Part shown: in pieces, positions 1-50,851 of the stretch | Layout of the letters: every line of letters starts with the position of its first letter | Numbering within the stretch: the stretch's first letter is position 1 | Source of the DNA: Solirubrobacterales bacterium | GTDB taxonomy: Bacteria; Actinomycetota; Thermoleophilia; Solirubrobacterales; 70-9 | Length of the DNA: 50,851 bases | Direction of reading: 5' to 3' | Assembly: GCA_025964255.1 (NCBI GenBank) | Contig: JAOPZF010000131.1 | Location: 1-50,851, forward strand | Program-made: the position numbers and the translations under genes | Notes under the pieces: model-generated | Database searches by the model: none | Seen by the model: only the letters and a program-made list of their open reading frames with translations | Told to the model about the DNA's origin: nothing

Positions 1-1511
1 CGCTGTCGCGGATCGCCGGCCTGGCACGCGAAGTCGTCGCCGCCGGCTACTACGGGGTCGCCGGCCCGATCTCGGCGTTCACGATCGCCTTCCAGGTCCC
101 GAACCTGGTCCGCGCGCTCTTCGCCGACGCCGCCCTGCAGCCGGCCTTCGTCCCCGTCTTCACCGACCTCGTCGGCCGGCGCCAGTTCAAAGAGGCCTTC
201 CGCCTCGCTTCTACCCTGCTGCTGCTGATCACGATGGCGATGGGGGCGCTCACCGCGATCTTCGTCCTCGGCGCGCCGGTGATCGTGCCGCTCTTTGCGC
301 CCGGCTACGAAGGGCACATCCTCGACCTCACGGTCTGCCTTTCGCAGATCCTCGTCCCGATCCTGATCCTGCTCGGGGCGAGCGGCATCGTCGTCGGGAT
401 CCTCAACAGCTACGACCGCTTCGGCGCCTTCGCGATCTCGCCGTTCTTCTGGAACGTGGCGATCATCATCGCCCTGGTGGTGCTGAAGCCGCTCTTCGCG
501 CCCCAGAACCAGATCTACGCCTACGCGATCGCGATCCTGATCGGCACCGCGGTGCAACTGGCGATCCCGGCCTGGGACCTGCGCAACACGCCGTTCCACT
601 TCACCTGGAGCTTCGAATGGCGCAATCCGGGGGTGCGCCGGGTGCTGCTGCTGATGCTGCCGGTGACGATCAGCCTCGGCCTGATCAACTTCAACGCGCT
701 GATCAACAGCACCTTCGGCAGCCTCGTGTCCACCGACGCGCCGGCGGCGATCGACAAAGCTTTCCGCCTCTACCAGCTACCGCAGGGGATCTTCTCGGTG
801 GCGATCGCGACCGTGCTCTTCCCGACCCTCGCCCGCTACGCCAACGCCAAAGAATTCGTCAACCTCCGGGCGACGCTGGCCAACGGGATGCGGCAGATCC
901 TCTTCGTCCTGCTCCCCGCGACGGCGCTGATCCTCGCCCTCTCGACGCCGATCATCCGGCTCGTCTACCAGCGTGGGGAATTCCACCCAGGCGACACGCA
1001 GATCGTCAGCACGGCGCTCTTCTGGTTCGCCTTCTCGCTGCCGACCAACGGCGTCTACCTGCTGCAGACGCGGACCTTCTTCAGCCTCCAGCGGCCCTGG
1101 CAGGCGACGGGGTTGGCGGTGATCGACCTGGTCGTCTCGGCGGCCGCGGCGGCGGTGCTCTACAAGCCCTTCGGGATCGGTGGGATCGTCGCCGGCACCG
1201 GGATCGGGACCAGCGCCGCGGTCTTCGCCCAAGCCTACATCCTGCGCCGTAAGTTCGGCGGCCTGGAGCTGGGACGGCTGCTCTCGACCGTGATCCGCAT
1301 CTCGATCGCCTGCGCGGCCATGGCCGCTGTCAGCTGGGTCATCTGGGACGTGCTGAACAGCGCCCTGGGAGAGGACACGCCGGCGCAGATCATCTCGCTG
1401 GGGACCGGGATGGCGATCGGCGGCATCGTCTACCTCGCGGTCGCGAAAGCGCTGCGGATCGCCGAGTTCGAGCAGATCATGCGCCTCCTGCTGCGACGGC
1501 GTCGGGCCTAG
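1..1511 (+). CDS. murJ: Lipid II flippase MurJ (5'-truncated by window edge)
   Basis: Polytopic membrane protein of the MurJ/MviN family, which flips lipid II across the cytoplasmic membrane for peptidoglycan synthesis. The frame is open from base 3, giving 502 visible residues. The first residues match the conserved MurJ N-terminal region (LSRIAGLAREVVAAGYYG, then FQVPNLVRALFADAALQPAFVPVF), so only a short N-terminal piece lies outside the window. Further family signatures are INSTFGSLVS and LPQGIFSVAIATVLFPTLAR, and hydrophobic segments continue to the C-terminus. The gene ends in TAG, 9 bases before the next membrane-protein gene, so the two may be co-transcribed. The family call is strong; the true start cannot be seen. 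Confidence 0.93.
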   Translation, partial: LSRIAGLAREVVAAGYYGVAGPISAFTIAFQVPNLVRALFADAALQPAFVPVFTDLVGRRQFKEAFRLASTLLLLITMAMGALTAIFVLGAPVIVPLFAPGYEGHILDLTVCLSQILVPILILLGASGIVVGILNSYDRFGAFAISPFFWNVAIIIALVVLKPLFAPQNQIYAYAIAILIGTAVQLAIPAWDLRNTPFHFTWSFEWRNPGVRRVLLLMLPVTISLGLINFNALINSTFGSLVSTDAPAAIDKAFRLYQLPQGIFSVAIATVLFPTLARYANAKEFVNLRATLANGMRQILFVLLPATALILALSTPIIRLVYQRGEFHPGDTQIVSTALFWFAFSLPTNGVYLLQTRTFFSLQRPWQATGLAVIDLVVSAAAAAVLYKPFGIGGIVAGTGIGTSAAVFAQAYILRRKFGGLELGRLLSTVIRISIACAAMAAVSWVIWDVLNSALGEDTPAQIISLGTGMAIGGIVYLAVAKALRIAEFEQIMRLLLRRRRA

Positions 1512-1520
1512 GCGGGCGGA

Positions 1521-3755
1521 ATGCTCGGGCCAGGTCGATACCTGCTGGGAGTGGTGGAGCTGCTGTGGCTGGTGGGCTTCGCCTGGGTCGGCGCGGCCCA
1601 GGTGCGGCGCCGCTGGGTTCCCCGGCTGACCGGAGAGGCGGGGTTCCTCGCGACCCTCGTGATCGCCGTGGCGCTGCTCATCTGGGTCGCGGAGGCGCTC
1701 GGAACCCTGAGCGCCTTCAAGCCTGTCCCTTATCTGGCCGCGGTCGCGATCCTGGGCCTCGCTTTGAGGTTCGCAGTCAGCGCCCCTTCCGCGGGTGGCG
1801 CGTCGGCGGGGGTCCCCCACGGCGCGGAGGCGGAGCCGAGCACCGTGGGGGAATCCGGAGCGACAGGACCCGCGGCCCAAAGCCCGGACCCTTGCCCGTC
1901 AACCCCCACCCGCCCATCCCTTCTCGCCACCGTCATCGCCCTGGTGATCGCCGGAATCGCCATCGGCCACTTCGTCAGCGGGGTGAAGCTGCGGCTCGGC
2001 ACGGGTATGACCGGCTTCGACTCCACCTGGTACCACGGCCCCTTCGCGGCCGGCTTCTACCAGTCCGGCAACACGATCGACCTCCACCTCATCGCGCCCC
2101 AGTTCCTCGCCTGGTTCTACCCGGCGAACAGCGAAGTCGTCCACGCGATCGGCATGCTCGCCTTCTCCCGGGACCTGCTCTCGCCGCTGCTGAACCTCGG
2201 CTGGTTGGTCGGGTGCCTGCTGGCGTGCTGGTGCATCGGGCGGCCGTTCGGGGTGGCGCCTTGGTCGCTCGCCCTCGGTGCGATCGCGCTGTCGGTGCCG
2301 GCCCTCGGGGACCAGGCCGGGGAGGCGAGGAACGACCTCGTCGGGATCTTCTTCCTGCTGGCCGCGCTGGCTGTGGCCCTCAATGCAGCCAGGGATGGTG
2401 AGGACGAGCGACGCAGGCTGTCCACTGGAGCACTGCTCCTCGTCGGCTTGGCGATCGGCCTGGCCGCCGGGACCAAGCTCAACTTCCTCTTACCCGCGGC
2501 GGTCCTCGTCCTGGGGCTCACGGCTCTGGCGCCGAGTGGGCGGCGTTGGACGACGCTCCTCTGCACTGGCGGCATGGCTCTGGCCGGTGGCGGCTACTGG
2601 TACCTACGCAACCTGATCCACAGCGGCAACCCGCTGCCTTGGATCCACCACCTCGGGCCGATCGACCTTCCCTCGCCCGAACAGGCACTCGGAGGCCGCG
2701 AAGCCCACAGCGTCTTCTCCTACCTGACGAACGGCTCGGTCTGGTCCCACTGGTTCTTCCCCGGCCTCCACGGCGCCCTCTGGATCGTCTGGCCGGTGGT
2801 CGGAGCCGCCGCCCTCGCCGGCCTGCTCCTGGCCCTGATCCCGTTGCTCTTCAGTCGCACCTCCACATCACCGCCCCGTTGGTGGGCCGAAAACTCAAGC
2901 CAGGGTGGAGTTTCCGGCCCATCAACATCGGCGGCCGGGAGGACTGTGGCGGGGGTGTTGGCGGTCGCGGGGCTCGTGGGGTTGGCGGCGGCGGTCTCGT
3001 GGCTTGTGTCGCCGACGTCGGCCTCGGGTCCGAGTGGGATGCCGCGCGGGTTCGAATCGGGGCTCCGCTACCTGACCCCGGCGCTCATCCTCGGCCTCGC
3101 CCTGCTGCCGACGGTGCCGCCGCTTCGAGCCCTCGCCGCTCGCCTCGCCTCCCTCGGCCCGGCCTTCGGCGAGCGCCCTGTGCCGGCCAGCTCGGAAACC
3201 ACGACCGGGGACGGTCTGCATTTGGGTGCGGATAGCGACCCCAAACGCAGACGCACTGTTGAGGAAGAGCGACTTCCGCGCCGATGGGTCGCGGCGATCG
3301 TCGCGGGGGCGGTGGTCCTCGGTGTGATCGTTGGTTATCCGGTCGAGCGGCACTACCTGCACGACCGCTATCGCGACCCGAGCTTCACGACGCCGGGGCT
3401 CGACGCCGCCTTCGCCTGGGCTCAGGGCGTCTCGGGGGCGCGGATCGCGACGACGAGCACGCGGCAGTACCCGCTCTTCGGCACCGACCTTTCGAATCGG
3501 GTCGCCTATGTCGGGGTCAAGCGGCCGCACGGGGGCTTCGAGGAAGCGCAGAACTGTCGGCAGTTCCGGCGCTTGATCAACGAAGGTGACTACGACTACG
3601 TCGTCGCCAGTCGCGATCGGATCGAACCCGGCAAGCCCGCCTTCCCGCCGCAGGCGAAGTGGACCGAAGGCCCGAACGCCGAAGTCGTGCTGAAGAAGAA
3701 GCCGACTGTCGTATTCCGCATCAATGGCCCGCTAAATCCGAAAACTTGTCCCTGA
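1521..3755 (+). CDS. Polytopic membrane protein, probable GT-C-fold glycosyltransferase
   Basis: A 744-residue protein with about a dozen hydrophobic segments. After the first helices an extracytoplasmic stretch FDSTWYHGPFAAGFYQ (from about residue 166) resembles the Asp-containing first loop of lipid-phosphosugar-dependent GT-C enzymes of the ArnT/PMT/RgtA type; that assignment is inference. The C-terminal ~130 residues look like a soluble extracytoplasmic domain. It follows murJ by 9 bases, which fits an envelope-glycan role. Three hairpin-forming insertions lie in its poorly conserved linkers (near residues 98-111, 453-469 and 565-578); all keep the frame open. Glutamate codons in the C-terminal external domain are mostly GAA, unlike cytosolic neighbours. 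The substrate is not recognisable, and a non-enzymatic membrane protein is possible. Confidence 0.6.
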   Translation: MLGPGRYLLGVVELLWLVGFAWVGAAQVRRRWVPRLTGEAGFLATLVIAVALLIWVAEALGTLSAFKPVPYLAAVAILGLALRFAVSAPSAGGASAGVPHGAEAEPSTVGESGATGPAAQSPDPCPSTPTRPSLLATVIALVIAGIAIGHFVSGVKLRLGTGMTGFDSTWYHGPFAAGFYQSGNTIDLHLIAPQFLAWFYPANSEVVHAIGMLAFSRDLLSPLLNLGWLVGCLLACWCIGRPFGVAPWSLALGAIALSVPALGDQAGEARNDLVGIFFLLAALAVALNAARDGEDERRRLSTGALLLVGLAIGLAAGTKLNFLLPAAVLVLGLTALAPSGRRWTTLLCTGGMALAGGGYWYLRNLIHSGNPLPWIHHLGPIDLPSPEQALGGREAHSVFSYLTNGSVWSHWFFPGLHGALWIVWPVVGAAALAGLLLALIPLLFSRTSTSPPRWWAENSSQGGVSGPSTSAAGRTVAGVLAVAGLVGLAAAVSWLVSPTSASGPSGMPRGFESGLRYLTPALILGLALLPTVPPLRALAARLASLGPAFGERPVPASSETTTGDGLHLGADSDPKRRRTVEEERLPRRWVAAIVAGAVVLGVIVGYPVERHYLHDRYRDPSFTTPGLDAAFAWAQGVSGARIATTSTRQYPLFGTDLSNRVAYVGVKRPHGGFEEAQNCRQFRRLINEGDYDYVVASRDRIEPGKPAFPPQAKWTEGPNAEVVLKKKPTVVFRINGPLNPKTCP
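1813..1852. repeat. Hairpin-forming inverted repeat inside the GT-C-like gene (1)
   Basis: Arms 1813-1825 and 1840-1852 are complementary at 12 of 13 positions around a 14-base purine-rich loop. The repeat lies in frame and encodes part of an Ala/Gly/Pro/Ser-rich linker between predicted membrane helices. The sequence does not match the two hairpin families described elsewhere in the window. Confidence 0.7.
2878..2926. repeat. Hairpin-forming inverted repeat inside the GT-C-like gene (2)
   Basis: Two 19-base arms (2878-2896 and 2908-2926) are complementary at 17 positions around an 11-base loop. A further ccgcc/ggcgg pairing lies just outside. It is in frame and encodes a polar linker (about residues 453-469) between two hydrophobic blocks. 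It looks like a palindromic insertion tolerated in a linker. Confidence 0.72.
3214..3252. repeat. Family B hairpin inside the GT-C-like gene (3)
   Basis: Arms 3214-3227 and 3238-3252 pair with one mismatch and one bulged base. Read on the minus strand the apex is CGCTATCCGC, which shares GCTATCCGC with the hairpin downstream of the DUF559 gene at 44.3 kb. It is in frame and encodes a polar linker near residues 565-578. Confidence 0.65.
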
Positions 3756-3854
3756 AGGGGGGAGAGAAGGGATTCATCGGGACCTTGATGTCATGCGACC
3801 AGCCCAGGCGCCCGCGCTCCCGAGTGCGGTCCTGTTCATACTCGTGGCTCGCCC

Positions 3855-5645
<1,791 letters not shown>

Positions 5646-5655
5646 GTAAACCCGG

Positions 5656-5661
5656 TAGGTT
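5656..5661 (+). promoter_or_regulatory. TAGGTT -10 hexamer for the hadA-like gene (leaderless start)
   Basis: TAGGTT ends 7 bases before the ATG at 5669 and no Shine-Dalgarno lies between. With transcription starting about 7 bases after the -10 the mRNA would begin at or next to the start codon. Confidence 0.5.
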
Positions 5662-5668
5662 CCGCGTC

Positions 5669-6109
5669 ATGGCGCTAAAGACCGATGCGGTTGGGAAGTC
5701 GTGGCCGTCGACGACGTACCAGGTGGGCCGCGAGAAGATCAAGGAGTACGCGACGGTGCTGGGGATCGAGAATCCCGTCCACTTCGACGTCGGGGCCGCC
5801 CGCGACGCCGGCTTCCGCGACGTCGTCGCGCCGCCGATGTTCGCTGTCGTCTACTCGATGCCGGCGCTGGCGCCGGCGATGTTCGACCCCGAGGTGGAGA
5901 TGAACTTCGCGACGATGGTGCACGGGGGGCAGACCTTCGAGTGGAACGAGCCGGCGTGCTCGGGTGACGAGATCACGACGACCGCGAAATGCGTCTCGAT
6001 CCAGGAGAAACTCGGGAACGGGTTCTACGTCTTCGAGACGACTTCCGTGAACGGGGCCGGCGCCGAGGTCGTGCGTGGCACCTGGACCAACATCGTCAGG
6101 GGGGTTTGA
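5669..6109 (+). CDS. MaoC-type dehydratase, N-terminal domain family (HadA/HadC-like)
   Basis: A 146-residue single hot-dog protein of the FAS1-like dehydratase / MaoC N-terminal family. It has the pattern GKSWPSTTYQVGREKIKEYATVLG, AAPPMF-like VVAPPMFAVVY and VHGGQTFEWNEPACSGDEIT. In mycobacteria HadA or HadC of this fold pairs with catalytic HadB to dehydrate (3R)-hydroxyacyl-ACP in fatty acid elongation. Here the next gene, 1 base downstream, is the HadB-like partner, which supports a heterodimer. This subunit lacks the hydratase D-x-N-P-x-H motif, as expected for the non-catalytic partner. The exact acyl substrate is not shown by the sequence. Confidence 0.82.
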   Translation: MALKTDAVGKSWPSTTYQVGREKIKEYATVLGIENPVHFDVGAARDAGFRDVVAPPMFAVVYSMPALAPAMFDPEVEMNFATMVHGGQTFEWNEPACSGDEITTTAKCVSIQEKLGNGFYVFETTSVNGAGAEVVRGTWTNIVRGV

Positions 6110-6110
6110 C

Positions 6111-6506
6111 ATGGCCGACTTCAAAGCCGGGGACGCGGTGCCGGAGCTGCGCGTCACGCCCGACAAGTACCTGACCAACCGCTACGCGGGTGCATCGGGC
6201 GACTACAACCCGATCCACATCGATGACGAGTTCGCCAAATCGGTCGGGCTCCCCGGCAACATTCTCCACGGCCTCTACGGGATGGGCCTGGTCGCCAAAG
6301 CGGCGGCACAGGGGCTCGCGCATGGCGATCCGCGAGCGCTGAAAAAACTGACCGTCCAGTTCCGCGGCATGGGCCTGCCGGAGCAGGAGATCGACGTCAC
6401 CGGGACCGTCAAAGAGGTCGACGGGAACCGGGTCACGGTGGATCTCGAGGCGCGCCAGGGCGACAACCGGATCATCCGCAACGCGGTCGCCGAGCTGGAG
6501 ATCTAG
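6111..6506 (+). CDS. MaoC-type dehydratase, catalytic subunit (HadB-like)
   Basis: A 131-residue hot-dog protein. The hydratase-2 motif is intact: ASGDYNPIHIDDEFAKSVGLPGNILHG, with the catalytic Asp and His of DYNPIH. It should dehydrate 3-hydroxyacyl-ACP or -CoA as the active partner of the upstream protein. The start at 6111 is chosen over an upstream in-frame codon because AGGGGGG lies 7 bases before it and MADFKAGDAVPELRV is the family N-terminus. The single-base gap to hadA-like indicates translational coupling. A family A hairpin follows about 15 bases after the stop. Confidence 0.85.
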   Translation: MADFKAGDAVPELRVTPDKYLTNRYAGASGDYNPIHIDDEFAKSVGLPGNILHGLYGMGLVAKAAAQGLAHGDPRALKKLTVQFRGMGLPEQEIDVTGTVKEVDGNRVTVDLEARQGDNRIIRNAVAELEI

Positions 6507-6522
6507 CGGAGTTCTCGTGGGG

Positions 6523-6591
6523 GGCGGGCCGGAATGGCCCCTTCCCTCACGAACTGCGGGGAGGTTCGTTCAGGGGCCATCCCGGCCCGCC
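6523..6591. repeat. Family A hairpin, copy 1 (intergenic, upstream of hrcA)
   Basis: Outer 19-base arms 6523-6541 and 6573-6591 pair with one mismatch. Inside are acgaac (6549-6554) and gttcgt (6564-6569) around the loop TGCGGGGAG. The loop and inner stem match the reverse-complement core AACAGCGGGGAGGTTCC of the other family A copies, while the outer arms are unrelated. A further gcggag/ctccgc pair (6506-6511, 6599-6604) may close it. It may act as a terminator or attenuator between hadB-like and hrcA. Confidence 0.8.
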
Positions 6592-6616
6592 TCGGAAGCT
6601 CCGCATCGGAGCCTCC

Positions 6617-6622
6617 TAAGAT
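6617..6622 (+). promoter_or_regulatory. TAAGAT -10 hexamer for hrcA (leaderless start)
   Basis: TAAGAT ends 7 bases before the GTG at 6630; no Shine-Dalgarno is present. No CIRCE inverted repeat (TTAGCACTC-N9-GAGTGCTAA) was seen here, so autoregulation by HrcA is not evident. Confidence 0.55.
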
Positions 6623-6629
6623 CTAAAGG

Positions 6630-7658
6630 GTGCTGACCGAGCGGCAAGAACTGATTCTCCAGCTGGTCGTCGACGCGTATCTCGCGTCGGCGCGGCCGGT
6701 GCCGTCGAAAGAAGTGGCCGAGATGCCGGGGGTCGAATGGGGGCCCTCGACGGTGCGCGCCGAGTTGGCGCTGCTCGAGACGGAGGGGTATCTGACCCAC
6801 CCGCACACCTCGGCCGGCCGCGTCCCGACCGACTCCGGCTACCGACGTTATGTCGACCTGCTGCTCGAATCGGGGCAGGCGCCGGGGGAGGCGCGGATGA
6901 CGCTGCAGCTCTCGCAGCTGCGCCGCGAGGTCGACGAGGCGATGCGCGAGACGACCTCGGCGCTGGCCCAGGTCACGGACCTTGTCGCGATGGCGACCGC
7001 GCCGCAGATCGGTGCGGCGACGACGATCCACCGGATCGAGGTGCTGCGCCTGCAGGCCAACCGCGTCGTCGTGATCGCGATCGCCTCGAGCGGCGACGTC
7101 TACCGCCGCGTCTTCGAGTTCGAGCGCGCGGTCGACCCGGGCGTCGTCGAGTGGGCCTCCAGCTACCTCAACGAGCAGCTGGTCGGGCTCGGGATCGGCG
7201 CCCGGATGATCGGCGCCCGGCTCGCCGACCCCAGCCTCGATGCCACCGAGACGCGCTTCGTCACCACCGTCGCGCCTGCCTTCACCGACCTGCAGCCCGA
7301 GAACGCCGCCGACCTCTACATGGACGGGACCGCGCGCCTGCTCTCCGAACAGCACATCGACGACCTGCCGCGCGCCGACGAGCTGATGCGGGCACTCGAG
7401 CGCCGCGCCGACGTCCTCTCGATGCTGCGCAGCTCGCTCGCCGAGCGCTCCGTCTTCCTCTGGATCGGCGACGAGAACCCGCAGCCGACCCTGCGCTCGG
7501 CGAGCGTCGTCGGCGCCAACTACGGTCTCGGCCACCGCAACCTCGGCGCGGTCGGCGTCGTCGGCCCGCGGCGGATGGACTACGCGACGGCGATCGCCTC
7601 GGTCCGCGTCGCCGCCCGCGAGCTGTCCCGATACTTCGAGACCGTCTACAGCGACTAG
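6630..7658 (+). CDS. hrcA: Heat-inducible transcription repressor HrcA
   Basis: A 342-residue HrcA, the usual length. It represses chaperone genes by binding CIRCE operators and is activated by GroEL. The N-terminal winged helix is LTERQELILQLVVDAYLASARPVPSKEV, and the family signature LTHPHTSAGRVPTDSGYRRYVD follows near residues 50-71. The GAF-like domain ends in GVVGPRRMDYATAIASVRVAARELSRYF. The start is GTG at 6630, supported by the -10 hexamer 7 bases upstream. dnaJ follows after 60 bases, a common arrangement in Gram-positive bacteria, but grpE and dnaK are not in the window. Confidence 0.96.
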   Translation: MLTERQELILQLVVDAYLASARPVPSKEVAEMPGVEWGPSTVRAELALLETEGYLTHPHTSAGRVPTDSGYRRYVDLLLESGQAPGEARMTLQLSQLRREVDEAMRETTSALAQVTDLVAMATAPQIGAATTIHRIEVLRLQANRVVVIAIASSGDVYRRVFEFERAVDPGVVEWASSYLNEQLVGLGIGARMIGARLADPSLDATETRFVTTVAPAFTDLQPENAADLYMDGTARLLSEQHIDDLPRADELMRALERRADVLSMLRSSLAERSVFLWIGDENPQPTLRSASVVGANYGLGHRNLGAVGVVGPRRMDYATAIASVRVAARELSRYFETVYSD

Positions 7659-7718
7659 GCCGCCGACGGCCGCACCCCTCCCAGCACTCCCGACACGAAC
7701 TAGCGAGTTTCTCAACAC

Positions 7719-8843
7719 ATGCCAAGCGATTACTACGAGGTTCTGGGCGTCTCCCGTGACGCTTCGGACACCGAGATCAAGAAAGCGTTCCGCGGCCTCG
7801 CCCGCGAACTGCACCCCGACGTCACCGGGCACGACCCCGAGGCCGAAGCGCGCTTCAAGGAGGCCGCCGAGGCCTACGAGGTGCTCTCCGATGCCGAGCG
7901 GCGCCGCACCTACGACCAGTACGGGGCCGAGGGCCTGCGTTCCGGCGGCTTCGACCCTGGCGCCGGCTTCACTTCGGTGGACGACATCTTTCAGTCCCTC
8001 TTCGGCCAGGCGTTCGGCGGCCGCGGTGGTTTCGGCGGTGGCGGCGGCCCGGCCCCTGGGGCCGACATCCTCCTGCAGACCGAGCTGACGTTGGACGAGG
8101 TCGCGACCGGGGTCGAGCGCGAGGTCAGCTTTCCCGCGGTGGTCGTCTGCTCGCACTGCCACGGCAACGGCGCCGAGCCGGGGACGCCGATCGAGACCTG
8201 CGACCGCTGCGGCGGCGCCGGTCAGCTGCGCCAGGTCACGCGGACGCCGTTCGGCCAGATGGTCAGCGCCGTTCCCTGCGACGTCTGCCACGGCTCCGGC
8301 AAAGTCCCGGAGACCCCGTGCGAGGTCTGCGACGGGTCCGGCCGGACCGAAGGAAACGTGACGAAAACGATCGATATCCCGGCCGGGATCGAGGACGGGC
8401 AGCGGCTGCGGATCACCGGTGCCGCCCACGCGGGTCAGCCGGGCGCGCCGGCGGGAGACCTCTACGTCGAGGTGGCGGTCGCCGCCGACGGGCGCTTCGA
8501 GCGTCAGGGGACCGATCTGGTGAGCGACGTGCGGATCCCGGCGACCGAGGCGATGCTGGGGACGACGGTGACGGTGGCGACGCTCGAGGGCGAGCGCGAG
8601 ATCGAGCTCGAGGCGGGGGTCCAGCCCGGCCACGAGGAGACCCTGCGCGGCGCCGGGCTGCCGCGGCTCGGCGGACGCAAACGCGGCGACCAGCGGATCA
8701 TCGTCGAAGTCGTCGTGCCGACGAACCTCAGCGACGAGCAGCGGGAGACGGTCGAGCGCCTCGACGTCTCACTCGGGCCCGACAACCTCGGGCCGCAGCA
8801 CGGAGACGGCCTCTTCGGCCGCTTCCGCAAAGCCTTCAGATAA
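7719..8843 (+). CDS. dnaJ: Molecular chaperone DnaJ (Hsp40)
   Basis: A 374-residue type I DnaJ, co-chaperone that stimulates DnaK ATPase. The J-domain spans residues 1-70 with the HPD tripeptide in ELHPDVTG. A Gly/Phe-rich linker follows ([12 protein letters not shown]). Four CxxCxGxG zinc-binding repeats are present: [24 protein letters not shown] and CEVCDGSG. The C-terminal substrate-binding domains include GDLYVEVAV. It lies between hrcA and prmA. An imperfect hairpin occupies the 82 bases between its stop and prmA. Confidence 0.97.
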
Positions 8844-8850
8844 AAGCGCC

Positions 8851-8922
8851 GCCTCCTCCGCTCTCGCGAATGCCTGAAAGATCAGATATGGACAGGCATT
8901 CGCTTCCGCGTCCGGGGGAGGC
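8851..8922. repeat. Two-tier hairpin between dnaJ and prmA
   Basis: A perfect 11-base inner stem (8866-8876 with 8893-8903) encloses a 16-base loop. An outer stem (8851-8859 with 8914-8922) pairs with one G-T wobble. The structure ends 3 bases before the prmA GTG. It could terminate dnaJ mRNA or mask the prmA start. There is no T-run, so a simple intrinsic terminator is doubtful. The sequence does not match the family A core. Confidence 0.65.
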
Positions 8923-8925
8923 GCC

Positions 8926-9807
8926 GTGATCCGTCTAGCGGTGAGGTGTAAGCCGGACCAGGCAGAGATCGTGCTCGCCGAGCTGACCGTGCTGGCGCCG
9001 AATGGGGTCGAGGAGGAGCGCGGGCCGGGCTACGTCGAGTACGCGATCTACGGCGGCGAGGGCGAGCTGCCCGAGCTGGGCGAGATCGATGCGGTGGTCG
9101 GCGGCCGGCCGATCGAGGTCAGCTCGACAGTGATCCCCGATGGCTGGGCCGACCGCTGGCGCGACTTCCACAAACCGCTGCTCGTCGGCGGGCGGCTGTG
9201 GCTGCGGCCGAGCTGGGAGCCCGAGCGGGAGGGGGCGCTCGATGTCGTCGTCGACCCCGGCCAGGCTTTCGGAACCGGCGCCCACCCGACCACCCGCCTC
9301 TGCCTCGAGTACCTGCTGGAGCTCGCCGACGCCGGTGAGAACGATGGCGCCCTGACCGATCTCGGCACCGGCTCCGGAGTCCTGGCGATAGCCGCCGCCA
9401 AGCTCGGCTGGTCCCCGGTCACGGGTTACGACCACGAGGCGGCAGCCATCGAGGCGTCAGCCGCCAACGCCGCCGTCAACGACGTGACCATCGCTTTCCA
9501 CCGTCAGAACCTGCGCGAATCCCTGCCCGAGCTCGCCCCGACCTGCGTCGCCAACATGACCTCGCCGATCCTGAAGGCAATTGCGGGCCATCTGAGCGGG
9601 ATCTCGGGGGAGACTCGCCGGAACCTCCCCGCTGTTGTTCCGGCGAGTCTCCCCCGAGAGTCCGCCCCGGCGCTCCTCGTCCTTTCGGGAATCCTCCCTA
9701 ACGAGCTCGAGGAAGTCGCCGCCGCCTTCACCCCCGCCGGCTACCGCGAGCGAGACCGCCGTCAGATGGGCGACTGGGCGGCTCTTCTGCTCCGTCGGGA
9801 CATATAA
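8926..9807 (+). CDS. prmA: Ribosomal protein L11 methyltransferase PrmA
   Basis: A 293-residue SAM-dependent methyltransferase that trimethylates ribosomal protein L11. Signatures are WADRWRDFHKPLLVGGRLWLRPSW, DPGQAFGTGAHPTTRLCLEYL, SAM motif I LTDLGTGSGVLAIAAAKLG and post-motif CVANMTSPIL. The start is GTG at 8926. Between AIAGHLSG and APALLVLSGILPNE, where the family normally runs on with a short loop, about 20 extra residues are encoded exactly by a family A hairpin (9602-9659). The frame stays open, so the enzyme is probably functional with a surface insertion. hrcA-dnaJ-prmA order is typical. Confidence 0.93.
   Translation: MIRLAVRCKPDQAEIVLAELTVLAPNGVEEERGPGYVEYAIYGGEGELPELGEIDAVVGGRPIEVSSTVIPDGWADRWRDFHKPLLVGGRLWLRPSWEPEREGALDVVVDPGQAFGTGAHPTTRLCLEYLLELADAGENDGALTDLGTGSGVLAIAAAKLGWSPVTGYDHEAAAIEASAANAAVNDVTIAFHRQNLRESLPELAPTCVANMTSPILKAIAGHLSGISGETRRNLPAVVPASLPRESAPALLVLSGILPNELEEVAAAFTPAGYRERDRRQMGDWAALLLRRDI
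9602..9659. repeat. Family A hairpin, copy 2, inserted in frame in prmA
   Basis: A perfect 23-base stem: arm 9602-9624 is the exact reverse complement of 9637-9659. The 12-base loop is CTCCCCGCTGTT. The core GGAAC-loop-GTTCC is identical to copies 3 (opposite strand) and 4. In frame it encodes a Pro/Arg/Ser-rich peptide that includes RNLPAVVP (residues about 226-245 of PrmA). This is the longest perfect stem found in the window. Confidence 0.92.
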
Positions 9808-9810
9808 GGT
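9805..9810 (+). promoter_or_regulatory. TAAGGT -10-like hexamer overlapping the prmA stop
   Basis: The TAA stop of prmA supplies the first three bases of TAAGGT. It lies 5 bases before GTG 9816 and 8 before ATG 9819. It could also be a chance product of the stop codon. Confidence 0.35.
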
Positions 9811-9815
9811 CCCCC

Positions 9816-10313
9816 GTGATGCTGACCCTTGGCGCCATCTACAGCCCCGGCTACAAGATCGCGTTGTTCTTCCACATCGCGGCTGTCGTCGCCCTCGGAC
9901 CGACCTTCGCCTACGGCGTGCTCTTCTCGGTCTTGCCGAAATATCCGCGCAGCGCCCCGGCTCTGCTCGCCGGCATGCGGAAGATCGACCGCGTGATGAT
10001 CAATCCGGCGATGATCATCCTGCTGATCGCGGGGATCGTCCTCCTCGCCACCAGCGGCAGCGTCTGGAAGGGCAGCCAGTTCTTCGTCGTCTGGGGCTTC
10101 ATCGCGATCATCGCCCTGTTCGGCATCCAGCACGGGTTCTTCGCGCCGCAGATGACGCGCCTGCATGAGATCGCCGAGAAAGACCTCGAGTCGGGGGACA
10201 AATTCAGCCCCGAATTCGAAGCGACCAGTCAGAAAATCGCTCAGGTCGGCGGTGCCACCGGCATCCTGATCCTGCTGACGATCTTCTTCATGGTCTACAA
10301 GCCCTTCATGTGA
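9816..10313 (+). CDS. Small four-helix integral membrane protein (DUF2269-like)
   Basis: A 165-residue protein with about four membrane helices (near residues 12-35, 62-82, 90-107 and 143-161). The first helix contains ALFFHIAAVVALGPTFAYG, and a His/Gly motif GIQHGFFAPQMTRLHE follows the third. The pattern resembles DUF2269-type membrane proteins, but the match is from memory and weak. No function can be given. The first two codons are GTG ATG and either may start translation. Its last codons overlap the GTG of murI (10310) in ATGTGA, so the two are translationally coupled. Confidence 0.7.
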   Translation: MMLTLGAIYSPGYKIALFFHIAAVVALGPTFAYGVLFSVLPKYPRSAPALLAGMRKIDRVMINPAMIILLIAGIVLLATSGSVWKGSQFFVVWGFIAIIALFGIQHGFFAPQMTRLHEIAEKDLESGDKFSPEFEATSQKIAQVGGATGILILLTIFFMVYKPFM

Positions 10314-11134
10314 TCGACGCGTCGCTGCCGGTCGCGATGTTCGACTCCGGCGTCGGCGGCCTCACGGTCCTCCACGAGTGCCTCGTCGCCCTGCCGCAGG
10401 AGGACTACCTCTACCTCGGCGACACGGCGATGTTCCCCTACGGGGAGCGGGACCCGGCCGAGCTGCGGCGCCGGATCGCGCTGATCGTCGCGAAGCTGCT
10501 CGAGCGCGGCGCGAAGCTGCTGGTGATCGCCTGCAACACGGCGACGGCGATCGGCGAGGAGGTGGCGCGCGAGGTGGCGGCCAAGTACGGGGTGGAGGTT
10601 GTGCCCGTGGTCGCCCCGCAGGCCGAGATCGCCGCCGCGATCACCGATAACGGCCGGGTCGGGGTGCTGGCGACGACCAACACGGTCGAGAGCGGCGCCT
10701 ACCGGCGGGCTCTCGAAGCGGAGGGCCGGGGCCTCGACGTGATCGAGGTGGCGGCGCCGCGCCTGGCGCCCTTCATCCAGGAGGGCTCGCTCTTCGACGA
10801 GGAGACGATGGCGATGGCCCGCGGCTACTGCGCGCCGCTCCGCAAGGCCGGCGTCGACACGCTGATCCTCGGCTGCACCCACTTCCCGCTCGTGGCGCCG
10901 ATGCTGCAGCGGATCCTCGGCCGCAACGTGCGGCTGGTGAGCGGCGGCCACGCGGTCGCGGCGGCGATCCAGCGCACCCTGGAGGGCTCGGGCCTCGCCC
11001 GCGAGGGGGACGACGAGGGCACCTACGAGTTCTTCTGCACCGGCCCGGTCTCCTCGTTCGGGGACGTCGCCACCCGCTTCCTCCAGATGCCTCTCGGCGA
11101 GGTCCGCCAGGTCGAGTTCACCGTTCCGGCCTAA
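10310..11134 (+). CDS. murI: Glutamate racemase MurI
   Basis: A 274-residue cofactor-independent glutamate racemase that makes D-glutamate for peptidoglycan. The catalytic cysteine pair is present: C75 in IACNTATA and C189 in LGCTHFPL. The substrate motif FDSGVGGLTV is at residues 11-20. The GTG start overlaps the stop of the preceding gene by four bases and gives the canonical N-terminus. A short GC stem with a T-rich tail about 25 bases after the stop may be its terminator. Confidence 0.96.
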   Translation: MIDASLPVAMFDSGVGGLTVLHECLVALPQEDYLYLGDTAMFPYGERDPAELRRRIALIVAKLLERGAKLLVIACNTATAIGEEVAREVAAKYGVEVVPVVAPQAEIAAAITDNGRVGVLATTNTVESGAYRRALEAEGRGLDVIEVAAPRLAPFIQEGSLFDEETMAMARGYCAPLRKAGVDTLILGCTHFPLVAPMLQRILGRNVRLVSGGHAVAAAIQRTLEGSGLAREGDDEGTYEFFCTGPVSSFGDVATRFLQMPLGEVRQVEFTVPA

Positions 11135-11158
11135 TTCCGACACACAAAATTTCCATTC

Positions 11159-11184
11159 CGCGCGCCACCCGCGCGTATTTTCTT
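11159..11184 (+). terminator. Possible intrinsic terminator after murI
   Basis: CGCGCG (11159-11164) and CGCGCG (11170-11175) form a 6-bp stem with a 5-base loop, followed by TATTTTCTT. The stem is short but pure GC, and the T-rich tail is unusual for this GC-rich window. Confidence 0.5.
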
Positions 11185-11228
11185 GTTTGGCTGGGTCCAT
11201 GCTCAACCGGTCAGCAAATACCGCGACC

Positions 11229-11234
11229 TACGAT
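11229..11234 (+). promoter_or_regulatory. TACGAT -10 hexamer for the vapB-like gene (leaderless start)
   Basis: TACGAT ends 6 bases before GTG 11241. It favours that start over the upstream in-frame ATG codons at 11187 and 11199. Confidence 0.5.
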
Positions 11235-11240
11235 CAGGAC

Positions 11241-11477
11241 GTGACCAAGATCGAGATCAACCTCAGCGGGCGGCTCCTGGGCCAGATCGATGAGTACGTG
11301 AAGCGCACCGGGGAGACCCGCGAGGGCTTCCTGCGACGTCTCGCCGTGACCGAGATCGCCGTCGAAGGCGCGATTCAACGCGAGGAATGGGACAAGGTGA
11401 TCGGGCGCTCACTCCCTGCCGACGTCGACTACGTCCAGATGATCCGGGAAGACCGTGACCGCGATAGCCGTCACTGA
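11241..11477 (+). CDS. Ribbon-helix-helix antitoxin (VapB-like)
   Basis: A 78-residue protein beginning VTKIEINLSGRLLGQIDEYVKRTGETREGFLRRLA, a typical ribbon-helix-helix DNA-binding N-terminus (beta strand KIEINL, then two helices), followed by an acidic tail that would contact the toxin. It overlaps the PIN-domain toxin gene by 23 bases, the standard vapBC layout, and probably autorepresses the pair. In-frame ATG codons lie at 11187 and 11199, but GTG 11241 places the strand at the N-terminus and sits 6 bases after a -10 hexamer. Confidence 0.78.
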   Translation: MTKIEINLSGRLLGQIDEYVKRTGETREGFLRRLAVTEIAVEGAIQREEWDKVIGRSLPADVDYVQMIREDRDRDSRH

Positions 11478-11877
11478 TCGGTTCCTTCTCGACGCGGGCA
11501 TCTGGATCGGCGCGATGCAGCCAGCCGCGCAGTACTACGAGGCGTGTCGCGCTCTTGCCGTCAATTCGAACTATCCGGTCGCCGCGCTCGATCTCACGAT
11601 GATCGAGATCGCGAACGTGCTCGGCGCCAGGGACCGCAGAAGGAGGGATGCCGTCAACCTCTGCCGTTTGATGATCGGTCGATGTCCGCATCTGTCTGCG
11701 GCGGCTGATCTGACGCTGATTCCGCTGACTCTCAAATTGGCGATCGAGCATCGACTCAGCGCCTACGACGCGTCCTACGTTGCCGCTGCATTCATCGAGG
11801 GCTGGACGCTCGTCAGCCTCGACATCAGGGACCTCGTCTCCAAGGGTCTGGCGATCACGCCCGACGCTGCCGTCTAA
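11455..11877 (+). CDS. PIN-domain ribonuclease toxin (VapC-like)
   Basis: A 140-residue PIN-domain protein. The expected acidic residues are D13 (FLLDAGIWI), E51 (TMIEIANVL), D105 (LSAYDASYVAAA) and D123 (LVSLDIRDL). These would bind Mg2+ or Mn2+ for RNA cleavage, so the toxin looks intact. The start is GTG at 11455, inside the antitoxin gene. The RNA target cannot be told from sequence. The pair separates murI from yqeY and is the only toxin-antitoxin module of this type in the window. Confidence 0.88.
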   Translation: MTAIAVTDRFLLDAGIWIGAMQPAAQYYEACRALAVNSNYPVAALDLTMIEIANVLGARDRRRRDAVNLCRLMIGRCPHLSAAADLTLIPLTLKLAIEHRLSAYDASYVAAAFIEGWTLVSLDIRDLVSKGLAITPDAAV

Positions 11878-11880
11878 TCT
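11875..11880 (+). promoter_or_regulatory. TAATCT -10 hexamer for yqeY (leaderless start)
   Basis: TAATCT ends 6 bases before ATG 11887. Its TAA is also the stop codon of vapC. The identical hexamer and spacing precede trpF. Confidence 0.5.
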
Positions 11881-11886
11881 CTTTGT

Positions 11887-12318
11887 ATGAGCGTTCTTGA
11901 GCAGGTGCAAAGCGATGCGCGGGTGGCGCTGAAAGCGCGCGAACGGGACAAGGCGTCCGCGTTGCGGTTGGTCGTCGACGCGCTGCAGCAGGACGCCAAG
12001 ATGGGCAAAGGCGACGAGGTCGCGGTGCTGCAGCGGGAACGGAAGAAGCGGGTCGAGGCGGCCGAGGCTTTCGAGGGCGCCGGCCGCACCGAGCAGGCCG
12101 CCGCCGAGCGCTTCGAGGCGGAGCTGATCCAGGCTTACCTGCCCGCGCAGCTGAGCGATGAGGAGCTCGCCGGGCTGGTCGCCGAGGCGGTCGCCGAGAC
12201 CGGGGCGACGGAACAGAAGCAGATGGGCCAGGTGATGTCGGCGGTGATGCCGAAGATCGCCGGGCGCGCCGACGGCAAGCGGGTCAGCGCCGCCGTGCGC
12301 AAGAAGCTGGGTAGCTGA
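11887..12318 (+). CDS. yqeY: GatB/YqeY domain protein
   Basis: A 143-residue YqeY-family protein, homologous to the tail domain of the amidotransferase subunit GatB. The pattern is LEQVQSDARVALKARERDKASALRLVVDALQ, then AEAFEGAGRTEQAAAERFEAELIQAYLPAQLSDEEL and GQVMSAVMPKIAGRADGKRVSAAVRKKL. The precise role is not settled; a tRNA-related function has been proposed from the GatB similarity. It heads a compact yqeY-phoH-ybeY-era group with gaps or overlaps of 2, 20 and 4 bases. Confidence 0.92.
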   Translation: MSVLEQVQSDARVALKARERDKASALRLVVDALQQDAKMGKGDEVAVLQRERKKRVEAAEAFEGAGRTEQAAAERFEAELIQAYLPAQLSDEELAGLVAEAVAETGATEQKQMGQVMSAVMPKIAGRADGKRVSAAVRKKLGS

Positions 12319-12319
12319 G

Positions 12320-13270
12320 TTGGCCCGCCGCCAACTGACCCTCGACAACGAGGTCGCCGCCGAGCTCGCCGGCTCCGAGGACTCGGTCCTGCGCGGACTG
12401 AGAGACCGCCTGTCGGTCGAAGTCCACCTGCGCGGCAACGTGCTCACCCTCGACGGTGATCCGGGCGATTTGACGGAGGCCGCGAATCTCGTCGACGAGA
12501 TGGTCGAGCTGATCGAGCAGGGCCACGAAGTCGTGCCCGGGACCGTGGAAGCGGTGGCCGGGGCGCTCGACGCCGAAGAGAGCCCGACGGCGATCCTCGA
12601 CGACGTCGTCTGGCGCCACCGCAACACCAAAGTCGCGCCGAAAACGCTGAACCAGAAACGCTACGTCGACTCGATCCGTCGCAGCACGATCACCTTCGGC
12701 ATCGGCCCCGCCGGTACCGGCAAGACCTTCCTCGCGGTCGCGATGGCCGCCGCCGCGCTGACCGAACGCAAAGTGCAGCGGATCATCCTCACCCGGCCCG
12801 CGGTCGAGGCGGGCGAGCGGCTCGGCTTCCTGCCGGGCGACATCCAGGCCAAGGTCGACCCCTACCTGCGACCGCTCTTCGACGCGCTCTACGACATGCT
12901 CGACCCCGACCGCGTCAACGGCTTCTTCGAGCGCAACGTGATCGAGGTAGCCCCGCTCGCCTTCATGCGCGGCCGCACCCTGAATGACTCCTTCGTGATC
13001 CTCGACGAGGCGCAGAACACGACGCCGGAGCAGATGAAGATGTTCCTCACCCGGCTCGGCTTCGGCTCGCGGATGGTGGTGACCGGCGACGTCACCCAGA
13101 TCGACCTGCCGAGCGACCAGCGATCCGGTCTGATGGTCGTCCGCGACATCCTTGACGACGTCAAAGACATCTCCTTCATCGAGTTCGGCGGCGAGGACGT
13201 GGTCCGCCACAAACTCGTCCAGCGGATCGTCGCCGCCTACGATCAGCACAGTGCCAGTCGACCTAGCTGA
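12320..13270 (+). CDS. phoH: PhoH-family ATPase (PhoL-like)
   Basis: A 316-residue PhoH-like protein. An N-terminal KH-like region comes first, then the ATPase core with Walker A GPAGTGKT (residues 129-136), the motif [16 protein letters not shown], and Walker [24 protein letters not shown]. Known relatives are RNA-associated ATPases co-encoded with the ribosome-maturation endonuclease YbeY, which is also the next gene here. The start is TTG at 12320, one base after the yqeY stop; no other start gives the family N-terminus. Its 3' end overlaps ybeY by 20 bases. Confidence 0.95.
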
Positions 13271-13640
13271 CGTGCCCTCCGAGCTGCGCCCGCCGGTAGC
13301 CGCCGCGCTCGTCTCGGTCGGGGTCGACGACGGCCACCTCGCGGTGGAGATCGTCGACGCGGGGCGGATCCAGGAGCTGAATCGCGACCATCGGGGCAAG
13401 GACAAGCCGACTGACGTGCTCTCGTTCCCGATCGACGAACTCGGCCCCGCCGCCGGCCCGCGTGAGCTCGGCGACGTCGCGATCTGCCCCGAGTACTGCA
13501 TCGACATGTCGCTGAACGAGACCGCGATCCACGGCGTCCTCCACCTCTGCGGCTACGACCACGAAACCGACGACGGCGAGATGATGGCCCTCCAGGCCCA
13601 GATCCTGGAGTCGCTCGGCCGGGAACCGTCCGCCCGATGA
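13251..13640 (+). CDS. ybeY: Endoribonuclease YbeY (rRNA maturation factor)
   Basis: A 129-residue YbeY. The zinc-binding signature HGVLHLCGYDH (residues 94-104; His94, His98, His104) is complete, and the family motif LNRDHRGKDKPTDVLSFPID precedes it. It acts in 16S rRNA 3'-end processing and ribosome quality control. The start is GTG at 13251, inside the end of phoH; the longer open frame upstream is low-complexity Ser/Thr sequence read from phoH in another frame. The gene ends ATGA with era. Confidence 0.95.
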   Translation: MPVDLADVPSELRPPVAAALVSVGVDDGHLAVEIVDAGRIQELNRDHRGKDKPTDVLSFPIDELGPAAGPRELGDVAICPEYCIDMSLNETAIHGVLHLCGYDHETDDGEMMALQAQILESLGREPSAR

Positions 13641-14536
13641 GCACGAAGTCCGGATTCGTCGGCCTCGCGGGTCGACCCAACGTCGGCAAGTCGACCCTGG
13701 TCAACGCGCTGGTCGGCCGCCACGTCGCGATCGTCTCGGTGCGCCCGCAGACGACCCGCCGGGCGATCCGCGGCGTCGCCACCGACCTCGACGCCGAGCG
13801 GCAGCTGGTCCTCGTCGACCTGCCCGGCGTGCAGCGCCCCCGTGACGCGCTGACCAAACGGATGCAGAAACGGGTCGAACGCGAGCTGGCCGACTCCGAC
13901 GTGGCGCTGCTGGTGATCAACGGCGAGGAGGGCGTCGGCCCCGGCGACCGCTTCATCGCGGGCCTGCTGAAAGCGGCGCGGATCGAGATCCCGGTGATCT
14001 GCGCGGTCAACAAGTGCGACAAGATCGCCCGCCGCGGCACCATCGACGCGCTGACCGAGGCGGCCTCGCTGCCCGCCGTCGACGAGGTCTTCCCGATCAG
14101 CGCCCAGACCGGCGAGGGGCTGGAGGCGCTTCTCCATCGCCTCGGCGAGCTGATCCCCGAGGGGCCGTACATGTATCCGCCGGAGGACTCCTCCGACCAG
14201 TCCTCGGAGCTGCTGCTCGCCGAGCTGATCCGCGAGCAGGTGCTGAACCGGACCCGGCAGGAGATCCCGCATTCGGTCGAGGTCTCGGTGCTCGAGGTCG
14301 GCGAGCCGCGCGAGGACGGCCTCGTCACCGTCACCGCCGAGATCTGGGCGGAGACCGAATCGCAGAAGGGGATCCTGATCGGCCGCCGCGGCGCCAAGAT
14401 CGGTGAGATCGGCACCGCCGCGCGCCGCTCGCTCGAGCGCGAGCTCGAGTGCAAGGTCCACCTCGACCTCAGCGTCCGCGTGCGGCGCAACTGGCGGCGC
14501 GACGAGGACATGCTCGACCGCCTCGGCATCGAGTAG
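13637..14536 (+). CDS. era: GTPase Era
   Basis: A 299-residue Era, which binds the 3' end of 16S rRNA during small-subunit assembly. G1 is GRPNVGKST (residues 12-20). G3 is DLPG in place of the usual DTPG, and G4 is NKCD in place of NKxD with a hydrophobic x. The KH domain is intact (LIGRRGAKIGEIGTAARRSLERELECKVHLDLSVRV). The ATG overlaps the ybeY stop. The phoH-ybeY-era cluster is a conserved ribosome-maturation unit. Confidence 0.96.
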   Translation: MSTKSGFVGLAGRPNVGKSTLVNALVGRHVAIVSVRPQTTRRAIRGVATDLDAERQLVLVDLPGVQRPRDALTKRMQKRVERELADSDVALLVINGEEGVGPGDRFIAGLLKAARIEIPVICAVNKCDKIARRGTIDALTEAASLPAVDEVFPISAQTGEGLEALLHRLGELIPEGPYMYPPEDSSDQSSELLLAELIREQVLNRTRQEIPHSVEVSVLEVGEPREDGLVTVTAEIWAETESQKGILIGRRGAKIGEIGTAARRSLERELECKVHLDLSVRVRRNWRRDEDMLDRLGIE

Positions 14537-14550
14537 GGCTGCGCGCCCTC

Positions 14551-14556
14551 TACGAT
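14551..14556 (+). promoter_or_regulatory. TACGAT -10 hexamer for hisIE (leaderless start)
   Basis: TACGAT ends 7 bases before ATG 14564, in the 27-base gap after era. The same hexamer precedes the vapB-like gene. Confidence 0.5.
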
Positions 14557-14563
14557 CCCTTCG

Positions 14564-15172
14564 ATGTTGGACGAAATCTCTTTCGACGAGCGCGGCCTGG
14601 TGCCCGTGGTGGTGCAGGACGAGGCATCCGCCGAGGTGCTGATGCTGGCTTACGCGAACCGCAAAGCGCTGGAAATGACGCTCGAGACGGGGGAGATGCA
14701 CTTCTTCAGCCGCTCGCGGGACGAGATCTGGCGAAAAGGTGAAACCTCCGGCGCCACGATGACGGTGAATCAACTCCGTTACGACTGCGACGGTGACGCG
14801 GTGCTGGCGATCGTCGCGCCCGCTGGGCCTGCCTGCCACACGGGCGAACGAACCTGCTTCTACCGGAAGCTCGGAGGCGAGCCGCACCGCGTCGTCCACG
14901 AGGCGCTGCCGGCGCTCGAGCGCACGCTCGCGAGCCGCGCCGCCGAGCGCCCAGAGGGCAGCTACACGGTCGAGCTTCTCGACAACCCGACCCTGGTCGG
15001 CGAAAAGGTGCAGGAGGAGGCCGAGGAGGTCGTCCGCGCCGCCCGCGAGGAGACCGACGAGCGGGTCGCCGAAGAGGCAGCCGACGTTCTCTACCACCTC
15101 GCCGTACTGCTGGCCGCCCGCGGCGTGCCGCAGTCGGCGGTGTTCGAGGAGCTGAACCGCCGTGCCGGCTGA
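14564..15172 (+). CDS. hisIE: Bifunctional phosphoribosyl-AMP cyclohydrolase / phosphoribosyl-ATP pyrophosphatase HisIE
   Basis: A 202-residue fusion catalysing histidine-pathway steps 2 and 3. The HisI part (about 1-105) has the Mg/Zn sites D74-C75-D76-x-D78 (RYDCDGDAVL) and GPACHTGERTCFY with C91 and C98. The HisE part (about 115-202) has the MazG-like helix pair EKVQEEAEEVVRAAREETDERVAEEAADVLYHLAVLLAARG. Most actinobacteria encode HisI and HisE separately, so the fusion is noteworthy. It sits alone from other his genes, just upstream of trpE, linking histidine and tryptophan synthesis, which both use PRPP. Confidence 0.95.
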   Translation: MLDEISFDERGLVPVVVQDEASAEVLMLAYANRKALEMTLETGEMHFFSRSRDEIWRKGETSGATMTVNQLRYDCDGDAVLAIVAPAGPACHTGERTCFYRKLGGEPHRVVHEALPALERTLASRAAERPEGSYTVELLDNPTLVGEKVQEEAEEVVRAAREETDERVAEEAADVLYHLAVLLAARGVPQSAVFEELNRRAG

Positions 15173-15202
15173 CCCCGCCCGCAAGGCGCTCCGGGTCGCC
15201 CG

Positions 15203-16741
15203 ATGACGGTTGCCGCCGACAGCGAGCTGCGCCTCGAGCCGACGCTCGAGGAGGCCCGCGAGCTCGCCCGCGAAGGGAACGTGGTGCCGGTCCGCGCCCG
15301 CTTCGTAGAGGACACCGAGACCCCCGTTTCGGCCTTCCTGAAACTGCGCGCCGCTGAGCCCGAGGGCGCCCCCTGCTTCCTGCTCGAGTCCGCCGAGCAG
15401 GGCCAGGTCGGCCGCTACTCGTTCGTCGGCCTGCGCCCGCGCGCCGTGATCCGCTGGAGTGACGGCGAGCTCTCCGAATGGACTGGCGAGGCGGCGCTCT
15501 CCGGCGGCCCGCCGACCAGCGTCGAACAGGCGCCTGACCCCTACGGCGCCGTCGCCGAGCGCTTCGCCCGCTACAAACCGGCTCCGGTCGCCGACCTGCC
15601 GCCGTTCACAGGCGGCGCCGTCGGCTTCTTCGGCTACGACCTCGTCCGCACGGTCGAGCCGCTCGGCGACCCAAATCCGGATGAGCTCGGCCTCCCCGAC
15701 ATGGCGCTGATGGTCACCGACGCGATGCTCGTCTTCGACCACCTCCGCCACGAGCTGACGATCCTCGCCTGCGCGATCGCCGACGACGAGGAAGGCATCG
15801 ATGCGGCCTACGCCCGCGCCGCCGCGACGATCGCCGAGATGAGGGAGCGCCTCCGCGGTGCCGTCCCGCAGCCCGCCGCGCCCAGCGTCTCCGAGCCGCC
15901 CGAGTTCACCTCCAACTTCGAGCGCGAGGACTTCGAAGCCGCGGTCAGCCGGATCATCGAGTACGTCCGCGCCGGCGACGCCTTCCAGGTCGTCCCCTCG
16001 CAGCGTTTCAGCGCCGACGCCCCGGTCGAGGCCTTCTCGCTCTACCGCGGCCTCCGCACCGTCAACCCCTCTCCGTACATGTATTACATCGACTTCGGCG
16101 ACTTTCAGATCGCCGGCGCCTCGCCCGAGCCGCTGGTCAAAGTCCACGACGGGATCGTCGAGACGCGCCCGATCGCCGGCACCTCGCCGCGCGGCAAATC
16201 GGCCGACGAGGACCGCCGCCTCGCCGAGCGGCTGATCAACGACCCGAAGGAGCGGGCCGAGCACGTGATGCTGGTCGACCTCGGCCGCAACGACCTCGGC
16301 CGCGTCTGCGAGTACGGCAGCGTCAACGTCGACGAGCTGATGGTGATCGAGACCTACTCGCACGTCCTCCACATCGTCAGCAAGGTGTCAGGGAAGCTGC
16401 GCGAGGGCGTGACGGCGATGGACGTGCTGCGCTCCTCGCTCCCCGCCGGGACCCTCTCCGGCGCCCCCAAGGTCCGCGCGATGCAGATCATCGACGAGCT
16501 CGAGCCGGTCAAGCGCTGCTCCTACGGCGGAGCGATCGGCGACCTGAGCTGGAACGGCGACCTAGACACGGCGATCCACATCCGCACCGTCGTGGTCAAG
16601 GACGGCCGCATGCACGTGCAGGCCGGCGGCGGCACCGTCGTCGACGCGAAGCCGAACTACGAGTGGAACGAGTCGGTGAACAAGGCACGCGCGGTCTTCC
16701 GCGCGGTCGAGGTCGCCTGCGCCCAGCCGGACTGGGCGTAA
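15203..16741 (+). CDS. trpE: Anthranilate synthase component I TrpE
   Basis: A 512-residue chorismate-utilising enzyme. With TrpG it converts chorismate and glutamine to anthranilate. Signatures are LLESAEQGQVGRYSFVGLRP near the N-terminus (feedback-site region), FTGGAVGFFGYDLVRTVEPL, and the catalytic region PIAGTSPRGKSADEDRRLAERLINDPKERAEHVMLVDLGRNDLGRV, LPAGTLSGAPKVRAMQIIDELE and VQAGGGTVVDAKPNYEWNES. The ATG at 15203 follows hisIE by 30 bases. No tryptophan-rich leader peptide or attenuator was found upstream. Confidence 0.97.
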   Translation: MTVAADSELRLEPTLEEARELAREGNVVPVRARFVEDTETPVSAFLKLRAAEPEGAPCFLLESAEQGQVGRYSFVGLRPRAVIRWSDGELSEWTGEAALSGGPPTSVEQAPDPYGAVAERFARYKPAPVADLPPFTGGAVGFFGYDLVRTVEPLGDPNPDELGLPDMALMVTDAMLVFDHLRHELTILACAIADDEEGIDAAYARAAATIAEMRERLRGAVPQPAAPSVSEPPEFTSNFEREDFEAAVSRIIEYVRAGDAFQVVPSQRFSADAPVEAFSLYRGLRTVNPSPYMYYIDFGDFQIAGASPEPLVKVHDGIVETRPIAGTSPRGKSADEDRRLAERLINDPKERAEHVMLVDLGRNDLGRVCEYGSVNVDELMVIETYSHVLHIVSKVSGKLREGVTAMDVLRSSLPAGTLSGAPKVRAMQIIDELEPVKRCSYGGAIGDLSWNGDLDTAIHIRTVVVKDGRMHVQAGGGTVVDAKPNYEWNESVNKARAVFRAVEVACAQPDWA

Positions 16742-16752
16742 GGGGGAGCGAC

Positions 16753-17331
16753 ATGAACGTCCTTGTTATCGACAACTACGACTCCTTCACCTACAACCTG
16801 GTCCAGTACCTGGGTGAGCTCGGCGCGGAGATCGAGGTCGTCCGCAACGACAAGGCCGAGGTCGCCGAGCTGCTCGAGCGCGGCGCCGACCGCCTGGTCG
16901 TCTCGCCCGGCCCCTGCACGCCGTCCGAGGCGGGGATCTCCGGCGCGGCGATCCGCGCCTTCGCCGAGGCGGGGACCCCGACCCTCGGCGTCTGCCTCGG
17001 CCACCAGGCGATGGTCGAGGTCTTCGGCGGCAAGGTGATCCAGGGCGAGCCGGTCCACGGCAAGGACGCCGAGGTCGAGCACGACGGCAAGACGATCTTC
17101 ACCGGCCTGCCGACACCGATGGTCGCCGGCCGCTACCACTCGCTGATCGCCGACCCCGACCTCCCTGACGAGCTCGAACTGACCGCCCATCTCGGTGGCG
17201 TCGTCATGGGAGCGCGGCATAAGGAGCTGCCCGCCGAGGGCGTCCAGTTCCACCCCGAGTCCGTCCTCACCCCGCACGGCAAACACCTGTTGGAGAACTT
17301 CTTGAAAGAGGGGACGGGCCACGATGCCTAA
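16753..17331 (+). CDS. trpG: Anthranilate synthase component II TrpG (glutamine amidotransferase)
   Basis: A 192-residue class I amidotransferase that supplies ammonia to TrpE. The nucleophile Cys lies in GVCLGHQAMVEVFGG and the catalytic His-Glu in GVQFHPESVLTPHG. The N-terminus MNVLVIDNYDSFTYNLVQYLGELG is canonical. The start at 16753 is preceded by a good Shine-Dalgarno, AGGGGGAG. It is separate from TrpD, with which it overlaps by 8 bases. Confidence 0.97.
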   Translation: MNVLVIDNYDSFTYNLVQYLGELGAEIEVVRNDKAEVAELLERGADRLVVSPGPCTPSEAGISGAAIRAFAEAGTPTLGVCLGHQAMVEVFGGKVIQGEPVHGKDAEVEHDGKTIFTGLPTPMVAGRYHSLIADPDLPDELELTAHLGGVVMGARHKELPAEGVQFHPESVLTPHGKHLLENFLKEGTGHDA

Positions 17332-18352
17332 CGACATCGTCAGCCGCGCGATCGACGCGGTCTGCGCGGGCGAGAACCTGACCGCCGACCACGCCTCGAC
17401 GGTTCTCAGCGAGATCATGGAGGGACGGACCGAGCCGATCCAGACCGGTGCCTTCCTGATCGCCCTGCGGGCCAAGGGGGAGACGGTGTCGGAGCTGGTC
17501 GGGCTGGCGCGGACGATGCGCTCGCTCGCCGCCCCGGTCCACGCGAACCGCGCCGACCTCGTCGACACCGCCGGCACCGGCGGCGGGCCCTCGACCTTCA
17601 ACGTCTCGACCACCGCCGCGCTGGTCGCGGCCGGCGCCGGCTGCGCGGTCGCCAAGCACGGCAACCGCTCGGCGACCTCGAAGTCGGGCTCGGCCGACAT
17701 GCTCGAGGCCCTCGGCGTCGCGATCGACCTCGACCCCGAGGCGGTCGCCCGTTGCATCGACGAGGTCGGCTTCGGCTTCATGTTCGCTCCCCGCCACCAC
17801 CAGGCGACGTCCCACGTCCGGCCGGCCCGCGAGGGCCTCGGCGTGCGCACCGTCTTCAACTTCCTCGGGCCGCTGACCAATCCGGCCGGAGCCACCCGCC
17901 AGCTGGTCGGCGTCGCCGACCGCTACTACCAGGAGACGATCGCCGAGGCGCTGATCGGGCTCGGGGTCGAGCGGGCGCTGGTGGTCAGCGCCGAGGACGG
18001 CGTCGACGAGCTCGCCCTCTCGGCGACGACCCGGGTGATCGAGGTCTTCGAGGGCCGCACCGCCGAGTGGTACGTCGAGCCCGGGCAGTTCGGCCTCGCG
18101 CCGCTCGAGCTGAGCCAGATCGCGGGCGGCACGCCGGCCGAGAACGCCGCCGCCACGCGGGCCGTCCTCGCCGGTGAGAGCGGCCCCCATCGCGACATCG
18201 TCCTGCTCAACGCGGCCGCCGCGATCTACGTCGGCGGGCTCGCCGCGGACCTCGAGGAGGGGGTCGGAAAAGCGGCCGCCGCGATCGATTCCGGAGCGGC
18301 CGCGGGCGTGCTCGACAAGCTGATCGCGGCAACGGTCTCCGCCGCCGGCTAA
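17324..18352 (+). CDS. trpD: Anthranilate phosphoribosyltransferase TrpD
   Basis: A 342-residue enzyme that transfers phosphoribosyl from PRPP to anthranilate. Motifs are LVDTAGTGGGPSTFNVSTTAALVAAGAG (glycine-rich PRPP loop), KHGNRSATSKSGSADMLEALG, RHHQATSHVRPAREGLGVRTVFNFLGPLTNPA and VVSAEDGVDEL. It overlaps trpG by 8 bases. Its TAA stop begins a TAACCT hexamer upstream of trpC. Confidence 0.97.
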   Translation: MPNDIVSRAIDAVCAGENLTADHASTVLSEIMEGRTEPIQTGAFLIALRAKGETVSELVGLARTMRSLAAPVHANRADLVDTAGTGGGPSTFNVSTTAALVAAGAGCAVAKHGNRSATSKSGSADMLEALGVAIDLDPEAVARCIDEVGFGFMFAPRHHQATSHVRPAREGLGVRTVFNFLGPLTNPAGATRQLVGVADRYYQETIAEALIGLGVERALVVSAEDGVDELALSATTRVIEVFEGRTAEWYVEPGQFGLAPLELSQIAGGTPAENAAATRAVLAGESGPHRDIVLLNAAAAIYVGGLAADLEEGVGKAAAAIDSGAAAGVLDKLIAATVSAAG

Positions 18353-18355
18353 CCT
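18350..18355 (+). promoter_or_regulatory. TAACCT -10-like hexamer upstream of trpC
   Basis: TAACCT overlaps the trpD stop and ends 11 bases before GTG 18367, farther than in the other leaderless-type starts. It is a weak candidate for an internal promoter. Confidence 0.25.
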
Positions 18356-18366
18356 GTCCTCGTTCA

Positions 18367-19167
18367 GTGGGAATCATCGACCAGTTGATTGACGGTGCTC
18401 GGGAGGGCGTGGAAGCGCGAAAGCGCGAAACCCCTCAGGCCGAGCTCGAAGGGCATTTATCCGGCCGCGGCCGGGATCGGCCCTTCCAGGAGGCGCTCAC
18501 GCGCCCCGGTCTTTCCGTGATCGCCGAGTTCAAGCGCCGCTCGCCGAGCCTCGGCGACATCCGCCCGGACGCCGACATCGCCGCCCAGGTGGCGGCCTAC
18601 GAGCGCGGTGGCGCCGCCGCGCTCTCGGTGCTGACCGACACGCGGCACTTCGGCGGCTCGCTCGACGACCTGCGCGCGGCCCGCGCGGCGGCGACGCTGC
18701 CGATCATCCGCAAGGACTTCATCATCGACCCGTACCAGCTCTACGAGGCGGCGGTGCACGGCGCCGACGCGGTGCTGCTGATCGTCCGGGCGCTGTCGGA
18801 TCGCGAACTCGCGGCGCTCCACGACGAGGCGCGGGCGCTCGACCTCGACTGCCTGGTCGAGGTCCACGACGCCGAGGAGCTCGAGCGGGCGCTGGAGCTC
18901 GACGCCGAGGTGATCGGGATCAACAACCGCGACCTCGACGAGCAGCGGGTCGACATCCAGACGACCTTCGAGCTGATGCCCGACGTCCCGGCGGGGAAGA
19001 CGGTCGTCGCCGAGAGCGGCATCTCCGGGCGTGAGGAGCTGTACGAGCTGGAGCGGGTCGGGGTCGACGCGGTGCTGATCGGCGGCGCCCTGATGACCTC
19101 GGAGGACCCGGAGCTGACGACGCGCCAGCTGACCGGTCTCGACGAGACCCGCGAATACGGCTACTAG
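18367..19167 (+). CDS. trpC: Indole-3-glycerol phosphate synthase TrpC
   Basis: A 266-residue TIM barrel that closes the indole ring. Motifs are SVIAEFKRRSPSLGDIRPDAD (catalytic Lys and Glu), ALSVLTDTRHFGGSLDDL, PIIRKDFIIDPYQLYEAAVHGADAVLLI, INNRDLDEQRVDIQTTFEL and VVAESGISG. The start is GTG at 18367. It is the last gene of trpEGDC; htrA follows 91 bases downstream, so the trp genes are interrupted here. Confidence 0.97.
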   Translation: MGIIDQLIDGAREGVEARKRETPQAELEGHLSGRGRDRPFQEALTRPGLSVIAEFKRRSPSLGDIRPDADIAAQVAAYERGGAAALSVLTDTRHFGGSLDDLRAARAAATLPIIRKDFIIDPYQLYEAAVHGADAVLLIVRALSDRELAALHDEARALDLDCLVEVHDAEELERALELDAEVIGINNRDLDEQRVDIQTTFELMPDVPAGKTVVAESGISGREELYELERVGVDAVLIGGALMTSEDPELTTRQLTGLDETREYGY

Positions 19168-19258
19168 CCCGCATCACAGGTGTGGAAGCGCGCACGTCTT
19201 TAGGAAACTTTTCGACTCGCTTTAGTGGCCGGTCAACGCTCTAAGGCATTCTCTCCAT

Positions 19259-20578
19259 ATGGATCAGAACTGGGACAAACCGGACAATCCGGGCAACAAT
19301 CCGGATAAATGGGCAATACCGGAGCCGAAGAAGGAGAAGCGCGGGGGCTTCTTCCGCTCTTCGTTCGGCTCCGCGCTGCTGGGCGGAGCACTCGTCGCCG
19401 TGGTCGGCGCGGTCCTCCTCTTGACCGGCGCGGTCAAGTCGAGCGGCGGCACGACGACGACGATCGAGCAGACGGCCGCCGCGCCGATCGCCGCGACGTC
19501 GACTGAAGAAGGCGCCGGCAACAGCAACGGCGGCAACACGGTCGACGAGATCTACAAGGCCGACGGCAACGGCGTCGCCTTCATCGAATCCTCGATCCCG
19601 GCCGAAGAATCCCCGGAAGCCTTCAATCCGTTCGGTGAATCCGAATCGCAGGGTGGCGGCACCGCGACCGGCTCGGGCATCGTGCTCGACTCGCAGGGCC
19701 ACATCCTCACCAACAACCACGTGATCGAAGGCGCCGACAAGATCGAGGTCAAACTCGGCGAATCCGACAAGGAGTACACGGCCGAAGTGGTCGGCACCGA
19801 CCCGGCCTCCGACTTGGCCCTGCTGAAGGTCTCGGCCCCGTCGAGCGAACTGACCCCGCTGACCCTGGGCGACTCCTCGAAGATGGAAGTCGGCGACCCG
19901 GTGGTCGCGATCGGCAACCCGTTCGGGCTCGACCGGACAGTGACCAGCGGCATCGTCTCCGCCCTCCAGCGACAAAACCAGGCGCCGAACGGCTTCTCGA
20001 TCGACAACGTGATCCAGACCGACGCGGCGATCAACCCGGGTAACTCCGGCGGCCCGCTGATCAACGACGCGGGCGAAGTGATCGGCATCAACTCGCAGAT
20101 CGAGACCGGCGGCAACGGCGCCGACGGCAACGTCGGCATCGGCTTCGCGATCCCGATCAACACCGCCAAGGAAGTGATCACCGAACTCGAAACCAAAGGC
20201 ACCGTCGAACACGCCTACCTCGGGATCAGCGGCGGGACGATCACGCCGCAACTGGCCGAAGTGGTGAACCTGCCGACCAAAGTAGGCGTCCTGATCGCCT
20301 CGGTCGAACCGGGCGGCCCCGCCGCCAAAGCCGGCCTCAAAGGCGGCGGCACCGAAGCGACGATCGACGGCGAAAACGTCACCCTCGGCGGCGACGTGAT
20401 CACCGAAGCCGAAGGCGAAAAGATCACCAACATGGAACAGATCATCGAACTCGTCAGCCAGAAGAAAGTCGGCGACAAGATGACGATCAAGTACCTCCGT
20501 GATGGCAAGGAACAGACTGCGACCGTGACGCTGGGTACCAGGCCCGCGAAGGTCGAAGAAGCCTCGCCGCAAGGCTGA
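19259..20578 (+). CDS. Membrane-anchored HtrA/DegP-type serine protease (S1C) with PDZ domain
   Basis: A 439-residue protease for envelope quality control. A 36-residue cytosolic tail precedes one membrane anchor (about residues 37-57). After a flexible linker, the trypsin-like domain carries the triad H154 (TNNHVIEG), D185 (DPASDLALL) and S263 (NPGNSGGPL). A PDZ domain follows (AYLGISGG to the end), so the active site should lie outside the membrane. It stands between trpC and trpF with its own terminator and has no obvious link to tryptophan synthesis. Codon use is odd: after the membrane anchor glutamate is GAA 30 times and GAG 5 times by hand count, and both cytosolic-tail glutamates are GAG. 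No clear promoter or Shine-Dalgarno was identified in the 91 bases upstream. Confidence 0.93.
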   Translation: MDQNWDKPDNPGNNPDKWAIPEPKKEKRGGFFRSSFGSALLGGALVAVVGAVLLLTGAVKSSGGTTTTIEQTAAAPIAATSTEEGAGNSNGGNTVDEIYKADGNGVAFIESSIPAEESPEAFNPFGESESQGGGTATGSGIVLDSQGHILTNNHVIEGADKIEVKLGESDKEYTAEVVGTDPASDLALLKVSAPSSELTPLTLGDSSKMEVGDPVVAIGNPFGLDRTVTSGIVSALQRQNQAPNGFSIDNVIQTDAAINPGNSGGPLINDAGEVIGINSQIETGGNGADGNVGIGFAIPINTAKEVITELETKGTVEHAYLGISGGTITPQLAEVVNLPTKVGVLIASVEPGGPAAKAGLKGGGTEATIDGENVTLGGDVITEAEGEKITNMEQIIELVSQKKVGDKMTIKYLRDGKEQTATVTLGTRPAKVEEASPQG

Positions 20579-20590
20579 GGAAGCACAACA

Positions 20591-20625
20591 CCGCCCGAGG
20601 GGAGTCCGGCCCCTCGGGCGGTTTT
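20591..20625 (+). terminator. Intrinsic terminator after htrA
   Basis: A perfect 12-bp GC-rich stem (20591-20602 with 20610-20621) with a 7-base loop is followed directly by TTTT. It ends 10 bases before the trpF -10 hexamer, separating htrA from trpFBA. Confidence 0.92.
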
Positions 20626-20635
20626 ACCATTCCCG

Positions 20636-20641
20636 TAATCT
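20636..20641 (+). promoter_or_regulatory. TAATCT -10 hexamer for trpF (leaderless start)
   Basis: TAATCT ends 6 bases before ATG 20648 and lies just after the htrA terminator, so trpFBA needs a promoter here. The hexamer and spacing equal those of yqeY. Confidence 0.6.
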
Positions 20642-20647
20642 GACGAC

Positions 20648-21283
20648 ATGCGTGTCAAGTTCTGCGGGATCACCAATCTGGACGACGCCGCCGAGGCGGT
20701 GCGGCTCGGCGCCTGGGCGATCGGCCTGATCCACTGGGATCCGTCACAGCGCAACGTCGATACGGCCACCGCCGCGGCGATCGCGGCGGCCTTTCGCCGC
20801 AAGGCCGAGATCGTCGGGGTGTTCGTCAACCCGACTCTGGCCGAGGTGACCCGCGCGGTCGAGGACGAGCAGCTCTCGATGGTGCAGCTGAACGGCGAGG
20901 AGGGTGCCTCCTTCTGCGCCGAGGTCGCGCGCCGGGCGGGGGTCAAGGTGATCAAGGCGATCCACGTCTCCTCCGCCGCCGACGTCCACGGCGCCGAGGC
21001 CTACCGCAGCGTCGATTACCACCTCTTCGACCGTCGCGCCGGCGGTCTCCCCGGCGGCACCGGCCAGAGCTTCGACTGGGAGTTGCTGCGAGGGCACCAG
21101 TCCGAGGTCCCGGCGATCCTCGCCGGCGGGCTCAAGCCGGAGAATGTCGCCGAAGCGGTGGAGATCGTCGCGCCCTACGCGGTCGATGTCGCCAGCGGCG
21201 TCGAGATCGAGCCGGGCCGCAAGGACCACGCCAAGATGGCGGCCTTCTACGAGGCCGCGAACTCGGTCGGCGCCGCGACCTGA
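20648..21283 (+). CDS. trpF: Phosphoribosylanthranilate isomerase TrpF
   Basis: A 211-residue TIM barrel that isomerises phosphoribosylanthranilate. The N-terminus [28 protein letters not shown] contains the catalytic Cys. Asp lies in [21 protein letters not shown], and the phosphate loop is [17 protein letters not shown] with [14 protein letters not shown]. The presence of a separate TrpF shows the genome need not rely on the dual-function PriA for this step. It is coupled to trpB by a TGATG overlap. Confidence 0.96.
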
Positions 21284-22452
21284 TGGCGGCGATCGAGGAG
21301 CGATTCGGCCCTTACGGGGGCCGTTACGTGCCCGAGACCCTGATCGGGGCGCTCGACGAGCTCACCGCCGCCTGGGAAGAGGCTCGCGACGATCCGGCCT
21401 TCAACCAGCGCCAGGACGCCCTGCGCCGTGACTTCATCGGCCGGCCGACGCCGCTCTACCTCGCCGAGCGCCTCTCCGGGCGTGTCGGCTCGCGGGTGTA
21501 CCTGAAGCGCGAGGACCTCGCTCACACCGGCGCCCACAAGATCAACAACGCGCTCGGCCAGACCCTGCTCGCCGAGCGGATGGGCAAGCAGCGGATCATC
21601 GCCGAGACCGGGGCGGGCCAGCACGGCGTCGCCACCGCGACCGCCTGCGCGCTGCTCGGCCTCGAATGCATCGTCTACATGGGCACCGAGGACATCCGCC
21701 GCCAGGCGCCGAACGTCGAGCGGATGCGCCTGCTGGGCGCCGAGGTGGCGCCGGTCGAGGCGGGCGCGCGGACGCTGAAGGAGGCCGTTTCGGCGGCGAT
21801 CCGCGACTGGGTCGCCAACGTCGGGACGACCCACTACGTGATCGGCTCGGCGGTCGGGCCGGCGCCGTATCCGTCGCTGGTGCGGGACCTGCAGCGGGTG
21901 ATCGGCGAAGAGGCGCGCGCGCAGTCGCTCGAGGCCGAGGGCGCGCTTCCGCAGCGCGTGATCGCCTGCGTCGGCGGCGGCTCCAACGCGATCGGCATCT
22001 TCTCCCCGTTCGTCGATGACGCCGAGGTGGCGCTGGTCGGTGTCGAGCCCGCCGGCGACGGCATCGAGACTGGCCGTCATGGCGCCTCGCTGGGGCAGGG
22101 GCAGACGGGCGTGCTGCACGGCTCGCTTTCGCGCGTCCTCGCCGACGAGGACGGGCAGATCCTCGAGGCCCACTCGGTGTCGGCCGGGCTCGACTACCCC
22201 GGCTCGGGCCCCGAGCACGCCTATCTGCGCGAAACCGGCCGCGCCTCCTACTTCTCGATCGACGACAAGGGCGCCCTCGGCGCGCTCGGGGAACTGGCGC
22301 GGCTGGAGGGGATCATCCCGGCGCTCGAGTCCTCCCATGCGATCGCCTGGCTGCTCGAGAACCCACTCGAGGGGGACGGATTCGACGTGCTGTGCCTCTC
22401 GGGCCGCGGCGACAAGGATCTCGCCGAGTACGTGCGCAGGACCAGCGAATGA
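21283..22452 (+). CDS. trpB: Tryptophan synthase beta chain TrpB
   Basis: A 389-residue PLP enzyme joining indole and serine. The PLP lysine lies in [20 protein letters not shown]. The N-terminal signature is [20 protein letters not shown], and the PLP-phosphate loop [15 protein letters not shown] and [26 protein letters not shown] are intact. The ATG overlaps the trpF stop, and its own stop overlaps the trpA ATG. Confidence 0.98.
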
Positions 22453-23255
22453 GCGGTGAGGAGCGCATCCGCGCCGTCTTCGCCGCCGCCAAGGACGAAG
22501 ACCGCGCGGCGCTGATGCCGTACATGATGGCCGGCTTCCCCGATCGCGATTCGGGGCTTGCCGTGGCGCGCGCCTACGTCGATGCCGGCGCAGACCTGAT
22601 CGAGCTCGGAGTGCCCTTCTCGGACCCGCTCGCCGACGGTCCCACGATCCACTCGGCGGCCACCAAGGCGCTGGCCGAGGGAGCGACCCTGCGGACCGCG
22701 CTCGAGGCCTGCGAAGCGGTCTCCGCGCAGATCCCGGTCGTGCTCATGGTCTACGTGAACATGGTCCTTGCCCACGGCGGCGCGGAGGGGTTCGCCAAGC
22801 TGGCGGCGGCCGCCGGCGCCGCGGGCGTGATCGTCCCCGACCTGCCCCTGGGACAGGACGAGGGGATCCGCGATGCTTTCACCGCGGCCGGTATCGCGAT
22901 GGTGCCGCTGGTCGCGCCGACGACGCCCGAAGCGCGCCGCAAGGAGATCTGCGACGTCGCCCGCGGGTTCATCTACGTCGTCTCCACCGTCGGCACCACC
23001 GGCGAGCGGGGCGAGCTGCCGGCGGAGCTCGCCGATCTGGTCGCCAAGACCAAGGCCGACGCGGGCGAGACCCCGGTCGCCGTCGGCTTCGGTATCAGCA
23101 CGCCGGCGCACGCCAGAACGGTCGGTCAGGTCGCTGACGGGGTGATCATCGGCACTCGCCTGGTGCGCGCCGCGGGGGAAGGCGCGACCCCCGACGAGTC
23201 GGCCGACGGGGTCGCCTCGTTCCTCGCCGAGACGCGTGTCTCCTTCGCTGGATAG
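22449..23255 (+). CDS. trpA: Tryptophan synthase alpha chain TrpA
   Basis: A 268-residue TIM barrel that cleaves indole-3-glycerol phosphate and passes indole to TrpB. The catalytic Glu is in [23 protein letters not shown] and Asp in [14 protein letters not shown]. The product and phosphate loops are [16 protein letters not shown] and [11 protein letters not shown]. The start at 22449 overlaps the trpB stop (ATGA); an upstream in-frame start would only add residues read from trpB. Confidence 0.97.
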
Positions 23256-23258
23256 GAT
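23253..23258 (+). promoter_or_regulatory. TAGGAT -10-like hexamer overlapping the trpA stop
   Basis: TAGGAT ends 6 bases before ATG 23265. Its TAG is the trpA stop, so chance cannot be excluded. Confidence 0.35.
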
Positions 23259-23264
23259 GCGCGC

Positions 23265-23444
23265 ATGTTCCTGGCCGTCTGGACCTTCATCTCAATCGCC
23301 GTCACGACGATCATCTACGCCTGGCTCGCCCAGGGCGGTGCCGTCTCCGGCCTCATCTTCTTCGGCGTGATGCTGATCGGCGTCATCGCCAAAATGGTCC
23401 TCGGCGGGCTGAACCCCGCCCAGCCCCAGCGTCCCTCCGCCTAA
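23265..23444 (+). CDS. Small two-helix membrane protein, 59 residues
   Basis: An open frame from ATG 23265 to TAA 23444, 9 bases after trpA. The protein begins MFLAVWTFISIAVTTIIYAW and has two hydrophobic helices (about residues 3-20 and 27-46), with a short Pro-rich tail. Coding is plausible: GC-rich third positions, a membrane-protein hydrophobicity pattern and a leaderless-type hexamer upstream. No family is recognised and no function is proposed. Confidence 0.55.
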   Translation: MFLAVWTFISIAVTTIIYAWLAQGGAVSGLIFFGVMLIGVIAKMVLGGLNPAQPQRPSA

Positions 23445-23487
23445 GGCGCGGACCGCTGACCGCGTCGTCCGCCTAGGCGCGGACCGC
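23436..23487. repeat. Two tandem short hairpins between convergent genes
   Basis: Near-identical units (23436-23456 and 23468-23487) share TCCGCCTA(A)GGCGCGGACCGC. Each folds into a 5-6 bp stem. They carry the stop codons of the small protein (+) and the frameshifted methyltransferase (-), and may serve as a weak bidirectional terminator. Confidence 0.55.
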
Positions 23488-24287
23488 GACGACCTGCAGG
23501 TACTCGGGTTCGATCACGAGCGCCGGCGAGTCTCCGCGGAGCTTCTCGAGGTACTCGCGCAGATCAGTCTCGAGCGCCGGGGCGCCCTCCGGACCGACCT
23601 GCTCGAAGGCACTCCGCACCGGGCCGAAGTAGGCGCGGAAGAATTCGAGGTAGTGCTCGGGCGAGCGGAATGCTGGCGATTGGCGCGGCGCTCGGTACGC
23701 AGCTCGGCGATCCCGTCGCCGAACAGCTCGCGCACGTGCTGCTCGCCGCCCCAGAGTACGGGCGGCTGGGTGCCAGGCGGCGGCCCGCCGGTGTGCTTGA
23801 CGAGGATCGCGAAGAATTTCGAGAGGCCTCCGTCGGGGACCCAGTTGGCCATCCCGATCCGGCCGCCGGGCTTGACCACGCGGAGCAGCTCGTCGGCAGT
23901 CCGCTGCTGGTCGGGGGCGAACATCGCGCCGAAGATCGACATCACGACGTCGAAGCTCGCGTCCTCGAACGGGAGTGCCTGCGCCTCGCCCGCGACGAAG
24001 TCGATGTCGAGGCGCTCGGCCGCGGCCCGCTCGCGTGCCCGCTCGAGCAGGGCCGGGACGAAATCGCAGCCGACCGTGTTGCCCCAGGCCCGCCGTGCCG
24101 CCGCGATCGCCCCGTTGCCACTGCCACAGGCGACGTCGAGGACCCGCTCGTCGGGCAGGATCTCGAGCGCTTCGGCCAGGTTTTCGGACGGGTTGATGAC
24201 CAGCGAGGCGACCATCGAGAAGTCGCCGTCGGACCAGGTCCGCTGCTGCGCGGCGGTAACGGCGTCGTAATCGGGAACGGCGGTCAC
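23473..24287 (-). pseudogene. Class I SAM-dependent methyltransferase, frameshifted
   Basis: The N-terminal frame encodes a UbiE/COQ5-like methyltransferase: motif I VLDVACGSGNGAIAAARR, then FVAGEAQALPFEDASFDVVMSIFGAMFAPDQ and ELLRVVKPGGRIGMANWVPDG. Near position 23670, after ELRTERR, that frame degenerates. The family continuation, including FRSPEHYLEFFRAYFGPV, is in the next frame and ends at the TAG at 23473-23475. One missing base accounts for the shift. The start is taken as GTG 24287, 7 bases after TAGCTT on this strand, rather than ATG 24314, which would overlap pfk. It may be a true pseudogene or a sequencing error. The substrate is unknown. Confidence 0.75.
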
Positions 24288-24293
24288 GATCCC

Positions 24294-24300
24294 TAAGCTA
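24294..24300. promoter_or_regulatory. Overlapping divergent -10 hexamers for pfk and the methyltransferase
   Basis: The seven bases TAAGCTA read TAAGCT on the plus strand (7 bases before pfk ATG 24307) and TAGCTT on the minus strand (7 bases before GTG 24287). The two hexamers share five base pairs, so polymerase could open only one direction at a time. Confidence 0.5.
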
Positions 24301-24306
24301 ACCGCG

Positions 24307-25335
24307 ATGCGCATCGGAGTGTTGACCGGAGGTGGGGACTGTCCCGGGCTGAACGCGGTGATCCGCGCCGTCGTCCGTAAAGGCGTCGGCGTCCAGGGCC
24401 ACGAGTTCGTCGGCTACCGCGACGGCTGGCGCGGGCCGCTGGAGAACGACCACCGGCCGCTCGGGGTGCCCGAGGTGCGCGGCATCCTGCCCCGCGGCGG
24501 CACGATCCTCGGCTCCTCGCGGACCAACCCGTTCGCGGGCGACGGCGGGCCGGAGAAGATCGCCGCCAACCTGGAGGCCGCCGGGGTCGACGGGCTGATC
24601 GCGATCGGCGGCGAGGACACCCTCGGCGCGGCCTCGAAATTGCACTCCGAGCACGGGCTGAACATCATCGGCGTGCCGAAGACGATCGACAACGACCTCT
24701 CGGCGACCGACTACACCTTCGGCTTCGACACCGCCGTCAACGTCGCGATGGAGGCGATCGACCGGCTCCACACGACCGCCGACAGCCACCACCGGGTGCT
24801 GATCGCCGAGGTGATGGGACGGCACGCCGGCTGGATCGCCCTCCACGCCGGGCTCGCCGGCGGCGCCAACGCGATCCTGATTCCGGAGCACGAGTTCGAC
24901 ATCGACGCGGTCTGCGAGCTGGTCGGCCGCCGCTTCGCCAGCCACTTCGCTCCGATCATCGTCGTCGCCGAGGGCGCCAACCCGATCGGCGGCATGCCGC
25001 AACCCGACAACGCCAAGACCGACTCCTTCGGCCACGCCCGCCTCGGCGGCATCGGCCACTGGCTCGAGGCCGAGATCGAGCGGCGCACCGGCAAAGAGAC
25101 CCGCGCGACGGTGCTCGGCCACGTCCAGCGTGGCGGAACCCCGACGGCGTTCGACCGAGTCCTCGCGACGCGGTTCGGATTGCACGCGATTGATGCGGTC
25201 GACCAGGGGCGGTGGGGGACGATGACGGCGTTGCGAGGGACCGATATCGAACTCGTTCAGCTGACCGAGGCGACTGCCGAGCTGAAGACGGTTCCTGAGT
25301 CTCTCTATGCGGAGTCCGAAGTCTTCTTTGGCTGA
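24307..25335 (+). CDS. pfk: 6-phosphofructokinase, probably PPi-dependent type
   Basis: A 342-residue group III phosphofructokinase acting on fructose 6-phosphate in glycolysis. The N-terminal loop is GVLTGGGDCPGLNAVIRAVV, and the catalytic loop is VPKTIDNDLSATDYTFGFDTA. The donor-determining position holds Asp: GGEDT (residues 101-105, D104), with Lys125 in PKTIDND. ATP-dependent enzymes have Gly at the first site, while actinobacterial PPi enzymes such as that of Amycolatopsis methanolica carry the Asp/Lys pair, so PPi is the likely donor. That is inference from known family rules. The other sugar-phosphate motifs EVMGRHAGWIALHAG and LGHVQRGGTPTAFDR are intact. A family A fragment and a full copy follow its stop. 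Confidence 0.93.
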   Translation: MRIGVLTGGGDCPGLNAVIRAVVRKGVGVQGHEFVGYRDGWRGPLENDHRPLGVPEVRGILPRGGTILGSSRTNPFAGDGGPEKIAANLEAAGVDGLIAIGGEDTLGAASKLHSEHGLNIIGVPKTIDNDLSATDYTFGFDTAVNVAMEAIDRLHTTADSHHRVLIAEVMGRHAGWIALHAGLAGGANAILIPEHEFDIDAVCELVGRRFASHFAPIIVVAEGANPIGGMPQPDNAKTDSFGHARLGGIGHWLEAEIERRTGKETRATVLGHVQRGGTPTAFDRVLATRFGLHAIDAVDQGRWGTMTALRGTDIELVQLTEATAELKTVPESLYAESEVFFG

Positions 25336-25347
25336 CGCCCGGCGGCG

Positions 25348-25368
25348 CAGCGGGGAAGTTCCGGCGAG
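25348..25368. repeat. Family A half-element downstream of pfk
   Basis: These 21 bases match the loop and one arm of the prmA copy (reverse complement of 9613-9633 region) at 20 of 21 positions: CAGCGGGGAAGTTCCGGCGA and one more base. No matching opposite arm is present, so it looks like a decayed or truncated copy 10 bases before copy 3. Confidence 0.6.
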
Positions 25369-25377
25369 CGCCAAGGA

Positions 25378-25443
25378 GACGCCACGAGGGTGACCTTCCG
25401 GAACAACAGCGGGGAGGTTCCTCCAGGTCACCCTCGTGGCGTC
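25378..25443. repeat. Family A hairpin, copy 3, at the 5' end of the lipoprotein gene
   Basis: Perfect 18-base outer arms (25378-25395 and 25426-25443) and inner GGAAC (25400-25404) / GTTCC (25417-25421) flank the loop AACAGCGGGGAG, the exact reverse complement of the loop in copies 2 and 4. The arms resemble those of copy 4 in part (shared GGGTGACC). The GTG at 25390 lies inside the left arm. Confidence 0.9.
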
Positions 25444-25899
25444 CGCTGCGGGGCCGGGGTTCTGGCCGCGGCCATGATCGCCCTAGGGATCGTGGGTTGC
25501 GGAGGGGCCGATTCGCAGGGAGCGACGGTGAGCGTCTACGTGGGAGCGTCGTTGTGCAAGGCGGCGAAAGGGGAGCTTGCGGCGCATGGGGCGAGCGCCG
25601 GGCACTTCAAGATCGCCGCCAGATGCTTGGCGCCGAGTGAGAAGGCTGGGGGCGGCGTGGACCTGGCTACCGATGGCTCCAATGCGCGGCGAGCGACTTC
25701 GGACACCAGCGCGGTGGCGACGCTTGAAGCTCCCGGTCCCGGCACGAAGTTCAGCCGCTCGATCCTCGAATCCGCCGGCATTCCCCTGCTGACCTCCTCG
25801 TCCGGCAGCAAAGCCATGAAGGCCGTCATCGAAGCCGTCGAATCCGCGGGCAGCTCCAGTCCGCGAAGCAAGGTGCGCGAAGCCCTCGAACCCAGCTGA
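25390..25899 (+). CDS. Putative lipoprotein of unknown function
   Basis: A 169-residue product if translation begins at GTG 25390; ATG 25474 is the only later start that keeps part of the signal. A hydrophobic stretch GAGVLAAAMIALGIVGC ends in a lipobox-like LGIVGC (Cys37), predicting a lipid-anchored exported protein. The mature part (VSVYVGASLCKAAKGELAAHG, then SRSILESAGIPLLTSSSG) faintly recalls periplasmic ligand-binding proteins, but is too short for one, so it may be a truncated member. Copies 3 and 4 of the family A hairpin flank it in inverted orientation, and copy 3 supplies the first ~18 codons. Glutamate is mostly GAA, as in other exported proteins here. Confidence 0.6.
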   Translation: MTFRNNSGEVPPGHPRGVRCGAGVLAAAMIALGIVGCGGADSQGATVSVYVGASLCKAAKGELAAHGASAGHFKIAARCLAPSEKAGGGVDLATDGSNARRATSDTSAVATLEAPGPGTKFSRSILESAGIPLLTSSSGSKAMKAVIEAVESAGSSSPRSKVREALEPS

Positions 25900-25905
25900 G
25901 GGGCC

Positions 25906-25971
25906 GGGTCCCCAAGGGTGACCCGCAGGAACCTCCCCGCTGTTGTTCCGGAGGGTCACCCTTGTGGACCC
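25906..25971. repeat. Family A hairpin, copy 4, just after the lipoprotein gene
   Basis: Outer 19-base arms (25906-25924 and 25953-25971) pair with one mismatch. Inner GGAAC (25928-25932) and GTTCC (25945-25949) flank CTCCCCGCTGTT. It is inverted relative to copy 3. It starts 7 bases after the lipoprotein stop and fills most of the 107-base gap to the epimerase gene on the other strand. Confidence 0.9.
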
Positions 25972-26006
25972 TCCCCAGCGCACCTAGGAAGTGAACTCCC
26001 GGAGCT

Positions 26007-26915
26007 CTACCCGACGAGGTCTCTTAAGGCTCCGTCGATCTCCGGATACTTGAAGGCGTAGCCCAGCTCCTCGGTCCGCCGCGGCAGCACCCGCTGGCCG
26101 CCCTGCGCGACCTTCCCGAACTCTTTCCCGAATTTCACCTCGACCGCGATCCCCGGGATCGGCAGCGCCGCCGGTCGTCCCAGAGCCTTCCCCAGCGCCT
26201 TCGACCAGTCCTTGTTGGTGACCGGGTTGGGCGCGGTTGCGTTCATCACGCCGCTCGCGCTCTCGGTGTCGAGCGCCCAGGCGAGGATGCCGACCTCGTC
26301 GGAGAGATGGATCCAAGGGACCCATTGCTTGCCACCCGCGAGCGGGCCGCCGAGGCCGAGCTTGAAGGGGAGGAGGAGCTCGCCGAGGATCCCGCCCTCG
26401 GTCTCCATCACCTGTCCGGTCCGGACGATCACCAGCCGCACGCCGGCCGCCTCGACCTCGTGCGCCGAGCGCTCCCACTCGACGCAGACCGAGGCATCGA
26501 AGCCCTTGCCGGGCGCGCTGGTCTCGTCGAGCGTCTCGTCGCCGCGGTTGCCGTAGTAGCCGACGGCCGACTGGCTGACCATCACCTTCGGCTTCGTCGC
26601 CAGGCTCTCGATCGTTCCGACCAGGTTGTGGGTCGCGACCTTGCGCGAGTCCATGATCTCCCGTTTCGCTGCGTCGGTCCAGCGCTGGTTTATCTTCTCG
26701 CCGACCAGGTTGACGACCCCGTCGACGCCTTCGAAGGCCGCCGCGTCGGGGCGTTCGAGGGCCGGCTCCCAGGCGTGCCAGGTGATCTGCGGCCGCGCCT
26801 CGCGCGCCTTGTCGGGACTGCGCGTCAGTCCGACGACCTCGTCCCCTCGTCCCAGAAGCTCGTCACAGAGCGCCTTGCCGATCCTGCCGCTGGCGCCCGT
26901 GACGAGAACTTTCAT
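26007..26915 (-). CDS. TIGR01777-family NAD(P)-binding epimerase/dehydratase-like protein
   Basis: A 302-residue extended short-chain dehydrogenase-like protein. The Rossmann motif is MKVLVTGASGRIGKALCDELLGRG. Family signatures are VVNLVGEKINQRWTDAAKREIMDSRKVAT, QSAVGYYGNRGDETLDE, WVPWIHLSDEVGILAWAL, VMNATAPNPVTNKDWSKALG and the C-terminal RRTEELGYAFKYPEIDGALRDL. The molecular function is unproven; some relatives affect cell division. It lies 19 bases downstream of the malic enzyme gene on the same strand, so they are probably co-transcribed. Confidence 0.9.
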   Translation of the reverse strand: MKVLVTGASGRIGKALCDELLGRGDEVVGLTRSPDKAREARPQITWHAWEPALERPDAAAFEGVDGVVNLVGEKINQRWTDAAKREIMDSRKVATHNLVGTIESLATKPKVMVSQSAVGYYGNRGDETLDETSAPGKGFDASVCVEWERSAHEVEAAGVRLVIVRTGQVMETEGGILGELLLPFKLGLGGPLAGGKQWVPWIHLSDEVGILAWALDTESASGVMNATAPNPVTNKDWSKALGKALGRPAALPIPGIAVEVKFGKEFGKVAQGGQRVLPRRTEELGYAFKYPEIDGALRDLVG

Positions 26916-26934
26916 CGGGTCGTCGGTACCCGTG

Positions 26935-28392
26935 TCAGATCGCCTCTACCGCGGAGAAGGTGCCGGTCTCCTCGTTGAGCCGGGCGATGCCGTCGCGTTT
27001 GGCCTCCTCGACCACCGCTTCGGCGACTTTCGGCGCGACTTCGCGGTTGAAGACGCTGGGGATGATGTAGTCCTCGGCGAGGTCCTCGTCGTCGACCGTG
27101 GCGGCGATGCCCTTGGCGGCGGCGAGCTTCATCGCCTCGGTGATCTGCGGCGCGCCCGCGTCGAGGGCGCCGCGGAAGATGCCGGGGAAGGCGAGCACGT
27201 TGTTGATCTGGTTCGGGTAGTCGGAGCGGCCGGTGGCCATGATCCGCACGTGCGGGGCGGCGTCCTCGGGCATCACCTCGGGGGTCGGGTTGGCCATTGC
27301 GAAGACGATCGCGTCGTCGTTCATCTTCGCCAGCGAATCCGCCTGGATGATGCCGGGGCCGGAGAGGCCGATGAAGAGGTCCATGCCATCGATTACGTCG
27401 TCGGGCTGCCCGTGGATGTGTTCGGGGTTGGAGATCTCCGCGTACCAGCGTTTGGTCGAGTTCATCTCGCCGGAGACGTAGTCGGCGCGCTCGGTCGAGA
27501 GGGCGCCCTGGCGGTCGGCGCCGATGATCTGCGTGATCCCGGCCTCGAGCATCATTTTCGTCACCGCGACGCCCGCCGCGCCGAGCCCGACGATCAGGAC
27601 GCGCAGGTCCTCGATCGGCTTGTCGATGATTTTCAGCGCGTTGAAGAGGGCGGCCATGGTGACGACGGCGGTGCCGTGCTGGTCGTCGTGGAAGACCGGG
27701 ATGTCGAGTTTCGCCTTGAGCCGGTCCTCGATTTCGAAGCAGCGCGGGGCGGAGATGTCCTCGAGGTTGACCCCGCCGAAGGTCGGCGCCATCAGTTCGA
27801 CCGCGCGGACGATCTCGTCGGCGTCCTGGGTGTCGAGGCAGATCGGGAAGGCGTCGACGCCGGCGAACTCTTTGAAGAGCATGCACTTGCCCTCCATCAC
27901 CGGCATCGCCGCCTCGGGGCCGATGTTGCCGAGCCCGAGCACCGCCGAGCCGTCGGAGACGACCGCCACGGTGTTTTTCTTGATCGTGTACTCGAAGGCT
28001 TTGCGGCGGTCGGCGTGGATGTCCATGCAGACGCGGGCGACGCCGGGCGTGTAGGCCATCGAAAGGTCGTCGCGCGTCTTCACCGGGTACTTGTTGTGCA
28101 TGTCGATCTTGCCGCCGCGGTGCATCTGCATCGTGCGGTCGACGTAGTCGATGACGCGGGCGCCGCGGGTCGAGCCGATCGCGCGGAGGATCCGCTCCCA
28201 GTGGTCCTGATCAGAGGCGTCGATGGTGAACTCGCGGACCCGCTTGCCCTCCGGCCCGGCGCCCGGCACGAGGTCGACCCCCTGCAGTTGACCGCCTGCC
28301 TCGGCGATCGCGGCGGTGAGTTTCCCGAGCGGCTCCTGGCGCGCGTCGAGCTCGACTCGGATGGTGACGCTGTATTGGGCGCTTACGGGCAT
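26935..28392 (-). CDS. NAD(P)-dependent malic enzyme with N-terminal ACT domain
   Basis: A 485-residue enzyme that decarboxylates malate to pyruvate. The first ~80 residues form an ACT-like regulatory domain (SAQYSVTIRVELDARQEPLGKLTAAIAEAGGQL). The catalytic part has YTPGVARVC, the metal-binding ISAPRCFEIEDRL and DIPVFHDDQHGTAVVTMAAL, and the Rossmann motif VLIVGLGAAGVAVTKMML. The start is ATG 28392, where the ACT domain begins; an upstream in-frame extension is Arg-rich and falls in the antisense of another gene. TTCGAT, a one-mismatch -10, lies 7 bases before it. A 63-base gap separates it from the divergent broken gene at 28456. Confidence 0.93.
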   Translation of the reverse strand: MPVSAQYSVTIRVELDARQEPLGKLTAAIAEAGGQLQGVDLVPGAGPEGKRVREFTIDASDQDHWERILRAIGSTRGARVIDYVDRTMQMHRGGKIDMHNKYPVKTRDDLSMAYTPGVARVCMDIHADRRKAFEYTIKKNTVAVVSDGSAVLGLGNIGPEAAMPVMEGKCMLFKEFAGVDAFPICLDTQDADEIVRAVELMAPTFGGVNLEDISAPRCFEIEDRLKAKLDIPVFHDDQHGTAVVTMAALFNALKIIDKPIEDLRVLIVGLGAAGVAVTKMMLEAGITQIIGADRQGALSTERADYVSGEMNSTKRWYAEISNPEHIHGQPDDVIDGMDLFIGLSGPGIIQADSLAKMNDDAIVFAMANPTPEVMPEDAAPHVRIMATGRSDYPNQINNVLAFPGIFRGALDAGAPQITEAMKLAAAKGIAATVDDEDLAEDYIIPSVFNREVAPKVAEAVVEEAKRDGIARLNEETGTFSAVEAI

Positions 28393-28443
28393 GCGCGGAA
28401 TCGAATCAGATTCCCGTCGCGGGCAGGTGAAGCGCCCGTGCCC

Positions 28444-28449
28444 TAGGGT
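28444..28449 (+). promoter_or_regulatory. TAGGGT -10 hexamer before the broken exported-protein gene
   Basis: TAGGGT ends 6 bases before ATG 28456. It supports 28456 as the original start of the frameshifted gene. Confidence 0.4.
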
Positions 28450-28455
28450 GCGCCG

Positions 28456-28798
28456 ATGCTTCGACGTGTCCTTTCCACCATGCTCGCGGCGGTCGCCCTC
28501 GCCGCCCTTCTCGCTCCCACGGCGAGCGCCGACGAAACGCTGAAGCAAGGCCTCGAGGGTCCTTCGCGTTGAGCTCTCCGCCAAGTCATTCCACGCGGCC
28601 CCGTCCCTCACCGCCGCGACCGTCACCGGCGCCGGCTCCTTGAGCGGCAAGGGGGCCTACGTGCAAACTCGACATGGCAAGCGCCCCCGCGGCACCTGGC
28701 AGGGCAATCTCAGGGTCGATTTCCCCGGCCGAGCGAGCTTCCCAGTCGCCGGTCCTGGCTTCGAAGCCTCCCTGACCCACCCCTTCAGCACCAACTAG
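28456..28798 (+). pseudogene. Small exported protein, frameshifted
   Basis: From ATG 28456 a typical signal peptide is encoded (MLRRVLSTMLAAVALAALLA, then PTASADETLKQ with an Ala-x-Ala site). This frame stops at TGA 28570-28572. The next frame continues without a stop from about 28562 to TAG 28796-28798 as a plausible Gly/Ala/Thr/Ser-rich mature domain (VELSAKSFHAAPSLTAATVT ... SFPVAGPGFEASL). A one-base insertion, or loss of two bases, restores a protein of about 113 residues. No family is recognised. It may be a sequencing error or a real pseudogene. Confidence 0.5.
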
Positions 28799-28835
28799 CG
28801 CGATTACACCCCCGGCGCGGGGGGAGAATCTGGGT

Positions 28836-28880
28836 GCTGTGGAGCCTTACTCCCTCTATGCGGGAGGAAAGTTCCACAGC
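28836..28880. repeat. Family B hairpin over the start of the first DUF559 gene
   Basis: Outer arms 28836-28843 and 28873-28880 (GCTGTGGA/TCCACAGC) and inner arms CTCCC/GGGAG (28850-28854, 28862-28866) flank the apex TCTATGC. Between the tiers is an unpaired or weak pyrimidine/purine stretch. The ATG of the gene (28858) lies in the apical loop, so folding of the mRNA would enclose the start codon. Confidence 0.7.
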
Positions 28881-29697
28881 CGACCATCGGGTGGCGGCGA
28901 TCGCGGGACGACAGCACGGGGTTGTCACCATCGAGCAACTGCACGCGGCTGGAGTGGGGAGAACGGAAGTGACGCGACGAGTGCAGGCGGGGCATCTGCA
29001 TCGGTTGCACCGGGGCGTTTATGCGGTGGGGCATCGGAGCCTCTCGTGGCGGGGACGGTGGTTGGCAGCAGTGCTCGCGGCGGGGGACGCGGCGGTTCTG
29101 AGCCACACGAGTGCCGTCGCGCTCTGGGAGTTCTTGCGACCGATCCATGGGCCGGCGCACGTCACCGTCGATGCCGCTGTTCGTCGTAAGCAGCGGCCCG
29201 GGATCGTCGTGCACCGCTCCCGCACGCTCACGCCCCAGGACGTGACGCGCCGCCACGGCATCGCGGTGACGACGCCCGCCCGCACGATCGAAGACGTGCG
29301 GGGCTCGCTCGAGCCCTACCTCTTCCGGCGCGCCCTCCGCCAGGCGGAGCTCGGCGGTCACCGTGTGCCGCACCTGAGTGCGGTGAAGCGGACGCGCTCC
29401 GATCTTGAGATGTTCTTCCTCACTTTCTGCGAGCGGTACGGGCTACCGCGGCCGGTCGTCAACCATCGGGTACACGGCCATCGGATCGACTTCTTCTTCG
29501 CCGAGCAGCGGGTCGCCGTGGAGACTGATTACTGGGACTACCACCGGGGCTCGGTCGCATTCGAGGACGACCATGCTCGCGACCTGGCACTGCGCGCCCA
29601 CAACGTCACCACGCGCCGCTACACCGCCGACCAGCTCGAAGCCGCCTCCGATGCGGTCGCCGCCGACCTGCGCGAAGCGCTCGGCCTGGCCTCGTAG
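28858..29697 (+). CDS. AbiEi-type winged-helix / DUF559 nuclease-like protein (1)
   Basis: A 279-residue protein. The N-terminus (AAIAGRQHGVVTIEQLHAAGVGRTEVTRRVQAGHLHRLHRGVYAVGH) is an AbiEi-antitoxin-like winged helix. The C-terminus is a DUF559 domain of the PD-(D/E)XK/Vsr-like superfamily: SDLEMFFLTFCERYGL, HRIDFFFAEQRVAVETDYWDYH, with candidate metal ligands Asp (IDFFF) and Glu (VETD). Such proteins are frequent in actinobacteria but lack a defined role. The ATG at 28858 matches the start of its paralogue at 45290 by alignment and falls in the loop of a family B hairpin. polA follows 10 bases after the stop. Confidence 0.8.
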   Translation: MREESSTADHRVAAIAGRQHGVVTIEQLHAAGVGRTEVTRRVQAGHLHRLHRGVYAVGHRSLSWRGRWLAAVLAAGDAAVLSHTSAVALWEFLRPIHGPAHVTVDAAVRRKQRPGIVVHRSRTLTPQDVTRRHGIAVTTPARTIEDVRGSLEPYLFRRALRQAELGGHRVPHLSAVKRTRSDLEMFFLTFCERYGLPRPVVNHRVHGHRIDFFFAEQRVAVETDYWDYHRGSVAFEDDHARDLALRAHNVTTRRYTADQLEAASDAVAADLREALGLAS

Positions 29698-29700
29698 AGT
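29695..29700 (+). promoter_or_regulatory. TAGAGT -10-like hexamer for polA
   Basis: TAGAGT ends 7 bases before ATG 29708; its TAG is the stop of the DUF559 gene. No Shine-Dalgarno is visible. Confidence 0.4.
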
Positions 29701-29707
29701 GGGCGCG

Positions 29708-32344
29708 ATGACCGACGCGCCAGAGCTTTTCTTGATCGACGGCAACAGCCTCGCCTACCGCGCCTTCTTCGCTCTCCCCGAGTCGATCGGGACCAGCGAC
29801 GGGCGGCCGACCAACGCGATCTTCGGGCTCGCCTCGATGCTGGTGAAAATCATCGACGAGCACCATCCGCAAGGGGTCATCGTCGCCTGGGACGCCGGCT
29901 GGAGCGGCCGCGAGAAAACGTACGACCTCTACAAGGCGCAGCGCAAACCGCGCCCCGACCTTCTCCGCGAGCAGTGGCCGCATCTGATGCCGCTGGTCGA
30001 GGCCTTCGGCTACACCAACGTCAAGGTCGAAGGCTTCGAGGCCGACGACGTGATCGCCTCGCTCGCCAAGCAGGCCCGCGCCGAGGGGATCGACGTGATG
30101 GTGGTGACCGGCGACCGCGACGCCTACCAGTTGGTCGGCGAGGGGATCCGGGTGATGAGCACCTCGCGCGGCATCACCGAGACGAAGATCTACGACGTCG
30201 CCGCGGTCGAAGAGCGCTACGGCGTTCCGCCGACGCTGATCACCGACCTGATGGGCCTGCGCGGCGACACCTCCGACAACATCCCGGGCGTCCCCGGGAT
30301 CGGCGAGAAAACCGCGACCCAGCTGCTGCAGAAATTCGGCTCGCTCGACAAGGTGCTGGAAAGCGTCGACGAGATCTCCGGGGCCAAACGCAAAGAAAAC
30401 CTCACCAACCACGCCGATGACGCGCGGATGTCACGCGAGCTGGCGACGCTGCAGTACGACATCGACACCGGGGTGGACCTGGCGGGCGCCTTGGAGAGCG
30501 AGCCCGACCGCACCGCGCTGCGGGAGTTCATGCGCGAGTTCGAGCTCCGCGCCGTGCTCGATCGCCTCGAAGAGGCGCTGCCCGAAGGCAACGCGGTCCC
30601 CGGCCGCAAGGTAGAGACCGAGCTCGAGATCGAGACCGTGGAGGGCACGCCCGCCGACATCGGCGACGCTGATCGGATCGCGCTCGCGCTCGAGGGCGAC
30701 CGCTGGGCCGCCGCCGAAGGCGAGCGCATCGTCACCGGGACGAACTCCCACGACGAGCTCGCCGTCGCCCTCGCCGACAAGCCGCTCGCCGGCCACGACC
30801 TGAAGAGCCTCGGCGGCGGCCGCCACGGCCTGCTCGCCGCCGCCGCCCGCGAGGGGGTCGAGCTGGGACTCGAGCACGACACGATGCTCGCCGCCTACCT
30901 GATCGAGCCGCAGCGCCGCACCTACGAGCTGAACGAGCTCGCCGCCGATGCCGGGATCGGCATCGCGGCCGCCGCCGACAACGCCGGCAGCAACGGCAAA
31001 GACGAGGACGACGGCCAGCTCTCGCTCTCCGAGGAGCCCGAGGCGGGGCTCGACCCGGCCGAGGAGGCGCGCCTCGTCGCCGCCCTCGCCGAGGATCAGC
31101 TGCCGCGGATCATCGGCCTCGGCCTCGAGCCTTTGATGCGCGAGATCGAGCTGCCGCTGGTCGGCGTCCTCGCGGCGATGGAACGCGAGGGGCTGCGCCT
31201 CGACGCCGAGCGCCTCGCCGAGGTCGGCGCCGGCTTCGGCGAGCGGATCGACCAGCTGGAAAAAGACATCTACGAGCTCGCCGGCGAGGAGTTCACGATC
31301 GGCTCGCCCCAGCAGGTCGGCCGCATCCTCTTCGAGAAACTTGAGCTGACCCGCAAACGGCGCGGCAAAACCGGCTTCTCGACCGACGCCCGCGTCCTCG
31401 CCCAGATCCGCGACGAGCACCCGATCGTCGAGAAGATCGAGTCCTGGCGCGAGCTGACCAAGCTCAAGAACACCTATCTCGACTCGCTGCCCGACCTGAT
31501 CGACCCGGGGACCGGCCGCGTCCACACCACCTTCAACCAGGCGGCGACGACCACCGGTCGGCTCTCCAGCACCAACCCGAACCTGCAGAACATCCCGATC
31601 CGCACCGACCTCGGCCGGCCGGTGCGCGCCTGCTTCGTCGCCGAGGAGGGCGCCCGCCTGCTCTCCGCCGACTACAGCCAGGTGGAGCTCCGCGTCCTCG
31701 CCCACGTCGCCGACGAGCAGGTGCTGAAGGAGGTCTTCCACGCCGGCGAGGACGTCCACTCGGCGACCGCCGCCGAGGTCTTCGAGATCCCGCCCGACGA
31801 GGTCGATGTCGGCCAGCGCTCGAAAGCGAAAATGGTCAACTTCGGGATCGTCTACGGATTGACCGGCTTCGGCCTCGCCGACCGCCTCAACATCCCGCGC
31901 AAGGAGGCCGAGGAATTCGTCGCCCGCTACCTCGAGCGCTTCCCCGCCGTCCGTCGCTTCCGCGAGGAGGTCGTCGAGAAAGCACAGGAGGAGGGCTACG
32001 TGACGACGCTGATGGGACGGCGCCGGCCGATCCCCGAGCTGCGCTCCGGCAATCCCAACACGCGCAAACTGGGGGAGCGCCTCGCGGTCAACACGGTGAT
32101 CCAGGGGACCGCCGCCGACATCATCAAGGTGGCGATGGTGAACTGCTGGGCGCGGCTGCGCGACGAGCGGATGGAGACCCGCCTGGTGCTGCAGATCCAC
32201 GACGAGCTCCTCTTCGAGGGGCCGCCGGAGGAGATGGACGCGGCACTCGAGCTGGTCAAGCGGGAGATGGTTCTCGCCTACAAGCTCGATCCGCCACTCG
32301 AGGTCGACGCGGGCGTCGGCACCGACTGGCTCAACGCGAAGTAG
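29708..32344 (+). CDS. polA: DNA polymerase I
   Basis: An 878-residue family A polymerase. The 5'-3' exonuclease domain is intact (LFLIDGNSLAYRAFFALP, GFEADDVIASLAKQA, VVTGDRDAYQLV, GLRGDTSDNIPGVPGIGEKTA). The middle 3'-5' exonuclease-like domain lacks the catalytic D-x-E motif, and the usual YD motif appears as GHDLKSLGGG, so proofreading is probably lost, as in several actinobacterial and Thermus Pol I. The polymerase domain has motif A LLSADYSQVELRVLAHVA, motif B RSKAKMVNFGIVYGL and motif C QIHDELLFEGP. The start at 29708 removes a long, unrelated N-terminal extension that overlaps the DUF559 gene. Confidence 0.97.
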   Translation: MTDAPELFLIDGNSLAYRAFFALPESIGTSDGRPTNAIFGLASMLVKIIDEHHPQGVIVAWDAGWSGREKTYDLYKAQRKPRPDLLREQWPHLMPLVEAFGYTNVKVEGFEADDVIASLAKQARAEGIDVMVVTGDRDAYQLVGEGIRVMSTSRGITETKIYDVAAVEERYGVPPTLITDLMGLRGDTSDNIPGVPGIGEKTATQLLQKFGSLDKVLESVDEISGAKRKENLTNHADDARMSRELATLQYDIDTGVDLAGALESEPDRTALREFMREFELRAVLDRLEEALPEGNAVPGRKVETELEIETVEGTPADIGDADRIALALEGDRWAAAEGERIVTGTNSHDELAVALADKPLAGHDLKSLGGGRHGLLAAAAREGVELGLEHDTMLAAYLIEPQRRTYELNELAADAGIGIAAAADNAGSNGKDEDDGQLSLSEEPEAGLDPAEEARLVAALAEDQLPRIIGLGLEPLMREIELPLVGVLAAMEREGLRLDAERLAEVGAGFGERIDQLEKDIYELAGEEFTIGSPQQVGRILFEKLELTRKRRGKTGFSTDARVLAQIRDEHPIVEKIESWRELTKLKNTYLDSLPDLIDPGTGRVHTTFNQAATTTGRLSSTNPNLQNIPIRTDLGRPVRACFVAEEGARLLSADYSQVELRVLAHVADEQVLKEVFHAGEDVHSATAAEVFEIPPDEVDVGQRSKAKMVNFGIVYGLTGFGLADRLNIPRKEAEEFVARYLERFPAVRRFREEVVEKAQEEGYVTTLMGRRRPIPELRSGNPNTRKLGERLAVNTVIQGTAADIIKVAMVNCWARLRDERMETRLVLQIHDELLFEGPPEEMDAALELVKREMVLAYKLDPPLEVDAGVGTDWLNAK

Positions 32345-32347
32345 GCG

Positions 32348-33508
32348 TCAGACCGGCGTCGGCGTCTTCGGCGTGTTCTTCGCGGGGGTGCCGCCTTGGG
32401 CGGCGAACTCGGGCGGGGCGATCTGCAGGTAGTGGTTGAAGGACCAGTGGACGAAGGGCTTCACGCCCGCCAGCTTGATCAGCGGCCCGAGCAGTCGCGG
32501 CGGGATCCGCGGCACGATCTTCTGCACCCGCAGCATCCACTTGAACTTCGCCTCGTGCGAGTCGTTGAAGGCGGCGTACTTCGTCGCCGCTTCCTCGCGG
32601 GTCTGGCGCTCCTCGACGACCCCGCGCAGCTCCCGTCCCAGCGCCACACCGAAGTAGAGGGCGGTGCGGATGCCCTCGGCGGTCAGCGGCAGGCAGTGCC
32701 CGGCCGAGTCGCCGACGAAGAAGACCCCGCGCCCGGTCGCCTGGCGCAGCTTGTGGGGGATCCAGTTGCCCTGGTAGCGGACCACGTCGCGGTCGAGGTC
32801 CTCGGCCAGCAGCTCGGTCGTCTCGCGGACGTGGAACTTGGGGTCGAAGGAGCCGACCCCGATCCGCGTCTCCTCGCCGGCCGGGAAGCTCCAGCCGTAG
32901 CCGGCCGGGACGTAGCGACGGTCGATCCAGATCTCGAGGTCCTCGGAGGCGCCGGGCGGGTGCACCTCGAGCCCGCGCGAGAGTGGCGCGTCCGGCGGCT
33001 GGTAACCGGCGGGCCCGGCGAGCACCCGGCGCCAGCCGAGCGCGTCGATGACGAGCGGCGCGGAGACGATGCCGCGGTCGGTCTCGACCGCGATCTCGTC
33101 GGAGCCGTTCTGGGCGCCGGTGGCGAGCCCCTCGACCTTGGCGGTCTCGAAGCGCGCGTCGGAGCCCTCCCAGAGCAGCGCGCAGAGCTCCCGGTAATCG
33201 AAGGTGGAGAAGGTCCAGGGGAGGGGGAAGCGTGAGTCGCCGTGCGGGGTGTGGACGACGAGGTTGTCGAAGCGCTGCCGCTCGGACCCCATCAGGTCGA
33301 GCTCTTCCAGCCACCGGGTGGGGATCCCACAGGCGGAGGTCTGGCGCTCGCCGATCTCGTAGCGGTCGACGATCAGCACGTCGGCGCCGGAACCGGCCAG
33401 CTGTCGCGCGACCATCAGGCCGGCAAAGCTCGCACCACAGATCAGTACGTCATATGAGCCTTCGAGCGAAGTACGCTCGTCGCCTCGTTTCGTCGCTCGG
33501 GTGGGCAT
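32348..33508 (-). CDS. FAD-dependent oxidoreductase, geranylgeranyl-reductase-like
   Basis: A 386-residue flavoprotein. The FAD-binding motif is DVLICGASFAGLMVARQLAGSG, preceding VLIVDRYEIG. The second FAD motif GVFFVGDSAGHCLPLTAEGIRTALYFG places it in the geranylgeranyl reductase / ChlP-like group of the UbiH superfamily. A role in saturating isoprenoid chains of quinones or lipids is possible but not shown. The start at 33508 is chosen because TAGCCT lies 8 bases upstream and the remaining N-terminus is short. Its stop is 3 bases from the convergent polA stop. Confidence 0.85.
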   Translation of the reverse strand: MPTRATKRGDERTSLEGSYDVLICGASFAGLMVARQLAGSGADVLIVDRYEIGERQTSACGIPTRWLEELDLMGSERQRFDNLVVHTPHGDSRFPLPWTFSTFDYRELCALLWEGSDARFETAKVEGLATGAQNGSDEIAVETDRGIVSAPLVIDALGWRRVLAGPAGYQPPDAPLSRGLEVHPPGASEDLEIWIDRRYVPAGYGWSFPAGEETRIGVGSFDPKFHVRETTELLAEDLDRDVVRYQGNWIPHKLRQATGRGVFFVGDSAGHCLPLTAEGIRTALYFGVALGRELRGVVEERQTREEAATKYAAFNDSHEAKFKWMLRVQKIVPRIPPRLLGPLIKLAGVKPFVHWSFNHYLQIAPPEFAAQGGTPAKNTPKTPTPV

Positions 33509-33516
33509 CGCTCGGC

Positions 33517-33522
33517 AGGCTA
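33517..33522 (-). promoter_or_regulatory. TAGCCT -10 hexamer for the flavoprotein gene (leaderless start)
   Basis: On the minus strand TAGCCT ends 8 bases before the ATG at 33508. rpsA diverges 62 bases away. Confidence 0.45.
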
Positions 33523-33570
33523 TCGGCGGGACGCGGTCGACGCGTCCTTTCTGCCACAATCCCGAACCCG

Positions 33571-35184
33571 ATGGCAACCGAGACCCTGACCCCTGCGCCC
33601 AGCGCCACGCCCGTTGAGGGCTCTGGCGGACTCCTTCTAAACATCGATGGAAAGATCGTCCCGAATTACGCGGCGACGATGGTTTCCTTCGACGAGGGAG
33701 ACGTGGTCAACGGCAAAGTCGTCCGTATCGACAAAGACGAGGTCTTGGTCGATATCGGCTACAAGGCCGAGGGTGTCATCCCCAGCAACGAGCTCTCGAT
33801 CCGCAAGTCGGTCAACCCGGCGGAAGAGGTCGAGCTCGGCGAGGAGGTCGACGCGCTGGTCCTCACCAAGGAGGACGCCGAGGGTCGCCTGATCCTCTCC
33901 AAGAAGCGCGCCCGCTTCGAGAAAGCCTGGCGCCGTATCGAGGTCGCCGCCGACTCGGGCGAACCGGTCGAAGGCAGCGTCATCGAGGTCGTCAAGGGCG
34001 GCCTCATCCTCGACCTCGGGGTGCGCGGGTTCCTGCCCGCCTCGCTCGTCGACATCCGTCGCGTCCACAATCTTGATGAGTTCATGGGTCAGACGCTCGA
34101 GTGCAAAGTCATCGAGCTGAACCGGTCCCGCAACAACGTCGTCCTCTCGCGCCGCGCGGTCCTCGAGGAGGAGCGCAAAGAGGTCCGCGAGCAGATTCTG
34201 ACCCGCCTCGAGCCGGGCCAGGTCGTCGAAGGCAAGATCTCGAACATCGTCGACTTCGGCGCGTTCGTCGACCTCGACGGGATCGACGGTCTCATCCACA
34301 TCTCCGAGCTGTCCTGGAGCCACGTCAACCACCCGAGCGAAGTGGTGTCGATCGGCGACACGGTGAAGATCAAAGTGCTCGATATAGACCGCGACCGCCA
34401 GCGGATCAGCCTTGGTCTTAAGCAGACGCAGGAGGACCCATGGCAGCGGGTGATCAGCACCCACCGTCCCGGCGACGTGCTCGAGGGCACGGTCACCAAG
34501 GTCGTCGCCTTCGGCGCCTTCGTCGAAATACTGCCGGGCGTCGAGGGTCTGGTCCACATCTCCGAGCTTGCCGACCACCACGTCGAGAACCCCTCCGAAG
34601 TGGTCGAGCCGGGCTCCAAACTGAACGTCAAGATTCTCGAGATCGATGAAGACCGGCGTCGCCTGTCGCTCTCGATCAAGCGGGTCGAGAACCAGAACAT
34701 GCCGATGCTGGACCTCAGCGCGCAGATCGCCGCCGCCAACGCGGCAGCCAATCCTGACGGCGAGGCCGCCGTCATCGACGGTGACGCCGAAGAGGCAGCG
34801 ATCGACCTCGCCGAGGACTCCGCGGTCGAGGACCAAGAAGTCGAGTCGCCCGCGGTGGAGACCGAGACGGTCGCCGCCGAGGTGCCCGAGGGTGCCACGG
34901 CTGAGGCCGCGGTCGAGGAGGCCCCGGCCGCCGAGGCCGAGGCACCCGCCGAGGCTGAGGCCGCCGCTCCGGTCGAGGAGGCTCCCGCCGCCGAGGCTGA
35001 GGCACCGGTCGCCGAGTCGAACGAGTCCGAGTCGGGTTCTGAGGGCGATGGCACCGAGGGTGGCGAGCAGGGCGAGGGCGGCGAGGCCCATGAGGGCGAA
35101 TCCGCCTCCGAGCGTCCCGATTCCCCGGACAGCGCCGACGAGGCCGCTTCCGGCGGCGACAGCAGCGAGTCCGACCAGAACTGA
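33571..35184 (+). CDS. rpsA: 30S ribosomal protein S1
   Basis: A 537-residue S1 with four S1 RNA-binding domains (about residues 36-104, 120-190, 207-278 and 292-363; the third and fourth show GAFVDLDGIDGLIHISELSW and GAFVEILPGVEGLVHISEL). It helps mRNA bind the small subunit. The start is ATG 33571; the open frame upstream overlaps the divergent flavoprotein gene. The last ~145 residues form a low-complexity acidic Ala/Glu/Pro tail (EAPAAEAEAPAEAEAAAPVE), long even for actinobacterial S1. Glutamate in that tail is nearly all GAG, in contrast with acidic stretches of exported proteins here. CACAAT 10 bases before the ATG is a weak -10 candidate. Confidence 0.95.
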   Translation: MATETLTPAPSATPVEGSGGLLLNIDGKIVPNYAATMVSFDEGDVVNGKVVRIDKDEVLVDIGYKAEGVIPSNELSIRKSVNPAEEVELGEEVDALVLTKEDAEGRLILSKKRARFEKAWRRIEVAADSGEPVEGSVIEVVKGGLILDLGVRGFLPASLVDIRRVHNLDEFMGQTLECKVIELNRSRNNVVLSRRAVLEEERKEVREQILTRLEPGQVVEGKISNIVDFGAFVDLDGIDGLIHISELSWSHVNHPSEVVSIGDTVKIKVLDIDRDRQRISLGLKQTQEDPWQRVISTHRPGDVLEGTVTKVVAFGAFVEILPGVEGLVHISELADHHVENPSEVVEPGSKLNVKILEIDEDRRRLSLSIKRVENQNMPMLDLSAQIAAANAAANPDGEAAVIDGDAEEAAIDLAEDSAVEDQEVESPAVETETVAAEVPEGATAEAAVEEAPAAEAEAPAEAEAAAPVEEAPAAEAEAPVAESNESESGSEGDGTEGGEQGEGGEAHEGESASERPDSPDSADEAASGGDSSESDQN

Positions 35185-35197
35185 GCAGCGGGGCCGT

Positions 35198-35782
35198 GTG
35201 GCGCCGCTGACTATTGGCCTGACCGGCGGCATTGCCGCGGGCAAGTCCGAGGCACTGGCCGCTTTCGGCCGACTGGGCGCGGCGACGCTCTCAAGCGACG
35301 CCGTCGTCCACGACCTGCTCGAAAGCGAGGCGCTGCGGGCGAAGCTCTCCGAGCGCTGGGGGCCGGAGGTGGCTCCCGAGGGCGCGCCGACGGACCGCGG
35401 CCGGATCGGCGGCATCGTCTTCGCCGACCCAGAGCAGCTGACCTGGCTCGAGTCGACCCTCCACCCACTGGTCGGTGCCGAGACCGCCGGCTGGATCGCG
35501 GGACTGTCTGAGGACACCAAGGTCGCCGTGGTCGAGGTGCCGCTGCTCTTCGAGGGCGGCCGCGCCGACGTCTTCGACACGACCGTCTCGATCGTCGCCA
35601 CCGAGGACGTGCGGCGTGAGCGGGCCGCTTCTCGCGGCCACGCCCTGGTCGACGCCCGCGAGGCGCGCCAGCTGACCCAGGAGGAGAAGGCAGAGCGCGC
35701 CGACCACGTCGTCGTCAACGATGGCTCCGTGGAGGATCTCGAGGCGGCCCTGTCCGCGCTGCTCGCGAAGCTGTCGGGATGA
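35198..35782 (+). CDS. coaE: Dephospho-CoA kinase
   Basis: A 194-residue P-loop kinase for the last step of coenzyme A synthesis. Motifs are LTIGLTGGIAAGKSEALAAFGRLG (Walker A GGIAAGKS), LSSDAVVHDLL, LESTLHPLV and VEVPLLFEGGRADVFDTTVSIVA. The start is GTG 35198, 13 bases after rpsA, giving the canonical N-terminus; earlier in-frame codons run through rpsA. It ends ATGA with the transglycosylase gene. Glutamate is about 20 GAG to 1 GAA by hand count, the reverse of the next gene. Confidence 0.95.
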   Translation: MAPLTIGLTGGIAAGKSEALAAFGRLGAATLSSDAVVHDLLESEALRAKLSERWGPEVAPEGAPTDRGRIGGIVFADPEQLTWLESTLHPLVGAETAGWIAGLSEDTKVAVVEVPLLFEGGRADVFDTTVSIVATEDVRRERAASRGHALVDAREARQLTQEEKAERADHVVVNDGSVEDLEAALSALLAKLSG

Positions 35783-36396
35783 GCACGAGGGCCAGGCGCC
35801 GCCAACGCCGCTGGTTTGAAACTGGCCCCATCAAGGTTCTCGGCGTCCTGGTCGCGCTCGGCGTCGTCGCCATGGTCCTCGTCGTCGCCTTCAACGGCAC
35901 CGTCCACAAGGCGCTGAACGAACTCACGCTGCCGCTCGAGCACGAAGACATCATCCGCCAGCAATCGAAGGAAAAGGGCGTCGACGCCGCCCTGATCGCC
36001 GCCGTGATCGACACCGAGTCGAAGTTCGTCGCCAGCGCCGAATCGGGCGCCGGAGCCCGCGGTCTGATGCAGGTCACCCCGGAAGCGGCGAAGGACATCG
36101 CCCGGCATTCCGGCGCGACCAGCTTTCACACCTCAGACCTCTCCAATCCCGAAATCAACATCAAGTACGGGACCTACCTGCTCGCCGAACGGATCCAATC
36201 CTACGAAGGCAACGTCGCCGCGGCGCTCGCCTCCTACAACGCCGGCCCCGGCCCGGTCGAAAAGTGGGGCGGCGACCAGCTGAAGGTCGACAACATCACC
36301 TATCCGGAAACGCGCGCCTACGTCGAACTCGTGCTCGAACGCCAGAAGGAGTACCGGGCGAAGTACGGTTCGGAGCTGGGCTATGGGGGAGGCTAG
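35779..36396 (+). CDS. Membrane-anchored lytic transglycosylase (SLT domain)
   Basis: A 205-residue peptidoglycan-cleaving enzyme. A basic cytosolic start (MSTRARRRQRRW) leads into one membrane anchor (about residues 19-40). The SLT domain has the catalytic Glu in AVIDTESKFVASAESGAGARGLMQVTPEAA, then YGTYLLAERI and ALASYNAGPGPVEKWGG. It lies in the coaE-transglycosylase-MFS run with overlaps of 4 and 14 bases. Glutamate is GAA 13 times and GAG 4 by hand count, against nearly pure GAG in coaE next door. Confidence 0.92.
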   Translation: MSTRARRRQRRWFETGPIKVLGVLVALGVVAMVLVVAFNGTVHKALNELTLPLEHEDIIRQQSKEKGVDAALIAAVIDTESKFVASAESGAGARGLMQVTPEAAKDIARHSGATSFHTSDLSNPEINIKYGTYLLAERIQSYEGNVAAALASYNAGPGPVEKWGGDQLKVDNITYPETRAYVELVLERQKEYRAKYGSELGYGGG

Positions 36397-37759
36397 GCCG
36401 AATCCGCGGGTATGGGCGCTGGCGCTTGCCGTCGGGGTCGTCCTCGCCGACTCCTCGATCGTCGTCCTCGCCCTCCCGGACATCTACCGGGACCTCGACA
36501 CGACGGTCTTCGGCGTCACCTGGGTGCTGGTCTCGTTCAACCTGGTGATGGCGCTGGCGGCGGTGCCGGCGGCGATGGTCGCGCGGCGGGTCGGGCCGGG
36601 GCGGGCGGCCGCGGTCGGGCTCGCGATCTTCGCCGGCGCCGGGCTCGCCTGCGGGCTCTCCGACAACCTCGAGGCGTTGATCGTCGCCCGCTCGATCCAG
36701 GCGATCGGCGGCGCCCTCGCGGTGACCGCGGCGCTCGACTTGCTGCCGATCGCGGTCGGCTCGGAGCGTCGCGCCAGCGTCGTCTGGGCGAGCGCCGGGG
36801 CGACCGGCGCCGCGCTCGGCCCGGCGCTCGGCGGCATCCTCACCCAGCTCGTCTCCTGGCAGTCGATCTTCCTGCTCCAGGTGCCGGTGGCGCTGATCGC
36901 CGCGGCGCCGATCCTCGCGATCGCCCGCGACGAGATGTCGACGCGGGTGCTCGAGGCCGAGGTCAGCCACCCGATCGGCAGGCCGCACCTGTGGGCGAAC
37001 GTGGCGCTGGCGATGGTCTCGGCGGCGATCGCGGCGGCGCTCTTCCTCCTCGTCCTGCTGCTGATCGAAGGCTGGCTGCTGAGCCCGATCGGCGCCGCGC
37101 TGGTCGTCTCGGTGATGCCGCTGGCGGCGCTCGTCGGCTCGCGTATCGGCGGCTGGGTAGGCGATGCCCGCGCCCGCGCGGCGGCCGGCGCGCTCCTCCT
37201 GGCGGGTGGGCTCGGCGGCCTGGCGCTGCTGCCGAAGGCGACTGTCTGGCTGACCGTGCCGCCCCAGATCCTGATCGGGATCGGCCTCTCGCTGGTCCTC
37301 TCGGCGCTCACCGAGACCGCCCTCGCCGGCCGCTCCCCGCAGGCGATCCACGGGGGCTGGACGATCTCCTCACGCCACGCGGGCGTCGTCATCGGACTGC
37401 TCGCGCTCACCCCGGTCTTCACCCACGACATCGCCGTGCAGCAGAAGAACGCGATCAACTCTGGCACCTCGGTGATCCTCGACTCGCCGGTCCGGCCGCT
37501 GGTCAAGATCGGGCTGGCGGAGAAGATCTCCGAACACCTCGAAGCCCAGGACGGCAAAGTGCCGAACCTCGGCCACGTCTTCGACCCGCTCCCGGAAGAC
37601 GAAGGCGAACGCGCCGAAGTGGTCGAGATGCGTGAAGAACTGCAGGACCAGTTGAACGCGGGGGCGACGCACGCCTTCAGCCCCTCGTTCGCGATCGCCG
37701 CCCTGATCGCCCTGCTCGCGCTCCTGCCGATCGGCCTGGCGCGGAGGATCGAGCTATGA
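36383..37759 (+). CDS. MFS transporter, DHA2-like drug:H+ antiporter type
   Basis: A 458-residue polytopic transporter with 13-14 predicted helices. The start shows the DHA2 pattern ALAVGVVLADSSIVVLALPDIYRDLDTTVFGVTWVLVSFNLVMAL, and motif C-like GATGAALGPALGGILTQLVSWQSIFLLQVPVAL follows. The usual large loop between the last two helices (residues about 350-430) is polar and probably external; its glutamates are mostly GAA, while those in cytosolic loops are GAG. The substrate cannot be inferred. It overlaps the transglycosylase gene by 14 bases and precedes another exported-protein gene. Confidence 0.85.
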   Translation: MGEARPNPRVWALALAVGVVLADSSIVVLALPDIYRDLDTTVFGVTWVLVSFNLVMALAAVPAAMVARRVGPGRAAAVGLAIFAGAGLACGLSDNLEALIVARSIQAIGGALAVTAALDLLPIAVGSERRASVVWASAGATGAALGPALGGILTQLVSWQSIFLLQVPVALIAAAPILAIARDEMSTRVLEAEVSHPIGRPHLWANVALAMVSAAIAAALFLLVLLLIEGWLLSPIGAALVVSVMPLAALVGSRIGGWVGDARARAAAGALLLAGGLGGLALLPKATVWLTVPPQILIGIGLSLVLSALTETALAGRSPQAIHGGWTISSRHAGVVIGLLALTPVFTHDIAVQQKNAINSGTSVILDSPVRPLVKIGLAEKISEHLEAQDGKVPNLGHVFDPLPEDEGERAEVVEMREELQDQLNAGATHAFSPSFAIAALIALLALLPIGLARRIEL

Positions 37760-37778
37760 GCGCGCGGGGGAGACGTCG

Positions 37779-38297
37779 ATGACGCGTGGACGCATCCTCG
37801 TCGTCGGCGCGCTGATCGCGGCCCTCGCGCTGGTCGGGATCTACGCCGCCGCGGGTGGCGCCTTCTACGAACCGGTCAAGGTCCAAAACCCCTGCAAGCC
37901 GCGCCCGCCCGCGGAAACCGGCGGCGGCCTCGAAGGCGTGGCCGAGGAAATCACGCTCTCGGCGCTCGACGGCGCCGCCTGCCGGCTCGGGGTCACCCGC
38001 GAGCGGCTCGCCCGCGCGCTCGCCTCGACCGCGGCGCGAGAACAGTTCGCCAAGGAATTCCACATCGGCGACGAACGGCTCGCCAAGGCGATCCGGGCTG
38101 GGCTGGTGCGGGCGATCGACGACGCCGAAGAACACGGCAAGATCCCGGGGGTCTTCGCCGGGCCGCTGCGTTCGCTGGTCGAAGACATCCCGCTCGAAGA
38201 GGGCATCAAGCTCATCCAGGGCGGCAAAGACCTGTTCTCCAGCGCCGAAACCTTCCTCGGGCCGCTGGGCGATCTGCTGAACGAATTCCTCCCCTGA
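37779..38297 (+). CDS. Exported or membrane-anchored protein of unknown function
   Basis: A 172-residue protein with an N-terminal hydrophobic segment (RGRILVVGALIAALALVGIYAAAGG) and no lipobox, so it is either secreted or anchored by its N-terminus. The rest is helical and charged (LGVTRERLARALASTAAREQFAKEFHIGDERLAKAIRAGLVRAIDDAEEHG), with two cysteines (NPCKPR, GAACRLG) that could form a disulfide outside the cell. No family is recognised. Its position 19 bases after the MFS gene suggests co-expression. Glutamate is 13 GAA to 3 GAG. Confidence 0.75.
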   Translation: MTRGRILVVGALIAALALVGIYAAAGGAFYEPVKVQNPCKPRPPAETGGGLEGVAEEITLSALDGAACRLGVTRERLARALASTAAREQFAKEFHIGDERLAKAIRAGLVRAIDDAEEHGKIPGVFAGPLRSLVEDIPLEEGIKLIQGGKDLFSSAETFLGPLGDLLNEFLP

Positions 38298-38358
38298 TTT
38301 CCCCTGATCAAGCGCCCCCGGAACTCAAGAAATCGGTAGGCGGGTCGATACCTGACCC

Positions 38359-39765
38359 ATGCCAGCAGCCAAGTTGCAGGTCCCGGTCGTCGTCGGCACC
38401 CGTCCCGAGGCAATCAAGCTCGTCTCGCTGATCCTCGCCCTGCGCGAGAGCGAGAACTACAACCCGATCGTCGTCTCGACCGGCCAACACAACCGCCTGG
38501 TCGAGTACATCTTCGAGCTCGCCGACATCAAGCCCGACGTGACCCTCTGGGCGGGCTCGCGCCGCGCCGCGCTGAACGAGCGCGTCGCCTCGGTGATGCA
38601 GCGCTTCGAAGACTTCTGCGTCGAGCGCTTCGACATCGACCCCGACGTGCTGCCGACCCGCGAGGACGTGCTCGAGGGGCGCCACCCGGCGCTGGTCCTG
38701 GTCCACGGCGACACCAGCTCGGCGATGGCCGCGGCGCTCTCGGCCTTCCACCTGCGGATCCCGGTGATGCACGTCGAGGCGGGCCTGCGCACCGGCGGCA
38801 GCAACCTGACCCCGTTCCCGGAGGAGCTGAACCGACAGGTGATCTCGACGATCGCCGCGATGCACTTCGCCCCGACCTCGGAGAACCTCGGCAACCTGGT
38901 GCGCGAGAACATCCCGGTCGAGCAGGTCTTCGTCACCGGCAACACCGGGATCGACGCGCTCCAGTGGTCCTCGGCGATGGAGGTCCAGTTCGCCAACCCG
39001 GACTTGCAGGCGCTCTGCGACTCCGACCGCCGCGTCGTCGTCGTCACCGCACACCGGCGCGAGAACTGGGGCGACGGGCTGCGCGGGATCGCCGAGGGGG
39101 TCGCGCGGCTCGCCGACCGCCATCCCGAGATCGGCTTCGTGCTGCCGGTCCACCCGAACCCGCTGGTGCGCGAGGTGCTGACCGAACGCCTCCAAGGTCT
39201 TGACAACGTCCTGCTCACCGAGCCGCTCGGCTACGCGACCTTCGCCCGCCTGCTCGGCCGTGCCCACGTCGTGATCACCGATTCAGGCGGGATCCAGGAA
39301 GAGGCGCCGTCGCTCGGCAAGCCCGTCCTGGTGACCCGCGAGACGACCGAGCGCACCGAGGGGCTCGCCGCCGGCACGCTGCGGCTGGTCGGCACCAACC
39401 CGGAGGTGATCTTCCGTGAGGGCAATCGCCTGCTCGAGTCCGACGCGGCGTATCGCGAAATGGCCGACGCCGAGAACCCCTACGGCGACGGTCACGCCGC
39501 CGAGCGGATCGTCGCCTGCCTCGAGCACCTGCTGCTGGGGACGCACCCGCCGACCCAGTTCGGCACCGGCTACAGCCGCGCCGCGGTGGCGGTCGCCGCC
39601 GGGATGCGCTCCGGCCGCGGGGTCGGGGTGGAGGAGCTGCGAGCGGCGATCGACGAGGCGGCGCTCGCCGAGCCGACCGCCGACGTCGATGGGGGTGAAC
39701 TCGAGCAGGAGCTTTCCGAGTTGAACGAGGCCTCGCCCGGCGCCGCACCTATCGGCGAGGGGTAG
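38359..39765 (+). CDS. wecB: UDP-N-acetylglucosamine 2-epimerase (non-hydrolysing)
   Basis: A 468-residue GT-B-fold enzyme interconverting UDP-GlcNAc and UDP-ManNAc for surface polysaccharides. Motifs are VVVGTRPEAIKLVSLILAL, STGQHNRLVEYIFEL, VLVHGDTSSAMAAALSAFHLRIPVMHVEAGLRTG, FPEELNRQVIS, VTAHRRENWGDGLRGIAEG, LPVHPNPLVREVL and VITDSGGIQEEAPSLGKPVLVTRETTERTEG. About 75 extra C-terminal residues beyond the usual ~375-390 are low-complexity and acidic. A GT2 synthase gene follows after 5 bases, so the product may feed that enzyme. Confidence 0.92.
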   Translation: MPAAKLQVPVVVGTRPEAIKLVSLILALRESENYNPIVVSTGQHNRLVEYIFELADIKPDVTLWAGSRRAALNERVASVMQRFEDFCVERFDIDPDVLPTREDVLEGRHPALVLVHGDTSSAMAAALSAFHLRIPVMHVEAGLRTGGSNLTPFPEELNRQVISTIAAMHFAPTSENLGNLVRENIPVEQVFVTGNTGIDALQWSSAMEVQFANPDLQALCDSDRRVVVVTAHRRENWGDGLRGIAEGVARLADRHPEIGFVLPVHPNPLVREVLTERLQGLDNVLLTEPLGYATFARLLGRAHVVITDSGGIQEEAPSLGKPVLVTRETTERTEGLAAGTLRLVGTNPEVIFREGNRLLESDAAYREMADAENPYGDGHAAERIVACLEHLLLGTHPPTQFGTGYSRAAVAVAAGMRSGRGVGVEELRAAIDEAALAEPTADVDGGELEQELSELNEASPGAAPIGEG

Positions 39766-39770
39766 TCACC

Positions 39771-41141
39771 GTGACCGGCCTCCTCCTCGCGATGGCCGAC
39801 CCGCGCTGGCCCTTCGAAGGCCTGGCCTGGCCCTGGGTCGTCCTCTTCACCGTCTGCCTGGTCGTCGTCGTCGGGATGTTCTGCTGGACGGTGCTGCTCT
39901 TCGTCCGCGGCCACGGGGCGATCGTCAAGCCGCCCGAGCCCTCAGCGGTGGGCGCCGACGCCTTCACCTGGGTCCTCCTCGTCCCAGCGATGAACGAGGA
40001 GGTGGTGATCGCCGACTCGATCGCGCGGCTGATCGAGGTGCCGGTCGCGCGCAAGCGGATCGTCGTCATCGACGACGCCTCCGACGACCGCACGCCGGAG
40101 ATCCTTGCCGCGATCGACCATCCCGACCTCTTCGTCCTCCGCCGCGACAAGCCCGACGCGCAGAGGGGCAAGGCGGCGGGGCTGAACTACGCCTACCGGG
40201 CGCTCCGCGACCACCACGACCGCGAGCGGACGATCGTCGTCATCGTCGACGCCGACGGCCGGCTCCACCCCGACGCGCCGCACTTTGCCTCCGGTCATTT
40301 CGACGATCCAGAGGTCGGCGGGGTCCAGGCACTGGTGCGGATGTACAACCGGGGGACGCCGCTGGTCTACATGCAGGACGTCGAGTTCGGTGTCTACGGG
40401 CACCTCTTCCAGGCCGGCCGCAATCACTGGGGGACGGCGGGGATGGGCGGCAACGGCCAGTTCAACCGGCTGAGCGCGCTCGACTCGGTGGCCGCCGGCG
40501 AGGGGCCGTGGCGGGACAAACTGACCGAGGATCAGGACCTCGGCCTGCGGCTGATCGCGGCGGGCTGGGAGGGGCGGCAGGACCTGCGCGCGATCGTCTC
40601 CCAGCAGGGGCTCTCGAAGCCGCGGCCGCTGTTTCGCCAGCGCACCCGCTGGTCGCAGGGCAACCTCCAGGCGGTCGGGCTGTGGCGCGAAGTCCTGGGG
40701 ACGAAGAGCCTCGCGGTCGGGCCTCGACTCGAGCAGGCGGCCTACCTCTTCATGCCCTTCTGGCAGGGGATCATCCTGCTCGGGCTGATCGGTGCGGTAC
40801 TGCTCGCGATCCTCGGCGTCGCTCCCTTCTGGGGCTCCGGCCCGACCTGGCAGCTGGCCTTCTTCTACCTGCTCGCCTTCGGCGGCACCTCACTCGGCTG
40901 CATCGCCGCGCGCGCCGAGCAGGGGCCGATCGGTTGGCTCCTCGGCTTCCTGATCGGGCAGGTCTACACGATCTACAGTTGGTTCCTCTGGCCGGTACTG
41001 GTGCGCTCTGTATTGCGGCAGCTGAGCGGGCAGGGGAGCTGGGCCAAGACCGAACGCGAGGCGATCACCGACGGAGAGTCGGCGCCCGCGGAGGCTCAGT
41101 CGCCGGTGGCGCGCCAGACCCAGAGCATCACCAGCGGCTGA
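39771..41141 (+). CDS. Membrane GT2 family glycosyltransferase (processive synthase-like)
   Basis: A 456-residue protein with one N-terminal helix (about 22-46), a cytosolic GT2 domain and about three C-terminal helices. Catalytic motifs are VVIDDASDDRT, VIVDADGRLHPD, the acceptor-site LTEDQDLGLRLIAAGWEG and the Q-x-x-R-W motif FRQRTRWSQGN. This layout matches hyaluronan/cellulose/poly-GlcNAc synthase-like enzymes. Together with the UDP-GlcNAc 2-epimerase 5 bases upstream it may make an amino-sugar polymer; that is inference. The start is GTG 39771. Its 3' end overlaps the opposite-strand DoxX-like gene by 46 bases. Confidence 0.9.
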   Translation: MTGLLLAMADPRWPFEGLAWPWVVLFTVCLVVVVGMFCWTVLLFVRGHGAIVKPPEPSAVGADAFTWVLLVPAMNEEVVIADSIARLIEVPVARKRIVVIDDASDDRTPEILAAIDHPDLFVLRRDKPDAQRGKAAGLNYAYRALRDHHDRERTIVVIVDADGRLHPDAPHFASGHFDDPEVGGVQALVRMYNRGTPLVYMQDVEFGVYGHLFQAGRNHWGTAGMGGNGQFNRLSALDSVAAGEGPWRDKLTEDQDLGLRLIAAGWEGRQDLRAIVSQQGLSKPRPLFRQRTRWSQGNLQAVGLWREVLGTKSLAVGPRLEQAAYLFMPFWQGIILLGLIGAVLLAILGVAPFWGSGPTWQLAFFYLLAFGGTSLGCIAARAEQGPIGWLLGFLIGQVYTIYSWFLWPVLVRSVLRQLSGQGSWAKTEREAITDGESAPAEAQSPVARQTQSITSG

Positions 41142-41455
41142 AGCGGCAGGCGCGCCCAGAGTGCCCAGCGCGGGATCTTGTGGGCGCCCGGGATCTTGTG
41201 CGGGCTGACCGCCATCCAGACATTGGCCGGGAAGACGGCGAGCAGCAACGCGATCAGTCCCCAGCGGCCAGACCGGCGGGTGGCGGGGTGGAGGACGGCG
41301 AGCCCGCCCACCAGCTCGGCCACCCCGGAGATCGCCACCGACTCCTTTTTCGAGAACGGCGGCGGCACGATCGCTTCGTAGGGCCGCGGCCGCACGAAGT
41401 GCAGGATCCCGGCGGCCGAGAAGAAGGCGGCAAGGGCGGTACGCGAGAGTCTCAT
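41096..41455 (-). CDS. DoxX-like integral membrane protein
   Basis: A 119-residue protein with four predicted helices, in the DoxX-like group (AAFFSAAGILHFVRPRPYEAIVPP, SGVAELVGGLAVLHPATRR, GLIALLLAVFPANVWMAV). The HFxxP and NxxMA motifs are typical. Function is unknown. It is convergent with the GT2 gene, overlapping by 46 bases, and divergent from uvrB. The 67 bases between this start and uvrB hold a LexA box. Confidence 0.82.
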   Translation of the reverse strand: MRLSRTALAAFFSAAGILHFVRPRPYEAIVPPPFSKKESVAISGVAELVGGLAVLHPATRRSGRWGLIALLLAVFPANVWMAVSPHKIPGAHKIPRWALWARLPLQPLVMLWVWRATGD

Positions 41456-41475
41456 TGCCGCGAGAGTTTGCCAGA

Positions 41476-41516
41476 CGAACGCATGTTCGTGTTCCCGCTC
41501 CTCGGCTCGCTAACCT
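41476..41516 (+). promoter_or_regulatory. uvrB promoter: LexA box and TAACCT -10 (leaderless start)
   Basis: CGAACGCATGTTCG (41476-41489) fits the Gram-positive SOS box CGAAC-N4-GTTCG without mismatch. TAACCT (41511-41516) ends 6 bases before GTG 41523. The LexA box lies about where the -35 element would be, so LexA should block polymerase. Confidence 0.8.
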
Positions 41517-41522
41517 GAATCT

Positions 41523-43520
41523 GTGCCTGATTTCAACCTCAATGCCGCCTACACGCCGACCGCCGACCAGCCGAAGGCGATCGCCGGCCTCGCCGAGGGC
41601 CTCCGCAAAGGCGAACGCTTCCAGACTCTGCTTGGCGCCACCGGCACCGGCAAGACCTTCACGATGGCGGCGACGATCGCCGAGGTCCAGCGTCCCGCGC
41701 TCGTCATCGCCCACAACAAGACGCTCGCCGCGCAGCTCTGCAACGAGTTTCGCGAGTTCTTCCCGGAAAACGAGGTCAACTACTTCGTCTCCTACTACGA
41801 CTACTACCAGCCCGAGGCCTACGTCCCGGCGCAGGATCTCTACATCGAGAAGGACAGCTCGATCAACGACGAGATCGACCGCCTGCGCCACGCTGCGACG
41901 GCCTCGCTGTTCGCCCGCCGCGACGTGATCATCGTCGCTTCGGTCTCCTGCATCTACGGGATCGGGTCGCCGCAGATCTACAACGAAAAAATGCAGCTCT
42001 TCCAGGTCGGCAACTCGATCGACCGTGACGAAGTGCTGCGCAAGCTGGTCAAGATGCAGTACCAGCGCAACGACGCGGTGCTCGGCCGCGGCTCCTTCCG
42101 GGTCCGTGGCGAGGTGCTCGAGATCATGCCGTCCTACGCCGAGACGGCGTACCGGATCTCGCTCTTCGGCGACGAGATCGAGGGGGTCCAGCACTTCGAC
42201 CCGCTGACCGGCGAAATCATCGACGAGATCGACCACGTCTCGGTCTGGCCGGCGTCCCATTACGTGACCAAAGACGAGACGGTCGAGCGCGCGGTTCTGG
42301 AGATCCGCGCCGAACTGGAATCGAGGACGGCCGAACTCGAGGAGGAAGGCAAACAGCTGGAGGCGCACCGGCTGCGCCAGCGGACCTCCTACGACCTCGA
42401 GATGATCAAAGAGCTCGGCTTCACCTCGGGGATCGAGAACTACTCGCGGATCCTCGACGGGCGCGAACCGGGCACGCCCCCGCACACGCTGATCGACTAC
42501 TTCCCCGACGACTTCATCTGCTTCGTCGACGAGAGCCACCAGACGATCCCGCAGATCGGCGGCATGTACGAAGGCGATCGCTCGCGCAAGCAGACGCTGA
42601 TCGACTTCGGCTTCCGGCTGCCTTCGGCGATCGACAACCGGCCGCTCAAGTTCGGCGAGTTCCTCGAGCGGGTGCAGAGCCTGGTGATGGTCTCGGCGAC
42701 GCCGGGGCAGTTCGAGAAAACCGAAGCGTCGCGGACGGTCGAGCAGATCGTGCGGCCGACCGGAATCATCGATCCGTACATCGAGGTGCGGCCGACCCGC
42801 AACCAGATCGACGACCTGATGAACGAGGCGCGCAAGGTGTCGGATACCGGCGAGCGGATCCTGGTCACGACGCTGACCAAGAAGATGGCCGAGGACCTGA
42901 CCGCCTACCTGCTCGAGTACGGGGTCAAGGTCCGCTATCTCCATTCCGAGATCGACACGCTCGAACGGATCCAGATCATCCGCGACCTGCGGCTCGGCGA
43001 GTACGACGTGCTGGTCGGGGTGAACCTGCTGCGCGAGGGGCTCGACCTGCCCGAGGTGTCGCTGGTCGCGATCCTCGACGCCGACAAGGAGGGTTTCCTG
43101 CGCGGCGAGACGAGCCTGGTGCAGACGATCGGGCGGGCGGCGCGAAACGTCAACGGGCGGGTGCTGATGTACGCCGACAAGGAGACCGACGCGATGCGTG
43201 CGGCGATGAGCGAGACCGACCGCCGGCGGGCGATCCAGATCGCCTACAACGAGGAGCACGGGATCACCCCGGAGACGGTCAAAAAGGGGATCTCGGAGAT
43301 GTCGGAGCTGCTGGCGATGGAAGACCGCGGGCCCGCCAGGCGGCGCCGCAAACGGACCGAGCGCTGGGACAGCCCCGAGGAGCTCGAGAAGACGATCATC
43401 TCGCTCGAGGAGGAGATGCTCGCCGCCGCCGACGACCTCCGCTTCGAGGAGGCGAGCCGGATCCGCGACGAGCTGAAGGAGCTCCGCCGCGACCTCGACG
43501 GGATGACCGCCGGCGCGTAG
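41523..43520 (+). CDS. uvrB: UvrABC excinuclease subunit B
   Basis: A 665-residue UvrB for nucleotide excision repair. Walker A is GATGTGKT (residues 38-45), and the damage-probing beta hairpin is [14 protein letters not shown]. Helicase motifs include [84 protein letters not shown] and QTIGRAARN. The UvrC-binding UVR domain closes the protein. The start is GTG 41523, placed by family alignment and the -10 hexamer. A perfect LexA box upstream predicts SOS induction. Confidence 0.98.
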
Positions 43521-43542
43521 CGGGCCGACGGGCGCCGCTCCG

Positions 43543-43548
43543 TAAGCT
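43543..43548 (+). promoter_or_regulatory. TAAGCT -10 hexamer for the thioredoxin gene (leaderless start)
   Basis: TAAGCT ends 6 bases before ATG 43555 in the 34-base gap after uvrB. The same hexamer serves pfk. Confidence 0.5.
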
Positions 43549-43554
43549 TCTTCC

Positions 43555-44313
43555 ATGCCTATAGACGCGACTGAAATCGACTTCGAGCGTGACGTCATCG
43601 AGCGCTCCAAAGAGGTGCCAGTGGTCGTCGACTTCTGGGCCGACTGGTGCGGCCCCTGTAAGCAGCTGAGCCCGGCGCTGGAAGCGGCTGAGACCAAGCG
43701 CGACGGCGAGGTCGTCCTCGCCAAGGTCGACGTGGACTCCAACCAGCAGCTGGCGGCCCAGTTCGGCGTCCAGGGGATCCCGGCGGTGAAGGCCTTCCGC
43801 GACGGCAAGATCGTCGACGAATTCACTGGCGCCGTCCCGCCCGCCCAGGTCGAAGCGTTCTTCGACGGCCTCGCGCCCTCGCGCGCCGACCAGCTGCTGG
43901 CGGCGGGAGACGAGCTCTCCCTGCGCGAGGCGCTCGAACTCGAGCCGCGCCGCGCCGACGTCGCCGTGGCCCTCGCCAAGGCGCGCCTGGCACGCGGGGC
44001 GGACGCCGAGGCCCTGGAGGCGGTCGAGAATTTCCCCGAGGACTTCTCCGCGGCAGGCATCGTCGCCCGCGTGAAGCTGTCCCAGGCCGGCATCGCCCCC
44101 GAGGCATGGTCGGCCCTCGACGAAGGCGACCGCCCAAAGGCCCTCGACAGCTTGCTCGAAGCGATCTCCGCCAACGGCGACGCGACCGACGACCTGGACC
44201 CCGACGAGCGCCGGGACCTGATCCGCAAAGCCATCATCGGCGTCCTCTCGGACCTGGACCCCGCCGACCCCAGCGCCCGCGACTACCGCCGCAAACTCTC
44301 CGCCGCCCTCTAA
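43555..44313 (+). CDS. Thioredoxin-TPR protein, CnoX/YbbN-like
   Basis: A 252-residue protein. The thioredoxin domain (about 1-108) has the active site WCGPC (residues 31-35, VVDFWADWCGPCKQLSP) and the cis-Pro loop GIPAVKAF. The second half is a TPR-like helical region ending in RRDLIRKAIIGVLSDLDPADPSARDYRRKLSAAL, as in YbbN. In E. coli CnoX/YbbN protects clients from over-oxidation and hands them to GroEL; its SxxC site is there replaced, but a full CxxC here suggests real disulfide reductase activity. It lies between uvrB and a DUF559 gene. Confidence 0.88.
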   Translation: MPIDATEIDFERDVIERSKEVPVVVDFWADWCGPCKQLSPALEAAETKRDGEVVLAKVDVDSNQQLAAQFGVQGIPAVKAFRDGKIVDEFTGAVPPAQVEAFFDGLAPSRADQLLAAGDELSLREALELEPRRADVAVALAKARLARGADAEALEAVENFPEDFSAAGIVARVKLSQAGIAPEAWSALDEGDRPKALDSLLEAISANGDATDDLDPDERRDLIRKAIIGVLSDLDPADPSARDYRRKLSAAL

Positions 44314-44326
44314 CCCCCCACCTGCG

Positions 44327-44371
44327 AGCGTTCGCACTTCTCCGCGCTATCCGCGGAGTTCTGCGAACCCT
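44327..44371. repeat. Family B hairpin downstream of the second DUF559 gene
   Basis: Outer arms GTTCGCA/TGCGAAC (44330-44336, 44362-44368) and inner arms TCCGCG/CGCGGA (44341-44346, 44352-44357) flank the apex CTATC. It abuts the DUF559 stop codon (44370-44372, minus strand) and fills the 56-base gap to the thioredoxin gene. Its sequence is about 80 percent identical to the copy at 45.3 kb, in the opposite orientation. Confidence 0.85.
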
Positions 44372-45290
44372 AGGCGGCCGCATGACTCTGGCGGCGGCGA
44401 TTGAGGTGTGCGGAGATTCGTTTTGCGACGTTTCTCGGCTCCCGCTGGAGGCGAGTGCCGGTGATTCGAACGATCTCGATCCCCACCATGGCCAGCTCCT
44501 CCTGTCGTTTGCGATCTTCCTCGAAGGATCGCCGACCGCCGTGGTACTCCCAGCTGTCGAGTTCGACCGCGAAGCGCTCGCGCTCCCAGTAGAAATCGAG
44601 CTCGTAGCCCTCGATGAAGTTGTTGACAAGGGGTCGCCGGACTCCTGCGTCGGCGAGCGCCGCGAGCATCCGCTTCTCGCCACCGGACCTGGTGAATCCC
44701 CGCTCGCGATAGATATCGATCGCTTGGAGCAAGCGGACGCGACCGGGGTGACGACGGACCTCGTCGGCGATGCGGTCGATCGCCGCGATGTCGAGTAGGT
44801 CGAGACGGTCGGCCTTGTCGATGGCGCGTTCCAGCCTGAACCTCTTCGCTTCGGAGGCGTAGTCCATCAACGTTCGCGGCAGCGCGGTCACCGGAAGCCG
44901 CTCCGTCGCGGCTATGTCCTCGTCGCGGAGCGCCGGGCAGTGGTGGAGGCCGATCGCGTCCTGCGAGTGGCCGCGCCAACGCACGCTGACGTTGACGGGT
45001 ACCTTGAGATTCGGCTCCAGTCCCCAGAGCCACACCGCCGACTGGTAGCTGAGGAGTGCGCCCTCTCCGCGGAACATCACGGCCGCCATGCAGAAGCCAT
45101 GCGGGCTGGGTCCCCTGTGGCCGACGGCGAAGATCTTCCGGTGCCAACGGTGAAGTCGACCGGCCGCTACCGCGCGGTCGATCCCATCGTCGGAGTACCC
45201 CAGGGCGACCAACTGTTCGCGACTGACGATCCCGTACTGTCGGGTCGCCAAGGTCGCCATCCGATGATGAATCCGATCTTCGTCTCGCAT
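44370..45290 (-). CDS. AbiEi-type winged-helix / DUF559 nuclease-like protein (2)
   Basis: A 306-residue paralogue of the protein at 28858. The N-terminal winged helix is MATLATRQYGIVSREQLVALGYSDDGIDRAVAAGRLHRWHRKIFAVGH. The C-terminal DUF559 domain shows GGEKRMLAALADAGV, YELDFYWERERFAVELDSWEYHGGRRSFEEDRKRQEEL, with Asp (LDFYW) and Glu (VELD) as candidate metal ligands. The start at 45290 aligns with the paralogue; the open frame extends upstream through the flanking hairpin but without homology. Related hairpins flank the gene on both sides in inverted orientation. It is divergent from uvrA, 156 bases apart. Confidence 0.8.
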   Translation of the reverse strand: MRDEDRIHHRMATLATRQYGIVSREQLVALGYSDDGIDRAVAAGRLHRWHRKIFAVGHRGPSPHGFCMAAVMFRGEGALLSYQSAVWLWGLEPNLKVPVNVSVRWRGHSQDAIGLHHCPALRDEDIAATERLPVTALPRTLMDYASEAKRFRLERAIDKADRLDLLDIAAIDRIADEVRRHPGRVRLLQAIDIYRERGFTRSGGEKRMLAALADAGVRRPLVNNFIEGYELDFYWERERFAVELDSWEYHGGRRSFEEDRKRQEELAMVGIEIVRITGTRLQREPRNVAKRISAHLNRRRQSHAAA

Positions 45291-45334
45291 GCCCCGCCAA
45301 GGGGCGGCAGGCCACGAATTCACCCCCCGCACCG

Positions 45335-45385
45335 CCGAGCGTTCGCAGAAAACCGCGCATAGCGCGGGAAAGTGCGAACGCTCGG
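45335..45385. repeat. Family B hairpin upstream of the second DUF559 gene
   Basis: Perfect 13-base outer arms (45335-45347 and 45373-45385) and inner 6-base arms (45353-45358 and 45362-45367) form a two-tier stem. Read on the minus strand the apex is GCGCTATGCGC. It lies 45 bases before the DUF559 start and about 28 bases from the uvrA LexA box. Confidence 0.88.
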
Positions 45386-45412
45386 GCGGGAGACGCGGCC
45401 GAACGGGTGGGG

Positions 45413-45438
45413 GGAACATCTGTTCGCTTGGGTAGACT
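45413..45438 (+). promoter_or_regulatory. uvrA promoter: LexA box and TAGACT -10 (leaderless start)
   Basis: GGAACATCTGTTCG (45413-45426) contains GAAC-N4-GTTC. TAGACT (45433-45438) ends 8 bases before GTG 45447. The box overlaps the likely -35 region, as at uvrB. Confidence 0.75.
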
Positions 45439-45446
45439 CATTATTC

Positions 45447-48314
45447 GTGCCTGTTTCAGACAAAATCGTCATCTCCGGAGCTCGGGAGCACAACCTTAAG
45501 GACGTGTCCTTGGAGCTGCCTCGCGACGCGCTGATCGTGATCACCGGGCTGTCCGGCTCGGGCAAGTCGAGCCTTGCATTCGACACGATCTACGCCGAGG
45601 GGCAGCGACGTTATGTCGAGTCGCTGTCGTCTTATGCGAGGCAGTTCCTCGGGCTGATGGAGAAGCCCGACGTCGACTCGATCGAGGGGCTCTCGCCGGC
45701 GATCTCGATCGACCAGAAGACCACTTCGCGGAACCCGCGCTCGACCGTCGGCACGGTGACCGAGATCTACGACTACCTGCGGCTCCTCTGGGCGCGGATC
45801 GGCCGGCCGTTCTGCCCCGAGTGCGGCGCCGAGATCACCGGCCAGACCCAGGAGCAGATCGTCGACCGCCTGATGACGATCGAGGACGGCAAGAAATTCA
45901 TGGTGATGGCGCCGGTCGTCCGCGGGCGCAAAGGCGAATACGGGAAATTGCTCGAGCAGATGCGGCTCGAGGGCTACTCGCGGGCCGAGATCAACGGCGA
46001 GCTGCGCCGTCTCGACGAAGACATCGTCCTCGACAAGAAATTCAAACACGACATCTCGATCGTGGTTGACCGGCTGGTGATGAAACCGGAGCTGCGGCGC
46101 CGGCTCTCCGAGTCGGTCGAGGCCGCCGCGGGGATCGCCGCCGGTCTGATCGAAGTCGAGTTCGTCGACTCCGACGAGCCCAAGCTGCTCTTCTCGGAGC
46201 AGTTTGCCTGTCTCAACTGCGGCACCTCGATCCCCGAGCTGGAGCCACGGATCTTCTCCTTCAACTCGCCCCACGGCGCCTGCGACCGCTGCCACGGCCT
46301 CGGCTTCCAGAAAGTGATCGACCCCGAACTGGTGGTCCCCGACCCGACCCTGTCGCTGGGCGAGGGCGCCCTGCAGCCTTGGAACCGCGGCGTCACCGCC
46401 TACTGGCGCCGGCTGATCGCGTCGGTCGCCGAGGCCAACGGCGTCGACATCGACCTGCCCTGGTCGAAACTGAAGAAATCCGAGAAAGAGATCTTCCTCT
46501 ACGGCACCGGTGAGGAGCGCCACCAGGTCACCTACACCAACCGCTTCGGCCGCCGCCGCTCCTACAAGGTCCGCTTCGAGGGGATCGTCAACAACCTGGA
46601 GCGGCGCTACGAAGAGACCGACTCCGAGACCAATCGCGAGCGGATCGAGGGCTACATGGCCGAGCAGCCGTGCCCGGTCTGCCACGGCGCCAGGCTGCGC
46701 GCGGAGAGCCTCGCGGTCAAGATCGCCGGCCTCTCGATCGCCGAATACAGCGACCTCTCGGCGCGGCGCGCGAAAGAGTGGATCGAAGAGCTCGAGCTGA
46801 CCGAGACCGAGCGGGCGATCGCGCGGCTGATCGTGCGCGAGGTGACCGAACGGCTCACCTTCCTCGACAACGTCGGCATCGGCTACCTGTCGATGTCACG
46901 GACGGCGCGCACGCTCTCCGGCGGTGAGGCGCAGCGGATCCGCCTGGCCACGCAGATCGGCTCCAGCCTCGTCGGAGTGATGTACGTGCTCGACGAGCCC
47001 TCGATCGGCCTCCACCAGCGCGACAACGAGAAGCTGATCGCGACGCTCGACCGGCTGCGCGACCTCGGCAACACGGTGATCGTGGTCGAGCACGACGAGG
47101 GGACGATGATGGCCGCCGACCACCTGGTCGACCTCGGCCCGGGCGCCGGCGAGCACGGTGGGCACATCATCTCGGCGGGGACGCCGAAACAGGTGGCCAA
47201 GGACCCGGCCTCGCTGACCGGGCAGTACCTGTCGGGGAAGAAAAAGATCGAGGTGCCGAAGGAGCGCCGCCGGCCGAAAGGCGAGCTGGTGGTGCGTGGC
47301 GCACGCGAACACAACCTCAAGGACGTCACCGTCGACATCCCGCTGGGCGTCTTCTGCTGCGTCACCGGCGTCTCCGGCTCGGGCAAGTCGACGCTGATCA
47401 ACGAGACGCTCTACCCCTCGGTCGCCAACCGCCTGCACCAGGCGAAACTGCGGCCCGGCGCCCACGACGGGATCGACGGCCTCTCGCAGATCGACAAGAT
47501 CATCAACATCGACCAGTCGCCGATCGGCCGCACGCCGCGGTCGAACCCCGCGACCTACACCGGCGTCTTCGACCACATCCGCCAGATCTTCACCCAGACC
47601 CAGGAGGCGCGGGCGCGCGGCTACAAGCCGGGCCGCTTCAGCTTCAACGTCAAAGGCGGGCGCTGCGAGGTCTGCAAAGGCGACGGCCAGATCAAGATCG
47701 AGATGCACTTCCTGCCCGACGTCTACGTGCCCTGCGAGCAGTGCCACGGGAAACGCTACAACCGCGAGACGCTCGAGGTGCGGTTCAAAGGCAAGAACAT
47801 CGCCGAGGTGCTCGAGATGTCGGTCGAGGAGGGGGTCGGGTTCTTCGAAAACGTGCCGAAGATCGCCCGCCGCCTGCGCACGCTGCACGACGTCGGCCTC
47901 GACTACATCCGCCTCGGCCAGCCCGCGACGACGCTCTCCGGCGGCGAGGCGCAGCGGATCAAGCTCGCCACCGAGCTATCCAAAGTCGCGACCGGCGACA
48001 CCCTCTACATCCTCGACGAGCCGACCACCGGACTGCACTTCGCCGATGTCGCGCGGCTGCTCGAGGTCCTCGGCCGACTGGTCGACCAGGGCAACTCGGT
48101 GGTGGTGATCGAGCACAACCTCGACGTGATCAAGACCGCCGACTGGCTGATCGACCTCGGGCCCGAGGGGGGAGACGGCGGCGGCGAGATCGTCGAGGTC
48201 GGGACTCCCGAGGAGGTCGCCGGGGCAAAGGGCTCATACACTGGCCGGTTCCTTGCCGAGTTGGTGAACTCCGCGAAGTCCGCCGGAGGGCGCAAGCTTC
48301 CGGTCGCCGCGTAG
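45447..48314 (+). CDS. uvrA: UvrABC excinuclease subunit A
   Basis: A 955-residue double ABC ATPase that recognises DNA damage and loads UvrB. Two P-loops (GLSGSGKSS near residue 35, GVSGSGKST near 640) and two signature motifs ([34 protein letters not shown]) are present. Zinc-binding clusters are [15 protein letters not shown] with [15 protein letters not shown], and CEVCKGDG with CEQCHGKR. The start is GTG 45447 (protein begins [20 protein letters not shown]); the longer frame upstream runs through the LexA box. SOS control is predicted. uvrA and uvrB are separated by two unrelated genes. Confidence 0.98.
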
Positions 48315-48445
48315 TAGGGTCTCGCCACTGGGCTACGAGTTAAGGAACCGTTGCCCACGCGGCAAAATGCCTGCGCGGGCGCTTGAGCGTCTTGGCGCAA
48401 GGGTATTGTCGCCGGGAATTGTTGGGGGAGAAAAAAGGAGGAGTG
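48315..48445 (+). promoter_or_regulatory. Leader of the sugar ABC operon with strong Shine-Dalgarno
   Basis: 131 bases without a gene. AAAAAAGGAGGA (48431-48442) lies 4 bases before ATG 48446, the best Shine-Dalgarno in the window. TTGAGC (48383) and TATTGT (48404) with a 15-base spacer are a weak promoter candidate. Short inverted repeats (gcccacgc/gcgcgggc near 48354-48380) could be an operator or uvrA terminator. No riboswitch is recognised. Confidence 0.5.
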
Positions 48446-49618
48446 ATGCCCCAATCAGCTTGGATTAAGAGAAGTCTCTTCGCGGCCTGTGCGCTCGCGC
48501 TGATCGCGGCTGTCGTCGCCGGTTGTGGTGGTGGCAGTAGCAGCAGCTCGAGCAGCAGCACCAGCGAAGAAGAACCCGCCGAAACCGGCGGTGGCGGCGA
48601 AGAAAGCAGCGGCGGTGGCGAAGGCGTGAAGATCGCCCTGCTCCTGCCCGAAAACGAAACGCCGCGGTACGAAACGAACGACAAACCGAGCTTCTACAAA
48701 GCCGTAGAAGAACAGTGCTCGGGTTGCGAAATTTCGTACTTCAACGCCAGTGGCGACGCCGAAAAACAGGCGGGCCAGGGCGAAGCTGCACTGACCCAGG
48801 GCGCCGAAGTGCTCGTCGTTGACCCGATGGATTCGAAAGCCGCCGCGGTCATCGTCGAAAAAGCCCACGCTCAGGAAGTACCGACGGTCAGTTATGACCG
48901 CCTGATCGAAAACAGCGAAGTTGCCGGTTACGTCTCGTTCGACAACGAACGGGTCGGCGAACAGCAGGCTGAAAAACTGACCGAAAAGTTGAAAGAAATC
49001 GGCAGTCCCAAAGGGCCGATCATCAAGATCAACGGGGACCCGGCCGACCCGAACGCCGCGCTGTTCAAGAGCGGCTCGAACAAGGTGTTCGAAAAAGAAG
49101 GCGTCGAAATCGCAAAGGAATTCGACACCCCCGGTTGGACCGCTGAAAACGCCCAGAAGGAGGCGGATCAGGCGATCACGTCTCTCGGTAAGGAAGGCTT
49201 CGCCGCCATCTACGCCGCGAACGACGAAACCGGTGGCGGTGCCATCGCCGCAATGAAAGGCGCGGGCATCAACCCGGAAGAAAAGCCGGTCACCGGTCAG
49301 GACTCGACCGTCGCGGGGCTGCAGCGCATCCTCACCGGCGAACAGTTCATGACTATTTTCAAGCCGATCGTCCCGGAGGCGGAAATCGCCGCCGAAATGG
49401 CGATCTCGCTTGGCGAAACCGGTGAAGTGAAAACCAAAGAACCGACCCAGATGATCGAAAACGGCAAGACCGAAGTTCCTTCGATCCTGCTGACGTCGAC
49501 TCCGGTCGTCAAAGAAAACATCAACGAAACGGTTATCGCCGAAAAATTCGTAACGCCGGCGGAACTGTGTGAAGGCGCCTTCGCGGCGGCTTGTAAAGAA
49601 GCAGGGATCTCGGGCTGA
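48446..49618 (+). CDS. Sugar ABC transporter substrate-binding lipoprotein (xylose/ribose type)
   Basis: A 390-residue periplasmic-binding-protein-fold lipoprotein of the type 1 sugar-binding family. A signal peptide (WIKRSLFAACALALIAAVVAGC) ends in the lipobox VAGC (Cys27), then a Ser/Glu/Gly-rich linker. Core motifs are VKIALLLPENETPRYETND, GAEVLVVDPMDSKAA, VPTVSYDRLI, AIYAANDETGGGAIAAMKGAG and VTGQDSTVAGLQRILTGEQFMTIFK, closest to XylF. The start at 48446 follows a strong Shine-Dalgarno. Glutamate is GAA in 48 of 50 cases by hand count, while the ATPase gene 2 bases downstream uses GAG 15 to 4. Confidence 0.93.
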   Translation: MPQSAWIKRSLFAACALALIAAVVAGCGGGSSSSSSSSTSEEEPAETGGGGEESSGGGEGVKIALLLPENETPRYETNDKPSFYKAVEEQCSGCEISYFNASGDAEKQAGQGEAALTQGAEVLVVDPMDSKAAAVIVEKAHAQEVPTVSYDRLIENSEVAGYVSFDNERVGEQQAEKLTEKLKEIGSPKGPIIKINGDPADPNAALFKSGSNKVFEKEGVEIAKEFDTPGWTAENAQKEADQAITSLGKEGFAAIYAANDETGGGAIAAMKGAGINPEEKPVTGQDSTVAGLQRILTGEQFMTIFKPIVPEAEIAAEMAISLGETGEVKTKEPTQMIENGKTEVPSILLTSTPVVKENINETVIAEKFVTPAELCEGAFAAACKEAGISG

Positions 49619-49620
49619 TC

Positions 49621-50451
49621 ATGAGTCCGGGTCATCCCCTTCTCCAGTTAGAGGGGATCAGTAAGCATTTCGGCCCGGTCCACGCGTTGGACCGGGTCGA
49701 TTTCGCCGTCGGCGCCGGCGAGGTCGTAGGCCTCGTCGGCGACAATGGCGCCGGCAAGTCGACGCTGGTCAAGGCCATCGCCGGCATCAATGCCCCCGAC
49801 AGCGGCAAGATCCTCTTCGAAGGCCAAGAGGTCTCGATCAACAAACCCCAGGACGCGACCAATCTGGGGATCGCGACCGTCTACCAGGACCTGGCCCTCT
49901 GCGACAACCTCGACGTGGTCGCCAACCTCTTCCTCGGCAGCGAGGAAAGACTCGGCGGGCCGGGCCTCATCACCCGCCAGCTCGATGAGGTCGCGATGGA
50001 GAACCGCGCCGCGGATCTGCTGTCGAACCTCGCGGTGACGATTCCGAGCCTCCGCAGTGAGGTCGGGACGCTCTCCGGCGGCCAGCGCCAGCAGGTGGCG
50101 GTGGCTCGTTCGCTGCTCGGCGATCCGAAAATCGTGATGCTCGATGAGCCCACCGCGGCACTCGGTGTGCCGCAGACCAAACAGGTCCTTGCCCTGATCA
50201 AACGGCTGCGTGACCGCAATCTCGGGGTCGTCGTGATCAGCCACAACCTGGCCGATGTCTTCGAGGTCTGTGACCGAATCTTCGTACTTCGCCTCGGCCG
50301 TCCGTCGGGCGACTTCAGCTCCACGGAAGTGACCGAGGAGCACGTCGTCGCCGCGATCACCGGGCTCGGCAACAACGCCGGCGCCCGTGCCGAGGTCGTC
50401 GAGGACAAAGCGGAAGCCGCCGATGGCGGCACCGAGGGAGAGAAAGCATGA
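49621..50451 (+). CDS. Sugar ABC transporter ATP-binding protein (single-domain)
   Basis: A 276-residue ATPase with one nucleotide-binding domain. Walker A is GDNGAGKST (residues 40-48), the Q-loop VYQDLALCDNLDVVANLFLG, the signature LSGGQRQQVAVARSLL (151-166) and Walker B IVMLDEPTAALG (D175, E176). The sequence is of the XylG/RbsA/FrcA sugar group, but only one domain is present where XylG and RbsA have two, so it should work as a homodimer like FrcA. It starts 2 bases after the binding-protein stop and overlaps the permease ATG (ATGA). Confidence 0.93.
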   Translation: MSPGHPLLQLEGISKHFGPVHALDRVDFAVGAGEVVGLVGDNGAGKSTLVKAIAGINAPDSGKILFEGQEVSINKPQDATNLGIATVYQDLALCDNLDVVANLFLGSEERLGGPGLITRQLDEVAMENRAADLLSNLAVTIPSLRSEVGTLSGGQRQQVAVARSLLGDPKIVMLDEPTAALGVPQTKQVLALIKRLRDRNLGVVVISHNLADVFEVCDRIFVLRLGRPSGDFSSTEVTEEHVVAAITGLGNNAGARAEVVEDKAEAADGGTEGEKA

Positions 50452-50851
50452 GCGCAACGCCCGCACCGACCTCGCCGCAGGCGCCCGACACCGAGGAAAA
50501 ACCCAAACTCGACCCACGGCAGGCGATCCGGCGGATCATTCAGGGCGACCTGTCGTCGGTCCGGGTGATCCTCGGCCTGGTCCTGATCGCGATCATCTTC
50601 CAGGTTCAGGAAAGCCGCTTCCTGTCGGCCGAGAACCTGACCAACCTGATGCTGCAGATCACCACGATCGGGTTGATCTCGGTCGGCATCGTGTACGTGC
50701 TGCTGCTGGGCGAGATCGACCTTTCGGTCGGCGCCGTGTCCGGCCTCGCCGGCGCGGTGATGGTCGTGTTGAACGTCAAACACGGATGGAACCCGTACCT
50801 GGCGATCGCCGCCGCGGTCGCCGTCGGCGCCGCGATCGGTTGCGCCCAGGG
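50448..50851 (+). CDS. Sugar ABC transporter permease (3'-truncated by window edge)
   Basis: The first 134 codons of a branched-type sugar permease (XylH/RbsC family). A ~45-residue polar N-terminus comes first. Membrane helices then begin at RVILGLVLIAIIFQVQ. The conserved TNLMLQITTIGLISVGIVYVLLLGEIDLSVGAVSGLAGAV includes the signature GEIDLSVG. The ATG overlaps the ATPase stop. It completes a binding protein, ATPase and permease set; the rest lies beyond the window. Confidence 0.93.
   Translation, partial: MSATPAPTSPQAPDTEEKPKLDPRQAIRRIIQGDLSSVRVILGLVLIAIIFQVQESRFLSAENLTNLMLQITTIGLISVGIVYVLLLGEIDLSVGAVSGLAGAVMVVLNVKHGWNPYLAIAAAVAVGAAIGCAQ

What the first reader, a model, noticed from the sequence alone, without database searches (positions are those of the whole stretch)
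9602..9659. Palindrome inserted in frame inside prmA
A perfect 23-bp stem-loop encodes about 20 extra residues between HLSG and APALLVLSG in PrmA, at a place where the family has only a short loop, without breaking the frame. This parallels Rickettsia palindromic elements, which insert into genes and are translated. The core can be read as RNLPAVVP in one orientation and as RNNSGEVP in the other, with no stop in either, which would suit repeated insertion in genes.
Basis: partly seen in the sequence, partly recalled or inferred. Interest (0 to 1): 0.72.

Follow-up and report, generated by a model that had tools for sequence, protein, structure and literature searches.

The report
Palindrome family spliced into bacterial genes
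A 60-70 base self-complementary DNA hairpin is scattered through the genomes of one group of uncultured soil bacteria, sits in frame inside essential genes such as prmA, and stays perfectly paired while its sequence changes, so it behaves like a small DNA passenger that host proteins carry as extra surface loops.

Summary
The palindrome is real: window 9602-9659, 23 perfect base pairs around a 12-base loop, in frame in prmA (residues 226-245). It belongs to a dispersed family, with three more copies in this window. I collected 133 copies from 13 genomes. Clear copies occur only in two sister genera of Solirubrobacterales MAGs (13 of 232 genomes of the order). Copies lie mostly just after stop codons; 48 lie inside genes, all without stops and in all six coding modes (prmA, cysS, an Lhr-type helicase, menD, fbiC and others). 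Arms differ between species at the same site (about 65% cross-pairing) but pair at 91-100% within each copy. Mismatches show no G-U preference, and the core variant is largely clade-specific. Best explanation: a REP/RPE-like mobile palindrome, tolerated as surface loops, whose arms are re-perfected and core flipped by DNA template switching. It is not an RPE or a GTAG/CGTC REP by the features tested. The mobilising enzyme, movement itself and translation of the insert are not shown. New variant of a known kind.

The parts
9602..9659 (+). Element copy in prmA: perfect 23-bp stem (9602-9624 / 9637-9659), type I core; core strand CTCCCCGCTGTT is on + (sense to prmA)
9596..9665 (+). Outer limit of the imperfect palindrome (29-nt arms, 93% complementary)
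9625..9636 (+). Loop CTCCCCGCTGTT, the most conserved part of the family
8926..9807 (+). Host gene prmA (ribosomal protein L11 methyltransferase), 293 aa, insert = residues 226-245
6523..6591 (-). Second family member (type II core, core strand on -), between a MaoC-like gene (stop at 6506) and hrcA (start 6630)
25378..25443 (-). Third family member (core strand on -), intergenic, 42 nt after the stop of gene 24307-25335
25906..25971 (+). Fourth family member (core strand on +), intergenic, 6 nt after a predicted gene 25528-25899 and 35 nt beyond the 3' end of the convergent gene 26007-26915

Best explanation
The palindrome is one copy of a dispersed, REP/RPE-like palindromic DNA element of about 55-77 nt that is confined to two sister genera of uncultured Solirubrobacterales. 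It spread through the genome (inferred from its dispersal and presence/absence at orthologous sites), persists mainly just after stop codons, and persists inside genes only where it keeps the frame and lands in a tolerant surface loop, where it is most likely translated (inferred). Once in place it is inherited with its site, but its two arms keep correcting each other and the core between them sometimes inverts. The most likely process is polymerase template switching between the arms during replication: it copies one arm onto the other and flips the spacer. The core also evolves in concert among copies of a clade, which suggests conversion between copies or continued spread. In prmA the result is about 20 extra residues between a helix and a strand, with no obvious benefit to the host. 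Shown here: the family, its range, frame conservation, presence/absence, maintained pairing, core flips, clade-specific core. Inferred: mobility, template switching, translation, neutrality.
For: Repeat family: 9 matches in the own genome, matches by covariance model in all 12 genomes of the genus, although the one in G004 is weak, and in 2 of 3 genomes of genus g9; 133 copies collected. Presence/absence at orthologous sites: prmA filled in 7 genomes, short loop in others; helicase site filled in G000, G006, G010, G002, G009, short in G008, G005, G007, G003, G004. Frame: 48 genic copies with no stop, six coding modes. Maintained pairing: 92.3% of cells paired against 73.3% in shuffles and 35-54% in slid versions, 18 of 24 pairs with double changes; at the same site own arms pair at 95% (prmA), 93% (cysS), 100% (helicase) while one species' arm pairs with another species' partner arm at only 65%, 64% and 67%. 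No RNA signature: in transcript sense A-C mismatches 20, G-U 12. Core inversion at orthologous sites: G006 and G009 in prmA, G003 in cysS and fbiC. Outer arms follow the site (0.63 against 0.53 between clades, P = 6e-15) while the core variant follows the clade (AAC in 78 of 78 copies of clade A), on a tree of PrmA + CysS. Template switching is known to homogenise arms and invert spacers in coding DNA (PMC8604942) and to maintain hairpins (PMC8794818).
Against: No mobilising enzyme was found; the Y1 transposase family that moves REPs is absent from all 12 genomes of the genus. No clean empty site from a very close relative was available, so target duplication and insertion length are unresolved; in cysS and at a second helicase site the insert may partly replace native sequence. 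Intergenic copies show an orientation bias relative to the upstream gene (38 against 11), which a purely passive element would not predict. Template switching is inferred from patterns, not observed. Repeated insertion into the same tolerant sites could explain some of the flips.
Confidence: 0.68

Rival explanations
1. The element is primarily a functional RNA hairpin (bidirectional terminator or mRNA 3'-end stabiliser with a protein-binding loop) selected for pairing at gene ends; genic copies are by-products.
For: 52 of 77 nearby stop codons lie 0-30 nt before an element; divergent gene pairs are depleted (4 of 61); upstream genes are mostly antisense to the CTCCCC strand (38 against 11). 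Strong stem covariation. Very stable fold.
Against: Mismatches show no G-U preference in transcript sense (12 G-U, 20 A-C). Genic copies occur in both orientations, inside essential genes, and are as well paired. No Rfam family reaches threshold. REP-type repeats also sit preferentially downstream of genes (PMC3733652), so position alone does not discriminate.
Confidence: 0.2
2. Independent insertions at the same tolerant loops, recent enough to be still perfect, explain the variable arms and opposite core orientations; there is no arm-to-arm correction.
For: Different palindrome families do occupy the same sites: G010 prmA carries another palindrome and the fbiC site in G002 and G009 carries a hairpin with an unrelated loop.
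Against: Outer arms at orthologous sites are significantly more alike than at other sites, even between clades, and the MMPL-gene site keeps a similar outer stem around type I or type II cores, which fits descent with change.
Confidence: 0.12
3. The hairpin is skipped by the ribosome (translational bypassing, as reported for palindromes in Magnusiomyces mitochondria), so it is not part of the protein.
For: Very stable hairpins inside essential genes; precedent cited in PMC6649704.
Against: Bypassing would not require frame or stop-free sequence, yet all 48 genic copies are open, and none of 19 genic type II copies uses the one sense frame that contains TGA (about 0.03 by chance, copies not all independent).
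Confidence: 0.04
4. Assembly or binning artefact of the MAG.
For: Own genome is a MAG with 6.5% contamination; some contigs end inside elements and one orthologous site is an assembly gap.
Against: The same family and the same insertion sites recur in 13 separately binned genomes.
Confidence: 0.02

Closest known systems
Rickettsia palindromic elements (RPE; Ogata et al. 2000, 2002, as summarised in PMC2229807 and PMC3733652)
   Same: Dispersed palindromes, intergenic and in frame inside conserved protein genes, restricted to one bacterial group
   Different: Unrelated host phylum; about 55-77 nt instead of 105-146 nt; no CGTC tag; arms stay paired, whereas RPEs were reported to lose repeat identity over time (PMC6649704)
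REP elements (GTAG and CGTC super-families, RAYT-mobilised; PMC3733652)
   Same: Short palindromes preferentially downstream of genes and between unidirectional or convergent genes, some inside genes, some supplying a stop codon
   Different: No GTAG or CGTC tag above chance; no Y1/RAYT transposase in the genus; stems of about 18-30 bp instead of 5-13 bp
Coding palindromes in mitochondrial genes of Nematomorpha (PMC6649704)
   Same: Palindromes inside protein genes whose arms are kept identical, gained and lost between species; template switching proposed
   Different: No shared core sequence or dispersed family described there; arms up to 284 bp encode conserved protein regions, here they encode added loops
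Coding palindromes of Wolbachia (Ogata 2005) and Methanocaldococcus jannaschii (Suyama 2005), known here only from titles cited in PMC2229807
   Same: Palindromic repeats with coding potential
   Different: Different organisms; sequences and details not compared here

Membership tests
Rickettsia palindromic elements (RPE) | Dispersed palindrome family found both between and inside genes, in frame | tested here: met
   133 copies, 48 genic and open
Rickettsia palindromic elements (RPE) | CGTC tetranucleotide at one end (described for R. conorii RPE sequences, PMC3733652) | tested here: not met
   39 of 133 with CGTC near an end against 43 expected at random positions
Rickettsia palindromic elements (RPE) | Size 105-146 bp (PMC2229807) | tested here: not met
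   54-77 nt stem-to-stem in all but one copy
Rickettsia palindromic elements (RPE) | Arms decay with time (PMC6649704 citing Claverie and Ogata 2003) | tested here: not met
   Arms at orthologous sites pair at 91-100% although they differ between species
Rickettsia palindromic elements (RPE) | Sequence relationship to RPE families in Rickettsia | not tested
   RPE sequences were not fetched. The core pattern scan of 84,980 species hit only Solirubrobacterales or unclassified Actinomycetota MAGs
REP/RAYT system | GTAG at one end | tested here: not met
   13 of 133 against 14.3 expected
REP/RAYT system | Y1/HUH transposase (PF01797) in the genome | tested here: not met
   0 of 12 genomes of the genus; the only g9 genome sampled, a non-carrier, also has none; control genomes positive
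REP/RAYT system | Preferential location downstream of genes, divergent intergenic regions avoided | tested here: met
   ++22, +-19, --16, -+4; 52 of 77 stops 0-30 nt before an element
Arm-homogenised inverted repeat (template switching) | Compensatory arm changes and spacer inversion at orthologous sites | tested here: met
Arm-homogenised inverted repeat (template switching) | Direct observation of a template-switch event between parent and offspring | not testable with these tools
   needs population or mutation-accumulation sequencing
MITE | Target-site duplication | tested here: inconclusive
   No close enough empty sites; cysS and second helicase site suggest partial replacement

The most novel reading that the evidence does not exclude
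A new class of mobile palindrome in which only the short core is conserved and the stem is remade at each site: a trans-acting factor specific to each clade recognises the CCTCCCCGC core, keeps all copies in a genome on the same core variant, and a replication-linked copying step keeps the arms perfectly complementary, so the element persists in genes because its pairing, not its sequence, is inherited.
Probability: 0.15. Interest if true: 0.85.

Novelty: new variant of a known kind. Interest (0 to 1): 0.66.

Why it matters
Protein-coding palindromic repeats are best known from Rickettsia; the searches made of the open-access library found no report for Solirubrobacterales. Here is a family in free-living soil Actinomycetota with many copies, filled and short sites among sister species, and three features that make long-standing questions testable: what keeps hairpin arms complementary without RNA selection, how often spacers invert, and how essential enzymes gain translated loops from non-coding repeats. 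It also warns that strong stem covariation alone, as seen here in coding DNA, need not mean a functional RNA.

Tried and rejected
Rfam: nothing at gathering threshold; relaxed matches are miRNA hairpin models below threshold. RAYT transposase: absent. Phage and plasmid records: no match. Viral contigs: two hits for the type II core, both the same stretch without any palindrome, so chance. Inverted duplication of target as the origin of the unique outer arms: suggested by the prmA and helicase sites, but conserved G positions at the stem ends and the lack of close empty sites left it undecided. A search for clean empty sites in eight more genes gave mostly species too distant for base-level junctions. 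A first coding-frame classifier was too weak and was replaced. A strict test that core paralogues are closer than orthologues failed on average (39% closer) because two core types coexist; the clade-fixed variant is the evidence kept. The CysS structure model is poor (pLDDT 60) and only weakly supports a disordered insert.

Full report
OBSERVATION. Window 9602-9659 holds tctcgggggagactcgccggaac-CTCCCCGCTGTT-gttccggcgagtctcccccgaga, a perfect 23-bp stem with a 12-nt loop; the imperfect stem reaches 9596-9665. As RNA it folds at -62 kcal/mol, z = -8 against dinucleotide shuffles. It lies in frame in prmA (8926-9807; Pfam PrmA; closest solved relatives are the PrmA entries 1ufk/2nxc) and encodes residues 226-245.

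IT IS A FAMILY. A search of the own genome with the 118-nt region found nine matches, some to the reverse strand of the same place. A covariance model built from 21 copies finds members in all 12 genomes of the genus (in G004 only one weak match) and in 2 of 3 genomes of a second genus g9. Over the whole order 13 of 232 genomes match at E <= 1e-5, all in those two genera. An exact scan for the type I core over one genome for each of 84,980 species hit 17 stretches, all in Solirubrobacterales or unclassified Actinomycetota MAGs. From the loci fetched I collected 133 copies. Two core types occur: type I, GGAAC[CTCCCCGCTGTT]GTTCC with the stem running up to the loop, and type II, a 28-29-nt loop of the form GAACGAACCTCCCCGC(T/A)GTT(C)GTGAGAGA. 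The window has four members: 6523-6591, 9602-9659, 25378-25443 and 25906-25971; they are the only strong hairpins in it.

WHERE COPIES LIE. A small gene finder trained on these loci puts 64 copies between genes, 21 across gene ends and 48 inside genes, although about 90% of the loci is coding. Of 77 stop codons near a non-genic copy, 52 lie 0-30 nt before it; divergent neighbours are rare (4 of 61), and the CTCCCC strand is usually antisense to the single upstream gene (38 against 11). In some type II copies the TGA of the core serves as the host gene's stop (for example G011 C142, G008 C136). Genic copies read without stop in all six modes (NLPAVV, PPRCCS, SPLLS, NSGEV, QQRGGS, TAGR). Hosts include PrmA, CysS, an Lhr-type helicase, MMPL transporter, MenD, FbiC, a CofE-like ligase, NuoG-like, CopD-like and others; apart from PrmA (Pfam) these names are recognised from the translated sequences, not from a library search.

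ORTHOLOGOUS SITES. In prmA the insert is present in G000, G006, G011, G001, G009, G031 and G026; G005, G007, G008, G004, G002 and the other genera have a short loop; G010 has a different palindrome there and G003 a possible remnant. cysS carries it in 12 of the genomes examined but not in G004 or G019; the helicase site is filled in five and short in others. The core is inverted relative to the gene in G006 and G009 (prmA) and in G003 (cysS, fbiC). A PrmA + CysS tree supports clade A (G000, G005-G008, G011; 100%), clade C (G002, G009; 100%), clade B (G001, G003, G010; 82%) and a g9 clade (78%).

WHAT KEEPS IT PALINDROMIC. Across 21 copies, 18 of 24 stem pairs show changes on both sides and 92.3% of cells pair, against 73.3% in shuffles and at most 54% when slid. 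At one site, an arm pairs with its own partner at 91-100% but with the partner arm of another species at 64-67% in prmA, cysS and the helicase (82% in the MMPL gene): the arms have changed together. If RNA structure were selected, G-U mismatches should outnumber A-C in the transcript; the counts are 12 G-U and 20 A-C (small numbers). Outer arms follow the site (identity 0.63 against 0.53 between clades, P = 6e-15; pairs are not independent), whereas the three bases before the loop largely follow the clade (AAC in 78 of 78 clade A copies; mostly ACC/GCC in clade C; AGC in most g9 copies; AGC and AAC mixed in clade B). In the MMPL gene a similar outer stem surrounds a type I core in G000 and G006 and a type II core in G008 and G011. 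Template switching between inverted-repeat arms is known to homogenise arms and invert spacers in coding DNA (PMC8604942) and to maintain hairpins (PMC8794818); it accounts for two of the three patterns. The clade-wide core needs conversion between copies, continued spread or a shared binding factor; this is not resolved.

EFFECT ON THE HOST PROTEIN. In the AlphaFold model of PrmA (mean pLDDT 85) residues 225-249 are mostly coil, with pLDDT near 50 at residues 231-240, between helix 213-224 and strand 250-256, both confident. The CysS model is poor overall (60) with the insert as low-confidence coil. A tolerated surface loop is therefore plausible; translation is not shown.

COMPARISON. It works like RPEs (in-frame coding palindromes) but fails features described for them: CGTC tag, size, and decay of arms (PMC2229807, PMC3733652, PMC6649704). 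It is not a GTAG REP with a RAYT: no tag, no Y1 transposase. The maintained arms are closest to the mitochondrial coding palindromes of Nematomorpha (PMC6649704), for which no dispersed core is described. I rate it a new variant of a known kind.

LIMITS. All genomes are draft MAGs; palindromes break assemblies, so copy numbers are lower bounds. Gene calls are mine. Copies are related, so counts are not independent events. The mobilising enzyme, movement and translation are not shown.

Noticed in passing
L252:3593-3641, L295:1477-1525, L307:1902-1950, L263:1552-1594, L130:1876-1924: A second palindrome family of the same genus, GTTGATGGGCCGAAAA...TTTTCGGCCCATCAAC, with the outer stem conserved and the centre variable.
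   Followed up: no
L212:321-369, L214:1304-1354, L311:986-1028, L023:407-449: Another hairpin family with stems GCGTTCGCA(C/G)TT... and very short loops.
   Followed up: no
L036:1632-1668 (prmA of G010); L003:36-82; L130:1259-1307: Palindromes around GT(C/A)ACCC...GGGT(G/T)AC; one sits at the same prmA site as the element, so different palindromes use the same tolerant loop.
   Followed up: partly
L314:377-457 and L315:354-418 (fbiC of G002 and G009): Long hairpins with an unrelated loop (CTCGCC..GGCTC) at the fbiC site where other genomes carry the CCTCCCCGC core.
   Followed up: partly
L282 (fbiC of G011); G000:C251:1-42; G001:C235 end: Assembly gap of N exactly at an element site, and contigs that end inside elements: palindromes break the assemblies, so copies are undercounted.
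   Followed up: no
G004 and G019: Two genomes inside or next to the carrier clade have almost no copies and short cysS loops, useful for finding a missing mobilising factor.
   Followed up: no
window 11199-11877: Small antitoxin-like gene (HicB-like C-terminal match) followed by an overlapping gene with a weak PIN-domain match, a likely toxin-antitoxin pair.
   Followed up: no

What the first reader, a model, noticed from the sequence alone, without database searches (positions are those of the whole stretch)
25348..25971. Lipoprotein gene bracketed by inverted family A hairpins, one of which holds its start region
Copies 3 and 4 lie in opposite orientation about 460 bases apart and enclose exactly one gene. 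Their arms are partly alike. The only long reading frame starts at a GTG inside copy 3, so the palindrome provides about 18 N-terminal codons upstream of the signal sequence. A gene flanked by inverted repeats could be a mobilised cassette, or the hairpin may have landed on and replaced the original 5' end. A half copy just upstream suggests more than one event here.
Basis: partly seen in the sequence, partly recalled or inferred. Interest (0 to 1): 0.6.

Follow-up and report, generated by a model that had tools for sequence, protein, structure and literature searches.

The report
Mobile DNA hairpins inside ordinary genes
The two hairpins around this lipoprotein gene belong to a family of about 70-base DNA palindromes scattered through one group of actinobacteria, where they sit between genes and also inside the coding regions of housekeeping genes; here one has landed on the start of a resident gene and now appears to supply its start codon.

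Summary
Copies 3 (25376-25445, +) and 4 (25904-25973, -) are real, face each other and enclose one lipoprotein ORF whose only plausible start, GTG 25390, lies in copy 3. The cassette reading fails: 11 of 12 genomes of the genus hold the gene, and in six it directly follows pfk with no upstream hairpin. The "landed on the 5' end" reading holds. In the window and in one relative, the old start (overlapping the pfk stop) now yields a 20-21 codon leader ending inside the hairpin at GTGA/ATGA, whose GTG/ATG restarts the lipoprotein.

The hairpins belong to a palindrome family in all 12 genomes of the genus and two of a sister genus. It has a nearly fixed loop, freely changing but complementary arms, in-place loop inversions and at least one recent whole-element copy. 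Of 152 copies, 39 lie inside coding sequence (CysS, PrmA, Lhr, MenD, FbiC, Cmk-Der). Pairing changes are double and wobble-free, so palindromy is probably kept at DNA level by replication template switching. It works like Rickettsia palindromic elements and REPs but fails REP tests (no tag, no RAYT). All 15 close pairs face each other, so the bracketing is not random.

The parts
25376..25445 (+). Copy 3: type I palindromic element, contiguous stem, loop AACAGCGGGGAG; inserted at the 5' end of the lipoprotein gene
25904..25973 (-). Copy 4: type I element in opposite orientation, between the convergent lipoprotein and TIGR01777 genes; also at this place in G001, G007, G010
25349..25368 (+). Decayed half copy: core and 3' arm of a type I element, 19 of 20 bases
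25390..25899 (+). Lipoprotein ORF (169 aa, lipobox GIVGC); GTG start inside copy 3; dN about 0.24-0.28, dS about 0.87-1.34 against five relatives
25328..25393 (+). Leader ORF: inherited TTG start overlapping the pfk stop, 21 codons, TGA overlapping the lipoprotein GTG (GTGA)
   Evidence: same arrangement in G010
25373..25378 (+). Shine-Dalgarno-like AAGGAG, 11 nt before GTG 25390
   Evidence: read
24307..25335 (+). pfk (6-phosphofructokinase)
26007..26915 (-). TIGR01777 family oxidoreductase
9596..9665 (-). Copy 2: type I element in frame inside prmA (8926-9807 +)
6520..6594 (+). Copy 1: type II element just after the stop of the gene ending at 6506

Best explanation
Both hairpins are members of a dispersed, roughly 70-bp palindromic element. 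Shown: a near-constant loop (AACAGCGGGGAG, or GAACWGCGGGGAGGTTC in type II), arms that differ from copy to copy yet stay complementary, copies between genes and inside coding genes, and inheritance at fixed sites between species. Shown for this locus: the lipoprotein gene is a resident downstream neighbour of pfk, and an element sits at its 5' end in three of the eleven genomes that have the gene. Inferred: ribosomes that finish pfk start again at the inherited TTG (25328), make a 21-codon leader, stop at TGA 25391-25393 inside the hairpin arm, and restart at the overlapping GTG (25390-25392) to make the lipoprotein, so the hairpin replaced the start codon but kept translational coupling. Inferred for the family: the element spreads by copying of the whole 70 bp through an unidentified enzyme; at each site replication template switching re-copies one arm from the other (keeping the palindrome and sometimes inverting the loop), while the loop is held by recognition or by conversion between copies.
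For: Family: the models find copies in 12 of 12 genus genomes, in 14 of 201 genomes of the order (12 of the genus + 2 of a sister genus) and in 12 of 40 family genomes. Reversed-sequence control 0. Covariation: type I 17 of 25 pairs and type II 17 of 25 pairs changed on both sides. In 60 ortholog comparisons, 229 of 296 changed stem positions are double changes that keep Watson-Crick pairing. DNA level: 13 G-T against 17 A-C mismatches in 2720 stem pairs; tRNAs of the same loci have 26 G-U in 299 pairs. Loop inversion at 5 of 29 ortholog sites. Coding insertions: 39 of 152 copies have coding sequence on both sides; empty sites in other genera for cysS and in six genus members for prmA. Whole-element copying: G010 copies L159 and L161 match over the element only, with unrelated flanks. 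Locus.
Against: No transposase was found (PF01797 in 0 of 12 genomes), so the mobility mechanism is missing. Initiation from a codon buried in a stem of about 20 bp is unfavourable unless the leader ribosome opens it; no transcript or protein data exist. Template switching is inferred from its signatures, not observed. Loop conservation (92% against 61% at third codon positions at cysS) needs an extra force that I could not identify. Codirectional intergenic copies lean to the sense strand (36 of 55, p = 0.03), which would fit an RNA role for some copies.
Confidence: 0.7

Rival explanations
1. The hairpins are RNA elements, such as terminators, mRNA 3'-end stabilisers or protein-binding stem-loops, kept by selection on RNA pairing.
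For: Convergent gaps hold 30 copies and divergent gaps 7; codirectional copies lie in sense to the upstream gene in 36 of 55 cases, typically about 40 nt after its stop. The RNA fold is very stable.
Against: G-U pairs are no commoner than A-C mismatches (13 against 17). Copies lie inside coding genes on both strands (25 sense, 14 antisense). Loops invert in place. No T-run terminator near the two copies. No Rfam match at gathering score in the window.
Confidence: 0.15
2. The lipoprotein with its two flanking inverted hairpins is a mobile cassette (composite element).
For: The pair faces inward, and all 15 close pairs found in the family do so too.
Against: 11 of 12 genus genomes have the gene; six have it directly after pfk with no upstream hairpin, and one of these carries only the downstream hairpin. 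The arms at this locus changed in place while the gene stayed.
Confidence: 0.03
3. The facing doublet, not the single hairpin, is the replicating unit, as in REPINs; the lipoprotein pair would then be an old doublet rather than two independent insertions 458 bp apart.
For: 15 of 15 pairs under 800 bp face each other (14, 1); many contain a short-loop partner.
Against: Most copies are single. The best recent duplicate (L159/L161) is a single hairpin. Spacers of about 60-740 bp differ and include real genes, and several pairs are orthologs of one another, so about 11 independent sites. Convergent neighbours alone would give facing pairs if copies prefer gene ends in sense.
Confidence: 0.2
4. The GTG in the hairpin is not used; translation starts elsewhere (for example ATG 25474 or a non-standard codon), and copy 3 is only in the 5' untranslated region.
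For: In G001 and G010 alternative starts exist downstream of or outside the hairpin.
Against: From ATG 25474 only eight residues precede the lipobox cysteine and no charged n-region remains; no other ATG/GTG/TTG lies in frame between. AAGGAG precedes the GTG. The GTGA/ATGA overlap is present in both window and G010.
Confidence: 0.25

Closest known systems
Rickettsia palindromic elements (RPE; Ogata et al., seen through passages of review PMC10969869)
   Same: Short palindromes dispersed between genes and in frame inside unrelated coding genes; compatible with protein function.
   Different: Here about 70 bp, high G+C, one nearly fixed loop with free arms, read in all frames and on both strands with no conserved peptide; found in Thermoleophilia. 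Sequence relation to RPEs was not tested.
REP / REPIN elements with RAYT transposases (passages of PMC3733652 and PMC12306157)
   Same: Palindromic, tens of copies, preference for convergent and unidirectional gene ends, dimers in fixed opposite orientation, some members inside genes, complementary changes in stems.
   Different: No conserved GTAG or CGTC tag next to the stem, no Y1/RAYT gene in 12 genomes, longer stems, much freer arms, and a quarter of copies inside coding sequence.
Template-switch evolution of inverted repeats (PMC8604942, yeast coding genes; PMC8794818, RNA hairpins)
   Same: Arm homogenisation and spacer inversion are the two signatures seen here.
   Different: Those studies describe inverted repeats that are not a dispersed family; here the same process seems to act on a repeat family with a conserved loop.
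Coding palindromes in Nematomorpha mitochondria (PMC6649704, search listing and start of abstract only)
   Same: Perfect inverted repeats embedded in protein-coding genes.
   Different: From the abstract start, no constant loop spread over unrelated genes is described; the rest of the paper was not read.

Membership tests
REP / REPIN | Conserved GTAG or CGTC tetranucleotide next to the stem | tested here: not met
   Base counts just outside 163 stems show only a loose G-rich 5' side and no tetranucleotide; stem ends were found automatically
REP / REPIN | Cognate RAYT (Y1) transposase in the genome | tested here: not met
   PF01797 in 0 of 12 genus genomes, 5 of 14 control genomes ring
REP / REPIN | Seldom overlap coding regions | tested here: not met
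   39 of 152 copies internal to coding sequence
REP / REPIN | Dimers in fixed opposite orientation | tested here: met
   15 of 15 pairs under 800 bp facing
Rickettsia palindromic elements | Palindrome inserted in frame in unrelated protein genes | tested here: met
   CysS, PrmA, Lhr, MenD, FbiC, Cmk-Der, MMPL, CopC/CopD hosts; empty homologs
Rickettsia palindromic elements | Encoded conserved peptide in a preferred frame | tested here: not met
   All three frames on both strands used
Rickettsia palindromic elements | Sequence homology to an RPE family | not tested
   No RPE sequence was fetched
MITE of a known transposon | Terminal inverted repeats shared with a transposase gene, target site duplication | tested here: inconclusive
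   Recent duplicates L159/L161 end abruptly with no clear duplication by eye; only PF01797 was searched
Intrinsic terminator | Stem-loop followed by a T run | tested here: not met
   0 terminator-like sites in 25200-26100; other copies not scanned
Mobile gene cassette | Gene present only together with the flanking repeats or at variable sites | tested here: not met
   Gene next to pfk without an upstream hairpin in six genomes

The most novel reading that the evidence does not exclude
A kind of mobile palindrome whose identity is carried by its loop alone: replication template switching keeps re-copying one arm from the other, so the arms can drift freely without losing the hairpin, while a 10-13 nt loop is recognised or converted at nucleic-acid level. 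The element survives for long periods inside essential coding genes, flips its loop in place, spreads with facing partners, and can hand a host gene a new start through a GTGA/ATGA stop-start junction in its arm.
Probability: 0.4. Interest if true: 0.75.

Novelty: new variant of a known kind. Interest (0 to 1): 0.6.

Why it matters
In-frame palindromic elements in many unrelated genes are known mainly from Rickettsia. This family puts the same phenomenon in a distant, G+C-rich actinobacterial group, with many orthologous sites across twelve genomes, so the long-standing question of how perfect hairpins persist and change (selection on RNA, or DNA template switching) can be tested by counting: wobble pairs, loop flips, double changes. 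It is also a natural case of a repeat moving a start codon and of hairpin-coded inserts tolerated in a tRNA synthetase.

Tried and rejected
An RNA-strand reading suggested by an early excess of A-C over G-T mismatches in 38 copies vanished with 131 copies (13 against 17). A sense 3'-end rule looked strong with a first gene-context count (33 against 13) but weakened to 36 against 19 with stricter classes and more copies, and convergent copies show no preference (15 of 30). A claim that the GCGTGG loop is private to the window's genome, hence concerted evolution, was dropped after the same loop turned up in G006 and G010. Rfam near-matches (microRNA families far below their cut-offs) were taken as chance. 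A PDB profile search gave nothing useful for the lipoprotein (best E 0.25); Pfam and NCBIfam gave no family. A first alignment mixed strands and was redone. Literature searches listed no report of such elements in Solirubrobacterales or Thermoleophilia; the library holds only open-licence PMC papers.

Limits. Gene calls come from my own codon-usage script, which does not call the window's lipoprotein. Hairpin sampling is complete for no genome: regions were fetched around listed model hits, mainly of G000, G010 and G001. In ortholog counts, species share history, so counts are not independent events; stems were aligned with the best small shift. The stem filter counts only Watson-Crick pairs, which lowers all mismatches alike but leaves the G-T against A-C comparison fair. 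R1 match numbers count some places on both strands. The control tRNAs were 12 and were folded by energy. L-numbers were assigned to genomes by hand from the locus lists. The CysS state of G001 was not examined. In one search, copies with under 700 bases of flank were dropped (164 to 152).

Full report
WHAT IS THERE. The four hairpins of 'family A' lie at 6520-6594 (+), 9596-9665 (-), 25376-25445 (+) and 25904-25973 (-). Three share an exact 22-nt core with 0 expected by chance. The lipoprotein ORF 25390-25899 lies between pfk (24307-25335, +) and a TIGR01777 oxidoreductase (26007-26915, -).

A GENUS-WIDE FAMILY. Two subtypes exist. Type I has a continuous stem around AACAGCGGGGAG; type II has CNCTCACGAACWGCGGGGAGGTTCG with an asymmetric inner bulge. 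A further short-loop core (GCGGGAGG) was found later. Covariance models built on 19 copies each hit 12 of 12 genomes of the genus. In the order, 14 of 201 genomes are hit: the 12 of the genus and G073 and G129 of a sister genus. In the family, R1 hits 12 of 40. My own detector found 164 distinct hairpins in the fetched stretches, with 0 in reversed sequence.

THE ARMS CHANGE TOGETHER, AND AT DNA LEVEL. In type I, 95.6% of 475 cells pair and 17 of 25 pairs changed on both sides; in type II, 97.9% of 468 cells and 17 of 25 pairs; shuffles and slides fall far short. Twenty-nine sites are orthologous between genomes. In 60 same-type ortholog comparisons over 1029 stem positions, 729 are unchanged Watson-Crick pairs, and 229 of 296 changed positions changed on both sides and kept a Watson-Crick pair. 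If RNA pairing were selected, G-U should exceed A-C. It does not: 13 against 17 in 2720 pairs, while tRNAs from the same loci show 26 G-U in 299 pairs. The loop is inverted between orthologs at 5 of 29 sites, including cysS in G005 and prmA in G010; prmA in G011 is inverted too relative to the window. Arm homogenisation and spacer inversion are the two outcomes of template switching between inverted repeats described for yeast coding genes (PMC8604942, abstract and section 6 read), and PMC8794818 (abstract and opening text read) argues that the same process maintains RNA hairpins. I infer this process here; it is not observed.

THE LOOP IS HELD BY SOMETHING ELSE. Template switching cannot conserve the loop. 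Over 73 same-type ortholog comparisons the loop is 90% identical, the arms 72% and the alignable flanks 81%; the loop exceeds the arm in 66 and is below it in 6. At cysS, 12 genomes have the loop at 92% mean identity against 61% at third positions of the 56 codons upstream. Its reading frame differs between hosts, so protein-level selection cannot explain it.

INSIDE GENES. Of 152 copies with enough flank, 39 have coding signal on both sides in one frame (25 sense, 14 antisense), 17 touch a C-terminus, 4 an N-terminus, 55 lie between codirectional genes, 30 between convergent and 7 between divergent genes. All three frames on both strands occur. Hosts confirmed by profile include CysS, PrmA, Lhr helicase, FbiC (CofG/CofH), MenD, Cmk-Der, hydantoinase A, CopC/CopD, MMPL and a UvrD-like helicase. 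In CysS the insert falls between the catalytic and DALR domains. The cysS site is occupied in 10 of the 11 genus genomes searched plus G073 and G129; it is empty in G009 and in the other genera read. The prmA site is occupied in G000, G001, G003, G010, G011, G073 and G129, empty in G002, G005, G006, G007, G008 and G009, and holds a hairpin of a different sequence in G004.

MOBILITY. In G010 two copies (L159, L161) match over the element and stop at its ends, with unrelated flanks. Six of 3144 within-genome pairs reach 90% arm identity. So the whole element is copied, rarely. No Y1/RAYT transposase is present (0 of 12). Pairs of copies closer than 800 bp face each other in 15 of 15 cases (14, 1); three are the lipoprotein pair in three genomes and others are also orthologous, leaving about 11 independent sites, against 1 in 4 expected. 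This resembles the fixed dimers of REPs (PMC3733652, passages). The contexts differ (convergent, codirectional, inside genes), so gene direction alone does not explain it.

THIS LOCUS. 11 of 12 genus genomes have the lipoprotein. By the core pattern, the upstream hairpin is found in G000, G001 and G010, and the downstream one in these and G007. In G003, G007, G008, G009 and G011 the gene can start at a TTG or ATG overlapping the pfk stop, with a short signal peptide; in G006 it starts shortly after it; in G002 and G005 the neighbourhood differs. In G001 that TTG reads through the hairpin in frame. In the window the same TTG (25328) gives a 21-codon leader ending at TGA 25391-25393, which overlaps GTG 25390-25392. 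In G010 a 20-codon leader ends in ATGA at the same place of the arm. AAGGAG lies 11 nt before the GTG. The gene is still under purifying selection (dN 0.24-0.28, dS 0.87-1.34 in five comparisons of the window with relatives). I conclude that the element fell on the 5' end of a resident, pfk-coupled gene and that its arm now supplies the start. The coupling step is inferred from sequence only.

PLACE AMONG KNOWN THINGS. It works like Rickettsia palindromic elements (passages of PMC10969869) and shares features with REPs, but fails the REP tests of tag, RAYT and extragenic location, and lacks the conserved RPE peptide. I file it as a new variant of a known kind.

Noticed in passing
L238 (G004:C11:13782-13798) and G004/G009 places: A second palindrome type with loop like GTCAACCAGGGGTTGAC: 10 matches in G004 and 14 in G009 against 0-1 in the reversed control, one of them at the same prmA site that holds family A in other species. 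These two genomes are poor in family A.
   Followed up: partly
L012, L130, L174, L185, L290 and others: A short-loop subfamily (GCGGGAGG instead of GCGGGGAGG) that often forms one half of the facing pairs.
   Followed up: partly
type II copies, inner bulge in alignments A4 and A6: In the inner bulge of type II a 5' T or G goes with a 3' T or C (TCTCTCACG..GTTC, TCGCTCACG..GCTC), a covariation that is not a standard pair in the T/T state; it also differs between the recent duplicates L159 and L161.
   Followed up: no
window 25390-25899 and orthologs L052-L060: The lipoprotein is a small family with no Pfam or NCBIfam match for the window's member and no PDB relative; it looks like a one-lobed remnant of a substrate-binding protein (impression from sequence, not tested).
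   Followed up: partly
L014, L171: A Cmk-Der fusion gene carries a family hairpin in the linker between kinase and GTPase parts in two species.
   Followed up: no
window 23514-24314 (-): A methyltransferase-like ORF on the minus strand overlaps the start of pfk by a few bases, so pfk and this gene are divergent with almost no promoter space.
   Followed up: no
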